In this document: positions 1 to 64,000 of the stretch, piece by piece
How the letters are laid out: the number at the start of each line of letters is the position of its first letter
Numbering within the stretch: the first letter of the stretch is position 1
Assembly (NCBI GenBank): GCA_025917655.1
Contig: CP084613.1
Coordinates: 868,001-932,000, forward strand
Direction of reading: 5' to 3'
Source of the DNA: Chlorella sorokiniana
Lineage: Eukaryota; Chlorophyta; Trebouxiophyceae; Chlorellales; Chlorellaceae
DNA: 64,000 nt
Notes under the pieces: generated by a model
Databases searched by the model: none
Told to the model about the DNA's origin: nothing
Seen by the model: the letters and a program-made list of their open reading frames with translations, nothing else
Made by a program: the position numbers and the translations under genes

Positions 1-2618
1 TCAGCAGATTTGAGTGCTTAACTGCTTTGAGATCAGGCCGCCTTTGCTGGGCCCCCGCCTTCAGGAGTGCCGAGTTGGAGAACATCAAGCTGCGGCGCAG
101 CGAGAAGAAGGTGCGAACAGCTGCCGCTGCCGCGCCCTTGGCTGTGGCACCCCGTTTCACTTCCATGTCCCCGTCATCAACACTCCCTGCGAAGGTGCTG
201 AACGAGGTGAACAAGAGTGAGCGGTCCCGCCATCCACTGATGAACCCCTCCAAGCCGGGAAGCTGCTGGAGCGAGTGGCAACGGGAGCAGACAAGATCCA
301 CGTGCTGGTACGAAGGCTGCCATTAAAGGGGCCCTGAGTGGAACCGCGGCGTTGGTCCAGCGTGGGTCGTGGCGGGAGGTTGATGGGAGAGGGGGTGAAG
401 GGCGAATGTGAGTCTGGTCAGCCTGCCAAGTGAAAATACCTCCCTGCTGTCCAGGCGAGTGCGATTTCTGTTTTATGTGCCCTCCGCTCCTCCATCCACG
501 CTAGGTGAATGAGGGTCTGGCGGATGTGCCGACAGACAAGCTGGAGTACAGCCTGAAGCAGGATGTGGAGCAGGTGGTGTCGCAGGGGCGGCGCATTGCT
601 GCCGCCATGGCCAAGTACTTTGAACATGAGGGCAGGGCTGCTGGTGAGCGGGCGGGCGGAGTCATTGTGTGAGTGGACGCCAAGGCTCTCAGCCTGTGCA
701 ACCTGGTCGTCTGACAGTCTTGATGGAAGGACATTCGCTGGGCCCCGTGCAGAGACGTTCAACGCGCTGCTCCTGTCCAAAAGCCTGCGCCAGCGCCTGT
801 GGACCGACAGCAAGGTGGAGACGCGGCAGGTGCCCGGCATAGGACCCCTCATCGCGCAGCGGCTGGCCGCCGCCGGCGTGCACAGCCTGCGCCAGCTGGC
901 AGCGGTGGAGCCTCGGCGCCTCGAGTCCATGGCGCAGCGCCACTTCCCGTTTGGTGCGGAGCTGCAGCGCCTCGTGTTTGCATTGAACTCTGCACTCTGG
1001 TGGCGCTGCCACAGCTGTCAACATCCTGCCACACGTGCACCTGCCGCAGGCAACGAGGTGCACGCAGCGCTGGCCGCCTGCCTGCCCCCGGAGGTCAGCC
1101 TGCAGTGCCTGCCGGTGGCCTGGCTGCCCGGCGGCCTCCTGGAGCTGGAGGTGAAGGTGGAGCGGCAGGGGGCACCTCCGCCCCAGCCCCGCCCGCCTGC
1201 TGGTGGGCTCGCTGCACGACAACGCCCTGCTGCTCTGCCGTCCCCTGGCCCTGGAGCAGTTCCCCTCGCCGCTTGTGCTGCGCACACGCACGCGGGGCCC
1301 CGCTGGCGGCGCTGGCGCACCCCTCCAGGTGAGCTGCACCTGCGTCCAAGCGATGAATCGCTTGTGCGCTGCAATCGAGCCTACAAGGTGTGAGACAATC
1401 CTCACTCGTGTTGTTCTCTGTTCTCACAAATGTGCTTTCTTCCTTCCTGCCCAGGTGGTGGCCTCCATTGTGCACGAGAAGCTGGTGGGGGTGGACGTGG
1501 CGGTGCGCACGGTGGTGCCGCCTGGCGCCAAGCTGCAAGGACGCCAGCGCCAGGCAGCCACACAGGCGTGCGCAGCAGCTCCTGAGCCAGCGGCAGCAGA
1601 CGGCTTGATGGAGCGGGGGCAAGAGGGGCCTGTGCAGCCAGCAGAGCCTTGCGACGGCCCAACAGCTGCCGTGCAAGGTGCACGCAAGCCTCGCAAGTCG
1701 GGCAGGGCAGCAGAGAAGCCCGGCAGGGCGCTTGTCCCAGCAAAGGGGGCAAAGCATGGACACAGCCAGATGCCCATCGGCCCAGCAGCACCAGCTGTTG
1801 CTGCGCCGCCCAAGACTCTCACGGTGCAGGCAGAAACGCTGGGCCCACCCCTGCAGCCAGCCAGCGTCACGGCTCCTGCAGCGGTCACAGACTCTGCCGG
1901 CAAGTGGCGCCAGTTTGTGGCTCCCGCGCCAGAGGGGCAGGCGCAGGGCGGCGGCACTCTGCAGCAGCTTTCCCTGCAGGAAACTCTCCAGCGCAGCGCA
2001 GCAAAGGCGAAAGGCAGGCCAGCTGCCCAGCCTGGTGGCTTGTTGCTGCAGAGCCAGGGTGCTGGGCTGGGGCCCCCTCGGCAGCAGCCCCGGGGACGGG
2101 CGATGAGCCGCCTGCTGCACCATCCGCAGCAGCCCTCAGCGCCAGCCCAGGTGGAATGCCAGTGCCGGGCGGTCTGTTTGCCCAGTTTGCCTTCCGAGGT
2201 GCGGCTGAAGCCCCCTGCAGCCATGGCTGGCCCGACTGCTGCTCTGCGCAGGGCGCCCACCGCCACAGCCCACCCACAGCCCCGCGGTCTCCTGGGAAGC
2301 CTGCCAGCAGAACGCGCCGCAACCGCAGCGGGGGGCCAAGCGGCTTCTGCGCTGCAGCTGGCAGGCCACAAGCGCAAGCTTGATGCAGCGACGCCTGCCC
2401 GGGATGCTGCCGCTACATCGGCTGCAGCAGGGCCCGCTGCAGCGCCGGCCATACCTGCCACCAAGCTGAACCTGCCCAAGCTAAGCTGGCTGTCCGTCAA
2501 GTTCAGCCAGCCTGCGGCGAGCACGCCTGCTGCCGCTCCAACAACGCAGGCAGCAGACGTGCCCACCGGTGCACCCGCAGCCGCAACCGACTTCAGCCGT
2601 ATGTTTGGCTTCCTGTGA
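1..2618 (+). CDS. HFM1: Meiotic DNA helicase HFM1/MER3, C-terminal part (5' end outside window)
   Basis: HFM1/MER3 is the superfamily-2 helicase that stabilises crossover intermediates in meiosis. The helicase core lies left of the window; what is seen is the end of the core and the Sec63-like domain. Probable coding exons are 1-108, 196-311, 505-643, 753-953, 1050-1330 and 1455-2618, with GT-AG borders. Diagnostic stretches, recalled from the human protein, are VNKSERSRHPL (matching LNKDTNRTTIRFP), AAGVHSLRQLAAVEPRRLE and RHFPFG (matching NAGLTSFKKI and RHPPFG), and VHEKLVGVDV (matching SSEFVGLDI). The last exon adds about 350 residues of Ala/Gln/Pro-rich, low-complexity tail ending in MFGFL. 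The frame seems to slip by one base near 265 and near 1190, which fits the homopolymer problem seen elsewhere. The family call is firm; exact exon borders are less so. Confidence 0.85.
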
Positions 2619-2676
2619 CCTTGCGAAAGCCAGGCTTGAACCAATGCCTCCAATGCAAAGCTGCTGAACAAAAGCT

Positions 2677-3780
2677 TCATAAACTGCCGCCGCCTGGACC
2701 TAGCGAGGAAACAAACTTGGCGATGGCTGCCGCGCCTTCCTCCTCCTTGCCGTTCAGCGCATGCCTGGCCCCCTCCACCACTTCCAGGCTTGCGCTGGGA
2801 CCGATGGTCTGCGCGCATGGGCACACAGATGCGTGGTTGCTGCAGAATTGCATGGCCGGCCATGCCTGGTCAGCATACTCATGGCGTGCCGTCCCAGCGC
2901 ATGCTGTCACTTGTTCCCCGTGTTCATGCGGAGGGGCCCGCTGTCGGCTCACCTGCGCCACTCGTTGCATGGCTGCCCTGTAGTCCAGGTCAGGCGGCAC
3001 GTACTCCTCTGCGCCGCTGACCAGCACCAGCGTGGGCAGGCCCGCCATGGGGCCCAGCACCGCCGCCAGCCGCGCATCGCCCAGCCCGCTGCTGAACATG
3101 TCGTCGTCGCCGCCGGGCTCCGCCAGCGACAGCCAGCGCCGCGCCGTCATCGCCGCGCCGTCGACGTCCGTGGCTCGGAACGCCACCTCCTCTGCCCTCC
3201 CCTCTGCCTCCATGCGCCGTGCCAGGGCCGTCCGCTGCGCAGTGCCTGGCTGCGTGGCAAGCCACTCGGCGTCGCTGACCGGACCCTGTAACACTGCACC
3301 CAGCAGCGGCGGGGCAGAGGGGCTGCCGCGGTGCCGCTGCGTGTACCGCACAGCATCCTGGCAGCCCGTGCTGTGCCCGACGATCACAAATTCCTGGAGT
3401 TTGACGAAACCAAGTTAGCTTATGGCGAGGACAAATGCCCGCAGCTGATGACACCCCTGCTCGGCTGGACAGCTCAACTCTGGGCTCTCGACAGGCCCAC
3501 CTGGCAGCAGTACTCCGTCTTCAAGTGACTGGCGAGCTGGTGCAGCTCATCCGCATCCTGGTCCAGGCTGGCAAGGCCGTAGCCGGTGTGCGACGAGGAC
3601 AGCAGCGCCTGCACCAGGCTCCACCCCGCGGCATCCAGCTTTGCCGCCAGCGGGCGGCAATACGCGGCAAACAGCAGGCCGTCCGTCAGGCCTCCCACCA
3701 GCACAATGTGCCGACGATGGCGGCCAGACATGAAGGCCACGTTCGCAGAGGCTGCTCCGTAGCGAAACAGCGTTCCCTGC
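2677..3780 (-). CDS. Alpha/beta-hydrolase of the DUF1749 (UPF0613) family
   Basis: The exon at 3780 downward reads GTLFRYGAASANVAF and then HIVLVGGLTDGLLF, the typical start of DUF1749 hydrolases. It continues to a GTGGGC donor after the residues EYCCQ. The next exon starts EFVIVGHSTGCQDAV, whose GHSTG is the nucleophile elbow with the catalytic Ser. A later exon carries VVEGARHALNG, which supplies the candidate catalytic His. The gene ends LGPGGGSL. A short first exon must lie above 3780, because the acceptor CTGCAG stands directly before GTLF; its start codon was not resolved. The substrate of this family is unknown to me. The gene is divergent from the RRP5-like gene at 4329. Confidence 0.75.
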
Positions 3781-4328
3781 AGGAGAGCGCAGGGGCGGTG
3801 ATGGGCGCCGCCCTGGCAGCAGTGGCTGCAGCGCCGGCAAGCCCCCCTAAAAAAGGCCTCGGCGTTCTATTGCACAGGTATGCTGTTTGTGAATGAATCG
3901 GGGATCGCGTTTCTGAAGAGTTGCGGAGGCGATGGCAAGTGCACAAGTTTCGTTGCACAATAAATACCCACCTCCATGCTTCCAATGGTCAGAACAAAGA
4001 AACGCAACTTTCAGCATGAGCGTCTGCAAAGGACGGCGCCAGTGGGCGACGCAACTCACCTCGCGGCAATGCAAAGCTTGTGACGCTGGATGATCCAATG
4101 GAGCAGTTGGTGGCTGGCATGGAAACCAGCAATTGTGAACATATCGTACTTCACTAGGGCTAGAGCCGATTGATAAGAATCGCAACCACATGGCATGAAG
4201 AGGATACTTGAACCAGCGCGCCGCACAAAGGGTGGCGGCGATGACCTGGACAGGCCCCACACATGCATGCAGCGAAGCGTCTTGCATTATGACTTAGCGA
4301 GAGTGCGACCTTTCAATCAATATTCGTG
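3781..4328. other. Divergent intergenic region between hydrolase and RRP5-like gene
   Basis: About 550 bases, probably holding the unresolved first exon and 5' UTR of the minus-strand hydrolase and the promoter of the plus-strand RRP5-like gene. I looked here for S1-domain coding sequence that would extend RRP5 and saw none. An in-frame TGA at 4290-4292 closes the RRP5 frame upstream. Confidence 0.6.
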
Positions 4329-6649
4329 ATGCAGCAGCAGCCGAAAAAGAAGCGGAAGTCGGAGGCCTCAGGGCCTAGGCAGCAGCAGCCCAAGAGTAAG
4401 GCGGCGCCAAAAGAGAGCAATGCATCGAAGATTCAGCTGGAAGAGGAGCAAGAGCCGCCAGCAGCAGTGACTGCACAGATGGTCGCTGCGGCGGCCGAGC
4501 CCACGGGTTGGGAGGAGCTCGACCAGCCCCAAGACGTGCAGCAGCAGCCAGGTTGGATTTTGGACACCGCAATCGCCCTTTTTGGGCACGGCGGCGGGCG
4601 ACCCACATGCATGCTGCCGCTGTCGCCGCCGCCGCCAGCCCTGCTTTCATCAGAGGTGCCTGCATTGCTGCGATGCGTTCTGCAGAGCCAGTTCAGCGGG
4701 AAGACCATAAGAAGCTGTCCAAGCATGCAAAGAAGCGGGCCAAAGAGGATCGGGAGCGGCAGATCCGGGATGCCGAGCTGCGGCGCCTGCAGGTGAGCAG
4801 AGCAGAGCCAAAACGATGCAGTGCGGTCATCAAAGCATGCACCCAGTAGCCCTGTTGCTGCGGGCAGAGACTGGCATAGCACGATGCAGCAGCTGCTGCC
4901 GAGTTGCCCCAAGGCTGCCCTTCACGCCCGCCCCCCCCGCCGCCGCTGCTGTGCCGTTCAGGGCGACGCCGCCCCCACCAGCGCCACCGAGTTTGAGCAG
5001 CTGGTGCTGTCGGCGCCCAACTCCTCCTTCGTGTGGGTCCAGTACCTCGCCTTCCTCATCTCGCTGGGCGAGCTGGACAGGGCGCGCGCGCTGGCGGAGC
5101 GCGCGCTGCAGACGATCAACTACCGGTGTGTGTTCGTGTGGGTGGGGGCCCATGTGCTGGCGCCCCCTGTTGTTCAGCAAGGGGGTGCTGCAACGGTGTG
5201 GCAGGGGCAGGGCAGCGCGTGCGCTGGGGCCCCTGCAGCAGACAGGCTGGAGGCGCAGTGCCGCGGCATGCGACCTGCCGCTTTCCACCCCCGTCTATAC
5301 TTCCGCGCCGCCTCTCGCGCATGCCGTTCCTTGCCCATTCGTCCACCCATTGCCTATAATCCACCCCCTCCACCCACCCCCACCCCACCCTCATGCGCAG
5401 CGAGGAGGGCGAGAAGTTCAACGTGTGGGTGGCCTGGCTGAACCTGGAGAACCTGTACGGCACAGAGGACGCCACGCTGGCGCTGCTGAGCCGAGCGCTG
5501 ACGCACACCGACGCGCGGCGCATGTACCTCGCCGCCCTGGACATCTTCCAGCGCACCGCCAAGGCGGGGCTGGCGGAGCAGTGCCTCAAGGCCATGACGC
5601 GCAAGTTCAGCGAGAGCGCGGAGGTGCGGCGCGAGGGGCGAGGCCACAAAGTCTGCAGAGGAGGGGCGCTTCCTTGGTTGGCATGATGGCTGCCGGCGCT
5701 GCCTCAGCAAGTGTGTGTTTCCTGTGCATGTTTCCCATGGGCTGTGCCCAACCGCACGCTGCTGCATGCTGCTTACGCCTAACTCTCTGCACGCCCCCTC
5801 ACCCCCTAAAACAGGTGTGGCTGCGCGCGGTCAAGTACCGGCTGGGGACGGACGACGTGAGGGGGCGCGGCGCACCTTTGACCGCTCCCTGCAGAGCCTG
5901 CCCCAGTTTGAGCACATCCGCATGATCTCGCAGACCGCGCTGCTGGAGTTCAAGCACGGCGACCCCGGTGCGGGTGGGGGGGGGGGCGGGGGCGTGCCGG
6001 CGTGGGCGACGCCAGGACTGGCAGGCTGCATCCAGGTTGCGCGCTTTGTCGCGCGTTGCCTGGATACCAGGCTGTCCCTGTGTCCTGAGCGCGATGCATG
6101 CTGCTGACTCAGCGTCGCCGCCGCCGTGCAGAGCGCGGGCGGTCGCTGTTCGAGGGGGTGCTGCGCAACTACCCCAAGCGCCTCGACCTGTGGAGCGTGT
6201 ACCTGGACCAGGAGGTGGCGCAGGGGGACCAGCAGCGCATACGGTGGGTGGCTGTGTGTGTGTGTGTGTGTGTGGTGGGTTGTGTGGGTTGCGAGGGGGA
6301 GCAGGAGCCGTGGGCAGCGCTGCAGGCTTCACGTTCGCGCCGCTGGCTGGCGCTTGATCCACGCAGTAGGGCACATAGCCTCTCCCTGCGTCTTGTTGGC
6401 ATGCTTGAATGGTGGTTGACGGGCCATGGTTACGCTTGAGCCCTGGCACCCATCCCGGCGCCCCCATGCCTGGTGCCCCCCCTGCAGCGCGCTGTTCGAG
6501 CGGGCCACCCACCTGCAGCTGCCCCCAAGAAGATGAAGTTCCTGTTCAAGCGATACCTGGACTTTGAGCGGCAGCACGGTACCGCAGCAGGCGTCGAGCA
6601 CGTCAAGCGGCGCGCCATGGAGTATGTGGAGGCGCAGGCCGCCGCGTGA
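4329..6649 (+). CDS. RRP5/PDCD11 C-terminal HAT-repeat protein lacking the S1 domains
   Basis: RRP5 is a nucleolar protein needed for processing of 18S and 5.8S rRNA precursors. The C-terminal half is plain here: [13 protein letters not shown] (4964-5126), [20 protein letters not shown] (5401-5623), [11 protein letters not shown] (5815-5968), [14 protein letters not shown] (6132-6243) and [15 protein letters not shown] to the end (6488-6649). Human PDCD11 has NSSILWLQYMAFH, NVWVALLNLENMYG, YPKRTDVWSVYID and FFFKRYLDYEKQHG at the same places. These are HAT repeats. The family's twelve or so N-terminal S1 RNA-binding domains (over 1,000 residues) are absent. Instead the protein starts [12 protein letters not shown], with a classical basic nuclear-localisation motif, and an in-frame stop lies upstream at 4290. 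One-base slips occur near 5860 and in the C run 6522-6526. A TGTAA signal follows. Confidence 0.88.
6252..6274 (+). repeat. (TG)n microsatellite in an RRP5-like intron
   Basis: A TG tract lies just inside the intron that starts GTGGGTGGC after the QQRIR codons. Confidence 0.85.
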
Positions 6650-6750
6650 CAGGCCATCGCCAGCCGAGGAGACGGCACCCAACAGTTCAGCCCAGCTGCA
6701 GCCCTGGCTGCAGCGGTGGGCGCAGTACACGCACTGGCCGAAGCTGGCCG

Positions 6751-6755
6751 TGTAA
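6751..6755 (+). terminator. TGTAA polyadenylation signal of the RRP5-like gene
   Basis: TGTAA lies about 100 bases after the stop codon. It is the standard chlorophyte poly(A) signal, and its position suits the 3' UTR of the upstream gene. Confidence 0.6.
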
Positions 6756-6883
6756 CGAAGACTATGATGGACCAGGCGGTTGCCCACAGCACCCAGAAAT
6801 TCTGTTTGATGCACAGACAAACCGTTCTTCCACTTCTTCAGCAGGCGTCATTCAGGTTATCCTCTTCTGTGGGCGGCTATGGG

Positions 6884-6888
6884 TTACA
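6884..6888 (-). terminator. TGTAA polyadenylation signal of psaF
   Basis: On the minus strand TGTAA stands about 280 bases after the psaF stop, giving a 3' UTR of normal algal length. The psaF and RRP5-like transcripts converge here without overlapping. Confidence 0.5.
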
Positions 6889-7165
6889 AACGTGCTGTGT
6901 GAAGTTGGTTTGAGGGGGTTGCTCTTCTCGGAAAGGGACACAGAGTGACAAAATGACACACAAGGGCCATGCCGCCGGAGGGCGGGCTGGCAAGAGCGCC
7001 AGCTCAGCGGCCGCGCGGCCGCCGGCCGCCGTTCGACGACCACACTGCACGCCTCGCTGGCTCCTAAATCCCTGGGCCTCCTCCCGCGGCCGCATCATTG
7101 TACAAGTGCTGCTGCTGCTGCTGCCGCCGCGGAGCGAGTGCAGCCGGGCGCCAAGGCCGCGGCTG

Positions 7166-8729
7166 CTAAGTCGCCATGGCGGCGCTGTGCCGAGGGGCCA
7201 GCTTACCGGGGGACACGGTGATGTTCTGCGGCAGGGTGCACACAGGTTTCACACATGTTGGCCACACAAATGTCACGGGAGTACACACGGCTGCTCAACA
7301 TAGCTCAAACAGCAAGCTTCCGGCACAGAGGGCAGCTCAAGGGTGTCGTTTGTTGGAGTGCGCGGTGGCATGCCGCCGCCGCCCCCACCTTGTCGTCCTC
7401 CAGCAGGGAGCCGTTGCGGAACTCGGCAAAGGCGCGCAGGGGCCAGCCGAAGCCCTCCCACAGCAGCTTCCAGGCCAGGGGCACGTCGATGATGATCTGC
7501 GGGCGGGCGGGGGTGGGGTGGGGTGGGGCTCACAGAGGGGGCGAGGGGGCACAGAAGGAGTGCGGCACGCAGAGCCCCCCAGCCTCAGTGCTGCTGGATC
7601 CTCCCGCGCCGCCAAACAGCGGCTCACCTCCTTGTTGATGCTGCGGGTCTCCTGCAGGTACTTGGTGCCCGCAAAGCCCAGCCAGCCAGCAAAGTAGATG
7701 AAGCCGATGGTGGGGATGAAGACGTCGCCGGCGTGGCCGTAGCGCAGCGCCAGGCCGGGGTCGGCAATCAGGTGGGGCAGGCCGTCGGTGCCGCACAGCA
7801 GGCCCTGCTTCGCGTAGTTGTCGAAGCGGCGCTCGGTCTTCTCGATGGTGGCCTTGAGGGCCAGGGCGGGGCGGAGTCGGCCTCGTACTGCAAGGCAGCG
7901 GCGGCACGGCAGAGCAGGGTGACAGGCTGGGGGAATGCAGGGCAGAAGGCGCGCTGCGGCAGAGCGGCAGTGCTGCTTCAAGGATTTGTGCTGACAGCTG
8001 TCGCTGGCCAACAGATCCGCCGCCAGCACCAAGTCGCAAGTTTCTGCTGCGCCCGCCCTTCCTGATGTGCAAGGCAGCAGCATATGTAGCCGACACAGTG
8101 ACTCACGTTCTTCAGGCGCTTGTTCAGGGCCTTGACCTGCAGGAATCACATGCAGGCAGAGGCCTATCATCAGCGGCTGCAATCCAAAATTGAACGGTGA
8201 AGCACAGACCTACAACGCCAGCAGGCCTTCACTCTTCTGCAAGCCAAGCTGCAAACCAGAACTTCAAATCGCCTTCTGCGCTGGCAACGCTTCTGCCACA
8301 GACTGCCCACCTCGTTCTTCTTGCGCTTGGCAAACGCCTTGCTCTCAGAGCAAGGGGTCAGGCCAGCGACGTCGGCGTAGGCAGCATCGACAGCGCCAAA
8401 GCCGAAGGTCAGGGCCATGGCCGCTGCGGCCACGCCCGTGGCCACCTGCTTGCTGGCCTCCTTCTTCTGGGCGGAGCAGCTGACAACGCGGGCCACGGGG
8501 GCACGAGCTGCTGCGGCCTTGCCAGCCTTAAAGCCAGCGGGCTTGCTCAGGGACACCTGCAGGGCGCCGGGAGGCAGCGCATTTAGACCATCTGTTTCAA
8601 AAGGCCCTCGGTTCGTGCTGTGGGCCTCCACAGCCCCCGCGCAGCGCCGCCAGGAAGCGTCCATCATCGCCACTATCTCCAACGCCCCACCTGAGCGCCC
8701 AGACGGGTGGAAGCCACAGCAGCCGCCAT
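7166..8729 (-). CDS. psaF: Photosystem I reaction-centre subunit III (PsaF), nuclear-encoded
   Basis: PsaF is the lumen-facing PSI subunit that docks plastocyanin or cytochrome c6. Exons are 8691-8729 ([13 protein letters not shown]), 8311-8556, 8107-8136 ([10 protein letters not shown]), 7628-7887, 7389-7496 and 7225 downward. The transit peptide is followed by a hydrophobic lumen-targeting stretch ending DAAYA, then the mature start [16 protein letters not shown]. Further hallmarks are [37 protein letters not shown] and [20 protein letters not shown]. The G run 7868-7871 is one base short inside EADSAPALALK, which must be intact in a working psaF. The C-terminus is either NITVSPG plus 12 residues to the TAG at 7166-7168, or is spliced at the GTAAGC after NITVSP, as the usual ending NITVSPR suggests. 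Confidence 0.95.
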
Positions 8730-9295
8730 CTTTATCCAGTAACTGTGAAGCACGGGTGCTGTAACGGCCCGCATCCGGCCTTTCACACTAGATCGCGTGC
8801 TCATCCCGCCAGCACAGCATGGACCCAGGTGATCCGGCGGGGCAGTCCAGGCGCTTATTTTGCTGTCCAACAGCGATCGATATGTCCCGAGAAACTGTAG
8901 ACCAGGGGAGACGGTGGCGCTCGGTGGCGCTGGGCAGCCTGGGCCCCCGCCATGGCGGCCGCCCGGCGCAACACGTTTGCGTCACGCCCCACGAACCGGT
9001 GGCTGCTATCGACATGGCTGACCTTCCATCACAAAGGGTAAACTGTGATTTGATAGATTTCCGAAAGGCAAATGGGTATTTGCATGCCTTCCATCAGGCT
9101 CAGCAAACCTGCTGCATTGCAGCGCGCTACAAGCTGACCAGTGAACCGAGGTCGCAGCTGGTTCAGCAGGTGCCTGGGCTGGCACGGTAAGGTTGAGGCG
9201 GCCTTGCATCAAGTAAGGTACATCATAGGTGCAAAGGGAACGGGCAGCCAGGTGCTCAGCCGCGCAACCATGAGCCGCTGCATGCCTCCCCTGCC
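8730..9295. other. psaF upstream region
   Basis: This stretch lies between the psaF start and the end of the same-strand DUF3067 gene. It should hold the psaF promoter and 5' UTR and the DUF3067 3' UTR. A plus-strand open frame at 8819-9190 has no recognisable domain and was not called. I see no repeat or RNA gene. Confidence 0.5.
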
Positions 9296-10690
9296 TCACG
9301 CGCCGCCCTGGGCAAAGTACTCTTGGACAATCGCGTCCTCCAAGTCCAGCTGCAGCATGCAGGGGGATGAATGTGATATGAGCATGCCAGAGCTTGTGAA
9401 AGCGCTGCTTTGGGGTGCCACAGGGCCAGCGGCACAGCATGTAGGCCCACCTGAATGGAGACGGCTACGCCCACAATCGGCTTGGAGGGCAGGCCGCGCT
9501 GCGGACGGGCCGGCTGCCGCAGGAAGGACTCCACGCGCTCCGCCTGGCCCCATGAGCTGCGGCGTGCGGCAATGGCATCGGCCAAAGCAGGTCAGAGCGC
9601 AGCGCATGTTTCGTCGATCCAGTGCCCAAGATGCACTGCCCCGTGCCAACAGGATTGGGGCAGGGAGGGGTCGTTCTTTCTCCGGCAGGCTCGCGCAGGC
9701 TGCCGGAGACACCCAATCGCCCGCCGCCCCCCGCGCCCCCGGGCGGCCCCCCACTCCCCCGCCCACTTGAGGTAGAGGGCCATGAGGTCGAGCTTCTCGT
9801 CGTACTCCTCCTCGGTCATGGGAAGCTGCGCTGCTCCAAGTGCGTCCACATGACCTGCGGCAGATGGGAGGTGGGGCGGTTGTGGAGGAGGGGCAAGAAA
9901 GGGGCAATCCAGAGGGCGCACGAGTTCCGGTGCGCTCCGCAAGCACAGCCCTTTGAACACATGTGGCTGGCCCACCGCACGCGCGGTGCAACGCGTGCGC
10001 TCACGTTCAGGCAGATCAACGTCTTGCCGAGGGGTGGGTCGCGGCGCACAAAGGAGAGGTCGTATGCCTTGCCCCACTTTGAGAGGAGCAGCTCCTTCAG
10101 CAGCGGGCCGGTCAGGGCGCCGCCGTCGCCGCCGCCGCTGCCCTGCACTGCCGCCATTGCTGCAATGCGGTCTGCAAGCGCGCTGGCCACTTCCTCGTCG
10201 GTCGACTTCAGGAAGCTGGGCTGCCCCTCCTCCCCTGCCGCCGCGTCGGGCTCGGGGGCTTCTGCCGCCGCCATGCCACCGCCGCCAGCCACCTCACTCT
10301 GCCGCGCTTCCGCCAGCCGCTGGTTCAACACATCTACATCTTGCTCCTGCATCTCTCTCTTGGCCGCTTCACCTGCATGTGGGGGCCAGTGCACTGGATA
10401 AGACGACAAGAAGGGCGGCAGCAGGGATGGCCGCGGCCGGCCCTTCAGGATGCATGCACTGCGATTGCCCACCTGGCTGCGCATTGGGGTTCTGGCCAAG
10501 CCTCCACGCGCGGGAACTTCTCGGAGCCCACGACTCAAAGTCGAACAGGTTGTCAAACAGGCCCGCCCGAGGCGCAACTGGCAGCCGCCGCCCTGGCTCT
10601 GCCGCCTGCTCCTGCCGCCGCCAGCGGGAGGGCCAGTTGCCGGCCGGCGCCGCCCCGTGTTGTCGCTGAGCCTACCGTTGATCGCTGCAT
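9296..10690 (-). CDS. DUF3067 plastid/cyanobacterial-type protein
   Basis: The product matches the DUF3067 family shared by cyanobacteria and plastids. Recognisable parts in order are GLFDNLFDFESWAPRSSRAW, LLKELLLSKWGKAYDLSFVRRD, VMWTHLEQRSFP followed by MTEEEYDEKLDLMALYLKW, SWGQAERVESFLRQP, and VGVAVSIQ with LDLEDAIVQEYF at the end. Cyanobacterial members show the same LEQ-SFP-EEY core. The join between SFP and MTEEE is one base short in the run 9820-9822. The first exon is uncertain: a 15-base exon 10676-10690 (MQRST) followed by a GTAGG donor fits, and a plastid transit peptide would be expected. Function was not inferred beyond plastid location. The gene lies upstream of psaF on the same strand. 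Confidence 0.72.
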
Positions 10691-11886
10691 TGAGAGCCGC
10701 AAGGTGCAGCGGCACGACCGAGGCGGGCTCACGTGCAATGTGCAATTACTGGCACTTCCCTGCTGGTTCTCTGCGCCCTGCCTACCGCTGAAAGCGTGCT
10801 AATTGCCTTAGTGTGGGTGCAACTGGGAATTGAATGGGCGCAGACTGGTGCAATAAAGAGATGCAGCGGGCGGGGCCGCAGGGCGCACGCTATGCGCCTG
10901 CCGGTCAGGTGTCGGGATGCAAGCAGATTTGCTTGCGGTGCACTAGGCTGTCATTGCGTGCAGCAAATTCCACCCCTGCGATGGGGGATGTGCCTGCGAT
11001 TCGCACATCCCAGCTTTTACCTGCAGCCGTCACCAGCTGTGGTGAGTTTGGGCCATGCACTTTTCATCTGTCCATGTTGCATGTACTGAGCGAATGGCCA
11101 TCATGCATAGTGCTCCACGGCCCTGAACCGGAACACTATCACACTGCGCCATCTTGCGCAGCTGAAGGTCACCGCCACACTGGGCACTGAACTGCCGGCA
11201 GCAGCCAGCACTGCTCCACGTCTGCCAAAACTGCCACCAATCAGGGCCAGTTTTCAGGGTTTCTCAGAACGTTAGCACGATGAGGGGTGACGAAACAGTC
11301 TTTGTGCACTCAACTGACTGCGGGCTCCCAATGCCTTTGGCCTTTGGTGGAAAAGCTGGAGAGTGCCAGTTAGGACCACAGTGGCGGGCCGCGGTGGTCC
11401 CTTTGGCGCACCCCTTGTCGGTCGTCCGTGGCGGTTGCTCGTGTATCCTCTTGCCCACGCCCATCCGCTTGTTCTCAGTGCTTTCGCCAGAGGAGGCACC
11501 GGCGCAGGCGATTGACGCGGTAGCGCCTGTCGGTGGCGTCTTCTGGCTCTGCTGCCAGACAAGCAGGTGAAAGAGCCTGATAGCTTGGGACGCACGTCGC
11601 CCTGGGACTCGTTTCAGGATCAGGTCCCCTTTTCGCGAAGCTGGGCGCTCGCTGCGAGGGGCCTGGACAGGCAACTTAGGCTGCGCATCAGCTTAATTCT
11701 TGACTATGGAAGAGCAGCATGGAGGAGACGTTGGGCGTTTAATATGTCTTGCACCGCCTGCGTTGCCGCTGCAGCGGGGCGATGCTATTTGCTGGGCCCG
11801 TCCTGGGCCCGTCCCTGTGCTGATTGTGGCGGGCATGGTCTTGTCACACATGCTGCTCATCGACACCCTTCTTGCAGTTTTGTATC
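10691..11886. other. Gene-poor interval
   Basis: About 1.2 kb between the DUF3067 start and the CYSTM gene. Open frames on both strands (for example 11264-11674 minus and 11280-11570 plus) lack recognisable domains and consistent splice structure. It probably holds the two divergent promoters and a 5' UTR intron of the CYSTM gene. Confidence 0.5.
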
Positions 11887-12534
11887 ATGGCTGGCTACCC
11901 TCCCCGGACAAAGGCCAGGCGTATCCGCCACCAGCCGACTACCCTCCGCCGTCTGCCGCTGCCCCGCCGGGCTACCCCACTGCTGGTGAGCCCGCCTGCC
12001 GCGGTTCGCTGCCACGGCTTGACGTCGATGCAGACATGCGGGTCTGGCGTCTGCGTCAGCGGTGACTGGTCTGTTGCGAAACATCGCGCTCAGCAGGCAA
12101 ACCCCGCGCTGCTGCTGGCTGCTGCAGAGGGCGTGCCCGTGTCTGGCGCCGGCGCAGACACCAAGCACAGCCCTTACGGCTACCCGCCCCCCTCCCAGTA
12201 CGGCCCTCCCCCGGCTACCCGGGAGCCCCACCCGCGGGCTATCCCGGCGGCGGGTACGGCGCGCCGCCGCCCTCGTACTACGGCCCGCCGCCCGGCTACG
12301 GCCAGCACGGGGCCAGCCGCAGCAGGTCTACGTGCAGCAGGGCAAACCGGGCGCTGACGCCTGCTTGACGGCGTGCCTCGCCGCGCTGTGCTGCTGCTGC
12401 ATGTGAGTGCCAGCGGGGGTGGCCAGGTGCCTCAAACAAGACTGTGCTGGCGGCGGTGAACAGGGTGATGTCCCGGGTTGTCTGCAATAGCTGAGGGGCC
12501 TGTGCTTTGCTGCAGGGTGGACTGCCTCACGTGA
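11887..12534 (+). CDS. Cysteine-rich transmembrane (CYSTM) protein
   Basis: The ATG at 11887 starts MAGYPPPDKGQAYPPPADYP once the one-base-short C run 11902-11905 is allowed for. An intron runs from the GTGAGC after CCCACTGCTG (about 11984) to an acceptor near 12163. The middle is GYP/PPP-rich (GYGAPPPSYYGPPPGYG). The C-terminus is the CYSTM signature KPGADACLTACLAALCCCCM, completed across a short intron as VDCLT and stop: the ATG of CCCM is split AT|G. CYSTM proteins are small tail-anchored membrane proteins with a Pro-rich head, often linked to stress tolerance. Two more one-base slips occur in the Pro-rich repeats, all in C or G runs. Confidence 0.75.
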
Positions 12535-12720
12535 TGCCTGGACCCCTGGCAATCTTTGACGGCAGCGCCGGGAATGGCTGTGCAGCACAAGCCAGGATGT
12601 CGGTGCAGACGCACAAGCACACTCTTCGTCGTAACAGTTGCTGCGCTACGTGGCTGCAGCAGAATTAGCGTCTCGACCTTTCTGTGGGCCCTCCTTTTGA
12701 CACCTGCCGCACTTGCGTTG

Positions 12721-12725
12721 TTACA
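12721..12725 (-). terminator. TGTAA polyadenylation signal of MIA40
   Basis: TGTAA on the minus strand, about 64 bases after the MIA40 stop codon, suits a short 3' UTR. Confidence 0.6.
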
Positions 12726-12788
12726 TTTCTCTGTCCCCAATATCAATACTGTGTCAAGCTGATGCCCAGAATCTTGTGCTGACAGGCA

Positions 12789-13470
12789 TCACGGCTCACC
12801 GTGTTGCTGCGGCTGCTGCTGCTGCCCACCTGCCTCTGCCGATGCTGTTTCCTTGCCGCCACCTTCAGCCTCTGCCTGCTCCGCGGCCAATGCCACCTCA
12901 TCCGCTGCCATTATCTTGGCAAGATGTTCTGGGTTCTTCTGCAGGCAAACCTGGAATGCCTTGAACTCCTCCTGTGGGCAGAGGGAAACCATGGTGCGCC
13001 TCAGGCTTGGGAGGAAGGAGGTGCAAGCTCAGCTTTCTATAACTCAACTGGGATTCACCTGGAGTGCCATGACGATTGAACCCTGCAGCAGCTGCTCTTG
13101 CTGCTGCAGACACTCCCATGACCCACCAGACAATCCATGCCCTTGTCTTCGTGCTCGCTGCGCACAAAGCAGCCAAACGCGTGCACGAAGGCGGGACCGC
13201 ATGCGCCCTCCTTCAAGTCCCCTGCAGACCGCAGTGCACGAAGCGGCATGGCATGCAATGGCTACCCTGGGAACCGCGAGCTGCTTCAGGCATGCGCCCA
13301 TCAGCCGGCCACGATGCCGCACTGCTGGTCAGCCACCCGCGCCGCCCAGGGTCAGGGGCTGCGCAGGGGCGCTTACCTAGGCAGGGGCAGGCCAAAGCTG
13401 CCTCAACCTTCTTCTCCACGTCCTCCTCGCTCTCTGCCTTGGCTAGCGCCTCTGCCATTGCCCCATTCAT
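12789..13470 (-). CDS. MIA40: Mitochondrial intermembrane-space import oxidoreductase MIA40/CHCHD4
   Basis: MIA40 oxidises and traps cysteine-motif proteins entering the intermembrane space. Three exons join in frame: 13377-13470 (from the ATG at 13470, with an in-frame TAG just before it), 13127-13221 and 12789-12971. The redox site CPC is present in ALACPCLGDLKEGACG. Twin CX9C motifs follow: C-GPAFVHAFG-C and, across the second intron, C-LEEFKAFQV-C, so the CHCH fold is complete. The tail is acidic and Gln-rich and ends QQHGEP. There is no transmembrane anchor, as in plants and animals but unlike yeast. No frame problem was found in this gene. Confidence 0.92.
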
Positions 13471-13922
13471 TGCGCTGGAGCTCTACGGTTCGATCTGCAA
13501 CTATGCAGCGTCACCGCCTGCCCCTGCCGCGGCTGCTACTGGCGCTTACTGCTGCTCGAAAGATGGAGCGCGCAGGTTCTATTTCTCGCGTATGTTGATT
13601 GAGTGTTTGACTGGGGGCTTAAATAAAGTGAGGGGCGCAACTTGGAGGAGCTACCTGAAGCACCTCAATAAGACACGTGCACCGGTTCAGGAGCCAAATT
13701 GAATATTGCTTCCTATTGTATAAAGACGCGAGCACGCCAGCAATGCCTTCCGTCGTGCTGTGTGCTGCGATGCTGATGGAAGTGTGTGTTTGCGAGGGCC
13801 ATTATCGGCCATTGTCCATCAATTCTGTCAGATCGCTCATTGAGGCCCGTGAATTGGTGAATACGAGATTCCAGCTGTTGTCCGAGGTGTTGGTGACTGC
13901 CGCTTCATAGAAGCCACGCACC
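13471..13922. other. Divergent promoter region MIA40 / plastid hydrolase
   Basis: About 450 bases, partly AT-richer than the flanks, between the MIA40 start (minus) and the hydrolase start (plus). Nothing else was recognised. Confidence 0.5.
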
Positions 13923-15879
13923 ATGGCTTCAGCCTGCACAGCAGCGATCAAAACAAGTGCACAAGCCTCGAGGAGCTCCCTCAGACCAGCAGCAGCCACC
14001 CCGCTCGCCCCTGCCGCCGCCGCCACAAGCCGCCGCAGCTGCCAGCCTCGCCGCCGGCACAGCCGGGACAGCTTGGCAGCGCGGGCTGCTGAGCTGGATG
14101 AGGTGGATCCTGTGACTGGAGAGGTCATCTCCGGCACAGTGACAGCCACCGAGGCGAGCGAGCGGGTGCAGGCTGGCGGCTTCCAGTGGGCCTACCGCAG
14201 GTCTGAGCCCGACCCAGCGGCCGCCACCCCCGACAAGCTGCCCGTGCTGTGCCTGCACGGCGTCGGCTCCAGCTCCTACACCTTCCGCGGCCTGCTGCCC
14301 ATGCTGGGCGAGGCAGGGCACGAAGCCATAGCAGTCGACTGGCTGGGCCACGGCGCCTCAGACAAGGTGCAGCGGTGCGGGAGCTGCGTCGCTGGGGCGA
14401 CCGCCATCAGCAAGGCCTCAGCGTGCTGCCGATGCGTCCGTGCTGGCAAAGAATCTGTACTGCTTGTTTCCAGAGCTGCGCATGGGTGGCCTCGTCGTCA
14501 GCATTGGTGCTTCATGCGCGCTTGGTGCACCCTCTGCTGTTCTGCCTTTGCAGCCCACCAGCGGGTTTGACTACTCCGCTGATGCGTACGTGGAGGCGCT
14601 GCAGCAGTTTGTGGCGGCAGTTGGCATCAAGCGGCCATTTGCGCTGGTTGTGCAGGGTGCGCTGAGCCGGCTGCTTGGGCTGCCTGTCCGCCCTGCCTGC
14701 CCGCCGGTGGCGTTGCCTCGCGCCGCGCCCGCTGCTCTCCTCTGCTGCCTGCCGCACCTCGCCCGCTGAACGTACTGCCCTCCTTCTCCTCTGTACCGCA
14801 GGCTTCATCCTGGGCCAGTATGGTCTGCTGTATGCGCTGGCCAACGACGAAGCGGTGGCCAAGCTGGTTGTGCTCAACACGCCGCTCTCAACCAAGACGC
14901 CGCTGCGGCCCGAGCTGGCGGCCTACAAGAACCCGCTGCCCTTCCTGCGCCCCAAGCCAGGGGCCAAGTTTGCGGGCGACTTGTTCAACGCGGCAGGGGG
15001 CCCCTACGCCATGGGGTACCGCGATGCACAGGCATACGACGGTGCGGGCTGCGGCGGGCTGCACGATAAGGCATCACAGCGTGCAGATTTGAGACAGCAG
15101 CACGTATTTCCTTGTGGCGGAAGGACCGGTTTCTCGCGCGTGCATGCACCCCTCCCGGCTTGACTCACCCTCCTGCTGTCCACGGCCACTGCATGTGCAG
15201 CCCCTTACCAGCAGGACCCTGCTGCCTCCGCCGCCGCCGTCGCCGCCATCATGGGGGTGGACTTCCCCGCGCTGCTCAGGCAGGTGGACGACGGCTTCTG
15301 CTCCTGGCGCCAGCCCACCCTGCTGCTCTTCGGCACCTCCGACCAGTTTGTCCCCTTCAAGGCGAGTGACGTGTGTTGGGTAGGCAAGATGGGGGTGCCA
15401 AACGGTGGGGTTGGGGGACGGATATGCTGCTTCTCCTTTCCAGCACAAGCCTATCCCTGCTGGGATGCATGCGCGCTTGCCCTTCGTGCTGCTGGACATG
15501 CTTCGCATTGTGGCGCTCAGCCCACCCGTCGTTCCCCTTCCCGCCACCAGAGCGTGTTTGAGTGGCTGGAGTCGAAGCGCACGTGCGTGAAGCTGGCGAG
15601 CAACGTGGAGGCCAAGCTGGGCCACGTGAGCGCCAGCCGGGCGCCAGCTGGCCAGCGGCCGCATCGCCTTCATCCTGCCACACGACCCGCCTTGCAGTGC
15701 AATACGCTGTCTGATGCTGGTGGGGGCGGCGTCAGCATGTCGCACTAAACGCCCCCATTACAGCGTCCGCCGCGCTCCCTGTCGCCTCCTGCCCTTTCCA
15801 GATGCCCCAGGAGGACTACCCTGAGGCCATTGCCAAGCCCATCCTCAAGTTCATCGAGTTTGGCGGGGAGGATGCGTGA
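13923..15879 (+). CDS. Plastid-targeted alpha/beta-hydrolase-fold protein (epoxide-hydrolase/dehalogenase-like)
   Basis: The ATG at 13923 opens a Ser/Ala/Arg-rich plastid-type leader, then KLPVLCLHGVGSSSYTFRG (oxyanion HG motif) and AIAVDWLGHGASDK. Later exons give SADAYVEALQQFVAAVGI, FALVVQG-FILGQYGLLYAL, the cap region, TLLLFGTSDQFVPFK with the candidate acid Asp, and IAKPILKFIEFGGEDA to the stop. The nucleophile elbow is assembled across an intron and reads GFILG in place of GxSxG. One intron begins GCGAGT after the FK codons near 15361 and ends CCACCAG, so it is a GC-AG intron. No frame break was needed. The substrate is unknown. Confidence 0.8.
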
Positions 15880-16230
15880 GCATGAAGAAGAGGCCGCCCA
15901 GCTCCGACAGACCCCTTACAGACCCGCCTCCCGACCAGATGATGCACTGCCCCTTGGTGTCCGCAACCCCTCAGTCACTCCCTGCTGTCTGCTGCAACTT
16001 TTTTATCTTCAAACCCTTGTCCTTCATCCTGAAACTGCAATCAACAGCGGCGGAACTCGTCTCATGGAAGCATCTTTATGATACAAGCTGACATGTGAGC
16101 GGAAGCCCAGGGTGCGGCCAGCACAGACAGATATCAAGGGTAGCAAGCGGGTGAGCGGAGCATGAGGTGGGGTCGGTCAGAGAGTCGGTTAGCAGCAAAC
16201 GAAAGGCGGGCAGAGGTCAGTCACGTCAGC

Positions 16231-16235
16231 TGTAA
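16231..16235 (+). terminator. Probable TGTAA signal of the plastid hydrolase
   Basis: This is the first good TGTAA after the stop at 15879, about 350 bases downstream. It lies close to the convergent MYST gene, whose own candidate signal (TGTAA on the minus strand, 15917-15921) lies inside this 3' UTR. Confidence 0.4.
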
Positions 16236-16398
16236 GTTGCACAGAGGTATAAGAGGGTACACCGGCAGCCGCTTGGCCGCCGGCTGGCGACTCCAACAGA
16301 CTCGGCCGGCGGGCAAGCCGCGCATTTGCGAGACGCCTGCGCGGCGCTGCCGAGGCGCCATCGAGGGCGCTGGCTGGGTTGGGCGCGGCTGCTGGCCG

Positions 16399-19509
<3,111 letters not shown>

Positions 19510-20174
19510 TCCTGGCGCGGCACTGCTTCAGGTGCCGCCTTTCAAGTGGGGAGGCGCGGAAAAGAGCCGAAGCGCGACGGAGGCCTTCCAAGCTGCTCAG
19601 CTCTGAAACCCCGCCTTGCAAATTTTGGCTGTCGCGGTGCCGGAGGTTGCTTCCACACCTCGATATTATTAGTAAGAGCGGGTGGATCCAAGGAAAACGT
19701 GATACTGAGGCCTGATTGGGGCCAGAGCAGGTGCCACCGCCACGTCAATTGGAAAACAGGCTCCGCCTTTTGCAAAGGCGGCGCATTTGCAGGTTTTCAG
19801 CGCTCGATGCGGGCGCGAAAGTATGTATCGAGCCTTTTCAGGGCCGTAGACATCAGACTCAATTCTCAGGTGATGGTTGCCCTGACCAGTGCCAGCAGGC
19901 TGCTTGAACCCTGTCGGAGAGACCATTTCAAATGTCCAGTTACGATGGTGCGAACTGCACAAGCTGAACCCCGTAGTGCCCCCGGTGCCACTGCCGCCAC
20001 CGTGTGACGGCCCTCCAGCCCCCTGCTGACGTCGATTGCAGGTGTTCGTCGTTATGTCCGCCTCCCCATGAACCCGGCTCGCTGTTGAGGTGCGCTGTCG
20101 TGTCTGTTAGGCGCGCATCATGGCTGGATGCTGTACACACGCCTCCGTCTGATGTCGGCACCCTGCGCAGTGCC
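19510..20174. other. Divergent promoter region MYST / karyopherin
   Basis: About 660 bases with lower GC than the genes. A plus-strand frame spanning 19426-20007 overlaps the MYST first exon and has no domain I recognise, so it was not called. No repeats or RNA genes were seen. Confidence 0.5.
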
Positions 20175-23100
20175 ATGGACCCCCGCCAGCTGCGAGCAGC
20201 CCTGCACACGCTCTACTTTGCGGGCAGCAGCGAGGAGCGGCACGCTGCAGACGCATGGCTGAGGGGCTTCAGCAGCCAGGACCGCGCCTGGCAGGTGCTG
20301 GCCGTGCTGCTGGCCGATGCCGCCGCCGCCGAGCACGAGCGCTTCTTCGCGGCGCAGCAGCTGCGCCTCAGCTGCCAGCGGCGGGACGGCGTCGTGGCCC
20401 CGGACAGCGTGGCCGCGCTGGCCCCGCTGCTGGCGGGCCAGATGGCGGCGGCGGCAGCGGGCGGGTGCCGCCACACGCTCAACCAGCTGGCGGCAGCGCT
20501 GGCCACGCTGGCAGCGCGCTCCCGGCCTGGCCAGAGCAGGAGGTCCTGCCCCGAGTGATTGTGTTAGCACGGGAGGCGCTGCGTGGCATGGCAGGCGCGG
20601 ATGGCGAGCAGCAGCAGCTGGTTTCGCTCAGGCTGATGGCCGCGCTGGCCGAGGCCGCCAGCTCGCGGGACGTCGGCATGCGCCCGAGCGGCGGCAAGCG
20701 CTGCTGGCAGCGCTGAGCGCGTCCGCCGCGCCGCTGGAGGCTGCGCAGCAGGCTTTTCGGCTGGACAGCGGCGGCGGCGGCGGCTCGCTGCAGGCGCAGG
20801 CCGCCGCGCTGCAGCTGGTGCAGGCATGGAGCGGCCTGGGCTGCCCGCCAGCCGGCTCAGAGCGCTGCGGCGGCCTGTGGCAGCACTTGCACGGCCTGGT
20901 GCTGCACCCAGAGCTGGGGGCATGGCGGCAGAGGCCCTGGCCGCCCTGCACGGCGCGTGCGTGGCGAGCGATCCCGGCGGCGGCGACGGCGGCAAGCGGC
21001 GCGACAGGGGGCCTGCCTTGCTGGTCGGCGGCGCAGCGGCGGAGCACCGGCGCGCGCAGCTGCGGCAGCTGCTCCTGGGCGTTCTGCCCAGCTTCGGGTC
21101 GGCGCTGCAGGCAGCGCTTGCGCAAGCGGGCCACTCCTCGCAGCAGGCGCGGCTGCTGTTTGCGGCGCTGGCGCTGCTGGGCGCGGCGGCGCGGAGCGCC
21201 GACGCGCACGCGGGCTGCGCGGCGGGGGCGGATGCCGCGGCGGCGCAGGCCGCCCACCTGGCTGCCGAGGTGGCCCTGGCAGCCCTGCAGCACCCGCAGC
21301 TGGAGGTCACCCTGGCGGCGCTGCAGTTCTGGGACGAACAGCTGGAGCGGTGGGGCGGCGGCCAGCCGGGCGGCGGCCAGCCAGGCGGAAGCAGCAGCGC
21401 CTGCACGCCGCACCAGCGCCGCGAGCTGCTGCAGCGCCTGTGCGGCGCCCTGCTGCGGCGCATGTCGCTGCCCGAGGGGCTGCCCGCGCATGCATGCACA
21501 GCCGATGCGCGCGACCTGCCGGACGAGGTGCAGAAGGTGAGGCGACTGGCGCGGGGAGGCGCCCTGCTCATGGCGCGGGAGGCGCCCTGCTCATGGCGCG
21601 GGGAGGCGCCCTGCTCATGGCCCAAGTCACCAGCTTGACTGCTGTGCTTCGAGTCCAGTCCAGGGAGGCGCCTTGCGGGCGGCTCCCTCTGCTCAGCAAA
21701 TTTTTCGCGCTGAACAGTGACACGCTCCACGGCAGGTGCTTCCTTCTGCGTCGCAGGTGCGGCGGGAGGCGGCCGACACATTCCGCGGGCGCCGCCGACG
21801 TGCTGGGCCCCGCTGACGCGCGGCGGCAGCTGCTGCAGCTGGCTGCCCAGACTGCAGCCGCGGGTGCGCAGCTGCAGCAGGAGTGCTGCCTGTATGCGCT
21901 GAACCTGGTGTGGGGCAGGCAGCGGGCCCAGCAGCGGCGGGAGGAGGCGGCCGCAGAGGCGGCGGCGGCGGCGGCAGCGGCGCTGGCGGCGCTGGCCCCG
22001 CGGCGCCCAAGCTGGCCGGCACGGCGCTGACCCTGCTGGGCGGCATGGCGGAGCAGCTGGTCCTGCTGACGTCCCTGGACAGCGTACCGCACTGTACCGT
22101 GCAGCAAGCTGGGCAGAGCAGCGACCTGCTGCAGGCCTTGCTGGACCGCCTGCTCCAGCTGCTGCGGCTGACCGCAGACGCAAAGCTGAGCCGCAACGCC
22201 GCCACCTGCTGCCACCGCCTGACGGGCTGCCGGGCCCTGGCGGCGGCGCTGGCCGCGCGGCACGCACGCTGGGCGGACGCGCTGTGCTCCTGCTTTGCCG
22301 AGGCCGGCGGCATGAGGCAGCTGCCGCGGTCGGGCGAAGACCTCACCACCGCCCAGTTCCTCCTCGCCAGCATCTGCCACCTGGCGGCAGCAGCCGCACA
22401 GGGGCCGGGCGGGGCGGCGGCCAGCGGCAACGGCGGCATGCTGCTGCTGCAGCGGCTGCTCAGCCAGCCAGCGGCGGCCGCGCGGGCCGCCCTGGCGGCG
22501 GCGACGGCGGCGGCGGCGGGCAGCGAGGAGCAGCGGGAGCAGCTTGGGTGCGCGGCGGTACAGGTTGAAACCATAGCAGTGGCCTTGGAAGCTGCTGCTG
22601 GGGAGGGGACGAGCGACGGCAGCCCCTCGCCCCTAGCTTCACACCTGCCCGCCCTGCTGGCCGGCGCAGCCTCGGCGCTGCAGGCAGCTGCCTCCATGGC
22701 AGCCGCATGCGCAGCACCGCCCGCCCACGGGGCTCCCCGCCGCCGCTGCAGCCGCTAGTACAGGCGGTGTGCCGCGTGGCGGCGGCAGTTAGCGGCACGC
22801 CTGCTGCCATGGACGGCCTGGCGCTGCTGCGCCCTTGCTCGCCTCTCCGCCCGGCCCCTGCCTCCTGACAGCGCTGTCGCAGCTGGTTGCCGGCAGCTCT
22901 GGTGATGGCGGCGGCAGCGCCACAAGGCAGGAGCTGGAGGCGGCGGTGGGTGCCAGCCTGTGCTCGGCCGCGGCGGCACACGGCGCAGACCCCGACTGGC
23001 AGCCCGCGCTGCTGGCGCTGGGCGCGCTCTGCCTGCTGAAGCTGCCGGCGGCGGCGGCGGCGCCCGCCAGCCTGGACGCGCTGCTGACCACGGCGTGGCA

Positions 23101-23771
23101 CAGCATGCGTTCCTACCACCGTGCCCCCTGCGAGGCCGTGCTGCGCTTTGCGGAAACGCTGTGTTGCGTGGGCTGCCCAACCCCGCGCCGCCAGCCCGCA
23201 GGCAGCTGCAGATTGCCCACCAGCTCACCACATGCTCACCCTGAGCCGCCTGGTTCAGGTGCCGGCGAGGCGGCGGCGGCGGCAGCGCGGCAGCACCTGC
23301 GGCAGCGGCTGGACGCCGGGCTGGGCTGGCAGCTGGTGCAGGGCCTGCTGCTGGCGGCTGCCGGCGGGATGCCGCCCTACATGTTGGTGCTTGTGGCCGA
23401 CGCCCTGCACCGCACCTGGCTGGCGGTGGGGACAGACAGGTGGGGGAGGAGGCAGGGGAGCGATGTCGCCACGCCAGCACCTGATAGCTCTGCGGCGCGC
23501 AGCAGGGTGGGGGGGGCATGGCAGCAGCCCCAACTGATGAACCGTGTGTCTGCGCAGGTTTGGGGCGTGGCTGCAGGAAGCTGCGCAGCGCGCCCCAGAG
23601 GCCGAGGCGCCGTGGCGGCGGTGGAAGCCCGCGGCGCAGGCGGCCGCGCTAGGCGAGCTGCTCAGCCCGCTGTGCGCCGCCGACGCCCGCCGCTTCAAGC
23701 GCCTGTTCAAGGTGTTCTGCGGCGGCAAGAAGAAGGGGCAGCACGTGGAGCAGCCCGCCAGGGAGGGATGA
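20175..23771 (+). CDS. Importin-beta family karyopherin (importin-13/transportin-3-like)
   Basis: This is a nuclear transport receptor built of HEAT repeats. The N-terminus from the ATG at 20175 (LRAALHTLYFAGSSEER, AWLRGF-S-QDRAWQVL, ERFFAAQQLRLSCQRR) has the layout of TNPO3/IPO13: repeat 1, WL..FQ, AW..L and FFAAQ.L. VLPRVIVLAREALRGM, LEVTLAALQFWDEQLERW, ECCLYALNLVWGRQ and DLLQALLDRLLQLLRLT follow. The C-terminus is ADARRFKRLFKVFCGGKKKG then HVEQPAREG. It is very Ala-rich. An intron runs from about 21537 to about 21757. At least six one-base slips, at C or G runs such as those near 20527, 20681 and 20918, break the frame, so the exact protein cannot be read from this assembly. Whether it is the TNPO3 (SR-protein) or IPO13 subtype is unresolved. 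Confidence 0.72.
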
Positions 23772-23821
23772 GAGCGGCGGCGGAAGCAACCTGCGCCCGA
23801 CTGCTTGTGCCGATGCAGCGA

Positions 23822-23826
23822 TTACA
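23822..23826 (-). terminator. Candidate TGTAA signal of the helical-repeat gene
   Basis: TGTAA on the minus strand, only about 50 bases from the convergent karyopherin stop. It puts the 3' end of the minus-strand gene right against the end of the other. Confidence 0.4.
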
Positions 23827-23976
23827 TGTGAGTCAGGAGGCAGAACGAGGGGGCGCAGTGCTGGAAGGCTCAATGGTACGCATATATAAATGAATAGCAG
23901 TTCTTGGGCCATGGTACAAGGGAGCGATTGAAGGGGCACACAACGTTGTGCGGCACCTCGGCTCGTTGGGACAGGC

Positions 23977-26900
23977 TCAGGTCTTGCGTGACGGAGTGTG
24001 CGCCAGCGGCGCACCCGCGCGCCCAGAGGAGATTTTCCGGGGCTGCTGCGGGCGCGGCGGCGGGCTGGCTCGTTCCGTGCCTGCTGCTGCTGCTGCTGCT
24101 GCTGCTGCTTGGGTGCTGGCTTGGCGTGCTTCGACCGCACCTTGTGCTGCCAGCTGGGCTTGCCGCCCTGCTGGCCGCCACCTGGCTCCAGCTCCAGTTC
24201 CAGCTGCAGCCCGTGGTCCGGGCAGCTCCAGGCCTGGAAGGCAGCCGCCAGCCGCGCCCTCTCCACCCGCGACAGGTGGCCCTGGTGGCGGCGCAGGAAG
24301 GCGCAGGCGCCGTCCAGGTCGGCGTCGCCGGGGGGGCAGGCCCACCGCCGCCAGCTGGTGCATGAACGCGGCCAGGCCGCCCAGGCAGGCTGGCCGCAGC
24401 GGCTTCTGCACATAAAAGGGGGGTGCTGAGATCGGGCGAGCGCGGGGGGCTGGGGAAGGGCCGCCCTGCCTGCAGCAGCAGCTTGGAGGCAGAGCCGGCC
24501 CAGTTTGGGGGAGCAGCGCGCCATGCCCGCCTCGCCGCCAGGCTTGCTTTGAGCACGAGCTCCCCGCTCACCCCGAGCAGAGCGGCCTCGCCAGCCTGGC
24601 AGTCCTGGGAGGCGGCGGCCCAGGCCTCATCCAGCAGCAGGAACAGCGCCTCGCGCTCTTCTTGTCCCGCATCGGCGTACCGCCAGCCCTGAGGGTCCGG
24701 AGGGAAGGGCGGGGAGAGGGGCAGGCACGGTCGGCACGGTGCCGGTGGCCGCTTGTGCATAAGGTAGGGGCGCACGAGAACCTTGCCTAACTGCCCAGTG
24801 CAGCCGCCGCTCTGCCACCTTGCGGGCTGCCAACTGCCAGCTGCTCAAGCCCTGCAATCCCATGAAGTTAGGTGTGCGAGTGCCGCTCCCCCACCCGGCC
24901 TGGGCCCTCACCGTGCGGTGCAGCAGGCGCAGCAGCTGGGTGGTGAAGCCGAGCGGCAGCCGCTGCAGCGCGCCGGGCGGCGCCGTGGCCAGCGGCGGCA
25001 GCAGCTGCGCTGCCAGCAGCTGCGACTGCAGGCAGGCCGTCAGCAGGTTGGCGGCGTCGGTGGCGTCCAGGGCGGGCAGGCAGCCGGCCAGGGCGCAGCC
25101 CGCCACCGCCGGCAGCCGCTGGCTGTGGGGCCAGCCGGAGGAGGCCCAGGCATCCACCACCGCCAGCAGGGTGTCGGGCTGCGGCAGGCACAGCGCACGC
25201 AGCGCGCAGCCCTCCGCCGCCGCCGCCAGCGCGGGCGGCGGGGGCAGGCCCCAGCCGCAGAACGCGCGCATCACGCCCAGCGTGCAGTGCAGGGGCGCCG
25301 TCGCCAGCTGGCGCTCCCCGCCCTCCGCCAGCGCCGCCGCCAGCGCGGGCCCCGGGGGCGCCCCCGCGCGCTCCAGCAGCGACGCGAGCGCCGCCAGGCG
25401 CGGGCGTCGGCGGCCGGCAGCGCCTGCAGGGCAACGGCGTGCAGCTGCGACACCTCCCAGGCTGTGAGGGGCAGCGCCGCCGAGGCCGAGCTGTCCAGCA
25501 CGCAGGCCCACAGGCCCACGTCGCTGCGCTGTTCCACGTCGTCGGCGGAGCACAGCGTGGCCACAGCGCCGCCGCACCGCCCCAAACACCTCCGCCGCGC
25601 GGCCGCCGGGCGCAAAGCGCGGGTCGGCGTGGCAGCGGGCCAGGGCGGTGAGGGCGGCAGACAGGTGGATGAGGCTGAGGCAGGCGCTGTGGGAGACGAG
25701 GAGGCGCAGGATGCGCAGCGGCTTGTGCGCCCGGGACAGCTCCCCAGTCAGCACCGCGGGTGCAGCGGGAGAAGCCGCCGCCGCCGCTGCTGCCGCCCTG
25801 CACCGAGTCGGGGCAAGGGGGTGACAGGGCTGCGTCGGTGCCACCCATCAGCGGCAGCCGGCAGGCGGGGAGAGGGGCGGGGGGTGCGGGGTACAGGCAG
25901 CTGCCACTGCATCTGCCATGCCAGTGCACAGTGTTTCATCTGGGTGGCGGGGCAGTAGCGGCGGCGGCAGCGGCGGCGCCGCCTTGCCTGCTGTCGGCCC
26001 TCCTGGCCGCCGGCAAAGCAGATGGAGGGGGCCACGGCGCGCGCCAGCTCTGGGCCGGGGTGCAGGCCCAGCCAGACGTACGCGGACAGCAGGCGCCTGA
26101 GCAGCGCAGACGGCATGGCGGGCACGCGGGGCACATCGCCGCCTCCACCGCCGCCTGCTCCGCCGCCTCCAGCGGCAGGCGCAGCTTCCCGGAAGCTTCC
26201 AGCAGCGTCAGCCAGTTGGAGGCGTCGGCGTCGGCCGGGCGCAGCGGCGCCAGCGCGGCCAGCGCGCGGCGGCGCAGCGCGCGCAGCATGCCGCGCGTCG
26301 CCGGCCGGAACGTCGCCCGCCGCTGGCCCAACGCCGCCGCCAGGCCGTCCAGCAGCGACACCAAGTGGATGTGGTCCATGCGGCCCGCATGCAGCACCGC
26401 CAGCAGCAGCAGGCGCGCCACAGTGGCCGGCCGTGCCGCCAGCTCAGCGGTGAGAGCGCGCGGCGGCAGCGCCGCAAACCTGGGCTCCGCGGGCGTGCCG
26501 CCTCCGCCGCCCTGCAAGCGCGGTGGCGCAGGGACGTGCTTCAGGCGCAGCGCGGCTGTCTGCAACCCCTGCACTGGCACCGGCTGCAGCCCCCTCCCGG
26601 CCAGCGCACACAGCGCACACAGCGCAGCCGCCGTCGCACCTCTGCGGGTTTGAGGCACATGGGCGGCGCCATGGAGGCTGCCAGCTCCCGTCCCGGAGCG
26701 ATTCCCAGCCAGGCGTAAGCGTTGAGCAGGCGCTGCCAGGTGGGCGACGCGGGGCGGGCGGCGGCCGCGCAGGCCGCCGCATCCACCGCCGCCTGCTGCT
26801 GCGGCGCCAGCGGCAGCGCCAGCCAGGCGGAGGCCTCCAGCAGCTGCACGCAGCGCTCCGCGCTGAGGCCGCCCTCAGCGTGCAGAGCGGCGAACGCCAG

Positions 26901-27239
26901 CGCACGCACCTCCCCGAACGCCGCCCGCTCGTCCGCCGGCGGCTCGCCGCCGCGCCGCTGCGCCAGCCGGTTGACGCGCAGCACGCCTTGCAGCGCCAGC
27001 TCCCCCGGCAGGGGTGCGGGGTGCTGCCGCAGCACCGCCAGCACGTCTGCCGCGGTGCTGGCCGTGGCGACGGCGGCGGCGCCGCCACGGAGGCTGATGT
27101 GCTGTGCCAGCACGTCTGCAACGCTGAGCTCAGCCTGCCGCGGCGCCGCCTCCACTACACGTGCGCTCTGCGGCGGCACTGGTGCGCGGGCTGCCTCCTC
27201 ACGACCACCACCCGACAGGCCATGCGCAAGAAGCTGCAT
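23977..27239 (-). CDS. Large helical-repeat protein, FASTK/HPR- or OPR-like (organellar RNA binding suspected)
   Basis: The protein is Ala/Leu-rich and starts MQLLAHGLSGGG at 27239. A window TASTAADVLAVLRQHPAPLP is followed by ALQGVLRVNRLAQRR, the usual opening of algal and plant organellar helical-repeat proteins. A unit with LLNAYAWLGIAPGRELAASM recurs as LLSAYVWLGLHPGPELARAV. Paired windows LTAELAARPATVARLLLLAV and LTGELSRAHKPLRILRLLV mark two or three large repeats. ATDAANLLTACLQSQLLAAQ lies further on. The C-terminal part has a Lys/Gln region with about nine Gln from a CAG run. I see no catalytic motif and no clear RAP domain. The 3' coding end is uncertain; several small introns and frame slips exist. 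The organellar role is inference from family style. Confidence 0.5.
24079..24108 (-). repeat. CAG trinucleotide run coding for polyglutamine
   Basis: A run of about nine CAG codons on the minus strand, inside the C-terminal region of the helical-repeat protein, after KHAKPAPK. Confidence 0.8.
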
Positions 27240-28047
27240 GGGAAGGATGGAGGATGGGGATGCTGGTCCAGGCCTTGCCGCCGAGGGGGGGCGGCGGCGG
27301 CCTAGGCGGGGAAGGGGGATAAGGTGAAGAGCGGGCCGTACGGCACTTACGAGATTAAATCTGCATTGTGTCGCTGCTGCTGCTCGTCTTTCCGCAATAC
27401 AGCCCGCCGCTGGATAGGGAGAGGCTGCAAGCAGGGATGGCAGCGAGCTGAGCTACATGTGAAACCAGACAGCAGTTTCAATAGTGAACAAGTTGCGCGC
27501 TAGCCAAAAGCCTACTTCGAAACGGAGCCTCCCATCGCCACACGCCAGCCACCATACCGCCGCTCCAGGGCACTGGCCGCCTTGGAAGAGCGGCAGAATG
27601 GGCGAGGATTCGATGATGATTATGATCACAGTCTGCACCGCACTGGGCACCGACCTTTCACTGTGCTGGCGCCACTGGCGGCAGCGGCTGTCATGCCGCA
27701 TGCGCTCAACATTCCTTGGCTGAATATACGTGGGAAGAAGATACATATTGAATGCTAAAGAGCAAGCGAAGAAGATTCAGCATAACGGCACAAGCAGGGC
27801 AAAGACAGCAGGAGCTGTGGAGCAAGGGATCAAGTATGCGTGCCCGGCGGAGAGCCGTCGAGCTCGGAGTGAGCGGCTCAGTGTCCGCCTGCGTTGCCGC
27901 GTCGGAAGCGCTCACGTGGCGCCAACACGCGGGCATGCCGCCACGCCGCTCCTTCCTTCAGGGCTACAACCGCGGGCGCCGGCCAGCGGCGGGGCTGGGC
28001 GGCGTGGCGACCGCCGCAGCGCCGCCGCTCTTCCCGGCGCGGCTGGC
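27240..28047. other. Intergenic interval between AP-4 mu and the helical-repeat gene
   Basis: About 800 bases, lower in GC around 27450-27800. It should hold the promoter of the helical-repeat gene and the 3' UTR of AP-4 mu. Short open frames on both strands lack recognisable features. Confidence 0.5.
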
Positions 28048-29670
28048 TCAGTGCGGCCGCACTTGGTAAGAGTTGGCCATGGCCACCACTCGGAACCAGC
28101 GGGAGGGCGCGTAGTTCTTCTCGTCCTTCAGGATCTTCATGTACCGCACATCCAGCCCGCTGGCTGCAGTACAACGGAACCGCAAGGACAGCTGGGCTCC
28201 AAGTCGAGCGATGTGGGTGGCCGGAAGCAACTGACGCAAGCCGTGCGTAAAGCAAGCTGCCCGGCGGCGGCGATGCGCAAGCAGGGAAGGCAGCCGCGGC
28301 GGGCGGGCAGGGCCGCTGGCTGTGCCGCACCTGAGGGCTTGCCGGGCAGCACAAACTGGACCATGATGGGGCCGTAGTCGCGCTTGGTGGACTCCACGCT
28401 CCCCGCATCCACTGCGGGAGGCCAGGCGGAGCAGGCTCAGCAAACCTGCTTGCGTGCGCCGCATGGAGACCATCCCCCGCCCCAGCCGCACGCATGGAAC
28501 TCCGGGTGGCGCGGCCCGGCACGAACCCTTGCGAAAGGCGCAGCGCTGCGACGTAGCACCCCAACGTCCCCTCCGCCCGCCCCACCTGTCAGCCTGCAGC
28601 GCAGCGTGTGCTCCCGCCCGCCCCGCAGGTTCTTCAGCGACCACACCAGCTTGCGCTCCCGCTCCCGCCACTCCGCGCTCTGCTCAAACGCGCCCTTGCC
28701 GGGCAGCGCGAGCAGCTTGCTCTCGTTGGGCGCGTCTGCGGGGCGGTGGAGCGGGCAAAGCCCTCACAGCTGTTGGCGATTGCCACACGCAGCGGGACCG
28801 CCAGTATCATGAGCACATGCAGCACGCCACTCCGGCGGCTGTTGCATGTGTGATTCATTCCTCGGGGCTCCAGACCAGCGGGTGGTGCCCAACCACAACA
28901 GGCATTGTTCCCGCTGGCCCTGCCCGCGGGGTGCCCACCCGTCTCGCAGTGCACGCGCTGCACCGGCGCGGCAGCGGCACCGTGATCTCCACGCCGGTGG
29001 CGGTCTTGGTGGCGGGGTACTCGGCCAGCAGGCGCAGGTAGAGGGTGAGCTGCGGAAACGAGAACAAGAAACATTACAAAAGGGCCTGTGAAACGGATGA
29101 AGTACACATGCACTTGGAAAGTGAGCTGAACAAACGAGGAAAAGGAGCAACAATGGGATGGGAGGGCAGCGGCGGGGTGGGGGCAAGAGGTGCACGGGGC
29201 CAGCAAGGCACTGCCATCGCCGCAGGCAGGCTGGCCGCGAGATGCAAGCCGGCCACTGTGGCGCGCCTGCCAGCAGCAACGCCGGCACCCACCCACCGAT
29301 GCGCCCCGTGACGCGCACCCACACCCCACCTTGGCTGGCGAGTACATGTCGTCTTCCACCATGGGGTACACACGCGGAAGGGGGGCGGAAGGAGCGCGAG
29401 GAGCTGCGGGGGGGGGGGGGGGAGGGCGCTGCTCGACTGATCAAAACCAGGTGGGGGTGTCAGGACCGGGGGGCTGGGTGGCGGATTAGGGGGCCGTCAG
29501 ACTTGCGGCGACATGCGCCCCCGCCCCACCAGAGGGCAGCGCTGCTCGTGGGTATACATACGCCTGCCCGCTCGATGGCTCAGCCCCGCAGCGTGCCCCC
29601 GCCAACTCCCCCACACACACTGCTTGCCCTCCCGCCGCCCCTCCCGCCCGAACCCCCACTCCCTCCCCCA

Positions 29671-29701
<31 letters not shown>

Positions 29702-31700
29702 CGCACCACACACACACACTTTTCTCAGAGCCTCCATCCCACCCACCCCCACCCCCTCCACCCACCCCCACCCCACCGGTAGTTCATGAGCGCAAACTGG
29801 CCGTCGGGGGCACCAGCTCCAGCACGCGCTCCGCCTCAAACCGCTCCGCATCCACGCCCTCGTGGATGGAGCAGCTGTCCAGCAGCACCACGTCTGGCCG
29901 TAACAGGGGGCGGGGTGGGCGGTTGTTTGGGGGGTGCGGGGGTGGACAGGTTTTGCAGGGGCGTCGGGCAGCTGCAGGTGGCTCTTCCACCCCAAAGGGA
30001 AGGGCAACGCGCGACCCACCCCCCGCCCCAAAAGCACACCACCACACCACCCACCGCTGTCCGAGCCGTAGGAAGAGAGCATGCGGGTGTCGCGCCGCCC
30101 CAGCGCCAGATTCTCGCTCAGCCCCAGCCGTATGGGCGGGTTGCCGCTCAGGTAGCTCTTTATCTGCAGCCGGGGCGGGGAAGCAGGGCAGCAGCACGGC
30201 CGGATGGGCGGGCAGCAGTATCGGCTGGCGGCCCCCGGCCTCGCATTCTCCGGCTACGTCGCTGCGGCACAGGCCCCCAGGCTCCCGCAGGCAACAACCG
30301 CATGCCCTGCCCCGCCGCCGCCGCGCCTGTATCGCGCCCACGATGCTGCTGCTCTTCTGGTGCCCGCCGGCGTCGAAGATGGCGGTCAGCTTCTCCACAA
30401 TGTCCACAAAGATCTCCTCCTTGGCCCCCGTGCGGTCGGTGTCCAGCACGCTCTTGATCACCTCGGTGGGACCCGTGGCCCCCCGCCAGCTTCATGCCCG
30501 CCCGGCCGCCCTGCCGCGGACCGGAGCGCAAGGGGGTGAAGGAGGGGGCTCTGCCTGGCAAAACACTGGTGCGGCAGCTGCATGTTTTCCAAGCCCGCGC
30601 CCGCCAACGCGTCCTGTCTGCCCAGCGCCTGCGACCCTCCAGCTGCGCATCCCACTCCGCCCCGCATCCACGCGGCGGCCCATGCACTCCCGCCTGGCTG
30701 CCCGTCACGCCCGCTCACCGGCGCACGGCTCTTCACCGCCAGCGGCTCCATCAGCACAAACTGGCGCAGGCGCTCGGTGGAGGAGTTCTGGGGAAGCCGT
30801 AGTCGGCCACCTCGTCCAGCAGCTCGTAGACCAGCAGGAAGTTCTTGCGCACCACCTGCGGCGGCGGCGGCGGCGGCGGCAGGCAGCGGCGGCGAGAGCT
30901 GGAGCGAGGGCGGCAGGAGGCAGGCGGGACAACAAAACCAAGCATGCCCACAATTGCGCGCCGCGCCCCTCTTCCGTTCCACCGCATGGCCGTGCGGGCA
31001 TGGCGCCACCCAATGCAGCACGCCCAACAGCATCCAGCCAATTTGGCGGCTGGACGTGCTGGGCGCCGCACCTCCTCGCTGACGTATCCAAAGTAGTCGC
31101 AGCAGATGGAGTGGATGCGCAGCAGCAGCTCCACCACCAGGCTGGGCGACACGTTCTCGCGAGTGCTGGCCACCCAGTAGAGGCCGCCGGCCTGCGGCAG
31201 CGCGGGGCACGCCAGCCAGCAGCGGTGGGCAGCGGCGGCAGCGGCCATCGCCTGCCGGCAGCGGGGGCAGCGGCGCCTTCGGCCCCCGCCTGCCCCGGCG
31301 CGGTGGTCTGACAAGGGACGAGCTGGCTTTGCAATGCTGCTTGCCGAACCGCACATGCCCACCCTGGGCCCCCTCCCAGGCACCTTCACATGCAGGTACT
31401 GCACCCCGTCAGCGTGGAAGGCGGGTGGCGCGTCCCTGCCCTCGCCATCCCAGAGGCGCGCCTTGCGGAAGAATACCTCGGTGCTGGTCTGCAGCAGGCA
31501 GGGGTGGCGGACACGTGCATGGGTTCGTGAGACACCTTGCGGCGCGTGTACGGCGCGCAAGGCGGGCCAATGGTGGGGCAGCTGGGCAGCGTGCGCGGGC
31601 GCTGCCGCCGCCGCCTGGGCACCTTGGGCACATTGCCCTTGAAGTCCTTGAAGATGATGGTGTCGCCCCGGGGCGACAGGACGAAGATCTGGCTCAGCAT
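28048..31700 (-). CDS. AP4M1: AP-4 adaptor complex mu subunit
   Basis: AP-4 mu recognises tyrosine-type sorting signals at the trans-Golgi network. The N-terminal longin-like domain starts MLSQIFVLSPRGDTIIFKD and runs through TSTEVFFRKARLWDGEGRD, GLYWVASTRENVSPSLVVEL and NFLLVYELLDEVADYGFP. The linker gives IKSVLDTDRTGAKEE. The mu homology domain shows FVDIVEKLTAIFDAGG, IRLGLSENLAL, DVVLLDSCSIHEGVD, YPMVEDDMYSPAK, NESKLLALPGKGAFEQ, DYGPIMVQFVLPG and the ending LDVRYMKILKDEKNYAPSRW, then FRVVAMANSYQVRPH. The last part fits AP-4 mu (ANSYVARL in plants) better than the AP-1 to AP-3 forms. G runs at 29816-29820 and 30790-30793 are one base short. About ten introns. Its start codon is 10 bases after the stop of the small ORF at 31711. 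Confidence 0.92.
29672..29700 (+). repeat. (CA)n microsatellite in an AP-4 mu intron
   Basis: A CA dinucleotide tract within a C-rich, low-complexity intron of the minus-strand gene. Confidence 0.85.
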
Positions 31701-31710
31701 GGCGCCGGCC

Positions 31711-31881
31711 TCACGCCTGCTTGGCCTTCCTGACGCCCAGCAGGTTCAGCAGGCCGTGGACCAGCGCGTTGATCAAGACTACCGCCGGAATGAAGGATGC
31801 TACAGCGATCAGGGAAACGAAGAGGTCCTGCTTCGGGAAAGGAAGCTCGTAACCAAACAGAGTATGATCGGGGTTGGCCAT
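31711..31881 (-). CDS. Small single-pass membrane protein (56 aa), upstream cistron of AP-4 mu
   Basis: The frame opens with ATG at 31879-31881, MANPDHTLFGYELPFPKQD, and has no interruption. It has one hydrophobic span of about 25 residues (LFVSLIAVASFIPAVVLINA onward) followed by HGLLNLLGVRKAKQA with a basic tail. Such order (short charged head, clean membrane helix, Lys-rich end) is unlikely by chance. The stop TGA (31711-31713) is separated from the AP-4 mu ATG by only 10 bases (31701-31710) with no splice acceptor between. The two ORFs must therefore share a transcript, or AP-4 mu must start within this ORF's mRNA. I do not recognise the family. An alternative reading is a repressive upstream ORF. 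Confidence 0.65.
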   Translation of the reverse strand: MANPDHTLFGYELPFPKQDLFVSLIAVASFIPAVVLINALVHGLLNLLGVRKAKQA

Positions 31882-32137
31882 GTCCTTCCCGGCGCCCTCA
31901 CTGGATCTTGGTTCGGCAAGGTAGCGACGGATCCACGGCCAGGGAGCCCCCGTGAGTGCCTTCTCGGGTGTCCTGCAACCACGTACTGCAACGTGAAAAC
32001 TTGCCCGCGACGGGCTGTTGAAATGGAATGGTTCCAGGCGGATTTACGTGAAGTACAAGTGTGATTTCCAGACCGGCAATGGGCTGGCAGCGCTACGGGG
32101 TTTAAAGTTGTATTGAGCGGCCAGGCAGTGAAGGCAG
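31882..32137. promoter_or_regulatory. Short bidirectional promoter region
   Basis: About 256 bases separate the start of the small ORF/AP-4 mu unit (minus) from the CTF18 start (plus). Both transcripts must start here. No TATA box or other box was recognised with confidence. Confidence 0.4.
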
Positions 32138-35100
32138 ATGGACATCGACGAGTTCGAGGACTTTCTGGATGCCGATCAGGGGCTTGCAGAGGATGGCAGC
32201 CATAAGCGCACGCTGGCAGACTTTGCCTCTCAGCAGGAGGCTGCACAGAGCTTGGGCGGTGAATTTTCGACTGATTGGCTGCAATATGTTGCTCGCAGAG
32301 TGAACGCGGCCAGGGCCCACATCCGGGGGGTAGGCTCTAGCCTGTCGCTGCCTGACGCCTGCTGCCGCCGCCTGGTGCAGGCCCGTCCGACAGCAAGCGG
32401 CCCAAGGTCGGCTCGCCGGACGACGAATTGGATGTAGAGATGCTGGCGCTGTTGGATTCCGAGCCGCAGGAGCCCTGGCAGGCCCTGGGCACCGCAAACG
32501 GCCTCAGCGCAACCGAGGAGCAGGAGCTGCTGGCTCTCGCTGCAGCCACGCAGCCGTCGCAGCCTGCCCGCAGCCCCCGGGCCTCACCCGCCGCGCCACC
32601 ACCACTGCCGGGGCCCACACCCTGGGTGTGACAGAGGAGCGGGAGCTCGTCGCGCTGGCAGCCAGCACCCAGCCAACAGTTGGTGCAGCGGGCGGCGGCG
32701 CCACGACGGCGGGCTTGCCAGCTGTGCCAGCGCATGCGCGGAATGCGGGGAGGCCGTGGACTTGAGTGCAGAGCTGGAGGATCTGCTGGATGAAGAAGAG
32801 GCTGGCGCTGGCAGTGACGCACAGCGGCGGGAGGGAGCGGCAGCTGTGGGGGGCAGCCGGGCGCCGATGCAGGTCCCGAGTTCTTGCTGCCACCCAGGCG
32901 GTACGTAGCGCCGGTCAGAGAGGTCTTCAGGGTGGCAGGGCCCAGCCTGGAGGTCACGTCTGAGAGCGGCGAGCGGGTGTACTGCCAGCTGTACTCGCCA
33001 GACACAGCCGCTGCCCCAGGAGGCGGCCGAGGCCGGTGGGTTGCCCTGGCGCCCACAGCACACGCCTCCTCAGCTGCCCACAACACAGTTTTGGCAGTTG
33101 CAGTTGCTAATGAACTTAAGTTTTGTTGATGCTGCTTGTCTGCAGTTTCATTCCAAAACATCGCTCTCATTATGCTGCACCCTTCCCCCAGGCGTGTCGA
33201 CGTGGCTGGTGTGCTGCGTCGCACCCGCGGCAGCCTCCTGTCCGAGCCAATCTCCTCTCTGCTTCAGTCGCTGGAGCGGGACCAGTTCGAGCGCGCCGTG
33301 GCCGAGAGCGCCGCCGCGCAGCGGCAGCGCACGCCAGGCGCGGGCCGGGCAGGCGGCGGAGGCGGCGGGTCGGCGCGGGGCGCCTCCTCTCTGTGGGTGC
33401 AGAAGCATGCGCCCCGCTCCTACATCGACCTGCTGAGCGATGAGCAGATCAACAGGTGTGCGTTGGGCGCGCGCTGCACGCGCAGCCTGCATGACGTGGC
33501 GGGGCCTGCATGCGCTGCCCCCTGCATGGCGGCGTGGCATGCGATTGAATCGGCTCGCCCACGCTGTTGCCACCTGAGCTGGCCACCCCTGGGCCCTCTG
33601 TGTGCAGAGAGGTCGTGCGGTGGCTCAAGGGCTGGGACCCCTGCGTCTTCGGCAGCGCGGCGCCCGCAGCCCCCGCGCAGCCGCTTGGGGGGCAGCCACA
33701 GGGGCAGCAGCAGCGGGAGCAGGGCTGGGCCGGTGCCCCCGACCCTCTGGGCCGGCCCGAGCACAAGGTCATCCTGATTGCAGGCCCCCAGGTGAGCTCG
33801 GCAGCCAGAGACACTCGGCAGGGCGTTCCGCGGCATACCGCACCTCTTCCTGTCGTCGCGCCTGCCACCTGTGCCGGCACGGCTGCTCAGCCGCACATCC
33901 TGCCGCCCCTGCACTTGCACCCCGCCGCCAGGCCTGGGCAAGACGACGCTGGCCCACGTGTGTGCCGCCCACTGCGGCTACCGCCCCCTGGAGATTAACG
34001 CCAGCGACGACCGCGGGGGTGCGGCGCTGCAGGCGCGCATTCAAGATGCGGTGGAGATGCAGGTGGGTGGATGAGTCGGGTGCGGTGGTGAGGGTGGCGA
34101 CATGGTCTTGCGTGTAAGTAGGGTGGTGTCTGTGTGTGTGTGTAAGTAGGGTGGTGGTGGTGTGTGTGTGTGTGTGTGTGTGAGGGGGGGGGTCATTCAT
34201 ATCATCTGTCCTGCCTCTTTCAGCATCAGAACAAGGCTGCCGGGGCGCCGCCTGCAGAGCGTCATGGGCGGCGGCGGCCCAACTGCGTGATTATCGACGA
34301 AATCGACGGCGCCACGGGTGGGCGGGGCTGGCATGGGGAGCCTGCTGTTGCGCTGCTGCTGCCGTTTGTTCAGTATCGACTGCGCAACAAGACCCCGCAC
34401 CAGGCAGCATAGCACGCTCCTGCTCGCAAGCATCCTTCAACGCCGCGAGGTACCTGCGTGGTGCGACTTGTCTGACTGTGGGGCGGACATGCTGCGCGCA
34501 GGCGGCGCTGAGGGCCGCAGCGGCATCGCGGCCCTTCTGAAGATCGTCAACGCGCCTGCCGGCAAGGCAGCCGGCGGGGCGCCCAAGGGCCGGCCTGAGC
34601 GGGACGGCGGCGCCTCGGACAGCGATGCTGATGAGCCCGCCGGAGCGGGCCGGGGGGGCCTGGCACCCCCGGCCCGGGGCCCGCGGGCGGCGGCTGCGCC
34701 CTCACCCGCCCCATCATCTGCATCTGCAATGACCTGTATGCCCCGCGCTGCGCCCGCTGCGCGACGTCGCCCGCGTCTTCCACTTCCGCAAGCCGCAGGC
34801 GAGGCAGCCGCGCTCGCCGCTCCTGTCGCATCGAGATGCCCCTGCCGCGCTCGCTGCTAGCCTGCCTCGCCCCACCCACTGCTCCCAAAACCACATTCTT
34901 TCCCTCTCCACGCCAAGCTCTGATGCCTTGGCCTTCGCTGCCCCCCCATCCCCCCATCCCCGGCCCCTGCGTCCTTTGAGCAGGCCGAGCGGCTGGCGCA
35001 GCGCCTGCAGGCGGTGTGCGCCGCCGAGGGCCTGTCTTGCGAGAAGTCCACGCTGCGCCTGCTTGTGGAGCGCACCGAATGCGACATCCGCTCCTGCCTC

Positions 35101-37832
35101 AACACGCTGCAGGCGAGGCGGGCCGGGGTGGTGGTGGCGTGTGTGTGTGTGGGGCGCGGTGGGGAAGGGGGAGGGCAAGGGTGGAACATCAATTACCGTG
35201 CGTGGTGAAGAGTGTGGGCATCTGGTAGCAGGGGGCGCAAGTCCATTCCCTGGGCACAGCAGGCATGTGCGGCTGGCTGGCTGGCGCATCCCAACCGCGG
35301 CACTGCCCCCTGCGTGCTGGTGACTGCTGCTACGGCTCACACGGCCTTTCTTTCCGCACACCCCCTGCCCCATCACGCGGTGCCTCGTTCCACCCGCCCT
35401 CCCCCTGCCCCCTCCAGTTCCTGGCCAAGAAGCAGTCGACGGTGCGGGCGGCGGACCTGTCGGGGCTGCGGGTGGGGCAGAAGGACATGACCAAGGGCGC
35501 CTTTGCGGTGTGGGGAGAGCTGCTGCAGAAGAAGGTGCGCCCCCAGCTGCGGCAGGCAGCCCAGCACGGCGCCAGGGAACCGTCAGCCGGGGCACACAGA
35601 CCACTCAAGCGCAGCCGGGCGGGCTCGAGGCGCCGCCAGCAGGGGGTGTGGCTTGTCCTTGCCTTCCCCCAAGGCTCGCCTGCGCTTTCGCCCGTGTGCA
35701 GAAGGCGCCGGGCATTGTGGGGCGCGCTGCGGGGGGGGAGGCTCAGCGCGTGGCGCGCCTCTACGACATGCTGGCAGACTTTGGGGAGGGGGAGCTGGTG
35801 CTGGGGTGAGAGTCTCGTGCTGCGGTGGTGCCTGTACCGTGCCGCTGCACTTGCGGTTCTTGCGGGATGGCTGAGGTGGGCGCCAGCATTGCCCAAGGTG
35901 TGCCAGCTGGCCAAGCATGCCGCCCCACCCAGCCTGACCGGGGACGTGTGCACTCTCTCCCCACACACCGCAGCGGCGTGCACCAGAATGTGCTGGGCCT
36001 GCGCTACTTTGACATGGCCATGCAGCGCACCGCGGGTAGGCTCTCTAAGTGGGGGCGGGTCGCAAGGGAGGGGCGGTAGAGACTGACAGGCAGGCAGTGG
36101 CCGGGGCCGCAGCAGGGCTCAGAGAGCTGCCAGACATGCGCTTTGGTGGGCCCTCGGCCGCCCCTTGCCCTCCACCCAACACCGACGCCGCAACACCTGC
36201 ATGCGTTGCATTACACTGCACCAGCAGCACATTTCCCCACCATCCCCAGGAAGCACCCCAACACCCGTCCCCCCACCCACCCACCCACACACACACACCA
36301 CCCCAACCCACCTCACCCGCAGCCGTGCTGCGCCAGCTGGGCGATGCAGACGCCTTCCTGCGCGCCTGCCACCGCCGCGCCGACTTCTCGCTGGTCAAGT
36401 ACGTGCCCGCCCCGCTGGTGCTGGTGGGCGGCGTGGTGGCGGGGCCAGACAGGTGGGTGTGGGTGTCTTGTATGTGTGGGTGTGTGGGTGGCGTTGGGGT
36501 GGGGTGGGGGGCTGGTCCTGCATGCATACTGCAGGGCTTCAGTGGCTCCCTCCTCCCAGATTCAAGGGATGGCTCCAGAGTGGCTGGGGTGTGCAGGGTG
36601 CTGGCCAGGGTCGGGAGCCAGTGCCCGCTCGTGTCCCTGACTTCCCTCACCGTACTTGGCCGTACGTTGTACTGATTTGTGCCCCTCATACACTGTCTCT
36701 CGCCCCTCCCACTGCTCCCCTCAGGCCCCAGCTGCAGTGGCCCCGCGCGTCGTTCGAGGCGCAGCGGCGCCAGGCCGCCACCGCCTCGCTGCTGCAGGCC
36801 TGGATGCTGGGGGTGGCGCCTCTGTCGCTGGCTGCCGCCGGCCGCCGCGGGTTGCTGCTGGAGGTGCTGCCGGCGCTGATGCACGTGGCGGCGCCCGCGC
36901 TGCGCCCCGTCTCGCAGCAACTCTACTCCGCGGCGGAGCAGGAGGAGGCCAGGTGGGGGGCTGAGGGCCGGGGGAGTGCTGAAGGCAAGAGAAGATCTGT
37001 CCGGCTGGAGCTGGTGCATCAAGAAAAACTCCTCTGTGCGGTGCAGGCGGCTTGTGGACACGCTGCTGCGGTACAACCTGAGGTACTGCCTGGACCCAGC
37101 AGCCCAGGAGGCGGAAGCCGCCGAGCTGGCGGCACGGCAGGCGCAGGACGCGGGCGGCGCCGCCGCGGCCGACCCGCAGCCGCAGCAGCAGCAGCAGCAG
37201 CAGGGGCGGGCCGCGCTGGGCGAGGCGCCGCTGCGCTTCCGTCCCGCCGTGCACCGCGCCTGCCTCTTCCCGGTGCGGAGCTGGTGCCGTCTGCTGTTGT
37301 GCATGCAGTGGCTGCACGCTGCACAGCCCCTGGGCACACGCCCACCAAGGTGCCCGCTCCTCTCCCCCTCCCCCATGATTCACGCAGGGCATGCCCCCAA
37401 GGGCAAGCAGCTGCCCGCGGCGGTGCGCCAGACCCTGAGCCACGAGGCGGACATGGAAGCCATCCGCAGGGCAGACGCCTCCCGCGCAGGGCCCCACCGT
37501 GGCGGCGGCGACAGCCCCGCCGCCGCCATTGCAGCGCCCAGCCAGCCCCGCTCCCAGGCAGCGCCGCTGCCCGGCCCCGTCCCGCTGACGCTCGCGCAGC
37601 GCATGCAGGCAGCCGGCACGGCGGCCGCGCGGCGCGGAAGCAGGCGGCGGCTGCGCAGGGCAAGGGCACGTGGCTGGACGCGATGAAGGAGCAGCGGCAG
37701 GCGCGGGCGTGTGCGGCGGGCGGCGAGCGCGGCGCGGGCGGCGGCCGCCGCGCCTTCTCCGTGCTGTACGTGTTCCATGAGGGGGTGACAAACGCGGTCA
37801 AGCGCCCCGTGCTGATGAGCAGCCTGCTGTGA
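32138..37832 (+). CDS. CTF18: Chromosome transmission fidelity protein 18 (alternative RFC large subunit)
   Basis: CTF18 is the large subunit of the RFC-like clamp loader for sister-chromatid cohesion and replication checkpoints. The start at 32138 reads MDIDEFEDFLD. After an Ala/Gln-rich stretch come REVFRVAGPSLEVTSESGER, SSLWVQKHAPRSYIDLLSDE, VILIAGP-P-GLGKTTLAHVCA (Walker A, split by an intron), YRPLEINASDDR, CVIIDEIDGATGG (Walker B), IVNAPAGKA, IICICNDLYAPALRPLRDVA (sensor 1 Asn), FHFRKP, TECDIRSCLNTLQ (sensor 2) and FLAKKQSTVRAADLSG. The C-terminal part has HQNVLGLRYFDMAMQ and ends VLYVFHEGVTNAVKRP, matching the human NEGVSNAVRR end. C runs at 33785-33789 (Walker A) and 34741-34744 are one base short. 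More than ten introns, one with long GT repeats. Confidence 0.93.
34130..34182 (+). repeat. GT-rich microsatellite in a CTF18 intron
   Basis: Two (GT)n blocks split by a TAAGTAGGGTGGTG motif, which itself occurs more than once in the intron. Confidence 0.85.
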
Positions 37833-38013
37833 GCCACCCACCGCTCCCTGTGTCACTCGCAAACCTTAAAAATCACTGCCTTGGCCTGTTCACAGCGCCG
37901 CAAGGCCAAGCTGGCCTTGTGGCCCCACCCAGGACACCACACACCAAGGTCTTCCTTTTCCTCACAATCATTCCGTGCCCCCGCTTGGCCCCTGGGCACA
38001 GCTGGTGTGGCGT

Positions 38014-38018
38014 GTTAC
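38014..38018 (-). terminator. TGTAA polyadenylation signal of the UDP-sugar transporter
   Basis: TGTAA on the minus strand just after the likely stop at 38034-38036. It shows that the longer open frame continuing to 37873 is not translated. Confidence 0.55.
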
Positions 38019-38033
38019 AGGAGCACCCGGCGG

Positions 38034-40353
38034 TCAGGCCTGCTTCTGGGGGGGGGCGCGCGTGCCGCCGGCTCTTGGTCCAGGAGGAGATCAGCAGGCC
38101 GCTGAACACTAGCGCCACCGCCACCCACTGCTGCGGCAGCAGCGGGTTGGCGTTCCACAGCACTGCAGGAAGGGGAGGCAGGAGGGGGAGGAAGGGATCA
38201 GCAACCGCCCATGGCCGCCCGCCAGCCGCTGCCGGGCTTGGGCGCCCCTGGGCAGGCTGGTGAGGAGCCCTGCAGGAGGCGTCTGGCCCACCGCTGACCC
38301 ACCGCTGAGCAGGATGTTGAAGAACTTGCGCGTGGTGGTGACCAGGGTGTTGAGCAGGGAGCCAAAGCGCTTGATGGTGGCGAAGATGAAGAGCTGGCCC
38401 ACCGCGCCGCACAGGCAGAAGAGCAGCACGTAGGTGGCGGCCTGAGTGGAGGGGGCAGGCCGGGTATGTGATGTAATGCTCGCGTGTATGAGCAGATGCG
38501 AGCGGTATTCGTGGAGGAGGTGGGTGAGGGGAGTGGGGAAGGTATGCACATGCAGCATGCGTATCCAACGTCGCCAGCCCCGGCCAGGGCAGCGGGCGGC
38601 ACCGGTGCCAGCATCTCGCAGCGGCAGCGGCACCGCGGCGCAGCGAGACGTGCCATTCCCCACCTCTGGGTGCTGCGTGCAGAAGGCCAGCAGCTCTCGG
38701 CCCATGCCGGTGAGCAGGAACAGGGGGGCACATAGTAGAGGCCGCACCAAAAGTTCATCCAGCACATCATGTGCAGCGCGCTGCCGTGGCGGTACCGCCG
38801 GTGGATCTCGTCCTGAGGCGCAGCGGCGGCGGCGTGGGGGCGCGGAAAAGGCGTCACCAAAACCGAATCGGAGGGGGTGCGCGGCCTGGCTGGAGGGGTT
38901 CACTCAGCACGAGGGAGGTGCGCGAGTGTGTGGGGCGCGTCTTATACCGACCCGCGCATGAGTTGCGCGAGCCGGCCATGAGTGGCGCCCTGGTTTGGTG
39001 TGGCAGCCGTTGACTTGCGGCGGGCAATACGGGGCTGCCGCGCCGTCGGACTTCGCGGCTGCGGGAGGGGCGGCTGCCGCTGGGGCACCGCTCCCTCCGG
39101 CGCCGCCCCGCTCCCCCTCCCAGAATGCATTTCAGGCACCCCTACAAACATCTCGTAAACTGGCCCGCACAGTCCCTTATAGATAATGAAGTTTCGATTG
39201 CACTGCCCAATCACCTGCGCCGCGTTTGTGTACCCATCGAGCACGAGGTTCACCAGGCACAGCCCGTAGCCCAGCGGGGCGTTGGGGGCCGCCAGCTTGC
39301 GCGTCACCTTGCTGCTGCTCTTCAGGCCAAACAGCCCCACTCCCGCTGCAGGGCGCAGCAGGCGCAGGCACGTCGCCTCGGGCCGTGCCCGCCAGCGGCA
39401 GCCGGCACATGTGCGCGGGAAGGGTGGGGGCGCGGCGCGCGGCAAGCAGGCTGCATCCACCTGAGATGGCCAGGCAGCAGGTGTACTCTAGCATGCTGTA
39501 CCGCTTGCCATGCAGTACGGTGCCCATCACCATGACAGGGATCATTTTGGATGACTTGGCCAGCACCTGAGAGGGGCAGAAAGGGACACAGGTTGAGCGT
39601 CATCGCAGTCGCAGTCGCATGGAGGGGCCACCCGATACCAGGAATGCTGCGGTGCAAAGAGGAGCTCCAATGGGCGCACACCCTGTTAGGGGCTGCCGAC
39701 AAGCCTCGATCGCGACGCCGGTGCCTGAGGCTCGCTTGCAACACCTGCACCCCCGCTGCTGCTGCTGGCACCGGATACCCAGCTTGCCTCCCCACCCTAG
39801 CACGCTGCACATGCACTGGGTCAAGCAGGCGCGGCACCTGGGCGGGGTAGCTGATGGATTTGAGGGCCTGCAGGCCGCAGGCGGGCCCCACGCAGTTTGT
39901 GATGGCGGGCTTCCAGTAGGCGGTGAAGGGAGGCTGCTGCTGTCCCTCCTTCCTGCAGCAGGCAGCCGACACACAGGCTTGTTTGGGCACTGCGCACTGA
40001 ACGTGCGGCCGTGGAGCCACTGACTGCGGCAACGGCTGCTGCTGTGCCGCAAGAGATGACCCTCGCCGCTGCCACGGCCGCCGACTGCCGTCGGGCTGGC
40101 GGCAACAATTGCAACAATGCACGTCTGCGCACCGCTTGTCGAACAGAGCCAGCAGCAGGCCGGCCCAGATGAAGCAGACCCAGCACTGCACGGCGTTCAG
40201 GGAGGACAGGTGCGAGAAGCGCGCGCCATCTGCGCCGAATTTCTTGGTGCTGAGTGTCTCCTGCACCACGCCTTGTGTAAGATAGCTGCCATAAATGCCT
40301 GCCACACAAACCAACAGAAGCAAAGCCGACTTCAGTCGAGATGGAGCTCCCAT
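38034..40353 (-). CDS. ER UDP-galactose/UDP-glucose transporter (UTR1/SLC35B1 type)
   Basis: The ATG at 40353 gives MGAPSRLKSALLLLVCVAGI then YGSYLTQGVVQETLSTKKFG, the first helix and loop of SLC35B-type carriers. Further exons supply LNAVQCWVCFIWAGLLLALF, YWKPAITNCVGPACGLQALK, SISYPAQVLAKSSKMIPVM (the conserved PAQ-LAKSSK-IPVM motif), LFGLKSSSKV, GYGLCLVNLVLDGYTNAAQ, MMCWMNFWCGLYYVP, FCLCGAVGQLFIFATIKRFG, LNTLVTTTRKFFNILLS and LWNANPLLPQQWVAVALVFS. The fold has about ten membrane helices. The protein imports UDP-sugars into the ER for folding quality control and glycan work. A nine-G run at 38048-38056 makes the last residues uncertain. The preferred stop at 38034-38036 gives an ending near RRHARPPQKQA. 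G run 38723-38728 is one base short. Confidence 0.9.
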
Positions 40354-40583
40354 TCTGGCTTTTTGGCCCAAGGCCCGGCCGACAACAAGCCTGCGACCGA
40401 TCGAAATGAGCACCACACGCCCGGTCCGTAAGTGATGCATTTGGCATGGCTCAGTACCTGCAGGTTGTCCTGCGCCTCTGCCACACGCTTCAGGGACGCT
40501 CTAGCATGGCGATCTGGACGTCTACACACCAGAAAAGGCGTTCTACACCTCACTGTCCCTGCGTTCTTCCCCTCAGCTTTGAC

Positions 40584-42610
40584 ATGGCATCTGAGCAGGT
40601 TTCTCACGATGGTTCCTCCTTCTCCGGTGGTCCTTCCGATCCTGCCCCTGCGCCGGCTCGCAAGCGCCTGCAACTGAAGCCACGCGACCCCCAGGCTGCG
40701 GCCCGACTTGAAGCAGAGCGCCAGGCGCACCTCAGCTCCAAGGTGTGCCCCCTTGTGCTTTATCAGTTCGTACAAAGACAGGTTTGTGTTCCCCTGCCCC
40801 CCTCGACACGCATCGACACGATGGGTGGAACCACCCTGCCAGGGTTCCCCCTGCAAGGCGTTGGCAGCACAAACATCACGGCAGCAACCTTCAGACACCT
40901 CACGATCTACAGCGTAGAGTGGTACGCCCAGCTTGGGGCTGCCGCCCACACTGCGCCGCCGCCCTGTGCCGCCCTGTGCAGAACCCCTTTGGCGCTGCCA
41001 AGCCGCGGGAGGCCATAATTGCGGAGAAGCTGGGCAAGACCGAGGAGGAGGTGCTGAAGGAGGAGGTGTCGAAGGAGAAGCTGCACGTGAGGGGGACTGG
41101 CGGGGCAGGCGGGCCGGGTGGCCGACGGGGCGGTCGAGGGGCAGCTTCAGCGGCCGCGCCCGCCGCCCTCGGGCCTCAGCCAGCAACCCTCCGTCGCTGC
41201 TCCCCCTTGCGTCCGCTGCGCAGCTTCGCCTGAGCGGCGCGCAGCTGGAGGAGAAGCGGGAGGCGGAGGCGGCGGTGAAGGAGGTGGCGGAGCAGCTGGA
41301 GGTGGAGGAGGATGGGGCCAAGCGCGCCCAGCTGGCGGCTGAGCTGGAGACACGTCAGCGCAAGCTGGACGACCTCATGGAGCAGTTTGCGGTGAGGGGG
41401 CTGCCTGCCTGCCGGGAGCGGGAGGCTGGGGCAGCAGCGGCAGGGGGCGGTCCTGGCAGCCGCTCCTGACTCGCTGGGAGTGCGTCTCTCTGCGCATGTG
41501 CGTGTGCTTGCGCGTGCGGCAGCTGCCGCCTCGAGGCCCATATGGCATGCCGTGGGCTCCGTCCACAGCTGACTTGGGCTGGTACCAGCAGTAGAGGGTC
41601 TGGTGCAAGGGTCGCTCGCAAGCGCGGCGGCGTTTGCCCGCTGCCGCCAACCTGCCCGGCATGCCGCCGCCCTGCACTCGCGCAGAAGATCACTCTGGAG
41701 ACGGCGCTGTCGGGGGCGCCCCCGCGTCTCCCAGATCCGCCAGCAGCAGCAGGCGGCGCAGCCGGAGCAGGCGGGCGCCGGCGCCGGCCGGCGGCCGCTA
41801 CGGGGGCGGCGCGCCGGCGGCAGCTTTGGCGGCCGAGAGTTCAACGACGCCGGCTTTGGCGGCCGCGGCGGCGGCGGCGGCCGCGGTGGCGGCGGCCGCG
41901 GCTTCAGCGGTTACCAGCAGCGCGGCGGCTTCTCCGACAGCTACCAGCAGGGGCCCGAGCGCCAGGGCAGCCAGGGGCGGCGTGGCGGCGGCGGCGGCGC
42001 CCGCCTGCCAGAGTGGGCCCTGGACGACTCGGCGGGTGAGCCCCCAAACTGGACCTGTGTCCTTCACCTGTCGTGCGGCTGCTGCTGTGGTGGGGCTGGT
42101 CGTGCAGCAACACGGCTCGGGTGCACTTCCCTGCTCCCACCCTCCTGCGCCGCCCTGCCCTAACCCGCTCCCCGCTGTCCTGCTGCACGCAGACGCCGGC
42201 TTTTACGACGCCCCAGCCGCCACGTCCGCCTTCATCGCCAGTGGCGGGTACCAGAGCGCCGCCTCCGCCTCCGCCGCCGGCTTCGGCAACGGCAGCTACA
42301 GCGGCGGCGGCGGTGGCGGCGGCAGGGGCCGCGGCGGCCGCGGCGGTGGGCGCGGCGGCGGCCACCGCTACGGCAACGGTGGCTATGACTCCGGCGGTGA
42401 GCTGCCCTGCCTGAAAGCGTCCGCCCTGCTGGAAAGCGTTCGGGCTGGCAGTAACAAGGAGGCGGCGGCCCGGCTGGTGCTGGTTACGTGACCTGTTGCC
42501 TTGCTGCCGCCGCCGCAACCCCTGCAGGCTTCCAGGGCCGGGGCCTGGGTGGAGAGTTTGAGTTCAGCGAGGGGGACAGCACCTTTGGGACGGGCCAGGA
42601 CCGCTTCTGA
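40584..42610 (+). CDS. RGG/GGYGG-rich RNA-binding protein with eIF4B-like NPFGxAKPRE motif
   Basis: The start at 40584 reads MASEQVSHDGSSFSGG. KRLQLKPRDPQAAARLEAER leads into NPFGAAKPREAIIAEKLG, the repeated signature of eIF4B/eIF4H-like translation factors. A charged coiled-coil-like block follows (LSGAQLEEKREAEAAVKEVA, ELETRQRKLDDLMEQFA). The C-terminal half is RGG-rich: FGGREFNDAGFGGRG, RGFSGYQQRGGFSDSYQQG, ARLPEWALDD, and a second Gly-rich block with GYDSGG. The gene ends GEFEFSEGDSTFGTGQDRF. LPEWALDD and FEF-DS-F are like eIF4B C-terminal elements. Frame slips in the exon near 41730-41810 obscure about 30 residues. No RRM was seen. The eIF4B identity is probable but rests on motifs. Confidence 0.6.
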
Positions 42611-43309
42611 CGTGGCGCACCCCTGGGCGCCGCCTGAGGCCGCCACACATCGGCATGCTGCCCTGCACGTTTTGCTGCTCCTTGCGGCGGCCCGCTGGCC
42701 CTCTACATGCCGAGCCACAGCTGCGGGGGCTTGGCTGCGTTGCACATTGGCTGCTGCTGAGCGCGCCGCCTCCTGAGCACCTCTGCGCTGGTGGCGGGTG
42801 GCTGCTCCTTGCTGTAGGCTCTCCCTGCTCTGTCCCCTCTGTCCCCTCGGTTCACCCAGCCCTGCAGCGCAATTTTTCAACAGATGAGGCATCCTTCTCG
42901 GCACCTCCCAACCCTTCTCCCAAATCGTTTCTCGGCATGTAAGACCCCAAGCAAAGGCATGCATGGGCGGTTTGCTGGACCCAGATGGAGGGGCAAGGCA
43001 TGGCAGGAGCAACGGCAGCAGGCCCCTGCTTGCGACAGCCGCGGCTGTCACGCCCAAGCTGCCCTCTTGCGTCGTTTCCCGACCTGCCCGCTGGGGACTG
43101 CTTGCAAACCCGCCCGCCACCTCTTGGCACGTAACTGCCCGCCCGGATGGGCGCATCCCAAGCTGGCAAACAGGAACGCAGCCAAAGTTTTCAGCTTCCG
43201 TGGCAAAGAAGGCCACCAACACTGTGTCGCATACGGAAAAGGTGTGCACGCTCCATGAAGGGTTCTCACAAGGGACAGGAACACACGAGCAAAGCTGGGA
43301 GGGGGTTCA
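42611..43309. other. Intergenic region with the start of the duplicated block
   Basis: The first part is the 3' flank of the eIF4B-like gene. From about 42940 the sequence is a clear diverged copy of 52180-52480, for example around the GGATGGGCGCATCCCAAGC and TTCTCACAAGG stretches, so this is the left end of the tandem duplication and the 3' UTR of the ankyrin gene. Confidence 0.65.
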
Positions 43310-46300
43310 TCAGGCATCACAGCCGAAAGCATTCATCAGGATGCAAGGAAAGATATCAGAGGGCAAGGCCACCCTGCGCCGACGCTGGGAGACGTGCAGG
43401 CACTGCAACGTTGTGCGCAGGCGCGCTGCATCGACAGGAGACAGCCGCTGCACAACCTTGCGGGCCTGGTATGCTGACCAGGTGAGAGCGGCTGGCAGGG
43501 CGCGCAGGATGCCTGGGCAGGGGGCTGGGATGTGCCGCCACTCGGCGCTGGAGAGGGGCACCCGAGCAGACACATAATCAGCCAGTAGGTGCAGCCCGTG
43601 GGGACCAGCATCAAGTAAAATGAACAGGTCGTCTTCCCTGGGTGCTGCTGCTGCATGGAGCAGGAGGCTGGCAGCCGCAGAATGCGGAACGCCATGGCCA
43701 TGGTGGAGAGCCAGCTGGAGCGGCGGGTAGCCTGCCCGTGTTGCCCGCGTTGCAGCTTCCGGGGCAGCATCCAGCAGCTGCTGCACCACTAATGTGTGGC
43801 CATGCACAGCCGCCAGATGCAGCGGCAGGCAACCATCAGGCGTGGGCTTCAGCGCCACGTGCAGAGCAGCATCAAGCAGGTGCTGCACCACTGCCGTGTG
43901 GCCATCCTGTGCCGCATAATGCAGCGGCAGCCAGCCTTGCTGAGTTGCCTGCCTCGCGGCCTCAGGAGCTGCCTCCAGGAGATGCTGCACCACTGCCGTG
44001 CGGCCATTCTGCGCCGCCACGTGCAGCGGCAGCCAGCCTCGCTCGTTCGGCTGCATCGCGGCCTCAGCAGCTGCCTCCAGGAGATGCTGCACCACTGCTG
44101 TGTGGCCATTCTGCGCTGCAAGGTGCAGCGATAGCCAGCCATTCTCGTTCGGTTTTGTTGCAGCCTCAGCGGCTGGCCCCAGCAGCTGCTGCACAACTGC
44201 CGTGTGGCCTGTCGCCGCCGCCACATGCAACGGCAGCCAGCCAGCCTTTGTTGCCTGCATCGCGGCCTCGACAGCTGCCACCAGCAGCTGCTGCACCACT
44301 GCCGTGTGGCCATTCTGCGCTGCCGAATGCAGCGGCAGCCAACCTTCCAAAGTTGCCTGCATTGCGGCCTCAGCAGCTGTCGCCAGCAGCTGCTGCACTA
44401 CCGCCGTGTGGCCATTCTGCGCTGCCAAATGCAGCGGCAGCCCGCCCTCTTCTGTTGCCTGCATCGCGGCCTCGCCAGCTGTTGCCAGCAGTTGCTGCAC
44501 CACTGCCGCGTGGCCTATCTCCGCTGCCCCATGCAGCGGCAGAAAACCGCCAGGCGTTGGCACCAACGCCGCCTGCGGGCAACATCAAGTAGCTGCTGCA
44601 CCACTGCCGAGTGGCCTGTCGCCCCCACTGCCGCAAGATGCAGCGGCAGCAAACCTTCCTCAGTTGCTTGCATTGTGGCCTCGGCGGCTGCAGCCAGCAG
44701 CTGCTGCACCACTGCCGTGTGGCCTTTCTGTGCCGCATAATGCAGAGGCAGCCAGCCTGTCTCATCCGGTTTTATGGCAGCCTCAGCAGCTGCCACCAGC
44801 AGCTGCTGCACCACTGCCGTGTGGCCTTTTGCCGCCGCAAAATGCAGCGGCAGCCAGCCTTCCTCAGTTGCTTGCATTGTGGCATCAGCGGCTGCCGCCA
44901 GCAGCTGCTGCACCACTGCCGTGTGGCCATTCCATGCCGCATAATGCAGCGGCAGCCGGCCTGTCTCATCTCGTTTTGCTGCAGCCTCAGCAGCTGCCCC
45001 CAGCAGCTGCTGCACCACTGCTGCGTGGTCATTCCGCGCCGCAAAATGCAGCGGCAGCCAGCCTTTCTCGTTTGCCTGCATCGCGGCCGCAGCAGCTGCC
45101 GCCAGCAGCTGTTGCACTACTGCCGTGTGGCCATCCTCCGCCGCTAGATGCAGCAGCAGACATCCATCATTCGTAGCTTGCATCGCGGCTCCCGCAGGTG
45201 CCCCCAGCAGATGCTGCACCACTGCCGCGTGGCCATTCTGTGCCGCAAAATGCAGTGGCAGCCAGCCATCCTCGTCCCGCTGTGTCCCAGACTCAGCAGC
45301 TGCCGCCAGCAACTGCTGCACCACTGCCGTGTGGCCATTCCATGCCGCCACATGCAGCGGCAGCCAGCCGTCCTCGTCCGGTCTTGTCGCAGCCTCAGCA
45401 GCTGCCGCCAGAAGCTGCTGCACCACTGCCGTGTGGCCATTCTGTGCTGCTACATGCAGCGGCAGCAAGCCTTTCTCGTTTGCCTGCATCGTGGCCGCAG
45501 CAGTTGCCGCCAGCAGCTGCTGCACCACTGCCGTGTGACCTTTCGCCGCCGCCACATGCAACGGCAGGCAGCCTTTCTCGGTTGCCTGCATCGCAGCCTC
45601 AGAGGCTGCCGCCAGCAGCTGCTGCACCACTGCTGCGTGGCCATTTTGTGCAGCATAATGCAGCGGCAGCCAGCCTTCCTCGGTTGCCTGCATCGCTGCC
45701 TCAGAGGCTATCGCCAGCAGCTGCTCCACCACTGCCGTGTAGCCATCTTGTGCTGCCACAAGCAGCGGCAGCCAGCCTTCCTCGGTTACCTGCATCGCGG
45801 CCTCAGAGGCTATCGCCAGCAGCTGCTGCACCACTGCCGTGTGGCCGCGCACCGTTGCCACATGCAGCGGCAGCAAACCGCCAGGAATTGGCACCAACGC
45901 CGTCTGCGGGACAGCATCTAGTAGCTCTTGCACCACTGCCGTGTGGCCATGCCATGCCGCAAAATGCAGCGGCAGCCAGCCTTCCTCGTTTTCCTGCATC
46001 GCGGCCTCAGCAGCTGCCGCCAGCAGCTGCTGCACCACTGCTGTATGGCCATACTGCGCTGCCACATGCAGCGGCAGCCAGCCTTCGTCAGTTGCTTGCA
46101 TCGCGGCCTCAGCAGCTGCCGCCACCAGCTGCTGCACCACTGCTGTGTGGCCGTTCACAGCCGCTAGATGCAACGGCAGCAAGCCTTCCTCGTCCGGTCT
46201 TGTCGCAGTCTCAGCAGCTGCCGCCAGCAGCTGCTGCACCACTGCTGCGTGGCCATTCTGGGCTGCCTTATGCAGCGGCAGCCAGCCTTCCTCAGTTGCC

Positions 46301-47739
46301 TGCATCGCGGCCCCAGCAGCTGCCGCCAGCAGCTGCTGCACCACTGCTGCGTGGCCTTCCTTTGCTGCCACATGCAGCGGCAGCCAGCCTTCCTCAGTTG
46401 CCTGCATCGCGGCCTCCGCAGATGCCGCCACCAGCTGCTGCACCACTGCCGTGTGGCCGTTCACAGCCGCAAAATGCAGCGGCAGCCAGCCGTCCTCGTC
46501 CGGTCTTGTCGCAGCCTCAGCAGCTGCCGTCAGCAGCTGCTGCACCACTGCTGTATGGCCTTTCATCGCCGCCACATGCAGCGACAGCCGACCGTGCTCG
46601 TTTGCCTGCATCGCACCCTCAGCACCTGCGGAAAGTAGCTGCTGCACCACTGCCGTGTGGCCATTTCTCGCCGCTAGATGCAGCGCCAGCCAGCCGGCCT
46701 CATCTGGCTGCATCCCAACTTTGGGGGCTGCAGCCAACAGCGTCCTCACGGCTCTGCTGCTGCCACACTTGGCTGCCAGATGAAGGAGAGATGCCGCAGT
46801 TTTTGGCTCCTCTGCCCCACTTGACAGGCATACTTTCGCCAACGCTGCCGACGGGTTGACCAAGAGCAACAGCTGCAGCGCAGCGTCATGCCCCCGCATC
46901 ACTGCTGCACCCAGCAGGCCCACCGCAGCCACACGAGCAGGGGGCCCTGCAAGGGAGGCATGAAAAGAAGCAGTGAGCCTTATGGCAGTGGCCCTATTTC
47001 ATTGCACAACCAAGCATAACAACATCACTCTACCTAACCTCACCTTCGGAAGTGGCCCGAGCGTTAGCAGCGCAGTCGGCAAGCTGCTGCAGCACAGCCA
47101 GCAGCTCCTGCAGGGGGCCGCCGCCAGCAAGCACCTCCAAGCGATGCCTGCAGGAACGCTTGCCCATGGTGAGCCCAATGTGCAGTACGCACTGATCTTC
47201 ATGCAAACCCTGCCAACAGGCAGCAAAACGCAACACACTCTCACCTTTGCAGGCGCGCACTCTGCAGCTCAGGCGTATCATCCTGGAAGCGAAGCTCTGC
47301 TGCCGTAACAGACCGCCCCGCATCCAGAGCCCACTTCACTGCAATCATCGGCCACAGAAGGTATGGGTGCTGTCAGAAGGGCCAGCGCGGAGGTATGCTG
47401 CTGACAGAACTCACGCGTGACGGCGTCGCACACCACCGCCGCCTCCTCCTCAGTGCGCAGCGGAGAAACCTCGTGCACCTCCCCGTTGAGAGTTACCGCA
47501 ACCTAGCAAGCACGGGCGACAGTATCAGGAGTCAGGGGGCGTTGAGGTTGCAGGCGCGCGTGAGGGCAGCCCGCACCGGCGTGCAATTGTGGTGAAACAG
47601 AGAGTGCAGGGTTTCCGGCTACCTTGAAGCGGTCGCCGACAGCTTCAACTCTGCAGATCAGTGTGGCGCCGCCCATGCTGTAGCGAGAAGCAACGGCATG
47701 CAGCAGCGTGCCCAGCCGTCCAAAAAGGCGCGGATGCAT
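43310..47739 (-). CDS. Ankyrin-repeat protein with about 30 near-identical repeats (copy 1)
   Basis: Exons 47623-47739 (MHPRLFGRLGTLLHAVASRY), 47415-47502, a third from about 47335 (ending LQSARLQ), a fourth (HRLEVLAGGGPLQELLAVLQ) and one giant exon to 43310 all join with GT-AG borders. The short N-terminal domain (about 140 residues) has VTLNGEVHEVSPLRTEEEAA and ELRFQDDTPELQSARL. About 30 ankyrin repeats follow with consensus GWLPLHVAAQNGHTAVVQQL-L, coded by 99-base DNA repeats. The C-terminal domain (about 120 residues; LLADYVSARVPLSSAEWRHI, PCPGILRALPAALTW, RLRTTLQCLHVSQRRRR, FGCDA) is conserved in copy 2. One slip in the run 44577-44579 splits the giant exon. The binding partner is unknown; no membrane span was seen. 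Confidence 0.82.
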
Positions 47740-47929
47740 TGACGCTACCACCCCTGGTCGGCACAGCTTCCCACTCAAAGCTCCTGCCGCTTGCGCGGTG
47801 TGCCTGCTGCACCCCTGGCATCGTGGCTGGATTCTTGATCCTGTCTTTGATGCCTGGACTCAAATTGACTACCTTCTCAAGTTACCACAACTGGCTGGAT
47901 GCCTAATATGAAGTTGGTCTGGGCGGCTG

Positions 47930-48500
47930 CTTGGACCTGTGCATTGCGGGTGCTGGTGCTGGAAGAAGCAGGCAGTCCCATGGGCAGCCCAGCTCCAGGG
48001 AGCGCTCCAGGCAGGCGGGGCAGCCTTTGACCTGCGGGAAGTCAGGCGCGCCACATGCAAGCACTACCAGGGGCACGTAGCGGCCGCACCTGCAGAGCCG
48101 TGCGCTAGCCGCCTGCACCGCTACTTCGTGGTCGTGCGGCCCGAGTGTATTAAGTCAGCCGACAGCTACAGCCAGCCAGCTCACATCAGAGAGGTGGGAA
48201 CAGCGCCGCTGCCTGAGGAGGCGGTAAGGCCATGGGGCTGCTTTCGAGGCTGGCTTCCTGGCTGTTGCTGATTACACTTGCAGTGCAGGCCCCTTTCCGC
48301 GCTTGTTTCCAACACCCCACCACCAGGGGAGCGCGGTGGGGGCGCGGCTGAAGCGCATGTACGAGGCCAGCGGCGGCACAAAGCTGCCCTCCCTAAAGCA
48401 GCTGCTGGGACGTGCTGTGGGGGTTCTTTGGCGACAAGTGCACCCGCCTGGAGGGGCACCAGTGGGATGGCCAGTTGAATGCGGCCTGCCGGGCCCACAC
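47930..48500 (+). CDS. Gene X, copy 1 (unrecognised, probably 3'-truncated)
   Basis: An exon-like block reads QLQGALQAGGAAFDLREVRR, then SRLHRYFVVVRPECIKSADS and QPAHIREVGTAPLPEEA. After an intron come VGARLKRMYEASGGTKLPS and LKQLLGR, then in another frame FFGDKCTRLEGHQWDGQLNA. Copy 2 at 55650 has the same blocks with mostly conservative changes (RLQRYFAVVRPERIGSADSY), which argues that this strand is or was coding. The last exon of copy 2 has no counterpart here. I do not recognise the family, and the start codon is not established. Confidence 0.35.
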
Positions 48501-48540
48501 CTGCCTGAGAGTGAGCAGCGGCCCGAGCATGTGTGTGTAC

Positions 48541-49619
48541 AGAAGCGAGTGCCCATCATTGGTTTCTTCTGTTTTATAGCTGCTTTGAAGCCTCCTTTCA
48601 TATTTTATGAGTAACAGCGCAAGGGACGCATGCCCACTGGCGGTGGCGCCCTCGGCAGGCAGCTGTCGTGCGGCCATGCCCGCTCAGCGTTGCCAGAGCC
48701 TCATGCCCGGCACCCTCACTCGGATCGCCTTGGTGTAAATATCTGATGCATCGAGGCTGGTGTAGTTTACTGTCCATCGCACGAGGACTCGCAGCCCCAA
48801 GGGGACCTCCAAGGCTCGACTGGGCGCCCAGTCGCCCAGGCGCGCATGGCTGCCGCGGCTTGCTGATGATGTGATCTATCAGTTTCAAGCTCATGGTTGA
48901 ATTTCTCGGGGCCGGCGGCCTCGCAGCAGGAAAACCTCGCCAACCTTGCGCCCTTTGCCCCTCGCCGGCCTGACCCTGCAGCTCGTGGTGACAAAGGGAC
49001 GATCAGATCCACGTTGTGGCCGCTGCAGCCCCGCTACAGGTTGTTGTTGGCGGTGCCCGCTGCGGCTGCGCTTGTGCCACCAGCCGCCCCAATTGGCCCC
49101 CGTTGCAACCAGCGCCCATTGCAACCCCCAACAAGCTCCCCAAGGCGCCTGCTCCCCTCCCCCGGTTGCACTTGCAGCCACCTGCTGCCTGGCCGATGCT
49201 GCAGCTCAGGTGGTCAACGGCACTGCGGACGGCGGCGCCTACCTGGATGGCAGCTCCGCGACCGCCACAGGCAAGTCCTCTGCTCACCGACAAGGCTTGA
49301 TGCCCCTTGTTTGCCGCTATTTCAAATCTCTGCTGCAGCTTCTGCCTGCCCCTGCTGCCGCTCCTCGTCTCTGGCAAACCCTTCCTCCAACGCTTGGGCA
49401 AAGCCCCAATGTTGACCTGGCCCCCGCCACGCCGGTTGCTGTGTTTGTTGCGATTTGGAACAGCACTCTGGTGCTGATACGCGCCTCCTAATTGTGTCCC
49501 TCAAATGCAGCGACCCTGTAGCCTGCCCAAGGTCGGGGGACTCACGTTTTCGCCCGGCGACCAGTGAGGACCTAACAACCGCTGCTCGGCCCTCCCCCAC
49601 TCGCGTACAACTGGTACCA
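48541..49619. other. Spacer with no clear gene
   Basis: About 1.1 kb. An exon-like fragment near 49200-49275 (VVNGTADGGAYLDGSSATAT) stands between a CAG and a GCAAGT and may belong to a lost gene, but I could not connect it. Otherwise nothing was recognised. Confidence 0.4.
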
Positions 49620-50210
49620 CCGGTGGGAAGGCAGCGCCATCTGCTGCTCGCCTGGGGGACTACAACTCGCACCGCCCGAGCCAGCAGGGGATCCTCCTTG
49701 GTGGCGGCGAGGATGGCCCCTCGTCGAAGCCCAGGTGGTTGCCCTTTTTGCCCAAGATGGGCGGTATACTGGCAGCGCCGATGGTATTCAAGGCGCGCGC
49801 CAGATCCTCGTGCGGGTGGGTCCCCAGGGTTGGCGGGCAGCATAAACGTCGCTTGGCCGTTCAACACGTCAGAGCCTCTGCTGCCCACGTGTCGTAGACA
49901 AGCCATTCGTACACCAGCGGGTGGGAAGGCAACCCGATGGTGTACGACCGGCTTGTCTATGACGCGTGGTCGGGCGGCGGCTCAGAGGTATTAAACGGCC
50001 AAGCAGCGTTTATGCTGCCCGCCAACCCTGGGGACCCCCCTTCGCTCAAGGACCTTGCGAGTGCCGTGATTACCATCAGCGCCAACAGTACCCTGCCCAT
50101 CTTGGGCAAGAAGGGCACCCCTTGGGGTCCACCAGGGGGCCCTCCCCGCCGCCGCATGGAGCAGCCCTTGCTGGTGCACGCCGTGCACATGCAAGCCCCG
50201 ACATATGCAA
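49620..50210. repeat. Inverted repeat 1 (arms about 280 bases)
   Basis: The minus-strand reading from 49905 down to about 49620 and the plus-strand reading from 49925 up to about 50210 are diverged copies of one sequence. Both show TGGTGTACGA, CTTGTCTA, the exact block TTTATGCTGCCCGCCAACCC, and GCCCATCTTGGGCAA. Both arms can be read as protein with shared residues (FMLPANPGDPP, and DLA-A--TI-A---PILGKKG), so a once-coding segment was duplicated head to head. The centre lies near 49915. Confidence 0.8.
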
Positions 50211-50310
50211 CACCAAAAGCTGGTGCCCCACGCCTGCGCAGCCCAGGCGTGCAGCAGGTGTCGGGGCACCAGCTGTTTGGTGTCGCCTATGTCGGGGCTG
50301 GCATGTGCGC
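50187..50310. repeat. Inverted repeat 2 (arms about 45 bases)
   Basis: The left arm (GCCCCGACAT, then CACCAAAAGCTGGTGCCCC) pairs with the right arm (GGGGCACCAGCTGTTTGGTG, then ATGTCGGGGC), centred near 50245. Pairing is strong and arms are well matched, so the transcript would form a stable hairpin. Confidence 0.8.
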
Positions 50311-50339
50311 GGTGTGGGCGGCAGCACGCCCAGCAGCGG

Positions 50340-50755
50340 CGGAGGGCTGGAGGGGGTCGTCTGCGCGTGCCACCGCCAACTCCAGCTCCCCGCCGCCGCA
50401 GCGGGTAACAAGTCAAAAGCCGGCATGGCTGATGCACAGGCAGATGGTCAGCCCGCCGACGCCGCCCACGCGCACCACCAGGCGCCCGGCGCCGATACGC
50501 GTGCCCGTCTGCAGCTGGTGGCGCCGCCGCGCCTCATCCCGCATGTGTCTGGGGTGCAAGCCTGCCGCCGCCAGCTGAAGGTGGGCACGTGCATCGGCGC
50601 TGGTCGTCTCGTGGTGCGCGTGGGCGGCGTCGGCAGGCTGACTATCTGCGTTTTCATCAGCCATGTCGGCTTCTGGCTGCTCGCCCGCGGCGGCGGGGAG
50701 CCGGAGTGGGCGGTGGCACGCGCAGACGACCCCCTCCAGCCCTCCTCGGAGCAGC
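50340..50755. repeat. Inverted repeat 3 (arms about 170 bases)
   Basis: The plus strand from about 50350 (GGGCTGGAGGGGGTCGTCTG, then ATGGCTGATGCACAGGCAGA and GCCGACGCCGCCCACGCGCA) reappears on the minus strand from about 50740 down to 50590 with roughly 10-15% change by eye. Both arms encode MADxxADxQPADAAHAHH in the same relative frame. Confidence 0.85.
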
Positions 50756-50939
50756 AGGTGCTCCCCACAGTGCCGTTGGCTAGCGACATCGACATCGACG
50801 CCGTGTCTTTGTCATTGTCGAGAGCAAGGTACACAAATGCTGCTGATACTGTGGTGCGTGGGTGTGGTGGGTGTGTGGCGCTTTTGCTGCCTGCGCGCCG
50901 CTGCTCCTCCCTTCCCCATTTGCGCTCCCCTGGCTGCCC

Positions 50940-51760
50940 CTCCCAGCAGGCCTTGCGCCTACCTCCCAGGCATTGGAGGCGCTGGCCGAGGCTGGCGGCG
51001 GCGGCAAGCCAAGTGCTGCCGCTTCCCCCTCCAGCCTGTGTGTGGCCCTGCCCCGCTGCTGACTGAGGAGAAGGTGGACGCGCCGTGGGATGCAGGTTTG
51101 GAGCCAGCAGGTGCGTGGGGAGGGTTCAGGACGGCAGCAGGGGCTTGGCGTTCAGTTGCTGTCGCGGGTGGTCATGCCGCTGCTCTGGTCATGCTCGTGC
51201 GAGAGGTGAGTGGCGACACAAGCTGGGACCCAGCACGCGGCGATGCACGCCTGGTTTGTCAGGCGCTTCTGCGCTGCTCACCCAGAGCGTGCGTCTGGCG
51301 CTGTCGGCTGCCCAGCTTGCGGCCCTCATGGCGGCGCGCAGCAAGGAGGTCCTGCCTGCCGCGCTGAGGGAGACGTGGGTGTTGCTGGCGTTGATGCGAC
51401 TGACCAGCGACGAGCTGCAGAGGCGCTGCAGCGATTTAGTGGTGAGCCCTGCTCGCAGTTGCTGATTCTTGGCGGCTGGCACCCTCCTGCTGCCCTTCGC
51501 CGCCATGCCCTTGCTGCTTGCCTGCACTTGCAGCGGGCTTTGTGCCCTACTCGCCATGCTTTCCTGCTGCCCTCTTGCGTCTGCAGCCTCCTGCCCCACC
51601 GTCAGTGCGCAAAGGTGGCCGTGCGCCTGCTGGAGGCTGCGGCCGGCGTGGGTGGAGCGGAGGCAGAGGCGCGCGCTGCATGGCAGGGCCCCAGCCACGC
51701 CACCTGCCGCCAAACCCTGACGCGTTTGGAGCAGCCGTGGGCGCGGTGGTCCTTGCGCTG
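50940..51760 (+). CDS. Gene Y (unrecognised, partial model)
   Basis: Candidate exons include SVRLALSAAQLAALMAARSK followed by VLPAALRETWVLLALMRLTS and DELQRRCSDLV (about 51280-51440). One starting after CACCGTCAG near 51606 reads CAKVAVRLLEAAAGVGGAEA. The first block looks like genuine helical protein. The second has a damaged relative at about 57455, also directly after an acceptor-like CCCGCAG, which supports the exon border. The product is unknown, and start and end are not established. It lies between inverted repeat 3 and the second ankyrin copy. Confidence 0.35.
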
Positions 51761-51769
51761 AGACGGCCG

Positions 51770-52179
51770 ATGCGCTGTGCTGCCGCTGCGTGAAAAACCT
51801 TTTGCCCAGGGTCCTTGAAGGGCTCTGCCGGCTTGGATCACACACAAAACTGCTGTTAAAACCATCATGTTGGGACATGGACCACCTGCCGCTGCCAGGG
51901 TTGCGGCCAAACTTCAAGACGAACGTAGAGGCATAGGACATTGGGCACAAATCAGTCTGCCCTCCTCCTTGTATAACCTGTCACAGGTGCTGAGCAGCAT
52001 GGTGGGCAACAGGGACACCCACCAGGAGAACATCACGCTGGGCAGCAGCTTTGTCAATGTGGATAGCTGCAGAGCCACCCCAGGGAGCAGGCAGCTGCAC
52101 CCAGCCCCGCTGGTTAATGCGTTAAACAGCACTAGTGAGTGGTCCCGATTGAAGGCCATGGGCCTCATCTTGTACGTTC
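51770..52179. other. Interval between gene Y and duplication copy 2
   Basis: About 400 bases without a recognised gene. A plus-strand frame starts near 51867 but its later part runs through the duplicated ankyrin 3' flank, so I treat it as chance. Confidence 0.4.
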
Positions 52180-52480
52180 ACCGGCTCTTGAAGCCTGCTG
52201 CTTCCGACAGCTGCGGTTGTCAAGCCCAAGCTGCCCTGCCCTCTTGCGTCGTGTCCCAACCGCTTGGGCATGCTTGCAAACTTGGCTGCCACCTCTGGCC
52301 ACTTCTCTGCCGCCCTGATGGGCGCATCCCAAGCTGGCAAGCAGGAACGCAAAGAAGACGTAAAGCTTCCCTGGCAAGGAAGGCCACCGACGCTGTGTCA
52401 CATACGGAAAACGTTTGCATGCTCCATGTAGGGTTCTCACAAGGTACAGCAGCGCACAAGCAAAGCTGGGAGGGGTTACA

Positions 52481-55466
52481 TCAGGCATCACAGTCGAAAG
52501 CACTGATCAGGATGCAAGGAATGATATCAGAGGGCAAAATCACCCTGCGCCGACGCTGGGAGACGTGCAGGCACTGCAACGTCATGCGCAGCCACGCTGC
52601 ATCGACAGAGGACAGCCGCTGCACAATCTCACGGGCCTGGTCTGCTGACCGGGTGAGAGCGGCTGGCAGGGCGCGCAGGATGCCTGGGCAGGGGGCTGGG
52701 ATGCGCCGCCACTCAAAGGGGAATAGAGGAACTCGAGCAATCACGAAATCGGCCAGCAGATGCAGCCCGCGAGGACCAGCCGCAAGTAGAGTGGATAGGT
52801 CAAGCTGCCTGGGTGCTGCTGCTGCACGGAGAAGGAGGCTGGCAGCTGCAGAATGCGGAACGCCATGGCCTTGAGGCAGCGCCAGTTGAAGCGGAAGCTG
52901 GCCTGCCACTGTCGCCTGCATAGCAGCTTCAGGGGCAGCATCCAGCAGGTGCTGCAGCACTGATGTGTGACCATTCTTTGCCGCCAGATGTAGTGGCAAC
53001 AAACCATCCTCAGTTGCCTGCATAGCGGCCTCAGCAGCTGTCACCAGCAGCTGCTGCACAACTGCCGTGTGGCCATACTGCACTGCCACATGCAGCGGCA
53101 GCCAGCCTTCCTCGTCCGGTCTTGTCGCAGCCTCAGCAGCTACAACAAGCAGCTGCTGCACCACTGCCGTGTGGCCTATCTCCGCCGCCTCATGCAGCGG
53201 CAGCAAACCGTCAGGTGCTGGCACCAAGGCCGCCTGCGGGGCAGCATCAAGTAGCTGCTGCACCACCGCCGTGTGGCCAAACTGCACTGCCACAAGCAGC
53301 GGCAGCCTGCCATCATTTGTAGCTTGCATCAGGGCCTCAGCGGCTGACACCAGCAGCTGCTGCACCACTGCTGTGTGGCCATTCTGCGCCGCAAAATGCA
53401 GCGGCAGCCAGCCTTCCTCGGTTGCCTGCATCGTGGCCTCAGCAGCGGCCACCAGCAGCTGCTGCACCACTGCCGTGTGGCCGTTCTGCGCCGCAAAATG
53501 CAGCGGCAGCCAGCCTTCCTCAGTTGCATGCATCGAGGCCTCAGCAGCTGCCGCCAGCAGCTGCTGCACCGCTGCCGCGTGGCCATCCTGTGCCGCAAAA
53601 TGCATCGGCAGACAACCGTCAGGCTCTGGCACCAGCGCCGCCTGCGGGGCAGTATCAAGTAGCTGCTGCACCACTGCCGAGTGGCCTTTTGCCGCCGCAA
53701 GATGCAGCGGCAGCCAGCCTTCCTCAGTTGCTTGCATAGCGGCCTCAGCAGCTGCCGCCAGCAGCTGCTGCACCACTGTCGTGTGGCCATCCTGCGCGGC
53801 AAAATGCAGGGGCAGCCAGCCTGTCTCATCCGGCCGTGTCGCGGCCTCAGCAGCTGCCACTAGCAGCTGTGTCACCACAGCCGTGTGGCCATCCTGCGCA
53901 GCAAAATGCAGGGGCAGCCAGCCTGTCTCATCCGGCCGTGTCGCGGCCTCAGCAGCTGCATCAAGCAGCTGCTGCACCACCGTCGTGTGGCCATTTTTCG
54001 CAGCTAGATGCAGCGGCAGCCAGCCTTCATTATTAGCTTGCATAGCGGCCTCAGCAGCTGCCTGCAGCAGTTGCTGCACCACTGCTGTATGGCCTATCGC
54101 TGCCGCCACATGCAGCGGCAGCCAGCCTCTCAGTTGCCTGCATCGCAGCCTCAGCAGCTGCCGCCAGCAGCTGCTGCACCACTGCCGTGTGGCCAATCGC
54201 CGCCGCAAGATGCAGCGGCAGCCAGCCTTTCTCGTCCGGTCTTGTCGCAGCCTCAGCAGCTACCGAAAGCAGCTGCTGCACCACTGCCGTGTGGCCATTC
54301 TGCGCCGCAAAATGCAGCGGCAGCCAGCCTTCGTCGCCCGGTCTTGTAGCAGCCTCAGCAGCTACCGAAAGCAGCTGCTGCGCCACTGCCGTGTGGCCAT
54401 TTTCCGCAGCAAAATGCAGCGGCAGCCAGCCGGCCTCATCTGGCTGCATCACAGCTTTGGGGGCTGCAGCCAACAGTGTCCTCACGCCCGTGCTGCTGCC
54501 ACGCTCTGCTGCCAGGTGCAGGAGATATCCCGCAGTTTGTGGCTCCTCTGCCCCCTTGATAGGCATACTTTCGCCAACGCTGCCGACGGGATGACCAAGA
54601 GCAACAGCTGCAGCGCAGCGTCATGCCCCAGCGTCACTGCTGCACCCAGCAGGCCCACCGCCGCCACATGAGGAGGGGCCACTGCAAGAAAGGCATAAAA
54701 CCATGCAGTGAGGGTTGCACTGGCCCTATGTCAGCACAACCAAGCGTAACAACACCTAGCCTCACCTTCGGAAATGGAATGACTGTTAGCAGCGCAGTCG
54801 GCAAGCTGCTGCAGCAAAGCCAGCAGGGGCTCTTGCAGGCTGCCGCCACCAGCAAGCGCCTCCAAGCGAAGCCTGCAGGAACGCTTGCGCATGGTGAGCC
54901 CAGTGTGCAGTCCGCACTGATCATCATGCAAACCCTGCCGACAGGCAGCAAATTGCAACGCACGCTCACCTTTGCAGTTGCGCACTCTGCAGCTCAGGCG
55001 TATCATCCTGGAAGCGGAGATCTGCTGCCGTAACAGACCGCCCCGCATCCAGAGCCCACTTCACTGCATTCAACGGCCACAGAAGGTATGGGTGCTGTCT
55101 TAGAACGGCCAGCGCGGAGCGATTGCCGACGGAACTCACGCGTGACGGCGTCGCACACCACCGCCGCCTCCTCCTCAGTACGCAGCGGATAAACCTCGTG
55201 CACCTCCCCGTTGAGAGTTACCGCAACCTAGCAAGCACGGGCGACAGTCTCAGGAGTCGGGGGCGTAGAGGTTGCAGGCGCGCGTGAGGGCAGCCCGCAC
55301 CGGATGGCAAATGTGGTGGTGCAGAGAATACAGGGATTCAAGCTACCTTGAAGCGGTCGCCGACAGCATCAACTCTGCAGATCAGTGTGGCGCCGCCCAT
55401 GGCTGTAGCAAGAGGCTACGGCATGCAGCAACGTGCCCAGCCGTCCAAACAGGCGCGAAATTGCAT
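52481..55466 (-). CDS. Ankyrin-repeat protein with about 15 repeats (copy 2)
   Basis: The C-terminal domain (LLADFVIARVPLFPFEWRRI, RLRMTLQCLHVSQRRRRVIL, FDCDA), the array of about 15 repeats and the N-terminal exons (LNGEVHEVYPLRTEEEAAVV, RLEALAGGGSLQEPLLALLQ) all match copy 1. The probable first ATG is 55464-55466. Exon 1 is shifted by one base relative to copy 1 after MQ, and again before GGAT, and the array loses two bases near 54135, where ATERLAAA stands for ATEEGWLPL. Copy 2 may therefore be decaying, or may suffer the same read errors as elsewhere. Strongly diverged repeats flank near-identical ones. Confidence 0.72.
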
Positions 55467-55649
55467 CGACGCTACCACCCCTTGTCGGCACAGCTCCCCA
55501 CTCAAAGTTCCTGCCGCCCGCGCAGCGTGCCTGCCGCACCCCTGGCATCGTCTTGACCTAGTCTTTGATGCCTGGACTTGAACTAACGAGCTTTTCAAGG
55601 AAATGCGACTGGCTGGATGCCAATTGTGAGGTTGGTGTGGGCTGCTGCT

Positions 55650-56426
55650 TGGACCTGTGCTGGTGCTGGAAGAAGCAGGCGGTCCCCGGACAGCCCAGCT
55701 CCAGGGAGCGCTCCAGGCAGGCGGGGCGGCCCCTGACCCGCAAGAAGTCAGGCGCGCCACTCGTGAGCATTCCTATGGGCGCTTGGCGGAGGCGCCTTCA
55801 GAGCCGTGTGCTGGCCGCCTGCAACGCTACTTCGCGGTCGTGAGGCCCGAGCGCATCGGGTCAGCCGACAGCTATGGCCAGCCAGCTCACATCAAAGAGG
55901 TGGGAACAGCGCCGTTGCCCGACGAAGCGGTGAGGCCATGGGGCTGCTGTCGTGCCTGGTTTCCTGGCTGTTGCCGATTACACTTGCAGTGCAGGCCCCG
56001 CTTGTTTCCAACACCCCACCACCAGATGAGCGCGATGGGGGCGCGGCTGATGGGCGTGTATGAGGCCAGGGCGGCACAAAGCTGCCCTCCCTAAAGCAGT
56101 TGCTGAGACGTCCTATGGGGGTTCTTCGGCGACAAGTGCACCCGCCTGGAGGGGCACGAGTGGGATGGCCAGCGTGAATATGGCCTGTCGTGGCCAAAAC
56201 CTGCCTGAGAGTGAGCGGCGGCCCGAGTGTGTGTGTGGTGGGGGGTGGGTGGAGGGGGAGGAGGCGGGGGAGGGCGCGTCTGGGGCGCTCAGTGTCAGCA
56301 ACCGCCTTTCGGCTCCCGCCCTTTACCCTGCTCCCCGCCCCCCCCACCGCCTGTGTTGCAGCGCTGGCCACGCGTGCCCCGCAGGGCGAGACCAGCAAGA
56401 AGCAGGCCAAGGAGAAGACAAAGTAG
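55650..56426 (+). CDS. Gene X, copy 2 (unrecognised)
   Basis: Blocks AQLQGALQAGGAAPDPQEVR, RLQRYFAVVRPERIGSADSY, QPAHIKEVGTAPLPDEA and MGARLMGVYEARAAQS match copy 1. A last exon starts after TGTTGCAG near 56361 and ends LATRAPQGETSKKQAKEKTK at the TAG 56424-56426, a Lys-rich tail absent from copy 1. The small head and basic end suggest a soluble basic protein. The family is not recognised, and the 5' part is not established. Confidence 0.4.
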
Positions 56427-57157
56427 CGGGGCCGCTGAGGAAGTGAACAGCATCATGAGTGGCCAGCGTTAGCCTAGAGGTAGCAGAGCAACAAGTGCTG
56501 ACTGTGTGCATGAACCGGGCGTCGCCTGCGAGCCCCAGTGTCTCGTTAATGCCCGCGCCTCGCGCCTTAGCCCTCGTGCAACACGCACCCGCATGATGGA
56601 AAGGGCGAGGGCTGGACCGAGGCAGGGCATGGCAGTGCGGTGTGCCTCCTGTGCCGCAAGAGGCCCAATCACTCGCCAGCCGTTGAAGGGCAGCCGCTGC
56701 AGCGCAGTGGTTCACGTGGTGTGCTCGCCAGGCTATGCCATCGATGCTGCGCTGGCCTCGCTGGCGGTGCCTGCTGGGGAGGCAGCCCCAGCGTCGGAGG
56801 CCCGGCGCATGGCGTCAAAACGCTTCGATCAGTTTTGACGATCGCATCCCATGCGTTGAGACCCACCAAAGCTCGCTGTTGCTCGACAGCGCTTTCGCCC
56901 AGGAGCGGGTGGCCTCCTTGGGAGGGCTTGCCGGTCGTGTCACATCATCATGGCGTTGCTATCAATAAATCAGGACGTCAGGGCCGCCCGCGGCCGCTGC
57001 CGTCGCGGTCCCGCCGGCGCCGCCGCCGCCATGTGTCGCTGGGGCAGCCACCAGGGTTGTCTCAGGTCAGCAAACTTCAGAGGCATCTGGACATTGCCAG
57101 GAGGAGAGGCGTTGGGTGTCTCTCGTCGTTGAGGACACCCTGAACCAGATGCTGAGT
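56427..57157. other. Spacer after gene X copy 2
   Basis: About 730 bases. Contains the 3' UTR of gene X copy 2. No further gene, repeat or RNA was recognised. Confidence 0.4.
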
Positions 57158-57232
57158 GGGCGAGGCCAGGCCCGGGAACGGGCCTGAGGTGCCAGGGGTG
57201 CCCCAGGCCCGTTCCCTGGGGGCCCTGGCCGT
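57158..57232. repeat. GC-rich hairpin next to the tRNA gene
   Basis: GGCCAGGCCCGGGAACGGGC and CTG, then a 15-20 base loop, then CAGGCCCGTTCCCTGG and GGGCCCTGGCC. The arms pair over about 23 bases with a small gap. It lies about 30 bases beyond the Pol III terminator of the permuted tRNA gene. Confidence 0.7.
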
Positions 57233-57260
57233 GGCTACTACTGTTCCATCTGCAATAAAC

Positions 57261-57264
57261 AAAA
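57261..57264 (-). terminator. Pol III terminator (TTTT) of the permuted tRNA gene
   Basis: TTTT on the minus strand begins six bases after the last base of the tRNA 5' half, in the context CTTTCTTTTG. It ends a transcript that would contain 3' half, spacer and 5' half. Confidence 0.75.
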
Positions 57265-57269
57265 GAAAG

Positions 57270-57386
57270 TTCTAGTCCACCTCCTTAACCGCTCGGACAC
57301 AGTGTCGTTGGGTTTATCCACTCAAAGGAACACATAATCGGTCGACACCGACAGGACTCGAACCTGCGCGGGTTTCCCCAGTGGAT
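57270..57386 (-). tRNA. Circularly permuted tRNA-Ser(AGA) gene
   Basis: Reading the minus strand, the 3' half comes first (57386-57343): A38, anticodon stem TCCAC, variable arm TGGGGAAACCCGC (stem GGG/CCC), T arm GCAGG-TTCGAGT-CCTGT with the B box GGTTCGAGTCC, acceptor CGGTGTC and discriminator G, typical for serine. A 36-base spacer follows (57342-57307). Then comes the 5' half (57306-57270, exactly positions 1-37): acceptor GACACTG, D arm TCCGAGCGGTTAAGGA, G26, anticodon stem GTGGA and CTAGAA with anticodon AGA. All stems match: GACACTG/CGGTGTC (one G-T), TCC/GGA, GTGGA/TCCAC. The joined tRNA is 81 bases. Leader element GTTCTA (57414-57409) is complementary to TAGAAC at the anticodon/trailer border, and a perfect hairpin CCCTGC-GCA-GCAGGG (57408-57394) lies between it and the splice point, restoring tRNA-intron geometry. 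CCA is not encoded. Confidence 0.92.
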
Positions 57387-57454
57387 GGCAAGTCCCTGCT
57401 GCGCAGGGTAGAACATGTGTTTAATGCAGCCTGCGTCGTGCCATCCCGCAGTGC

Positions 57455-57570
57455 GCAAAGCTGGCCATGCGCCTGCCGGAGGAGGCCGACGGGGGGGGGG
57501 CGCGCGGCACACGAGGCGCGGACCACCTGCCATGCCACCCACCAGCCCATGCTGGAGAGGGCGGCTTTGG
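57455..57570 (+). pseudogene. Relic of a gene Y exon
   Basis: CCCGCAG then TGCGCAAAGCTGGCCATGCG and CCTGCCGGAGGAGGCC closely follow the gene Y exon at about 51606 (TGCGCAAAGGTGGCCGTGCG), including the acceptor-like CAG. Similarity fades after about 110 bases, and no open continuation is seen. Confidence 0.5.
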
Positions 57571-58239
57571 GGGGGACGTGCACCTGCACTGCGCAGCGCA
57601 GCAATGTGGCGGTCCGTAAACGGCGTATGAGCGGCCGTGAGGGCCGTTCTCCCAGGTGCAGCCAGCGTTGGCGGCGGCGCAAGCGTGCCTTTGCCGTTTG
57701 CAAAAGCGGCGGCAAACCGCTGGGGGCGGCAGTAAAAGCAGGCAGCGCATCCTCTTCAACGGCGTCCAAAGCAGCATGCGAGGCTTGGAGCTTATCAGCT
57801 GTCGCTTTAGCAGCACGCAAGGCGCGGCGGCTAGGGCGATGCAGCTCACCACACTTGCCCAGCCAGCAGAGCTTGAACGGGGCACCAGACAAGGCCCGTG
57901 TGGTCATCTCGTGAGCCTGGGCCAGCTATCCGCGCAGCCAGCAGCCGCCAGCGTCGTGGGCGGCAACAACGCCGGCACGCGGGGTGGCTGCAGGGGGAGA
58001 GGCAGAGGGAGGAGAGGAAGGGGCGGCGGTATTGCCCGCCTGTCCACCGGCAGGTGGCACAGGCGTGCCACTAGCAGCGCTGCCGGAGCGGGAGGCCGGC
58101 TGGCTGTTCCCAGGTGGGAGAGGCATATCAGGCCGCGCCGCCAGGTCCGCAGCCGGCTGCCCAGTGGCAGGAGCGCCGCCAGCGGACATGCTGGCGCGAG
58201 CAGCGGCAGAGGCATAGGTTGCGCCGCCCCAAGCGCCAT
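57571..58239. other. Low-information interval in unit 3
   Basis: Pro/Ala-rich open frames exist on both strands (one on the minus strand overlaps the tRNA gene), but none has a recognisable domain. Confidence 0.4.
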
Positions 58240-58370
58240 GTGGCCTTCCTGAGCTGCCCCATGCAGCGGCAGGAACCGTCAGGGGATGGCACAAGCACCG
58301 CCTTCGGGGCAGCGTCAAATAGCTGCTGCACCACTGCCGTGTGGCCTGTCGCCGACGCCACATGCACTCA
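58240..58370 (-). pseudogene. Ankyrin-gene relic (third copy)
   Basis: A single repeat reads ATGHTAVVQQLFDAAPKAVL then VPSPDG on the minus strand. It is the same type as the LLDAAPQAALVP unit of copies 1 and 2. Nothing ankyrin-like continues on either side. Confidence 0.75.
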
Positions 58371-58588
58371 AGCACCAAGGCTGGCCCAACACGCCCCGCG
58401 TACATACCATAGCCTTCGTAGCAGAAGCAGCCCCCAGGCATAAGAGCTTCATAAAGCGGCCAGCAACATGCACATGGCCGGGGCGGCGGGCGAAGCGGGC
58501 CCGAGCGAGCAGGGCGGGGCACGGCAGATGAGGGCAGGGAAGGCTGAGGCGCGCCAGCGCCGCCCTCACAGGGATCCCCGCCGCCGCC

Positions 58589-58665
58589 ATCTGAGTCTGA
58601 GTTTGAGTCTGATTGTTCTCTGTAATGACTCAGACTCAGACTCAGGCTCAGACTCAGACTCAATG
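58589..58665. repeat. TGAGTC/GACTCA inverted simple repeat
   Basis: TGAGTCTGAGTTTGAGTCTG is followed after about 14 bases by GACTCAGACTCAGACTCAGG and further GACTCA units. The two halves are complementary and form a hairpin with a stem of more than 20 bases. It lies directly beyond the 3' end of the truncated LINE. Confidence 0.8.
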
Positions 58666-58699
58666 TCGTGTGAAATAACGCGCTTGGGGCCCACAAGCC

Positions 58700-60290
58700 A
58701 GGCCCCACAAGCTCTGTTACGGTATGCAGCAATGAGGCGGGAGGGCGGGCGGGGTTTACAAGCACCGGCGTCAGCCGGGGATTGGGCGCAAGGAGCGGTT
58801 GCAAAAGTAGAGGGCGCCTGAGAGCGCACACTAAGCAACGTAAGCATGCTAGCAGAAGGCACAATGGGGGCGGGGACGCAGGCCGCCGGGTGCGCATCTG
58901 GGCCCCATCGCTACGCAGCTGTCAGAACAACCGCCACAAGCCAACCGAGGGGAGGGGGACTTGGGATGGACGGGAGGGCACCGCCTTGACACGGCTTGCC
59001 AACAGCGAGTGCCGAGCCGCCCCAGCGCACAGGCCGAGAGGCGGCCAGCGGGCGGGTGGAAATGATAACGGTTCATGGCTTCGTCATCCGCCAGGCGGAC
59101 CACGTCCGGCGTTGAGGCCGGGCCGGGTTTCGGCCAGCGAAGCAAATGACACAGGAAGACGGGGGCGGGGCGCCGGTTACGCACGTGGGCACCATCGCAC
59201 GCCACCGCAGGGCCGCCAACAAGGGTCAGAGAGGGGATGGAAGGGGGACGGAGGGCCCCGCAGCAAGGCGGCAGCAGGCCGCTGACAGCCATGCGACGCA
59301 GCCCGCCCGGCACAGTAGCCGGGAGGCGGCCAGACGGGCGGGTGGAAACGACACAGGGCAGGCAGGGGACACTGAAGCCACATGCAACGGGTCAGGCGGG
59401 AGAGAAGCAGAGGGGAACAACTGTGAAGGGACGAGGGGGAGACGAGGGGTGGGGCACACGGGCCGGGGTCAGTTGCCGGGCATCAGGGCGTGGGGGAGGC
59501 CGCATCTGCAGGCGGCCATCGTCTGTGAAAAAGAAGGGGTGCGTGGTGGGGATGCGGCCGAGCCAAGCGGCAGGCGCCAGGTCCAGGGCATGAAAATCAG
59601 CGAGGAGGGACCAAAACGCGCCGACCGCTGAGCGGCAGGCGGCGGGGAGGGGGCCTGTGGGGGGCTGAGGCAGCGGCGCCGGGGGCGCCGCCGGCTCTTG
59701 CGGAGGCGGGGGCTCCTGGCCGGCGGCGGTCGAAGCTGCCGCGCCAGGGGGCCCGGGAGGCTGGGGCTGTTGCAGGAAGCCGTCAAGCGAGCGCTGGACG
59801 AGGTGGGGCTGCTGCTGCTGCTGGGCTGCTGCTCGCGCTTGCGCCGCAGCGCTGCCGCCGCCAGAGAACGCCGGCCACGATCCATGGCTTCGACAGCCGC
59901 CAGGCAGACCACCCCCACACCCCGGCGTCGAGGCCGGGCGGGGTGCGGGCCAGCCAGATGTTGGCAGGCACAAGGGGGCAGGCTGGCCTGCAGGGGGCGC
60001 CGCGGCCGCCAGCTCCGCCTGGACAGCGGCAACGACGGCCTGCGCCACCGGGCAGGCCCAGAAGTGGTGGTGGCGATCCGGGCGCGGGCCTGCGCCGCAC
60101 TCGCGCGGCTGGTCGCGGTGCAAGCGGGCCGCGGTGGGGAGGGCGTCGTAGGCCAGCCGCCAGAACACCTCCTTGCGCCCATTCTCCCAGGGCAGGCGCC
60201 ACAGCCGGCGCATGGCAGCCTGGAGCTCCAGGAGGTGGGCAGGGGAGGGGGCTGCCGGCGCTGGTGACTGGTGACTGTTACAGAGGCAAG
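58700..60290 (-). mobile_element. 5'-truncated LINE copy (Zepp-like)
   Basis: Only the C-terminal ORF part remains. It has LWRLPWENGRKEVFWRLAYD then ALPTAARLHRDQPRECGAG and HHHFWACPVAQAV (zf-RVT zinc-knuckle type), a Pro/Ala-rich tail, and GAFWSLLADFHALDLAPAAW, ending just after HPFFFTDDGRLQMRPP (about 59480). A 3' UTR of about 770 bases follows. It includes an extra 280 bases relative to the neighbouring copy, with internally repeated GGCGGCCAGCGGGCGGGTGG-like units and a fragment resembling the ORF. The 5' break near 60290 abuts the 3' end of the next copy, so the two lie head to tail. Confidence 0.82.
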
Positions 60291-60299
60291 GCGCGGTAA

Positions 60300-63200
60300 C
60301 GCGCTGGGGACACACAGCAGTGCAACCCACTAGCTCCGGTACAACATCTAAGCATCGCAGGCGGGCGGGCGGGCGGGGTGTAATCACCGGCCAAGCCGGG
60401 GATCGGGCGCAGGGGGCAGCAGGGGAGTGGAGGGCGCCTGGGAGCACACCCAAAGCGCCGCCAGCGAAGCAAATGACACAGGAAGGCGGGGAGGCAGGGC
60501 GCCGGTTACGCATGTGGGCACCATCGCACGCCACCGCAGGGCCGCCAGCACGGGTCAGGATGGGGATGGAAAGGGGAAGGTGGGGCCCCGCAGCAAGGCA
60601 GCAGCAGGCCGCTGACAGCCACGCGCCGCGGCCCGCCCGGCACAGTAGCCGAGAGGCGGCCAGACGGGCGGGCGGAAACGACACAGGGCAGGCAGGGGAC
60701 ACTGAAGCCACACGGAGCGGGTCAGACAGGAGAGGGGCACAGGGGGCCAACTGGGAAGGAACGAGATGGAGACGAGGGGCGGGGCCGCCCCGCAGGCCCG
60801 GCAGGGCGGGCGGGGCAGACAGCGCCGGGGTCATGCGCTAGGCATCAGGGCGTGGGGAGGCCGCAACTGCAGACGGCCAGAATCTGTGAAAAAGAAGGGG
60901 TGCGTGGTGGGGATGCGGGCAAGCCAAGCGGCAGGCGCCAGGTCCAGGGCATGGAAATCAGCAAGCAGGGACCAAAATGCACCGACCCCGAGCGGCAGGC
61001 GGCGGGGGGGGGCCGGTGGGGGCGGAGGCTGCGGCGCCGGGGGCGCCACCGGCTCTCGCGGGGGGCGGGGGCTCCGGGCCGGCGGCGGCCGCCGCCGCGC
61101 CAGGGGGCTCAGGAGGCTGGGGCTGCCGCAGGGAGCCGTCAAGCGAGCGTTGGACGAGGCGGGGCTGCTGCTGCGGCGGCTGCTGCTGCTCGCGCCGGCG
61201 CCGCAGCGCCGCTGCCGCCAGAGAACGCCGGCCACGGTCCATGGCCTCGACAGCCGCCAGACAGACCACCCCCACACCCCGGCGTCAAGGTTGGGCGGGG
61301 TGCGGGCCAGCCAGATGTCGGCGGGCAAGAGGGGGCAGGCTGCTCTGCAGGGGGCGCCGCGGCCGCCAGCGCCGCCTGGACAGCGGCAACAACGGCCTGC
61401 GCCACCGGGCATGCCCAGAAGTGGTGGTGGCGGTCAGGGCGGGGGCCCGCGCCGCACTCGCATGGCTGGTCGCGGTGCATGCGGGCTGCGGTGGGGAGGG
61501 CATCGTAGGCCAGCCGCCAGAACACCTCCTTCCGCCCATTCTCCCAGGGCAGACGCCACAGCCGGCGCATGGCAGCCTGGAGCTCGGGGAGGTGGGAAGG
61601 GGAAGGGGGCTGCCGGCGGTGGCGAGCGCCGCACAGGGGGCAAGGTGGAGGCTGGCACGCTGTTGGGCAGCTGGCGCCGCCAGCAGCGCGGTGGCTGAGC
61701 GCACGGTGAGCCGCGCGAAGCTGACGGGCCGGCCAGCGGGCAGCCGCCAGGCCAGGCGAGGGAGGAGGAGGGTGTGGAGGACGTGGGCGGGGGAGGGCGG
61801 CTGCGGTGGGGCCGCGGCAGCAACGGCGGCGCGCGCTGCCGCTACCCAAGCAGCGGGGACCGCCGCCAGCAGGGCTGCGAGGCGCTCCGCCGCCACGTGG
61901 CGCTGTGCAAACGCCGGGAGGAGGCCAAGAGCGGGTGGCGCACCAGGCTGACGTAAGCCGCCTGCGTGGGCGCTGCCGCCACAGCCCGCCCAACAGCGAG
62001 CGCGCGCCCGAGGGTGCCCACCCCTGCTGCCAGGAAGTCGGTGAAGGCGTGGTCCAGGCCGGCGGGGTGGGCTGCTGAGACCAGGAAGGGGTTGCCCCAC
62101 AGGGGCAGGGAGAGGCACCAGGGGCCGGGCCGGAGCTGCTGGGGCGCCAGGTCGGCTGGGGGTGGCAAGGAGGCGAGGGGCTGCCCGCAGGCGGAGGAGG
62201 GGCGGCGGCAGGTGGGCGAGCGACGCCAGCAGGGGCTGCTGGATGGGCCAGAACAGCAGGCCTGCTGGCGGCAGGCCGTCAAGCAGCTCGTACGCCAGCG
62301 CCACCCAGGGCGGGAGCCGCTCCTCCGGAGGGGCCGGTGCGTCGGGAGGCGGGGCGGGGCGGCGGCCGGGAGCGGCGGAAGGGGAGGCAAGGGAGGTGGC
62401 GGGTCGGGGGAGGGGCCGCCGCCCCTGCGAGGTGTGTGAGGGGAGGCGGAGGGGAGGTGAGGAGGCGGGCCGCCCAGCTGGCATGGCGGGCCGAGATATG
62501 GAGGAGCCAGGGCAGCGCCCCAAAGCCGCCGTCAGCAGGCCGCCCAGGCAGGACGTCGCGGTGCAGGCCGGCAAAGCGCCGCTGCGTGGCGGAGGGGCCC
62601 TGGCTGCGATCCACAAGGCGCGCCGTGATGCGTGCAAGGCGGTCAGCGATGGCGGCGGGGGTGGCCCAGGAACTCGGAGTGGTAGAGCAGCTTCGGCACG
62701 CCATAGCCGGCGCTGGCAAAGGCCCGCCCGAAGACGGAGAGGCCAAGGCGGGCGATGCGGGCGTACACGGTCTCCACCCGGGCCAGCAGGGAGGCCCAGG
62801 TGGCGGCGGTGGCGGCTGCGGGCGGTTCGCCGTTGGCAAAGGGGATGCCGAGGGCGGTGACGGAGGAGACGACGCGCAGGCCGCGGCGCGCCGCGGGAGG
62901 TGGCAGCGCCGCTTCCACATCGGCGGGCACGGCGCCGAGGGGGAGCAGCTGCGTTTTGGAGGGTTGAGGCGCTGCCCGGTGGCGCCGCCAAAGGTGTCCA
63001 TGGCGCCCAGGAAGGCGGGCAGCTGGGCTGGAGAGTCCAGCAGGATGTGCGCGTCGTCAGCATAGCAGCCGGTGGTGGTGGTGAGGGGGAGCCGGGCAGG
63101 AGGTCGCGCAGGCCAACGCCACGCTGGCGCAGGAAGGCAAGCAGGGCCTGGGCGACAAACAGGTAGAGCAGCGGGGCTACCGGGCAGCCCTGGCGCACGC

Positions 63201-64000
63201 CTGCCAGGAAGTCGGCGGGGGAGGAGATGAAGCCGCTGACCAGGGCACGGGCGCGGGTGCCGTGGAGGAGGGGGCGGACCAGGGAGAGGAAGCCCTCGCC
63301 GACGCCCAGGTCCGCCATGATGCGGAAGAGGAAGGAGCGGTCGATGGTGTCGTAGGCCTTGCGGAAGTCGCAGAAGGCCGCCAGCGCCCAGCGGCCCGCA
63401 CGGCGGAGGAGGTGGGGGAGGAGCTGCAGGGCCATGATGCTGTCGCCGATGCGGCGGCCAGGCACAAAGGCAACCTGCTCTGGGTCGATGACGGAGGAGA
63501 GGCAGGGCCCAAGGCGGCGGGCCAGCACAAGCGCATAGAGGCGATAGTCGGCGCCGAGCAGGGTGATGGGGCGGTAGCAGGCGGGGTCAGCGCGGTCGCC
63601 AGCCTTGAAGAGGAAGGTGATGAGCCCCTCATGGAATGAGCGCGGCAGCTGGCCGGTGGAGGCAATGGCGGTGAAGAGGCGGGAGAAGAGGGGGCAAAGG
63701 CGGTGCGGAAGTGGCGGTACAGGTCGGGGGACGCCGTCCAGGCCAGGCGACTTGCCCGGCTTGACGCGCCGCATGGCGCGCAGCACCTCCTCGGCAGAGA
63801 AGGCAGCCTCGCCCAGGAAGCTGCCTGCAGCTCGGTGAGGCGGCGGCCACTGCGCACCGCTGCGCTGACCTCATCCTGGGCGGCGGCAGAGGTGGTGGGC
63901 GCTGCAGAAATGGCCGCGGCTGCCTGCACCGCCACCGCTGCGGCTGAGGGGCCGGAGTGCAAGGCGCCGCCGGAACCTCGCAGCGCAGGGATGGTGGTAA
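60300..64000 (-). mobile_element. LINE with reverse transcriptase (Zepp-like), continuing beyond the window
   Basis: Minus strand, 3' end near 60300-60340, coding from about 60840 to beyond the right edge. The reverse transcriptase shows KPGKSPGLDGVP, GLITFLFKAGDRADPACYRP then ITLLGADYR (finger and palm), FVPGRRIGDSIM, DFRKAYDTIDR, GFISSPADFLAGVRQGCPVA and the catalytic YADD in GCYADDAHILLDSPAQ near 63060. The thumb region has LNPPKTQLLPLG, then the zf-RVT block GAGPRPDRHHHFWACPVAQA and the HPFFFTDSGRLQLRPP ending. Several one-base slips at C or G runs interrupt the frame, so coding capacity cannot be judged. The endonuclease and 5' end are outside. Zepp-type assignment is inference from host type and nesting. 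Confidence 0.85.

Follow-up and report, generated by a model that had tools for sequence, protein, structure and literature searches.

A two-copy circularly permuted tRNA-Ser(AGA) gene in the nuclear genome of Chlorella sorokiniana, with a probable loss of the upstream promoter in one copy

Results

The DNA studied here is a 64,000-nt window of the Chlorella sorokiniana genome (C3:868001-932000; the genome measures 38.8 Mb in 15 contigs, 13 nuclear and two organellar). It contains a type II (37/38) circularly permuted tRNA-Ser(AGA) gene, which runs on the minus strand between window positions 57386 and 57270. The 3' half of the tRNA (positions 38-73; 44 nt, 57343..57386) comes first, followed by a 36-nt spacer between the tRNA 3' and 5' ends (57307..57342) and by the 5' half (positions 1-37; 37 nt, 57270..57306), with the anticodon AGA at 57273..57271. 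A preliminary description of this DNA had proposed this swapped order and a cut exactly between 37 and 38. The sequence confirms both, A37 being the last base of the 5' half and A38 the first base of the 3' half. Rejoined as 5' plus 3', the resulting 81 nt are called tRNA-Ser(aga) by ARAGORN with a score of 116.9 and fold into a complete cloverleaf, in which the acceptor stem pairs at 7/7 positions (one G-U), the T stem at 5/5 (one G-U) and the anticodon stem at 5/5, in line with the pairing first claimed. U8, G18G19, U33, U54U55C56 and R15:Y48 are present in the sequence, as are the discriminator G, the D loop GGTTAAG and the long variable arm (hairpin GGG-GAAA-CCC) pointed out earlier. No CCA is encoded, as in eukaryotic permuted cases; ACC follows G73.

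The sequences on either side of the halves also agree with what had been described. In a constrained fold, GUUCUA at the start of the leader (leader 57387..57414, GUUCUA 57414..57409, minus strand) forms a helix with UAGAAC, which spans position 33 to the first base of the trailer (+1), and the hairpin CCCTGC/GCAGGG (57408..57394) forms alongside it. A G at -3 of the leader (57389), three bases before A38, can face C32 of the 5' half (57275). The leader helix is broken by the hairpin, unlike a textbook bulge-helix-bulge, and the free fold is more stable. Directly 3' of position 37, the trailer CTTTCTTTT (57261..57269) is a T-run terminator of the Pol III type, and TTTT (57264..57261) closes the unit, as announced. 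No T run in the spacer exceeds 3, and the terminator comes only after position 37. The spacer length falls within the 1-74 bp range of a 2014 table of permuted genes, and the spacer would be expected to be excised from a circular intermediate under the model given there (PMC3978253). Other features near the gene, all on the minus strand, are a reverse-transcriptase ORF (RVT_1, 8.6e-15; window 61285-63786) and two long ankyrin-repeat ORFs (44515-46932 and 52481-54208).

The pairing at this site is not due to chance. Scanning the 44-36-37 geometry along both strands of the window gave 127,766 placements, and all 17/17 acceptor, T and anticodon pairs (G-U allowed), with TTC at 54-56 and T33, occurred at one placement, 57386 on the minus strand; nine runners-up had 15 pairs and none had 16. 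Over these placements ARAGORN in linear mode made 11 calls, all at the Ser site, six at 57384-57389 minus (neighbouring registers) and five representing its mirror image at 57262-57266. Circular mode, in which other joins are allowed, also gave calls near 25352, 27896-28030, 31148, 37536, 44468 and 61785-61904. The unrearranged window yielded no tRNA with ARAGORN (bacterial code, no introns) or with Rfam (gathering thresholds), which is expected because the gene is permuted. The preliminary description had called for a permutation-aware tRNA search. A covariance search was done with a model, R1, made from 14 nuclear class I tRNAs of the same genome (without Ser and Leu) that were cut at 37/38, swapped and joined by random spacers, and that represents the 37/38 junction type only. 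The Ser site scored 30.8 bits with R1 (E = 5e-07 for a search of the window), and a single further match up to E 10 reached 8.3 bits (E 2.9). Because single halves of normal tRNA genes, training members included, score up to 32.1 bits with R1, this result excludes random DNA but not tRNA halves, and the order of the Ser halves rests on the sequence itself.

The genome holds at least two further permuted tRNA genes, both on minus strands and both of type II. Short genome-wide B-box patterns followed by R1 on 31 + 20 loci revealed a permuted Arg(TCT) gene (C4:985653-985737, spacer 12, 72.9 bits) and a permuted Ile(TAT) gene (C10:1771200-1771284, spacer 10, 61.5 bits), with scores far above those of single tRNA halves. 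Their rejoined sequences match the genome as separate halves only. All three families (3/3) have a leader G at -3 and a C at 32, a leader paired with the anticodon loop or trailer in constrained folds, and, shortly 3' of position 37, a run of T (CTTTCTTTT, TGTAGATCTTTTT and AATTTTTTT). The constrained fold of Arg pairs G-3 with C35, not C32, and lifting the tRNA constraint stabilises the predicted folds by 1.5 kcal/mol for Arg, 6.0 for Ile and 1.2 for Ser. The free fold of rejoined Ile is not a cloverleaf, though ARAGORN calls it Ile(tat). Of a further 12 loci, none yielded a permuted gene and one had a normal tRNA, Pro(AGG).

Several candidates were set aside during this search. Locus L103 (C5:1703206; positions 125-235 of C5:1703057-1703367) combines a T arm and a T8 run with an acceptor that, in permuted order, pairs perfectly over 7 bp, and it scores 25.7 bits, but its anticodon stem was not recognised and R1 gives such scores at normal tRNA halves, so it was not counted; it may be a decayed or differently cut permuted tRNA. 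In the leader of Ile(TAT) (L109), TCTTATG repeats the end of the gene's own 5' half and is followed by nine bases, which raised the idea of a relic of a tandem intron-bearing gene whose outer halves had been lost. This was dropped, as the match of leader to 5' half was not significant (146/1000 shuffles did equally well) and five other comparisons were worse. Rfam searches of seven loci returned 11 matches, all to microRNA families and under their cut-offs, and these were discarded as well.

The permuted Ser(AGA) gene is present twice in the genome, at C3:925270-925386 on the minus strand (the window copy) and at C3:933122-933238 on the plus strand, 7.7 kb away. The two copies are 100% identical across the 218 nt compared. 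Both belong to an inverted duplication measuring 1.7 kb or more, which covers 55713..57417 of the window and has its 99.5% identical partner at C3:933091-934800, outside the window. The alignment comprises 1,710 columns with 3 mismatches and 4 gap openings, and its length is a lower bound, since the aligned stretch ends at 55713, before the far end of the repeat. On the gene side the breakpoint is at 57417, 31 nt upstream of A38; the leader hairpin and the T-run survive in the window copy, whose upstream flank is cut off. The swapped order or the second copy might be blamed on misjoined reads, an inverted repeat being a structure prone to misassembly, but the upstream flanks of the copies differ and the same 37/38 permutation is found in three unrelated tRNAs with different spacers, and we consider an assembly artefact highly improbable.

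We then compared the AT content of the DNA upstream of the permuted genes with that of normal nuclear tRNA genes. At -110..-32 relative to A38, the AT fraction is 0.32 for the window copy and 0.57 for the second Ser copy, 0.56 for permuted Arg and 0.53 for permuted Ile, and 22 normal nuclear genes range from 0.44 to 0.65 (before position 1), which makes the window copy the lowest of 26 genes (next 0.44). At -90..-1 it is again the lowest, with 0.38 among 27 genes (next 0.47), the 23 normal genes having 0.47-0.61 and the other three permuted genes 0.51-0.58, and so it is for the best 60-nt stretch (0.45; next 0.50). Six normal genes with less than 90 nt of upstream sequence do not enter these ranges; over the 46-55 nt closest to them the fraction is 0.39-0.62, with the minimum at Pro(AGG). 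The window-wide mean is 0.33 in 89-nt stretches. The window copy therefore sits in ordinary GC-rich DNA and lacks, over the stretches compared, the TATA-like or AT-rich flank that frequently accompanies permuted genes without strictly defining them. The flank of the second copy is tRNA-gene-like, AT-rich and TATA-like, with TATAATAAA at -66. No 7-mer was enriched in the 22 normal upstream regions (best count 5, shuffle maxima 3-7), and a specific upstream motif was abandoned in favour of a claim restricted to AT-richness.

From this flank difference, the second copy is probably the working gene and the window copy a promoterless, derived and recent inverted duplicate; the direction of the duplication, from outside into the window, is likewise deduced from the flank difference alone. 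With its breakpoint between promoter and gene, the window copy would probably be silent or weak. Both copies might instead be active if the swapped B and A boxes, or cryptic upstream elements, suffice for Pol III. Identity across the whole gene, retention of the T-run and leader hairpin, and the want of a specific upstream motif whose loss could be scored all speak for this. But a duplication this recent would leave identical copies whether used or not, and the AT content of the window copy's flank is the lowest in the three rankings above, so that activity of both copies appears unlikely.

A repeat starting with TGT, read over 224 nt, lies near several tRNA genes (L096 88-311, L045 257-34, L013 1401-1179 and L005 715-561). 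One full copy starts 80 nt ahead of Arg(CCG) and another about 100 nt ahead of one of the Lys(CTT) genes, both pointing away from the gene. A third, oriented likewise, starts on the upstream side of the permuted Ile(TAT), 124 nt from A38. Another copy, 73 nt upstream of Val(CAC), lacks the initial 69 nt and is unusable for spacing. The three full copies carry GGTTCGAATCC, through which a genome-wide pattern found them, and 3/3 stand beside tRNA genes, few as these copies are. Among 121 loci and the window, a sample biased because most loci were chosen for tRNA-like sequence, the sole further match is 33 nt in L067. Judged by this placement, the repeat resembles a mobile element that targets Pol III genes. 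If the Pol III machinery guides its insertion, transcription of the permuted Ile would start roughly 24-44 nt before A38, and an AT-rich block at -76 of this gene is in line with such a start.

The preliminary description had asked whether a normal tRNA-Ser(AGA) exists elsewhere. None was found at the sensitivity of our BLAST and pattern searches, which could miss a diverged or intron-bearing gene. Rejoined Ser matched the two permuted copies only in BLAST, a search of short reach because Ser(CGA) was missed too. The D arm CGAGYGGTTAAGG has three sites in the genome, namely the two permuted copies and a normal Ser(CGA); Ser(GCT) is a normal gene with a D arm of a different type. The contiguous sequence GACTAGAAATC, expected of an unpermuted Ser(AGA) with the same stem, has 0 sites in the genome. 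On the strength of this limited search, the permuted gene may be the cell's sole source of tRNA-Ser(AGA).

The wider tRNA census covered 29/32 nuclear sites of GGTTCGAVTCC, 13/19 of GGTTCGAWCCC, 12/12 of GGTTCGAGCCC, at least 2/76 of GGTTCAADYCC and part of the GGTTCGATTCC sites, which number at least 83 and in many cases form arrays; 63/450 candidates were scored with RF00005, organelles included. We take C15 (117,793 bp) to be the plastid contig and C14 (77,013 bp), with for example cox1 and cob, to be the mitochondrial one, judging by their translations. Many GGTTCGATTCC sites occur at a spacing of about 271 bp, within a stem resembling a T arm (CGTGGGTTCGATTCCCATCACG in those copies that were read), in arrays at C4:2292679-2363644 and C5:1443082-1456995 (G000) and also on C6, C9, C10 and C11; they are perhaps a tRNA-derived satellite or centromeric repeat.

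Anticodon-loop introns were found by ARAGORN in normal genes for His, Gly(CCC), Thr(AGT), Met and Leu(CAA). By reading of the sequence they are also present in Arg(TCG), which ARAGORN calls SeC, and in Leu(TAA) (L091), which it calls an intron-bearing Ile(tat) and which we read as class II Leu from its long variable arm; were ARAGORN right here, Ile(TAT) would have another gene besides the permuted one. The intron-bearing tRNA-Gly(CCC) belongs to a pair of loci in inverted orientation 3.8 kb apart (L075 and L076; C3:1031139 minus and C3:1034912 plus), the other member of which seems to be an incomplete and diverged copy of the intron and 3' half of this gene. Two loci score above the cut-off for PF01974, the tRNA-intron (splicing) endonuclease family, and with the intron-bearing tRNAs they suggest that the cutting machinery is probably present.

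These results also bear on whether the permuted Ser family could be a non-functional relic, a normal or intron-bearing Ser(AGA) having been missed. The census was mainly limited to GGTTCGANYCC B-box sites and BLAST with rejoined Ser is insensitive, which leaves some room for this reading. It is set against an intact cloverleaf, a terminator, the tRNA-gene-like flank of the second copy and two sibling permuted genes, as well as against the absence of contiguous GACTAGAAATC and of any additional Ser D arm of the CGAGYGGTTAAGG type. We judge it very unlikely.

Discussion

Taken together, the data are best explained by a two-copy nuclear family of type II permuted tRNA-Ser(AGA) genes, with an intact copy outside the window and a probably silent or weak copy inside it, a reading in which we place high confidence and which bears out the permuted gene first proposed. 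Pol III would start on the intact copy (C3:933122-933238) from the AT-rich, TATA-like upstream promoter and stop at the T-run after position 37. The structure made by leader, anticodon loop and trailer would be cut by the tRNA-splicing endonuclease, and ligation of 37 to 38 would yield a circular pre-tRNA, from which RNase P and tRNase Z would remove the 36-nt spacer before CCA is added. The product would probably be the only tRNA-Ser(AGA) source in the cell. The window copy would have been born by a recent inverted duplication whose breakpoint fell between promoter and gene.

The precedents named in the preliminary description, a red alga, prasinophytes and nucleomorphs, hold, and since 2025 they include Auxenochlorella. 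According to the 2014 compilation, 34 permuted tRNA genes were known by then, among them Ser(AGA) cut at 37/38 in the Bigelowiella natans nucleomorph and, with a 64 bp spacer, in Micromonas pusilla, and Arg(TCT) cut at 37/38 in Ostreococcus tauri (11 bp spacer) (PMC3978253); permuted Ser(AGA) is also reported from the Amorphochlora amoebiformis nucleomorph (PMC4494063). The prasinophyte and nucleomorph genes (Maruyama et al. 2010, via PMC3978253 and PMC4494063) share the type II 37/38 junction with those described here, and some resemble them in an AT-rich upstream region. They come from other organisms, the spacers here being 36, 12 and 10, and permuted Ile(TAT), present here, is missing from the 2014 table (PMC3978253). 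The permuted tRNA genes described in 2007, as summarised in PMC3978253, likewise have swapped halves, a T-stretch after the 5' half and a circular intermediate, with a TATA-like sequence no more than 50 bp ahead of the 3' half; their junctions lie at several places of the cloverleaf. The model used here covers 37/38 only.

A close comparison is Auxenochlorella UTEX 250-A, likewise a Chlorella-like trebouxiophyte with permuted tRNA genes (PMC12636532), whose tRNAscan-SE set was incomplete until these genes were detected (PMC12636532, PMC12633428). Its organelle genomes differ in size, with a plastome of 84.6 kb and a mitogenome of 54.0 kb (PMC12636532) against 117.8 and 77.0 kb here. The case in a Chlorella-type alga is thus less singular than the preliminary description held, since Auxenochlorella is reported to have such genes too. 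Our literature search, judged by titles and abstract openings, gave no other report of permuted tRNAs in a Chlorella-type alga. In the portions of the prasinophyte and nucleomorph literature available to us, no description of a duplicate permuted copy without its upstream flank was found. What appears to be new here is a pair of copies differing in the promoter flank, a putative natural promoter-loss pair.

How permuted genes are transcribed is an open question because their internal Pol III boxes stand in the wrong order. As the Ser copies have an identical gene and are told apart by the flank, RNA could show directly whether an upstream promoter is needed. The genome offers three permuted families at one junction type, and it is one more organism from which the age of permuted Ser(AGA) can be traced, this gene being found again in a prasinophyte and in nucleomorphs that descend from green algae. 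The fullest reading, which we put forward tentatively and at somewhat under an even chance, is that the Ser pair is a natural promoter-removal experiment in an alga relying for an essential tRNA on its permuted gene, and that a mobile element recognises permuted genes here. If true, this element would recognise permuted genes as working Pol III genes.
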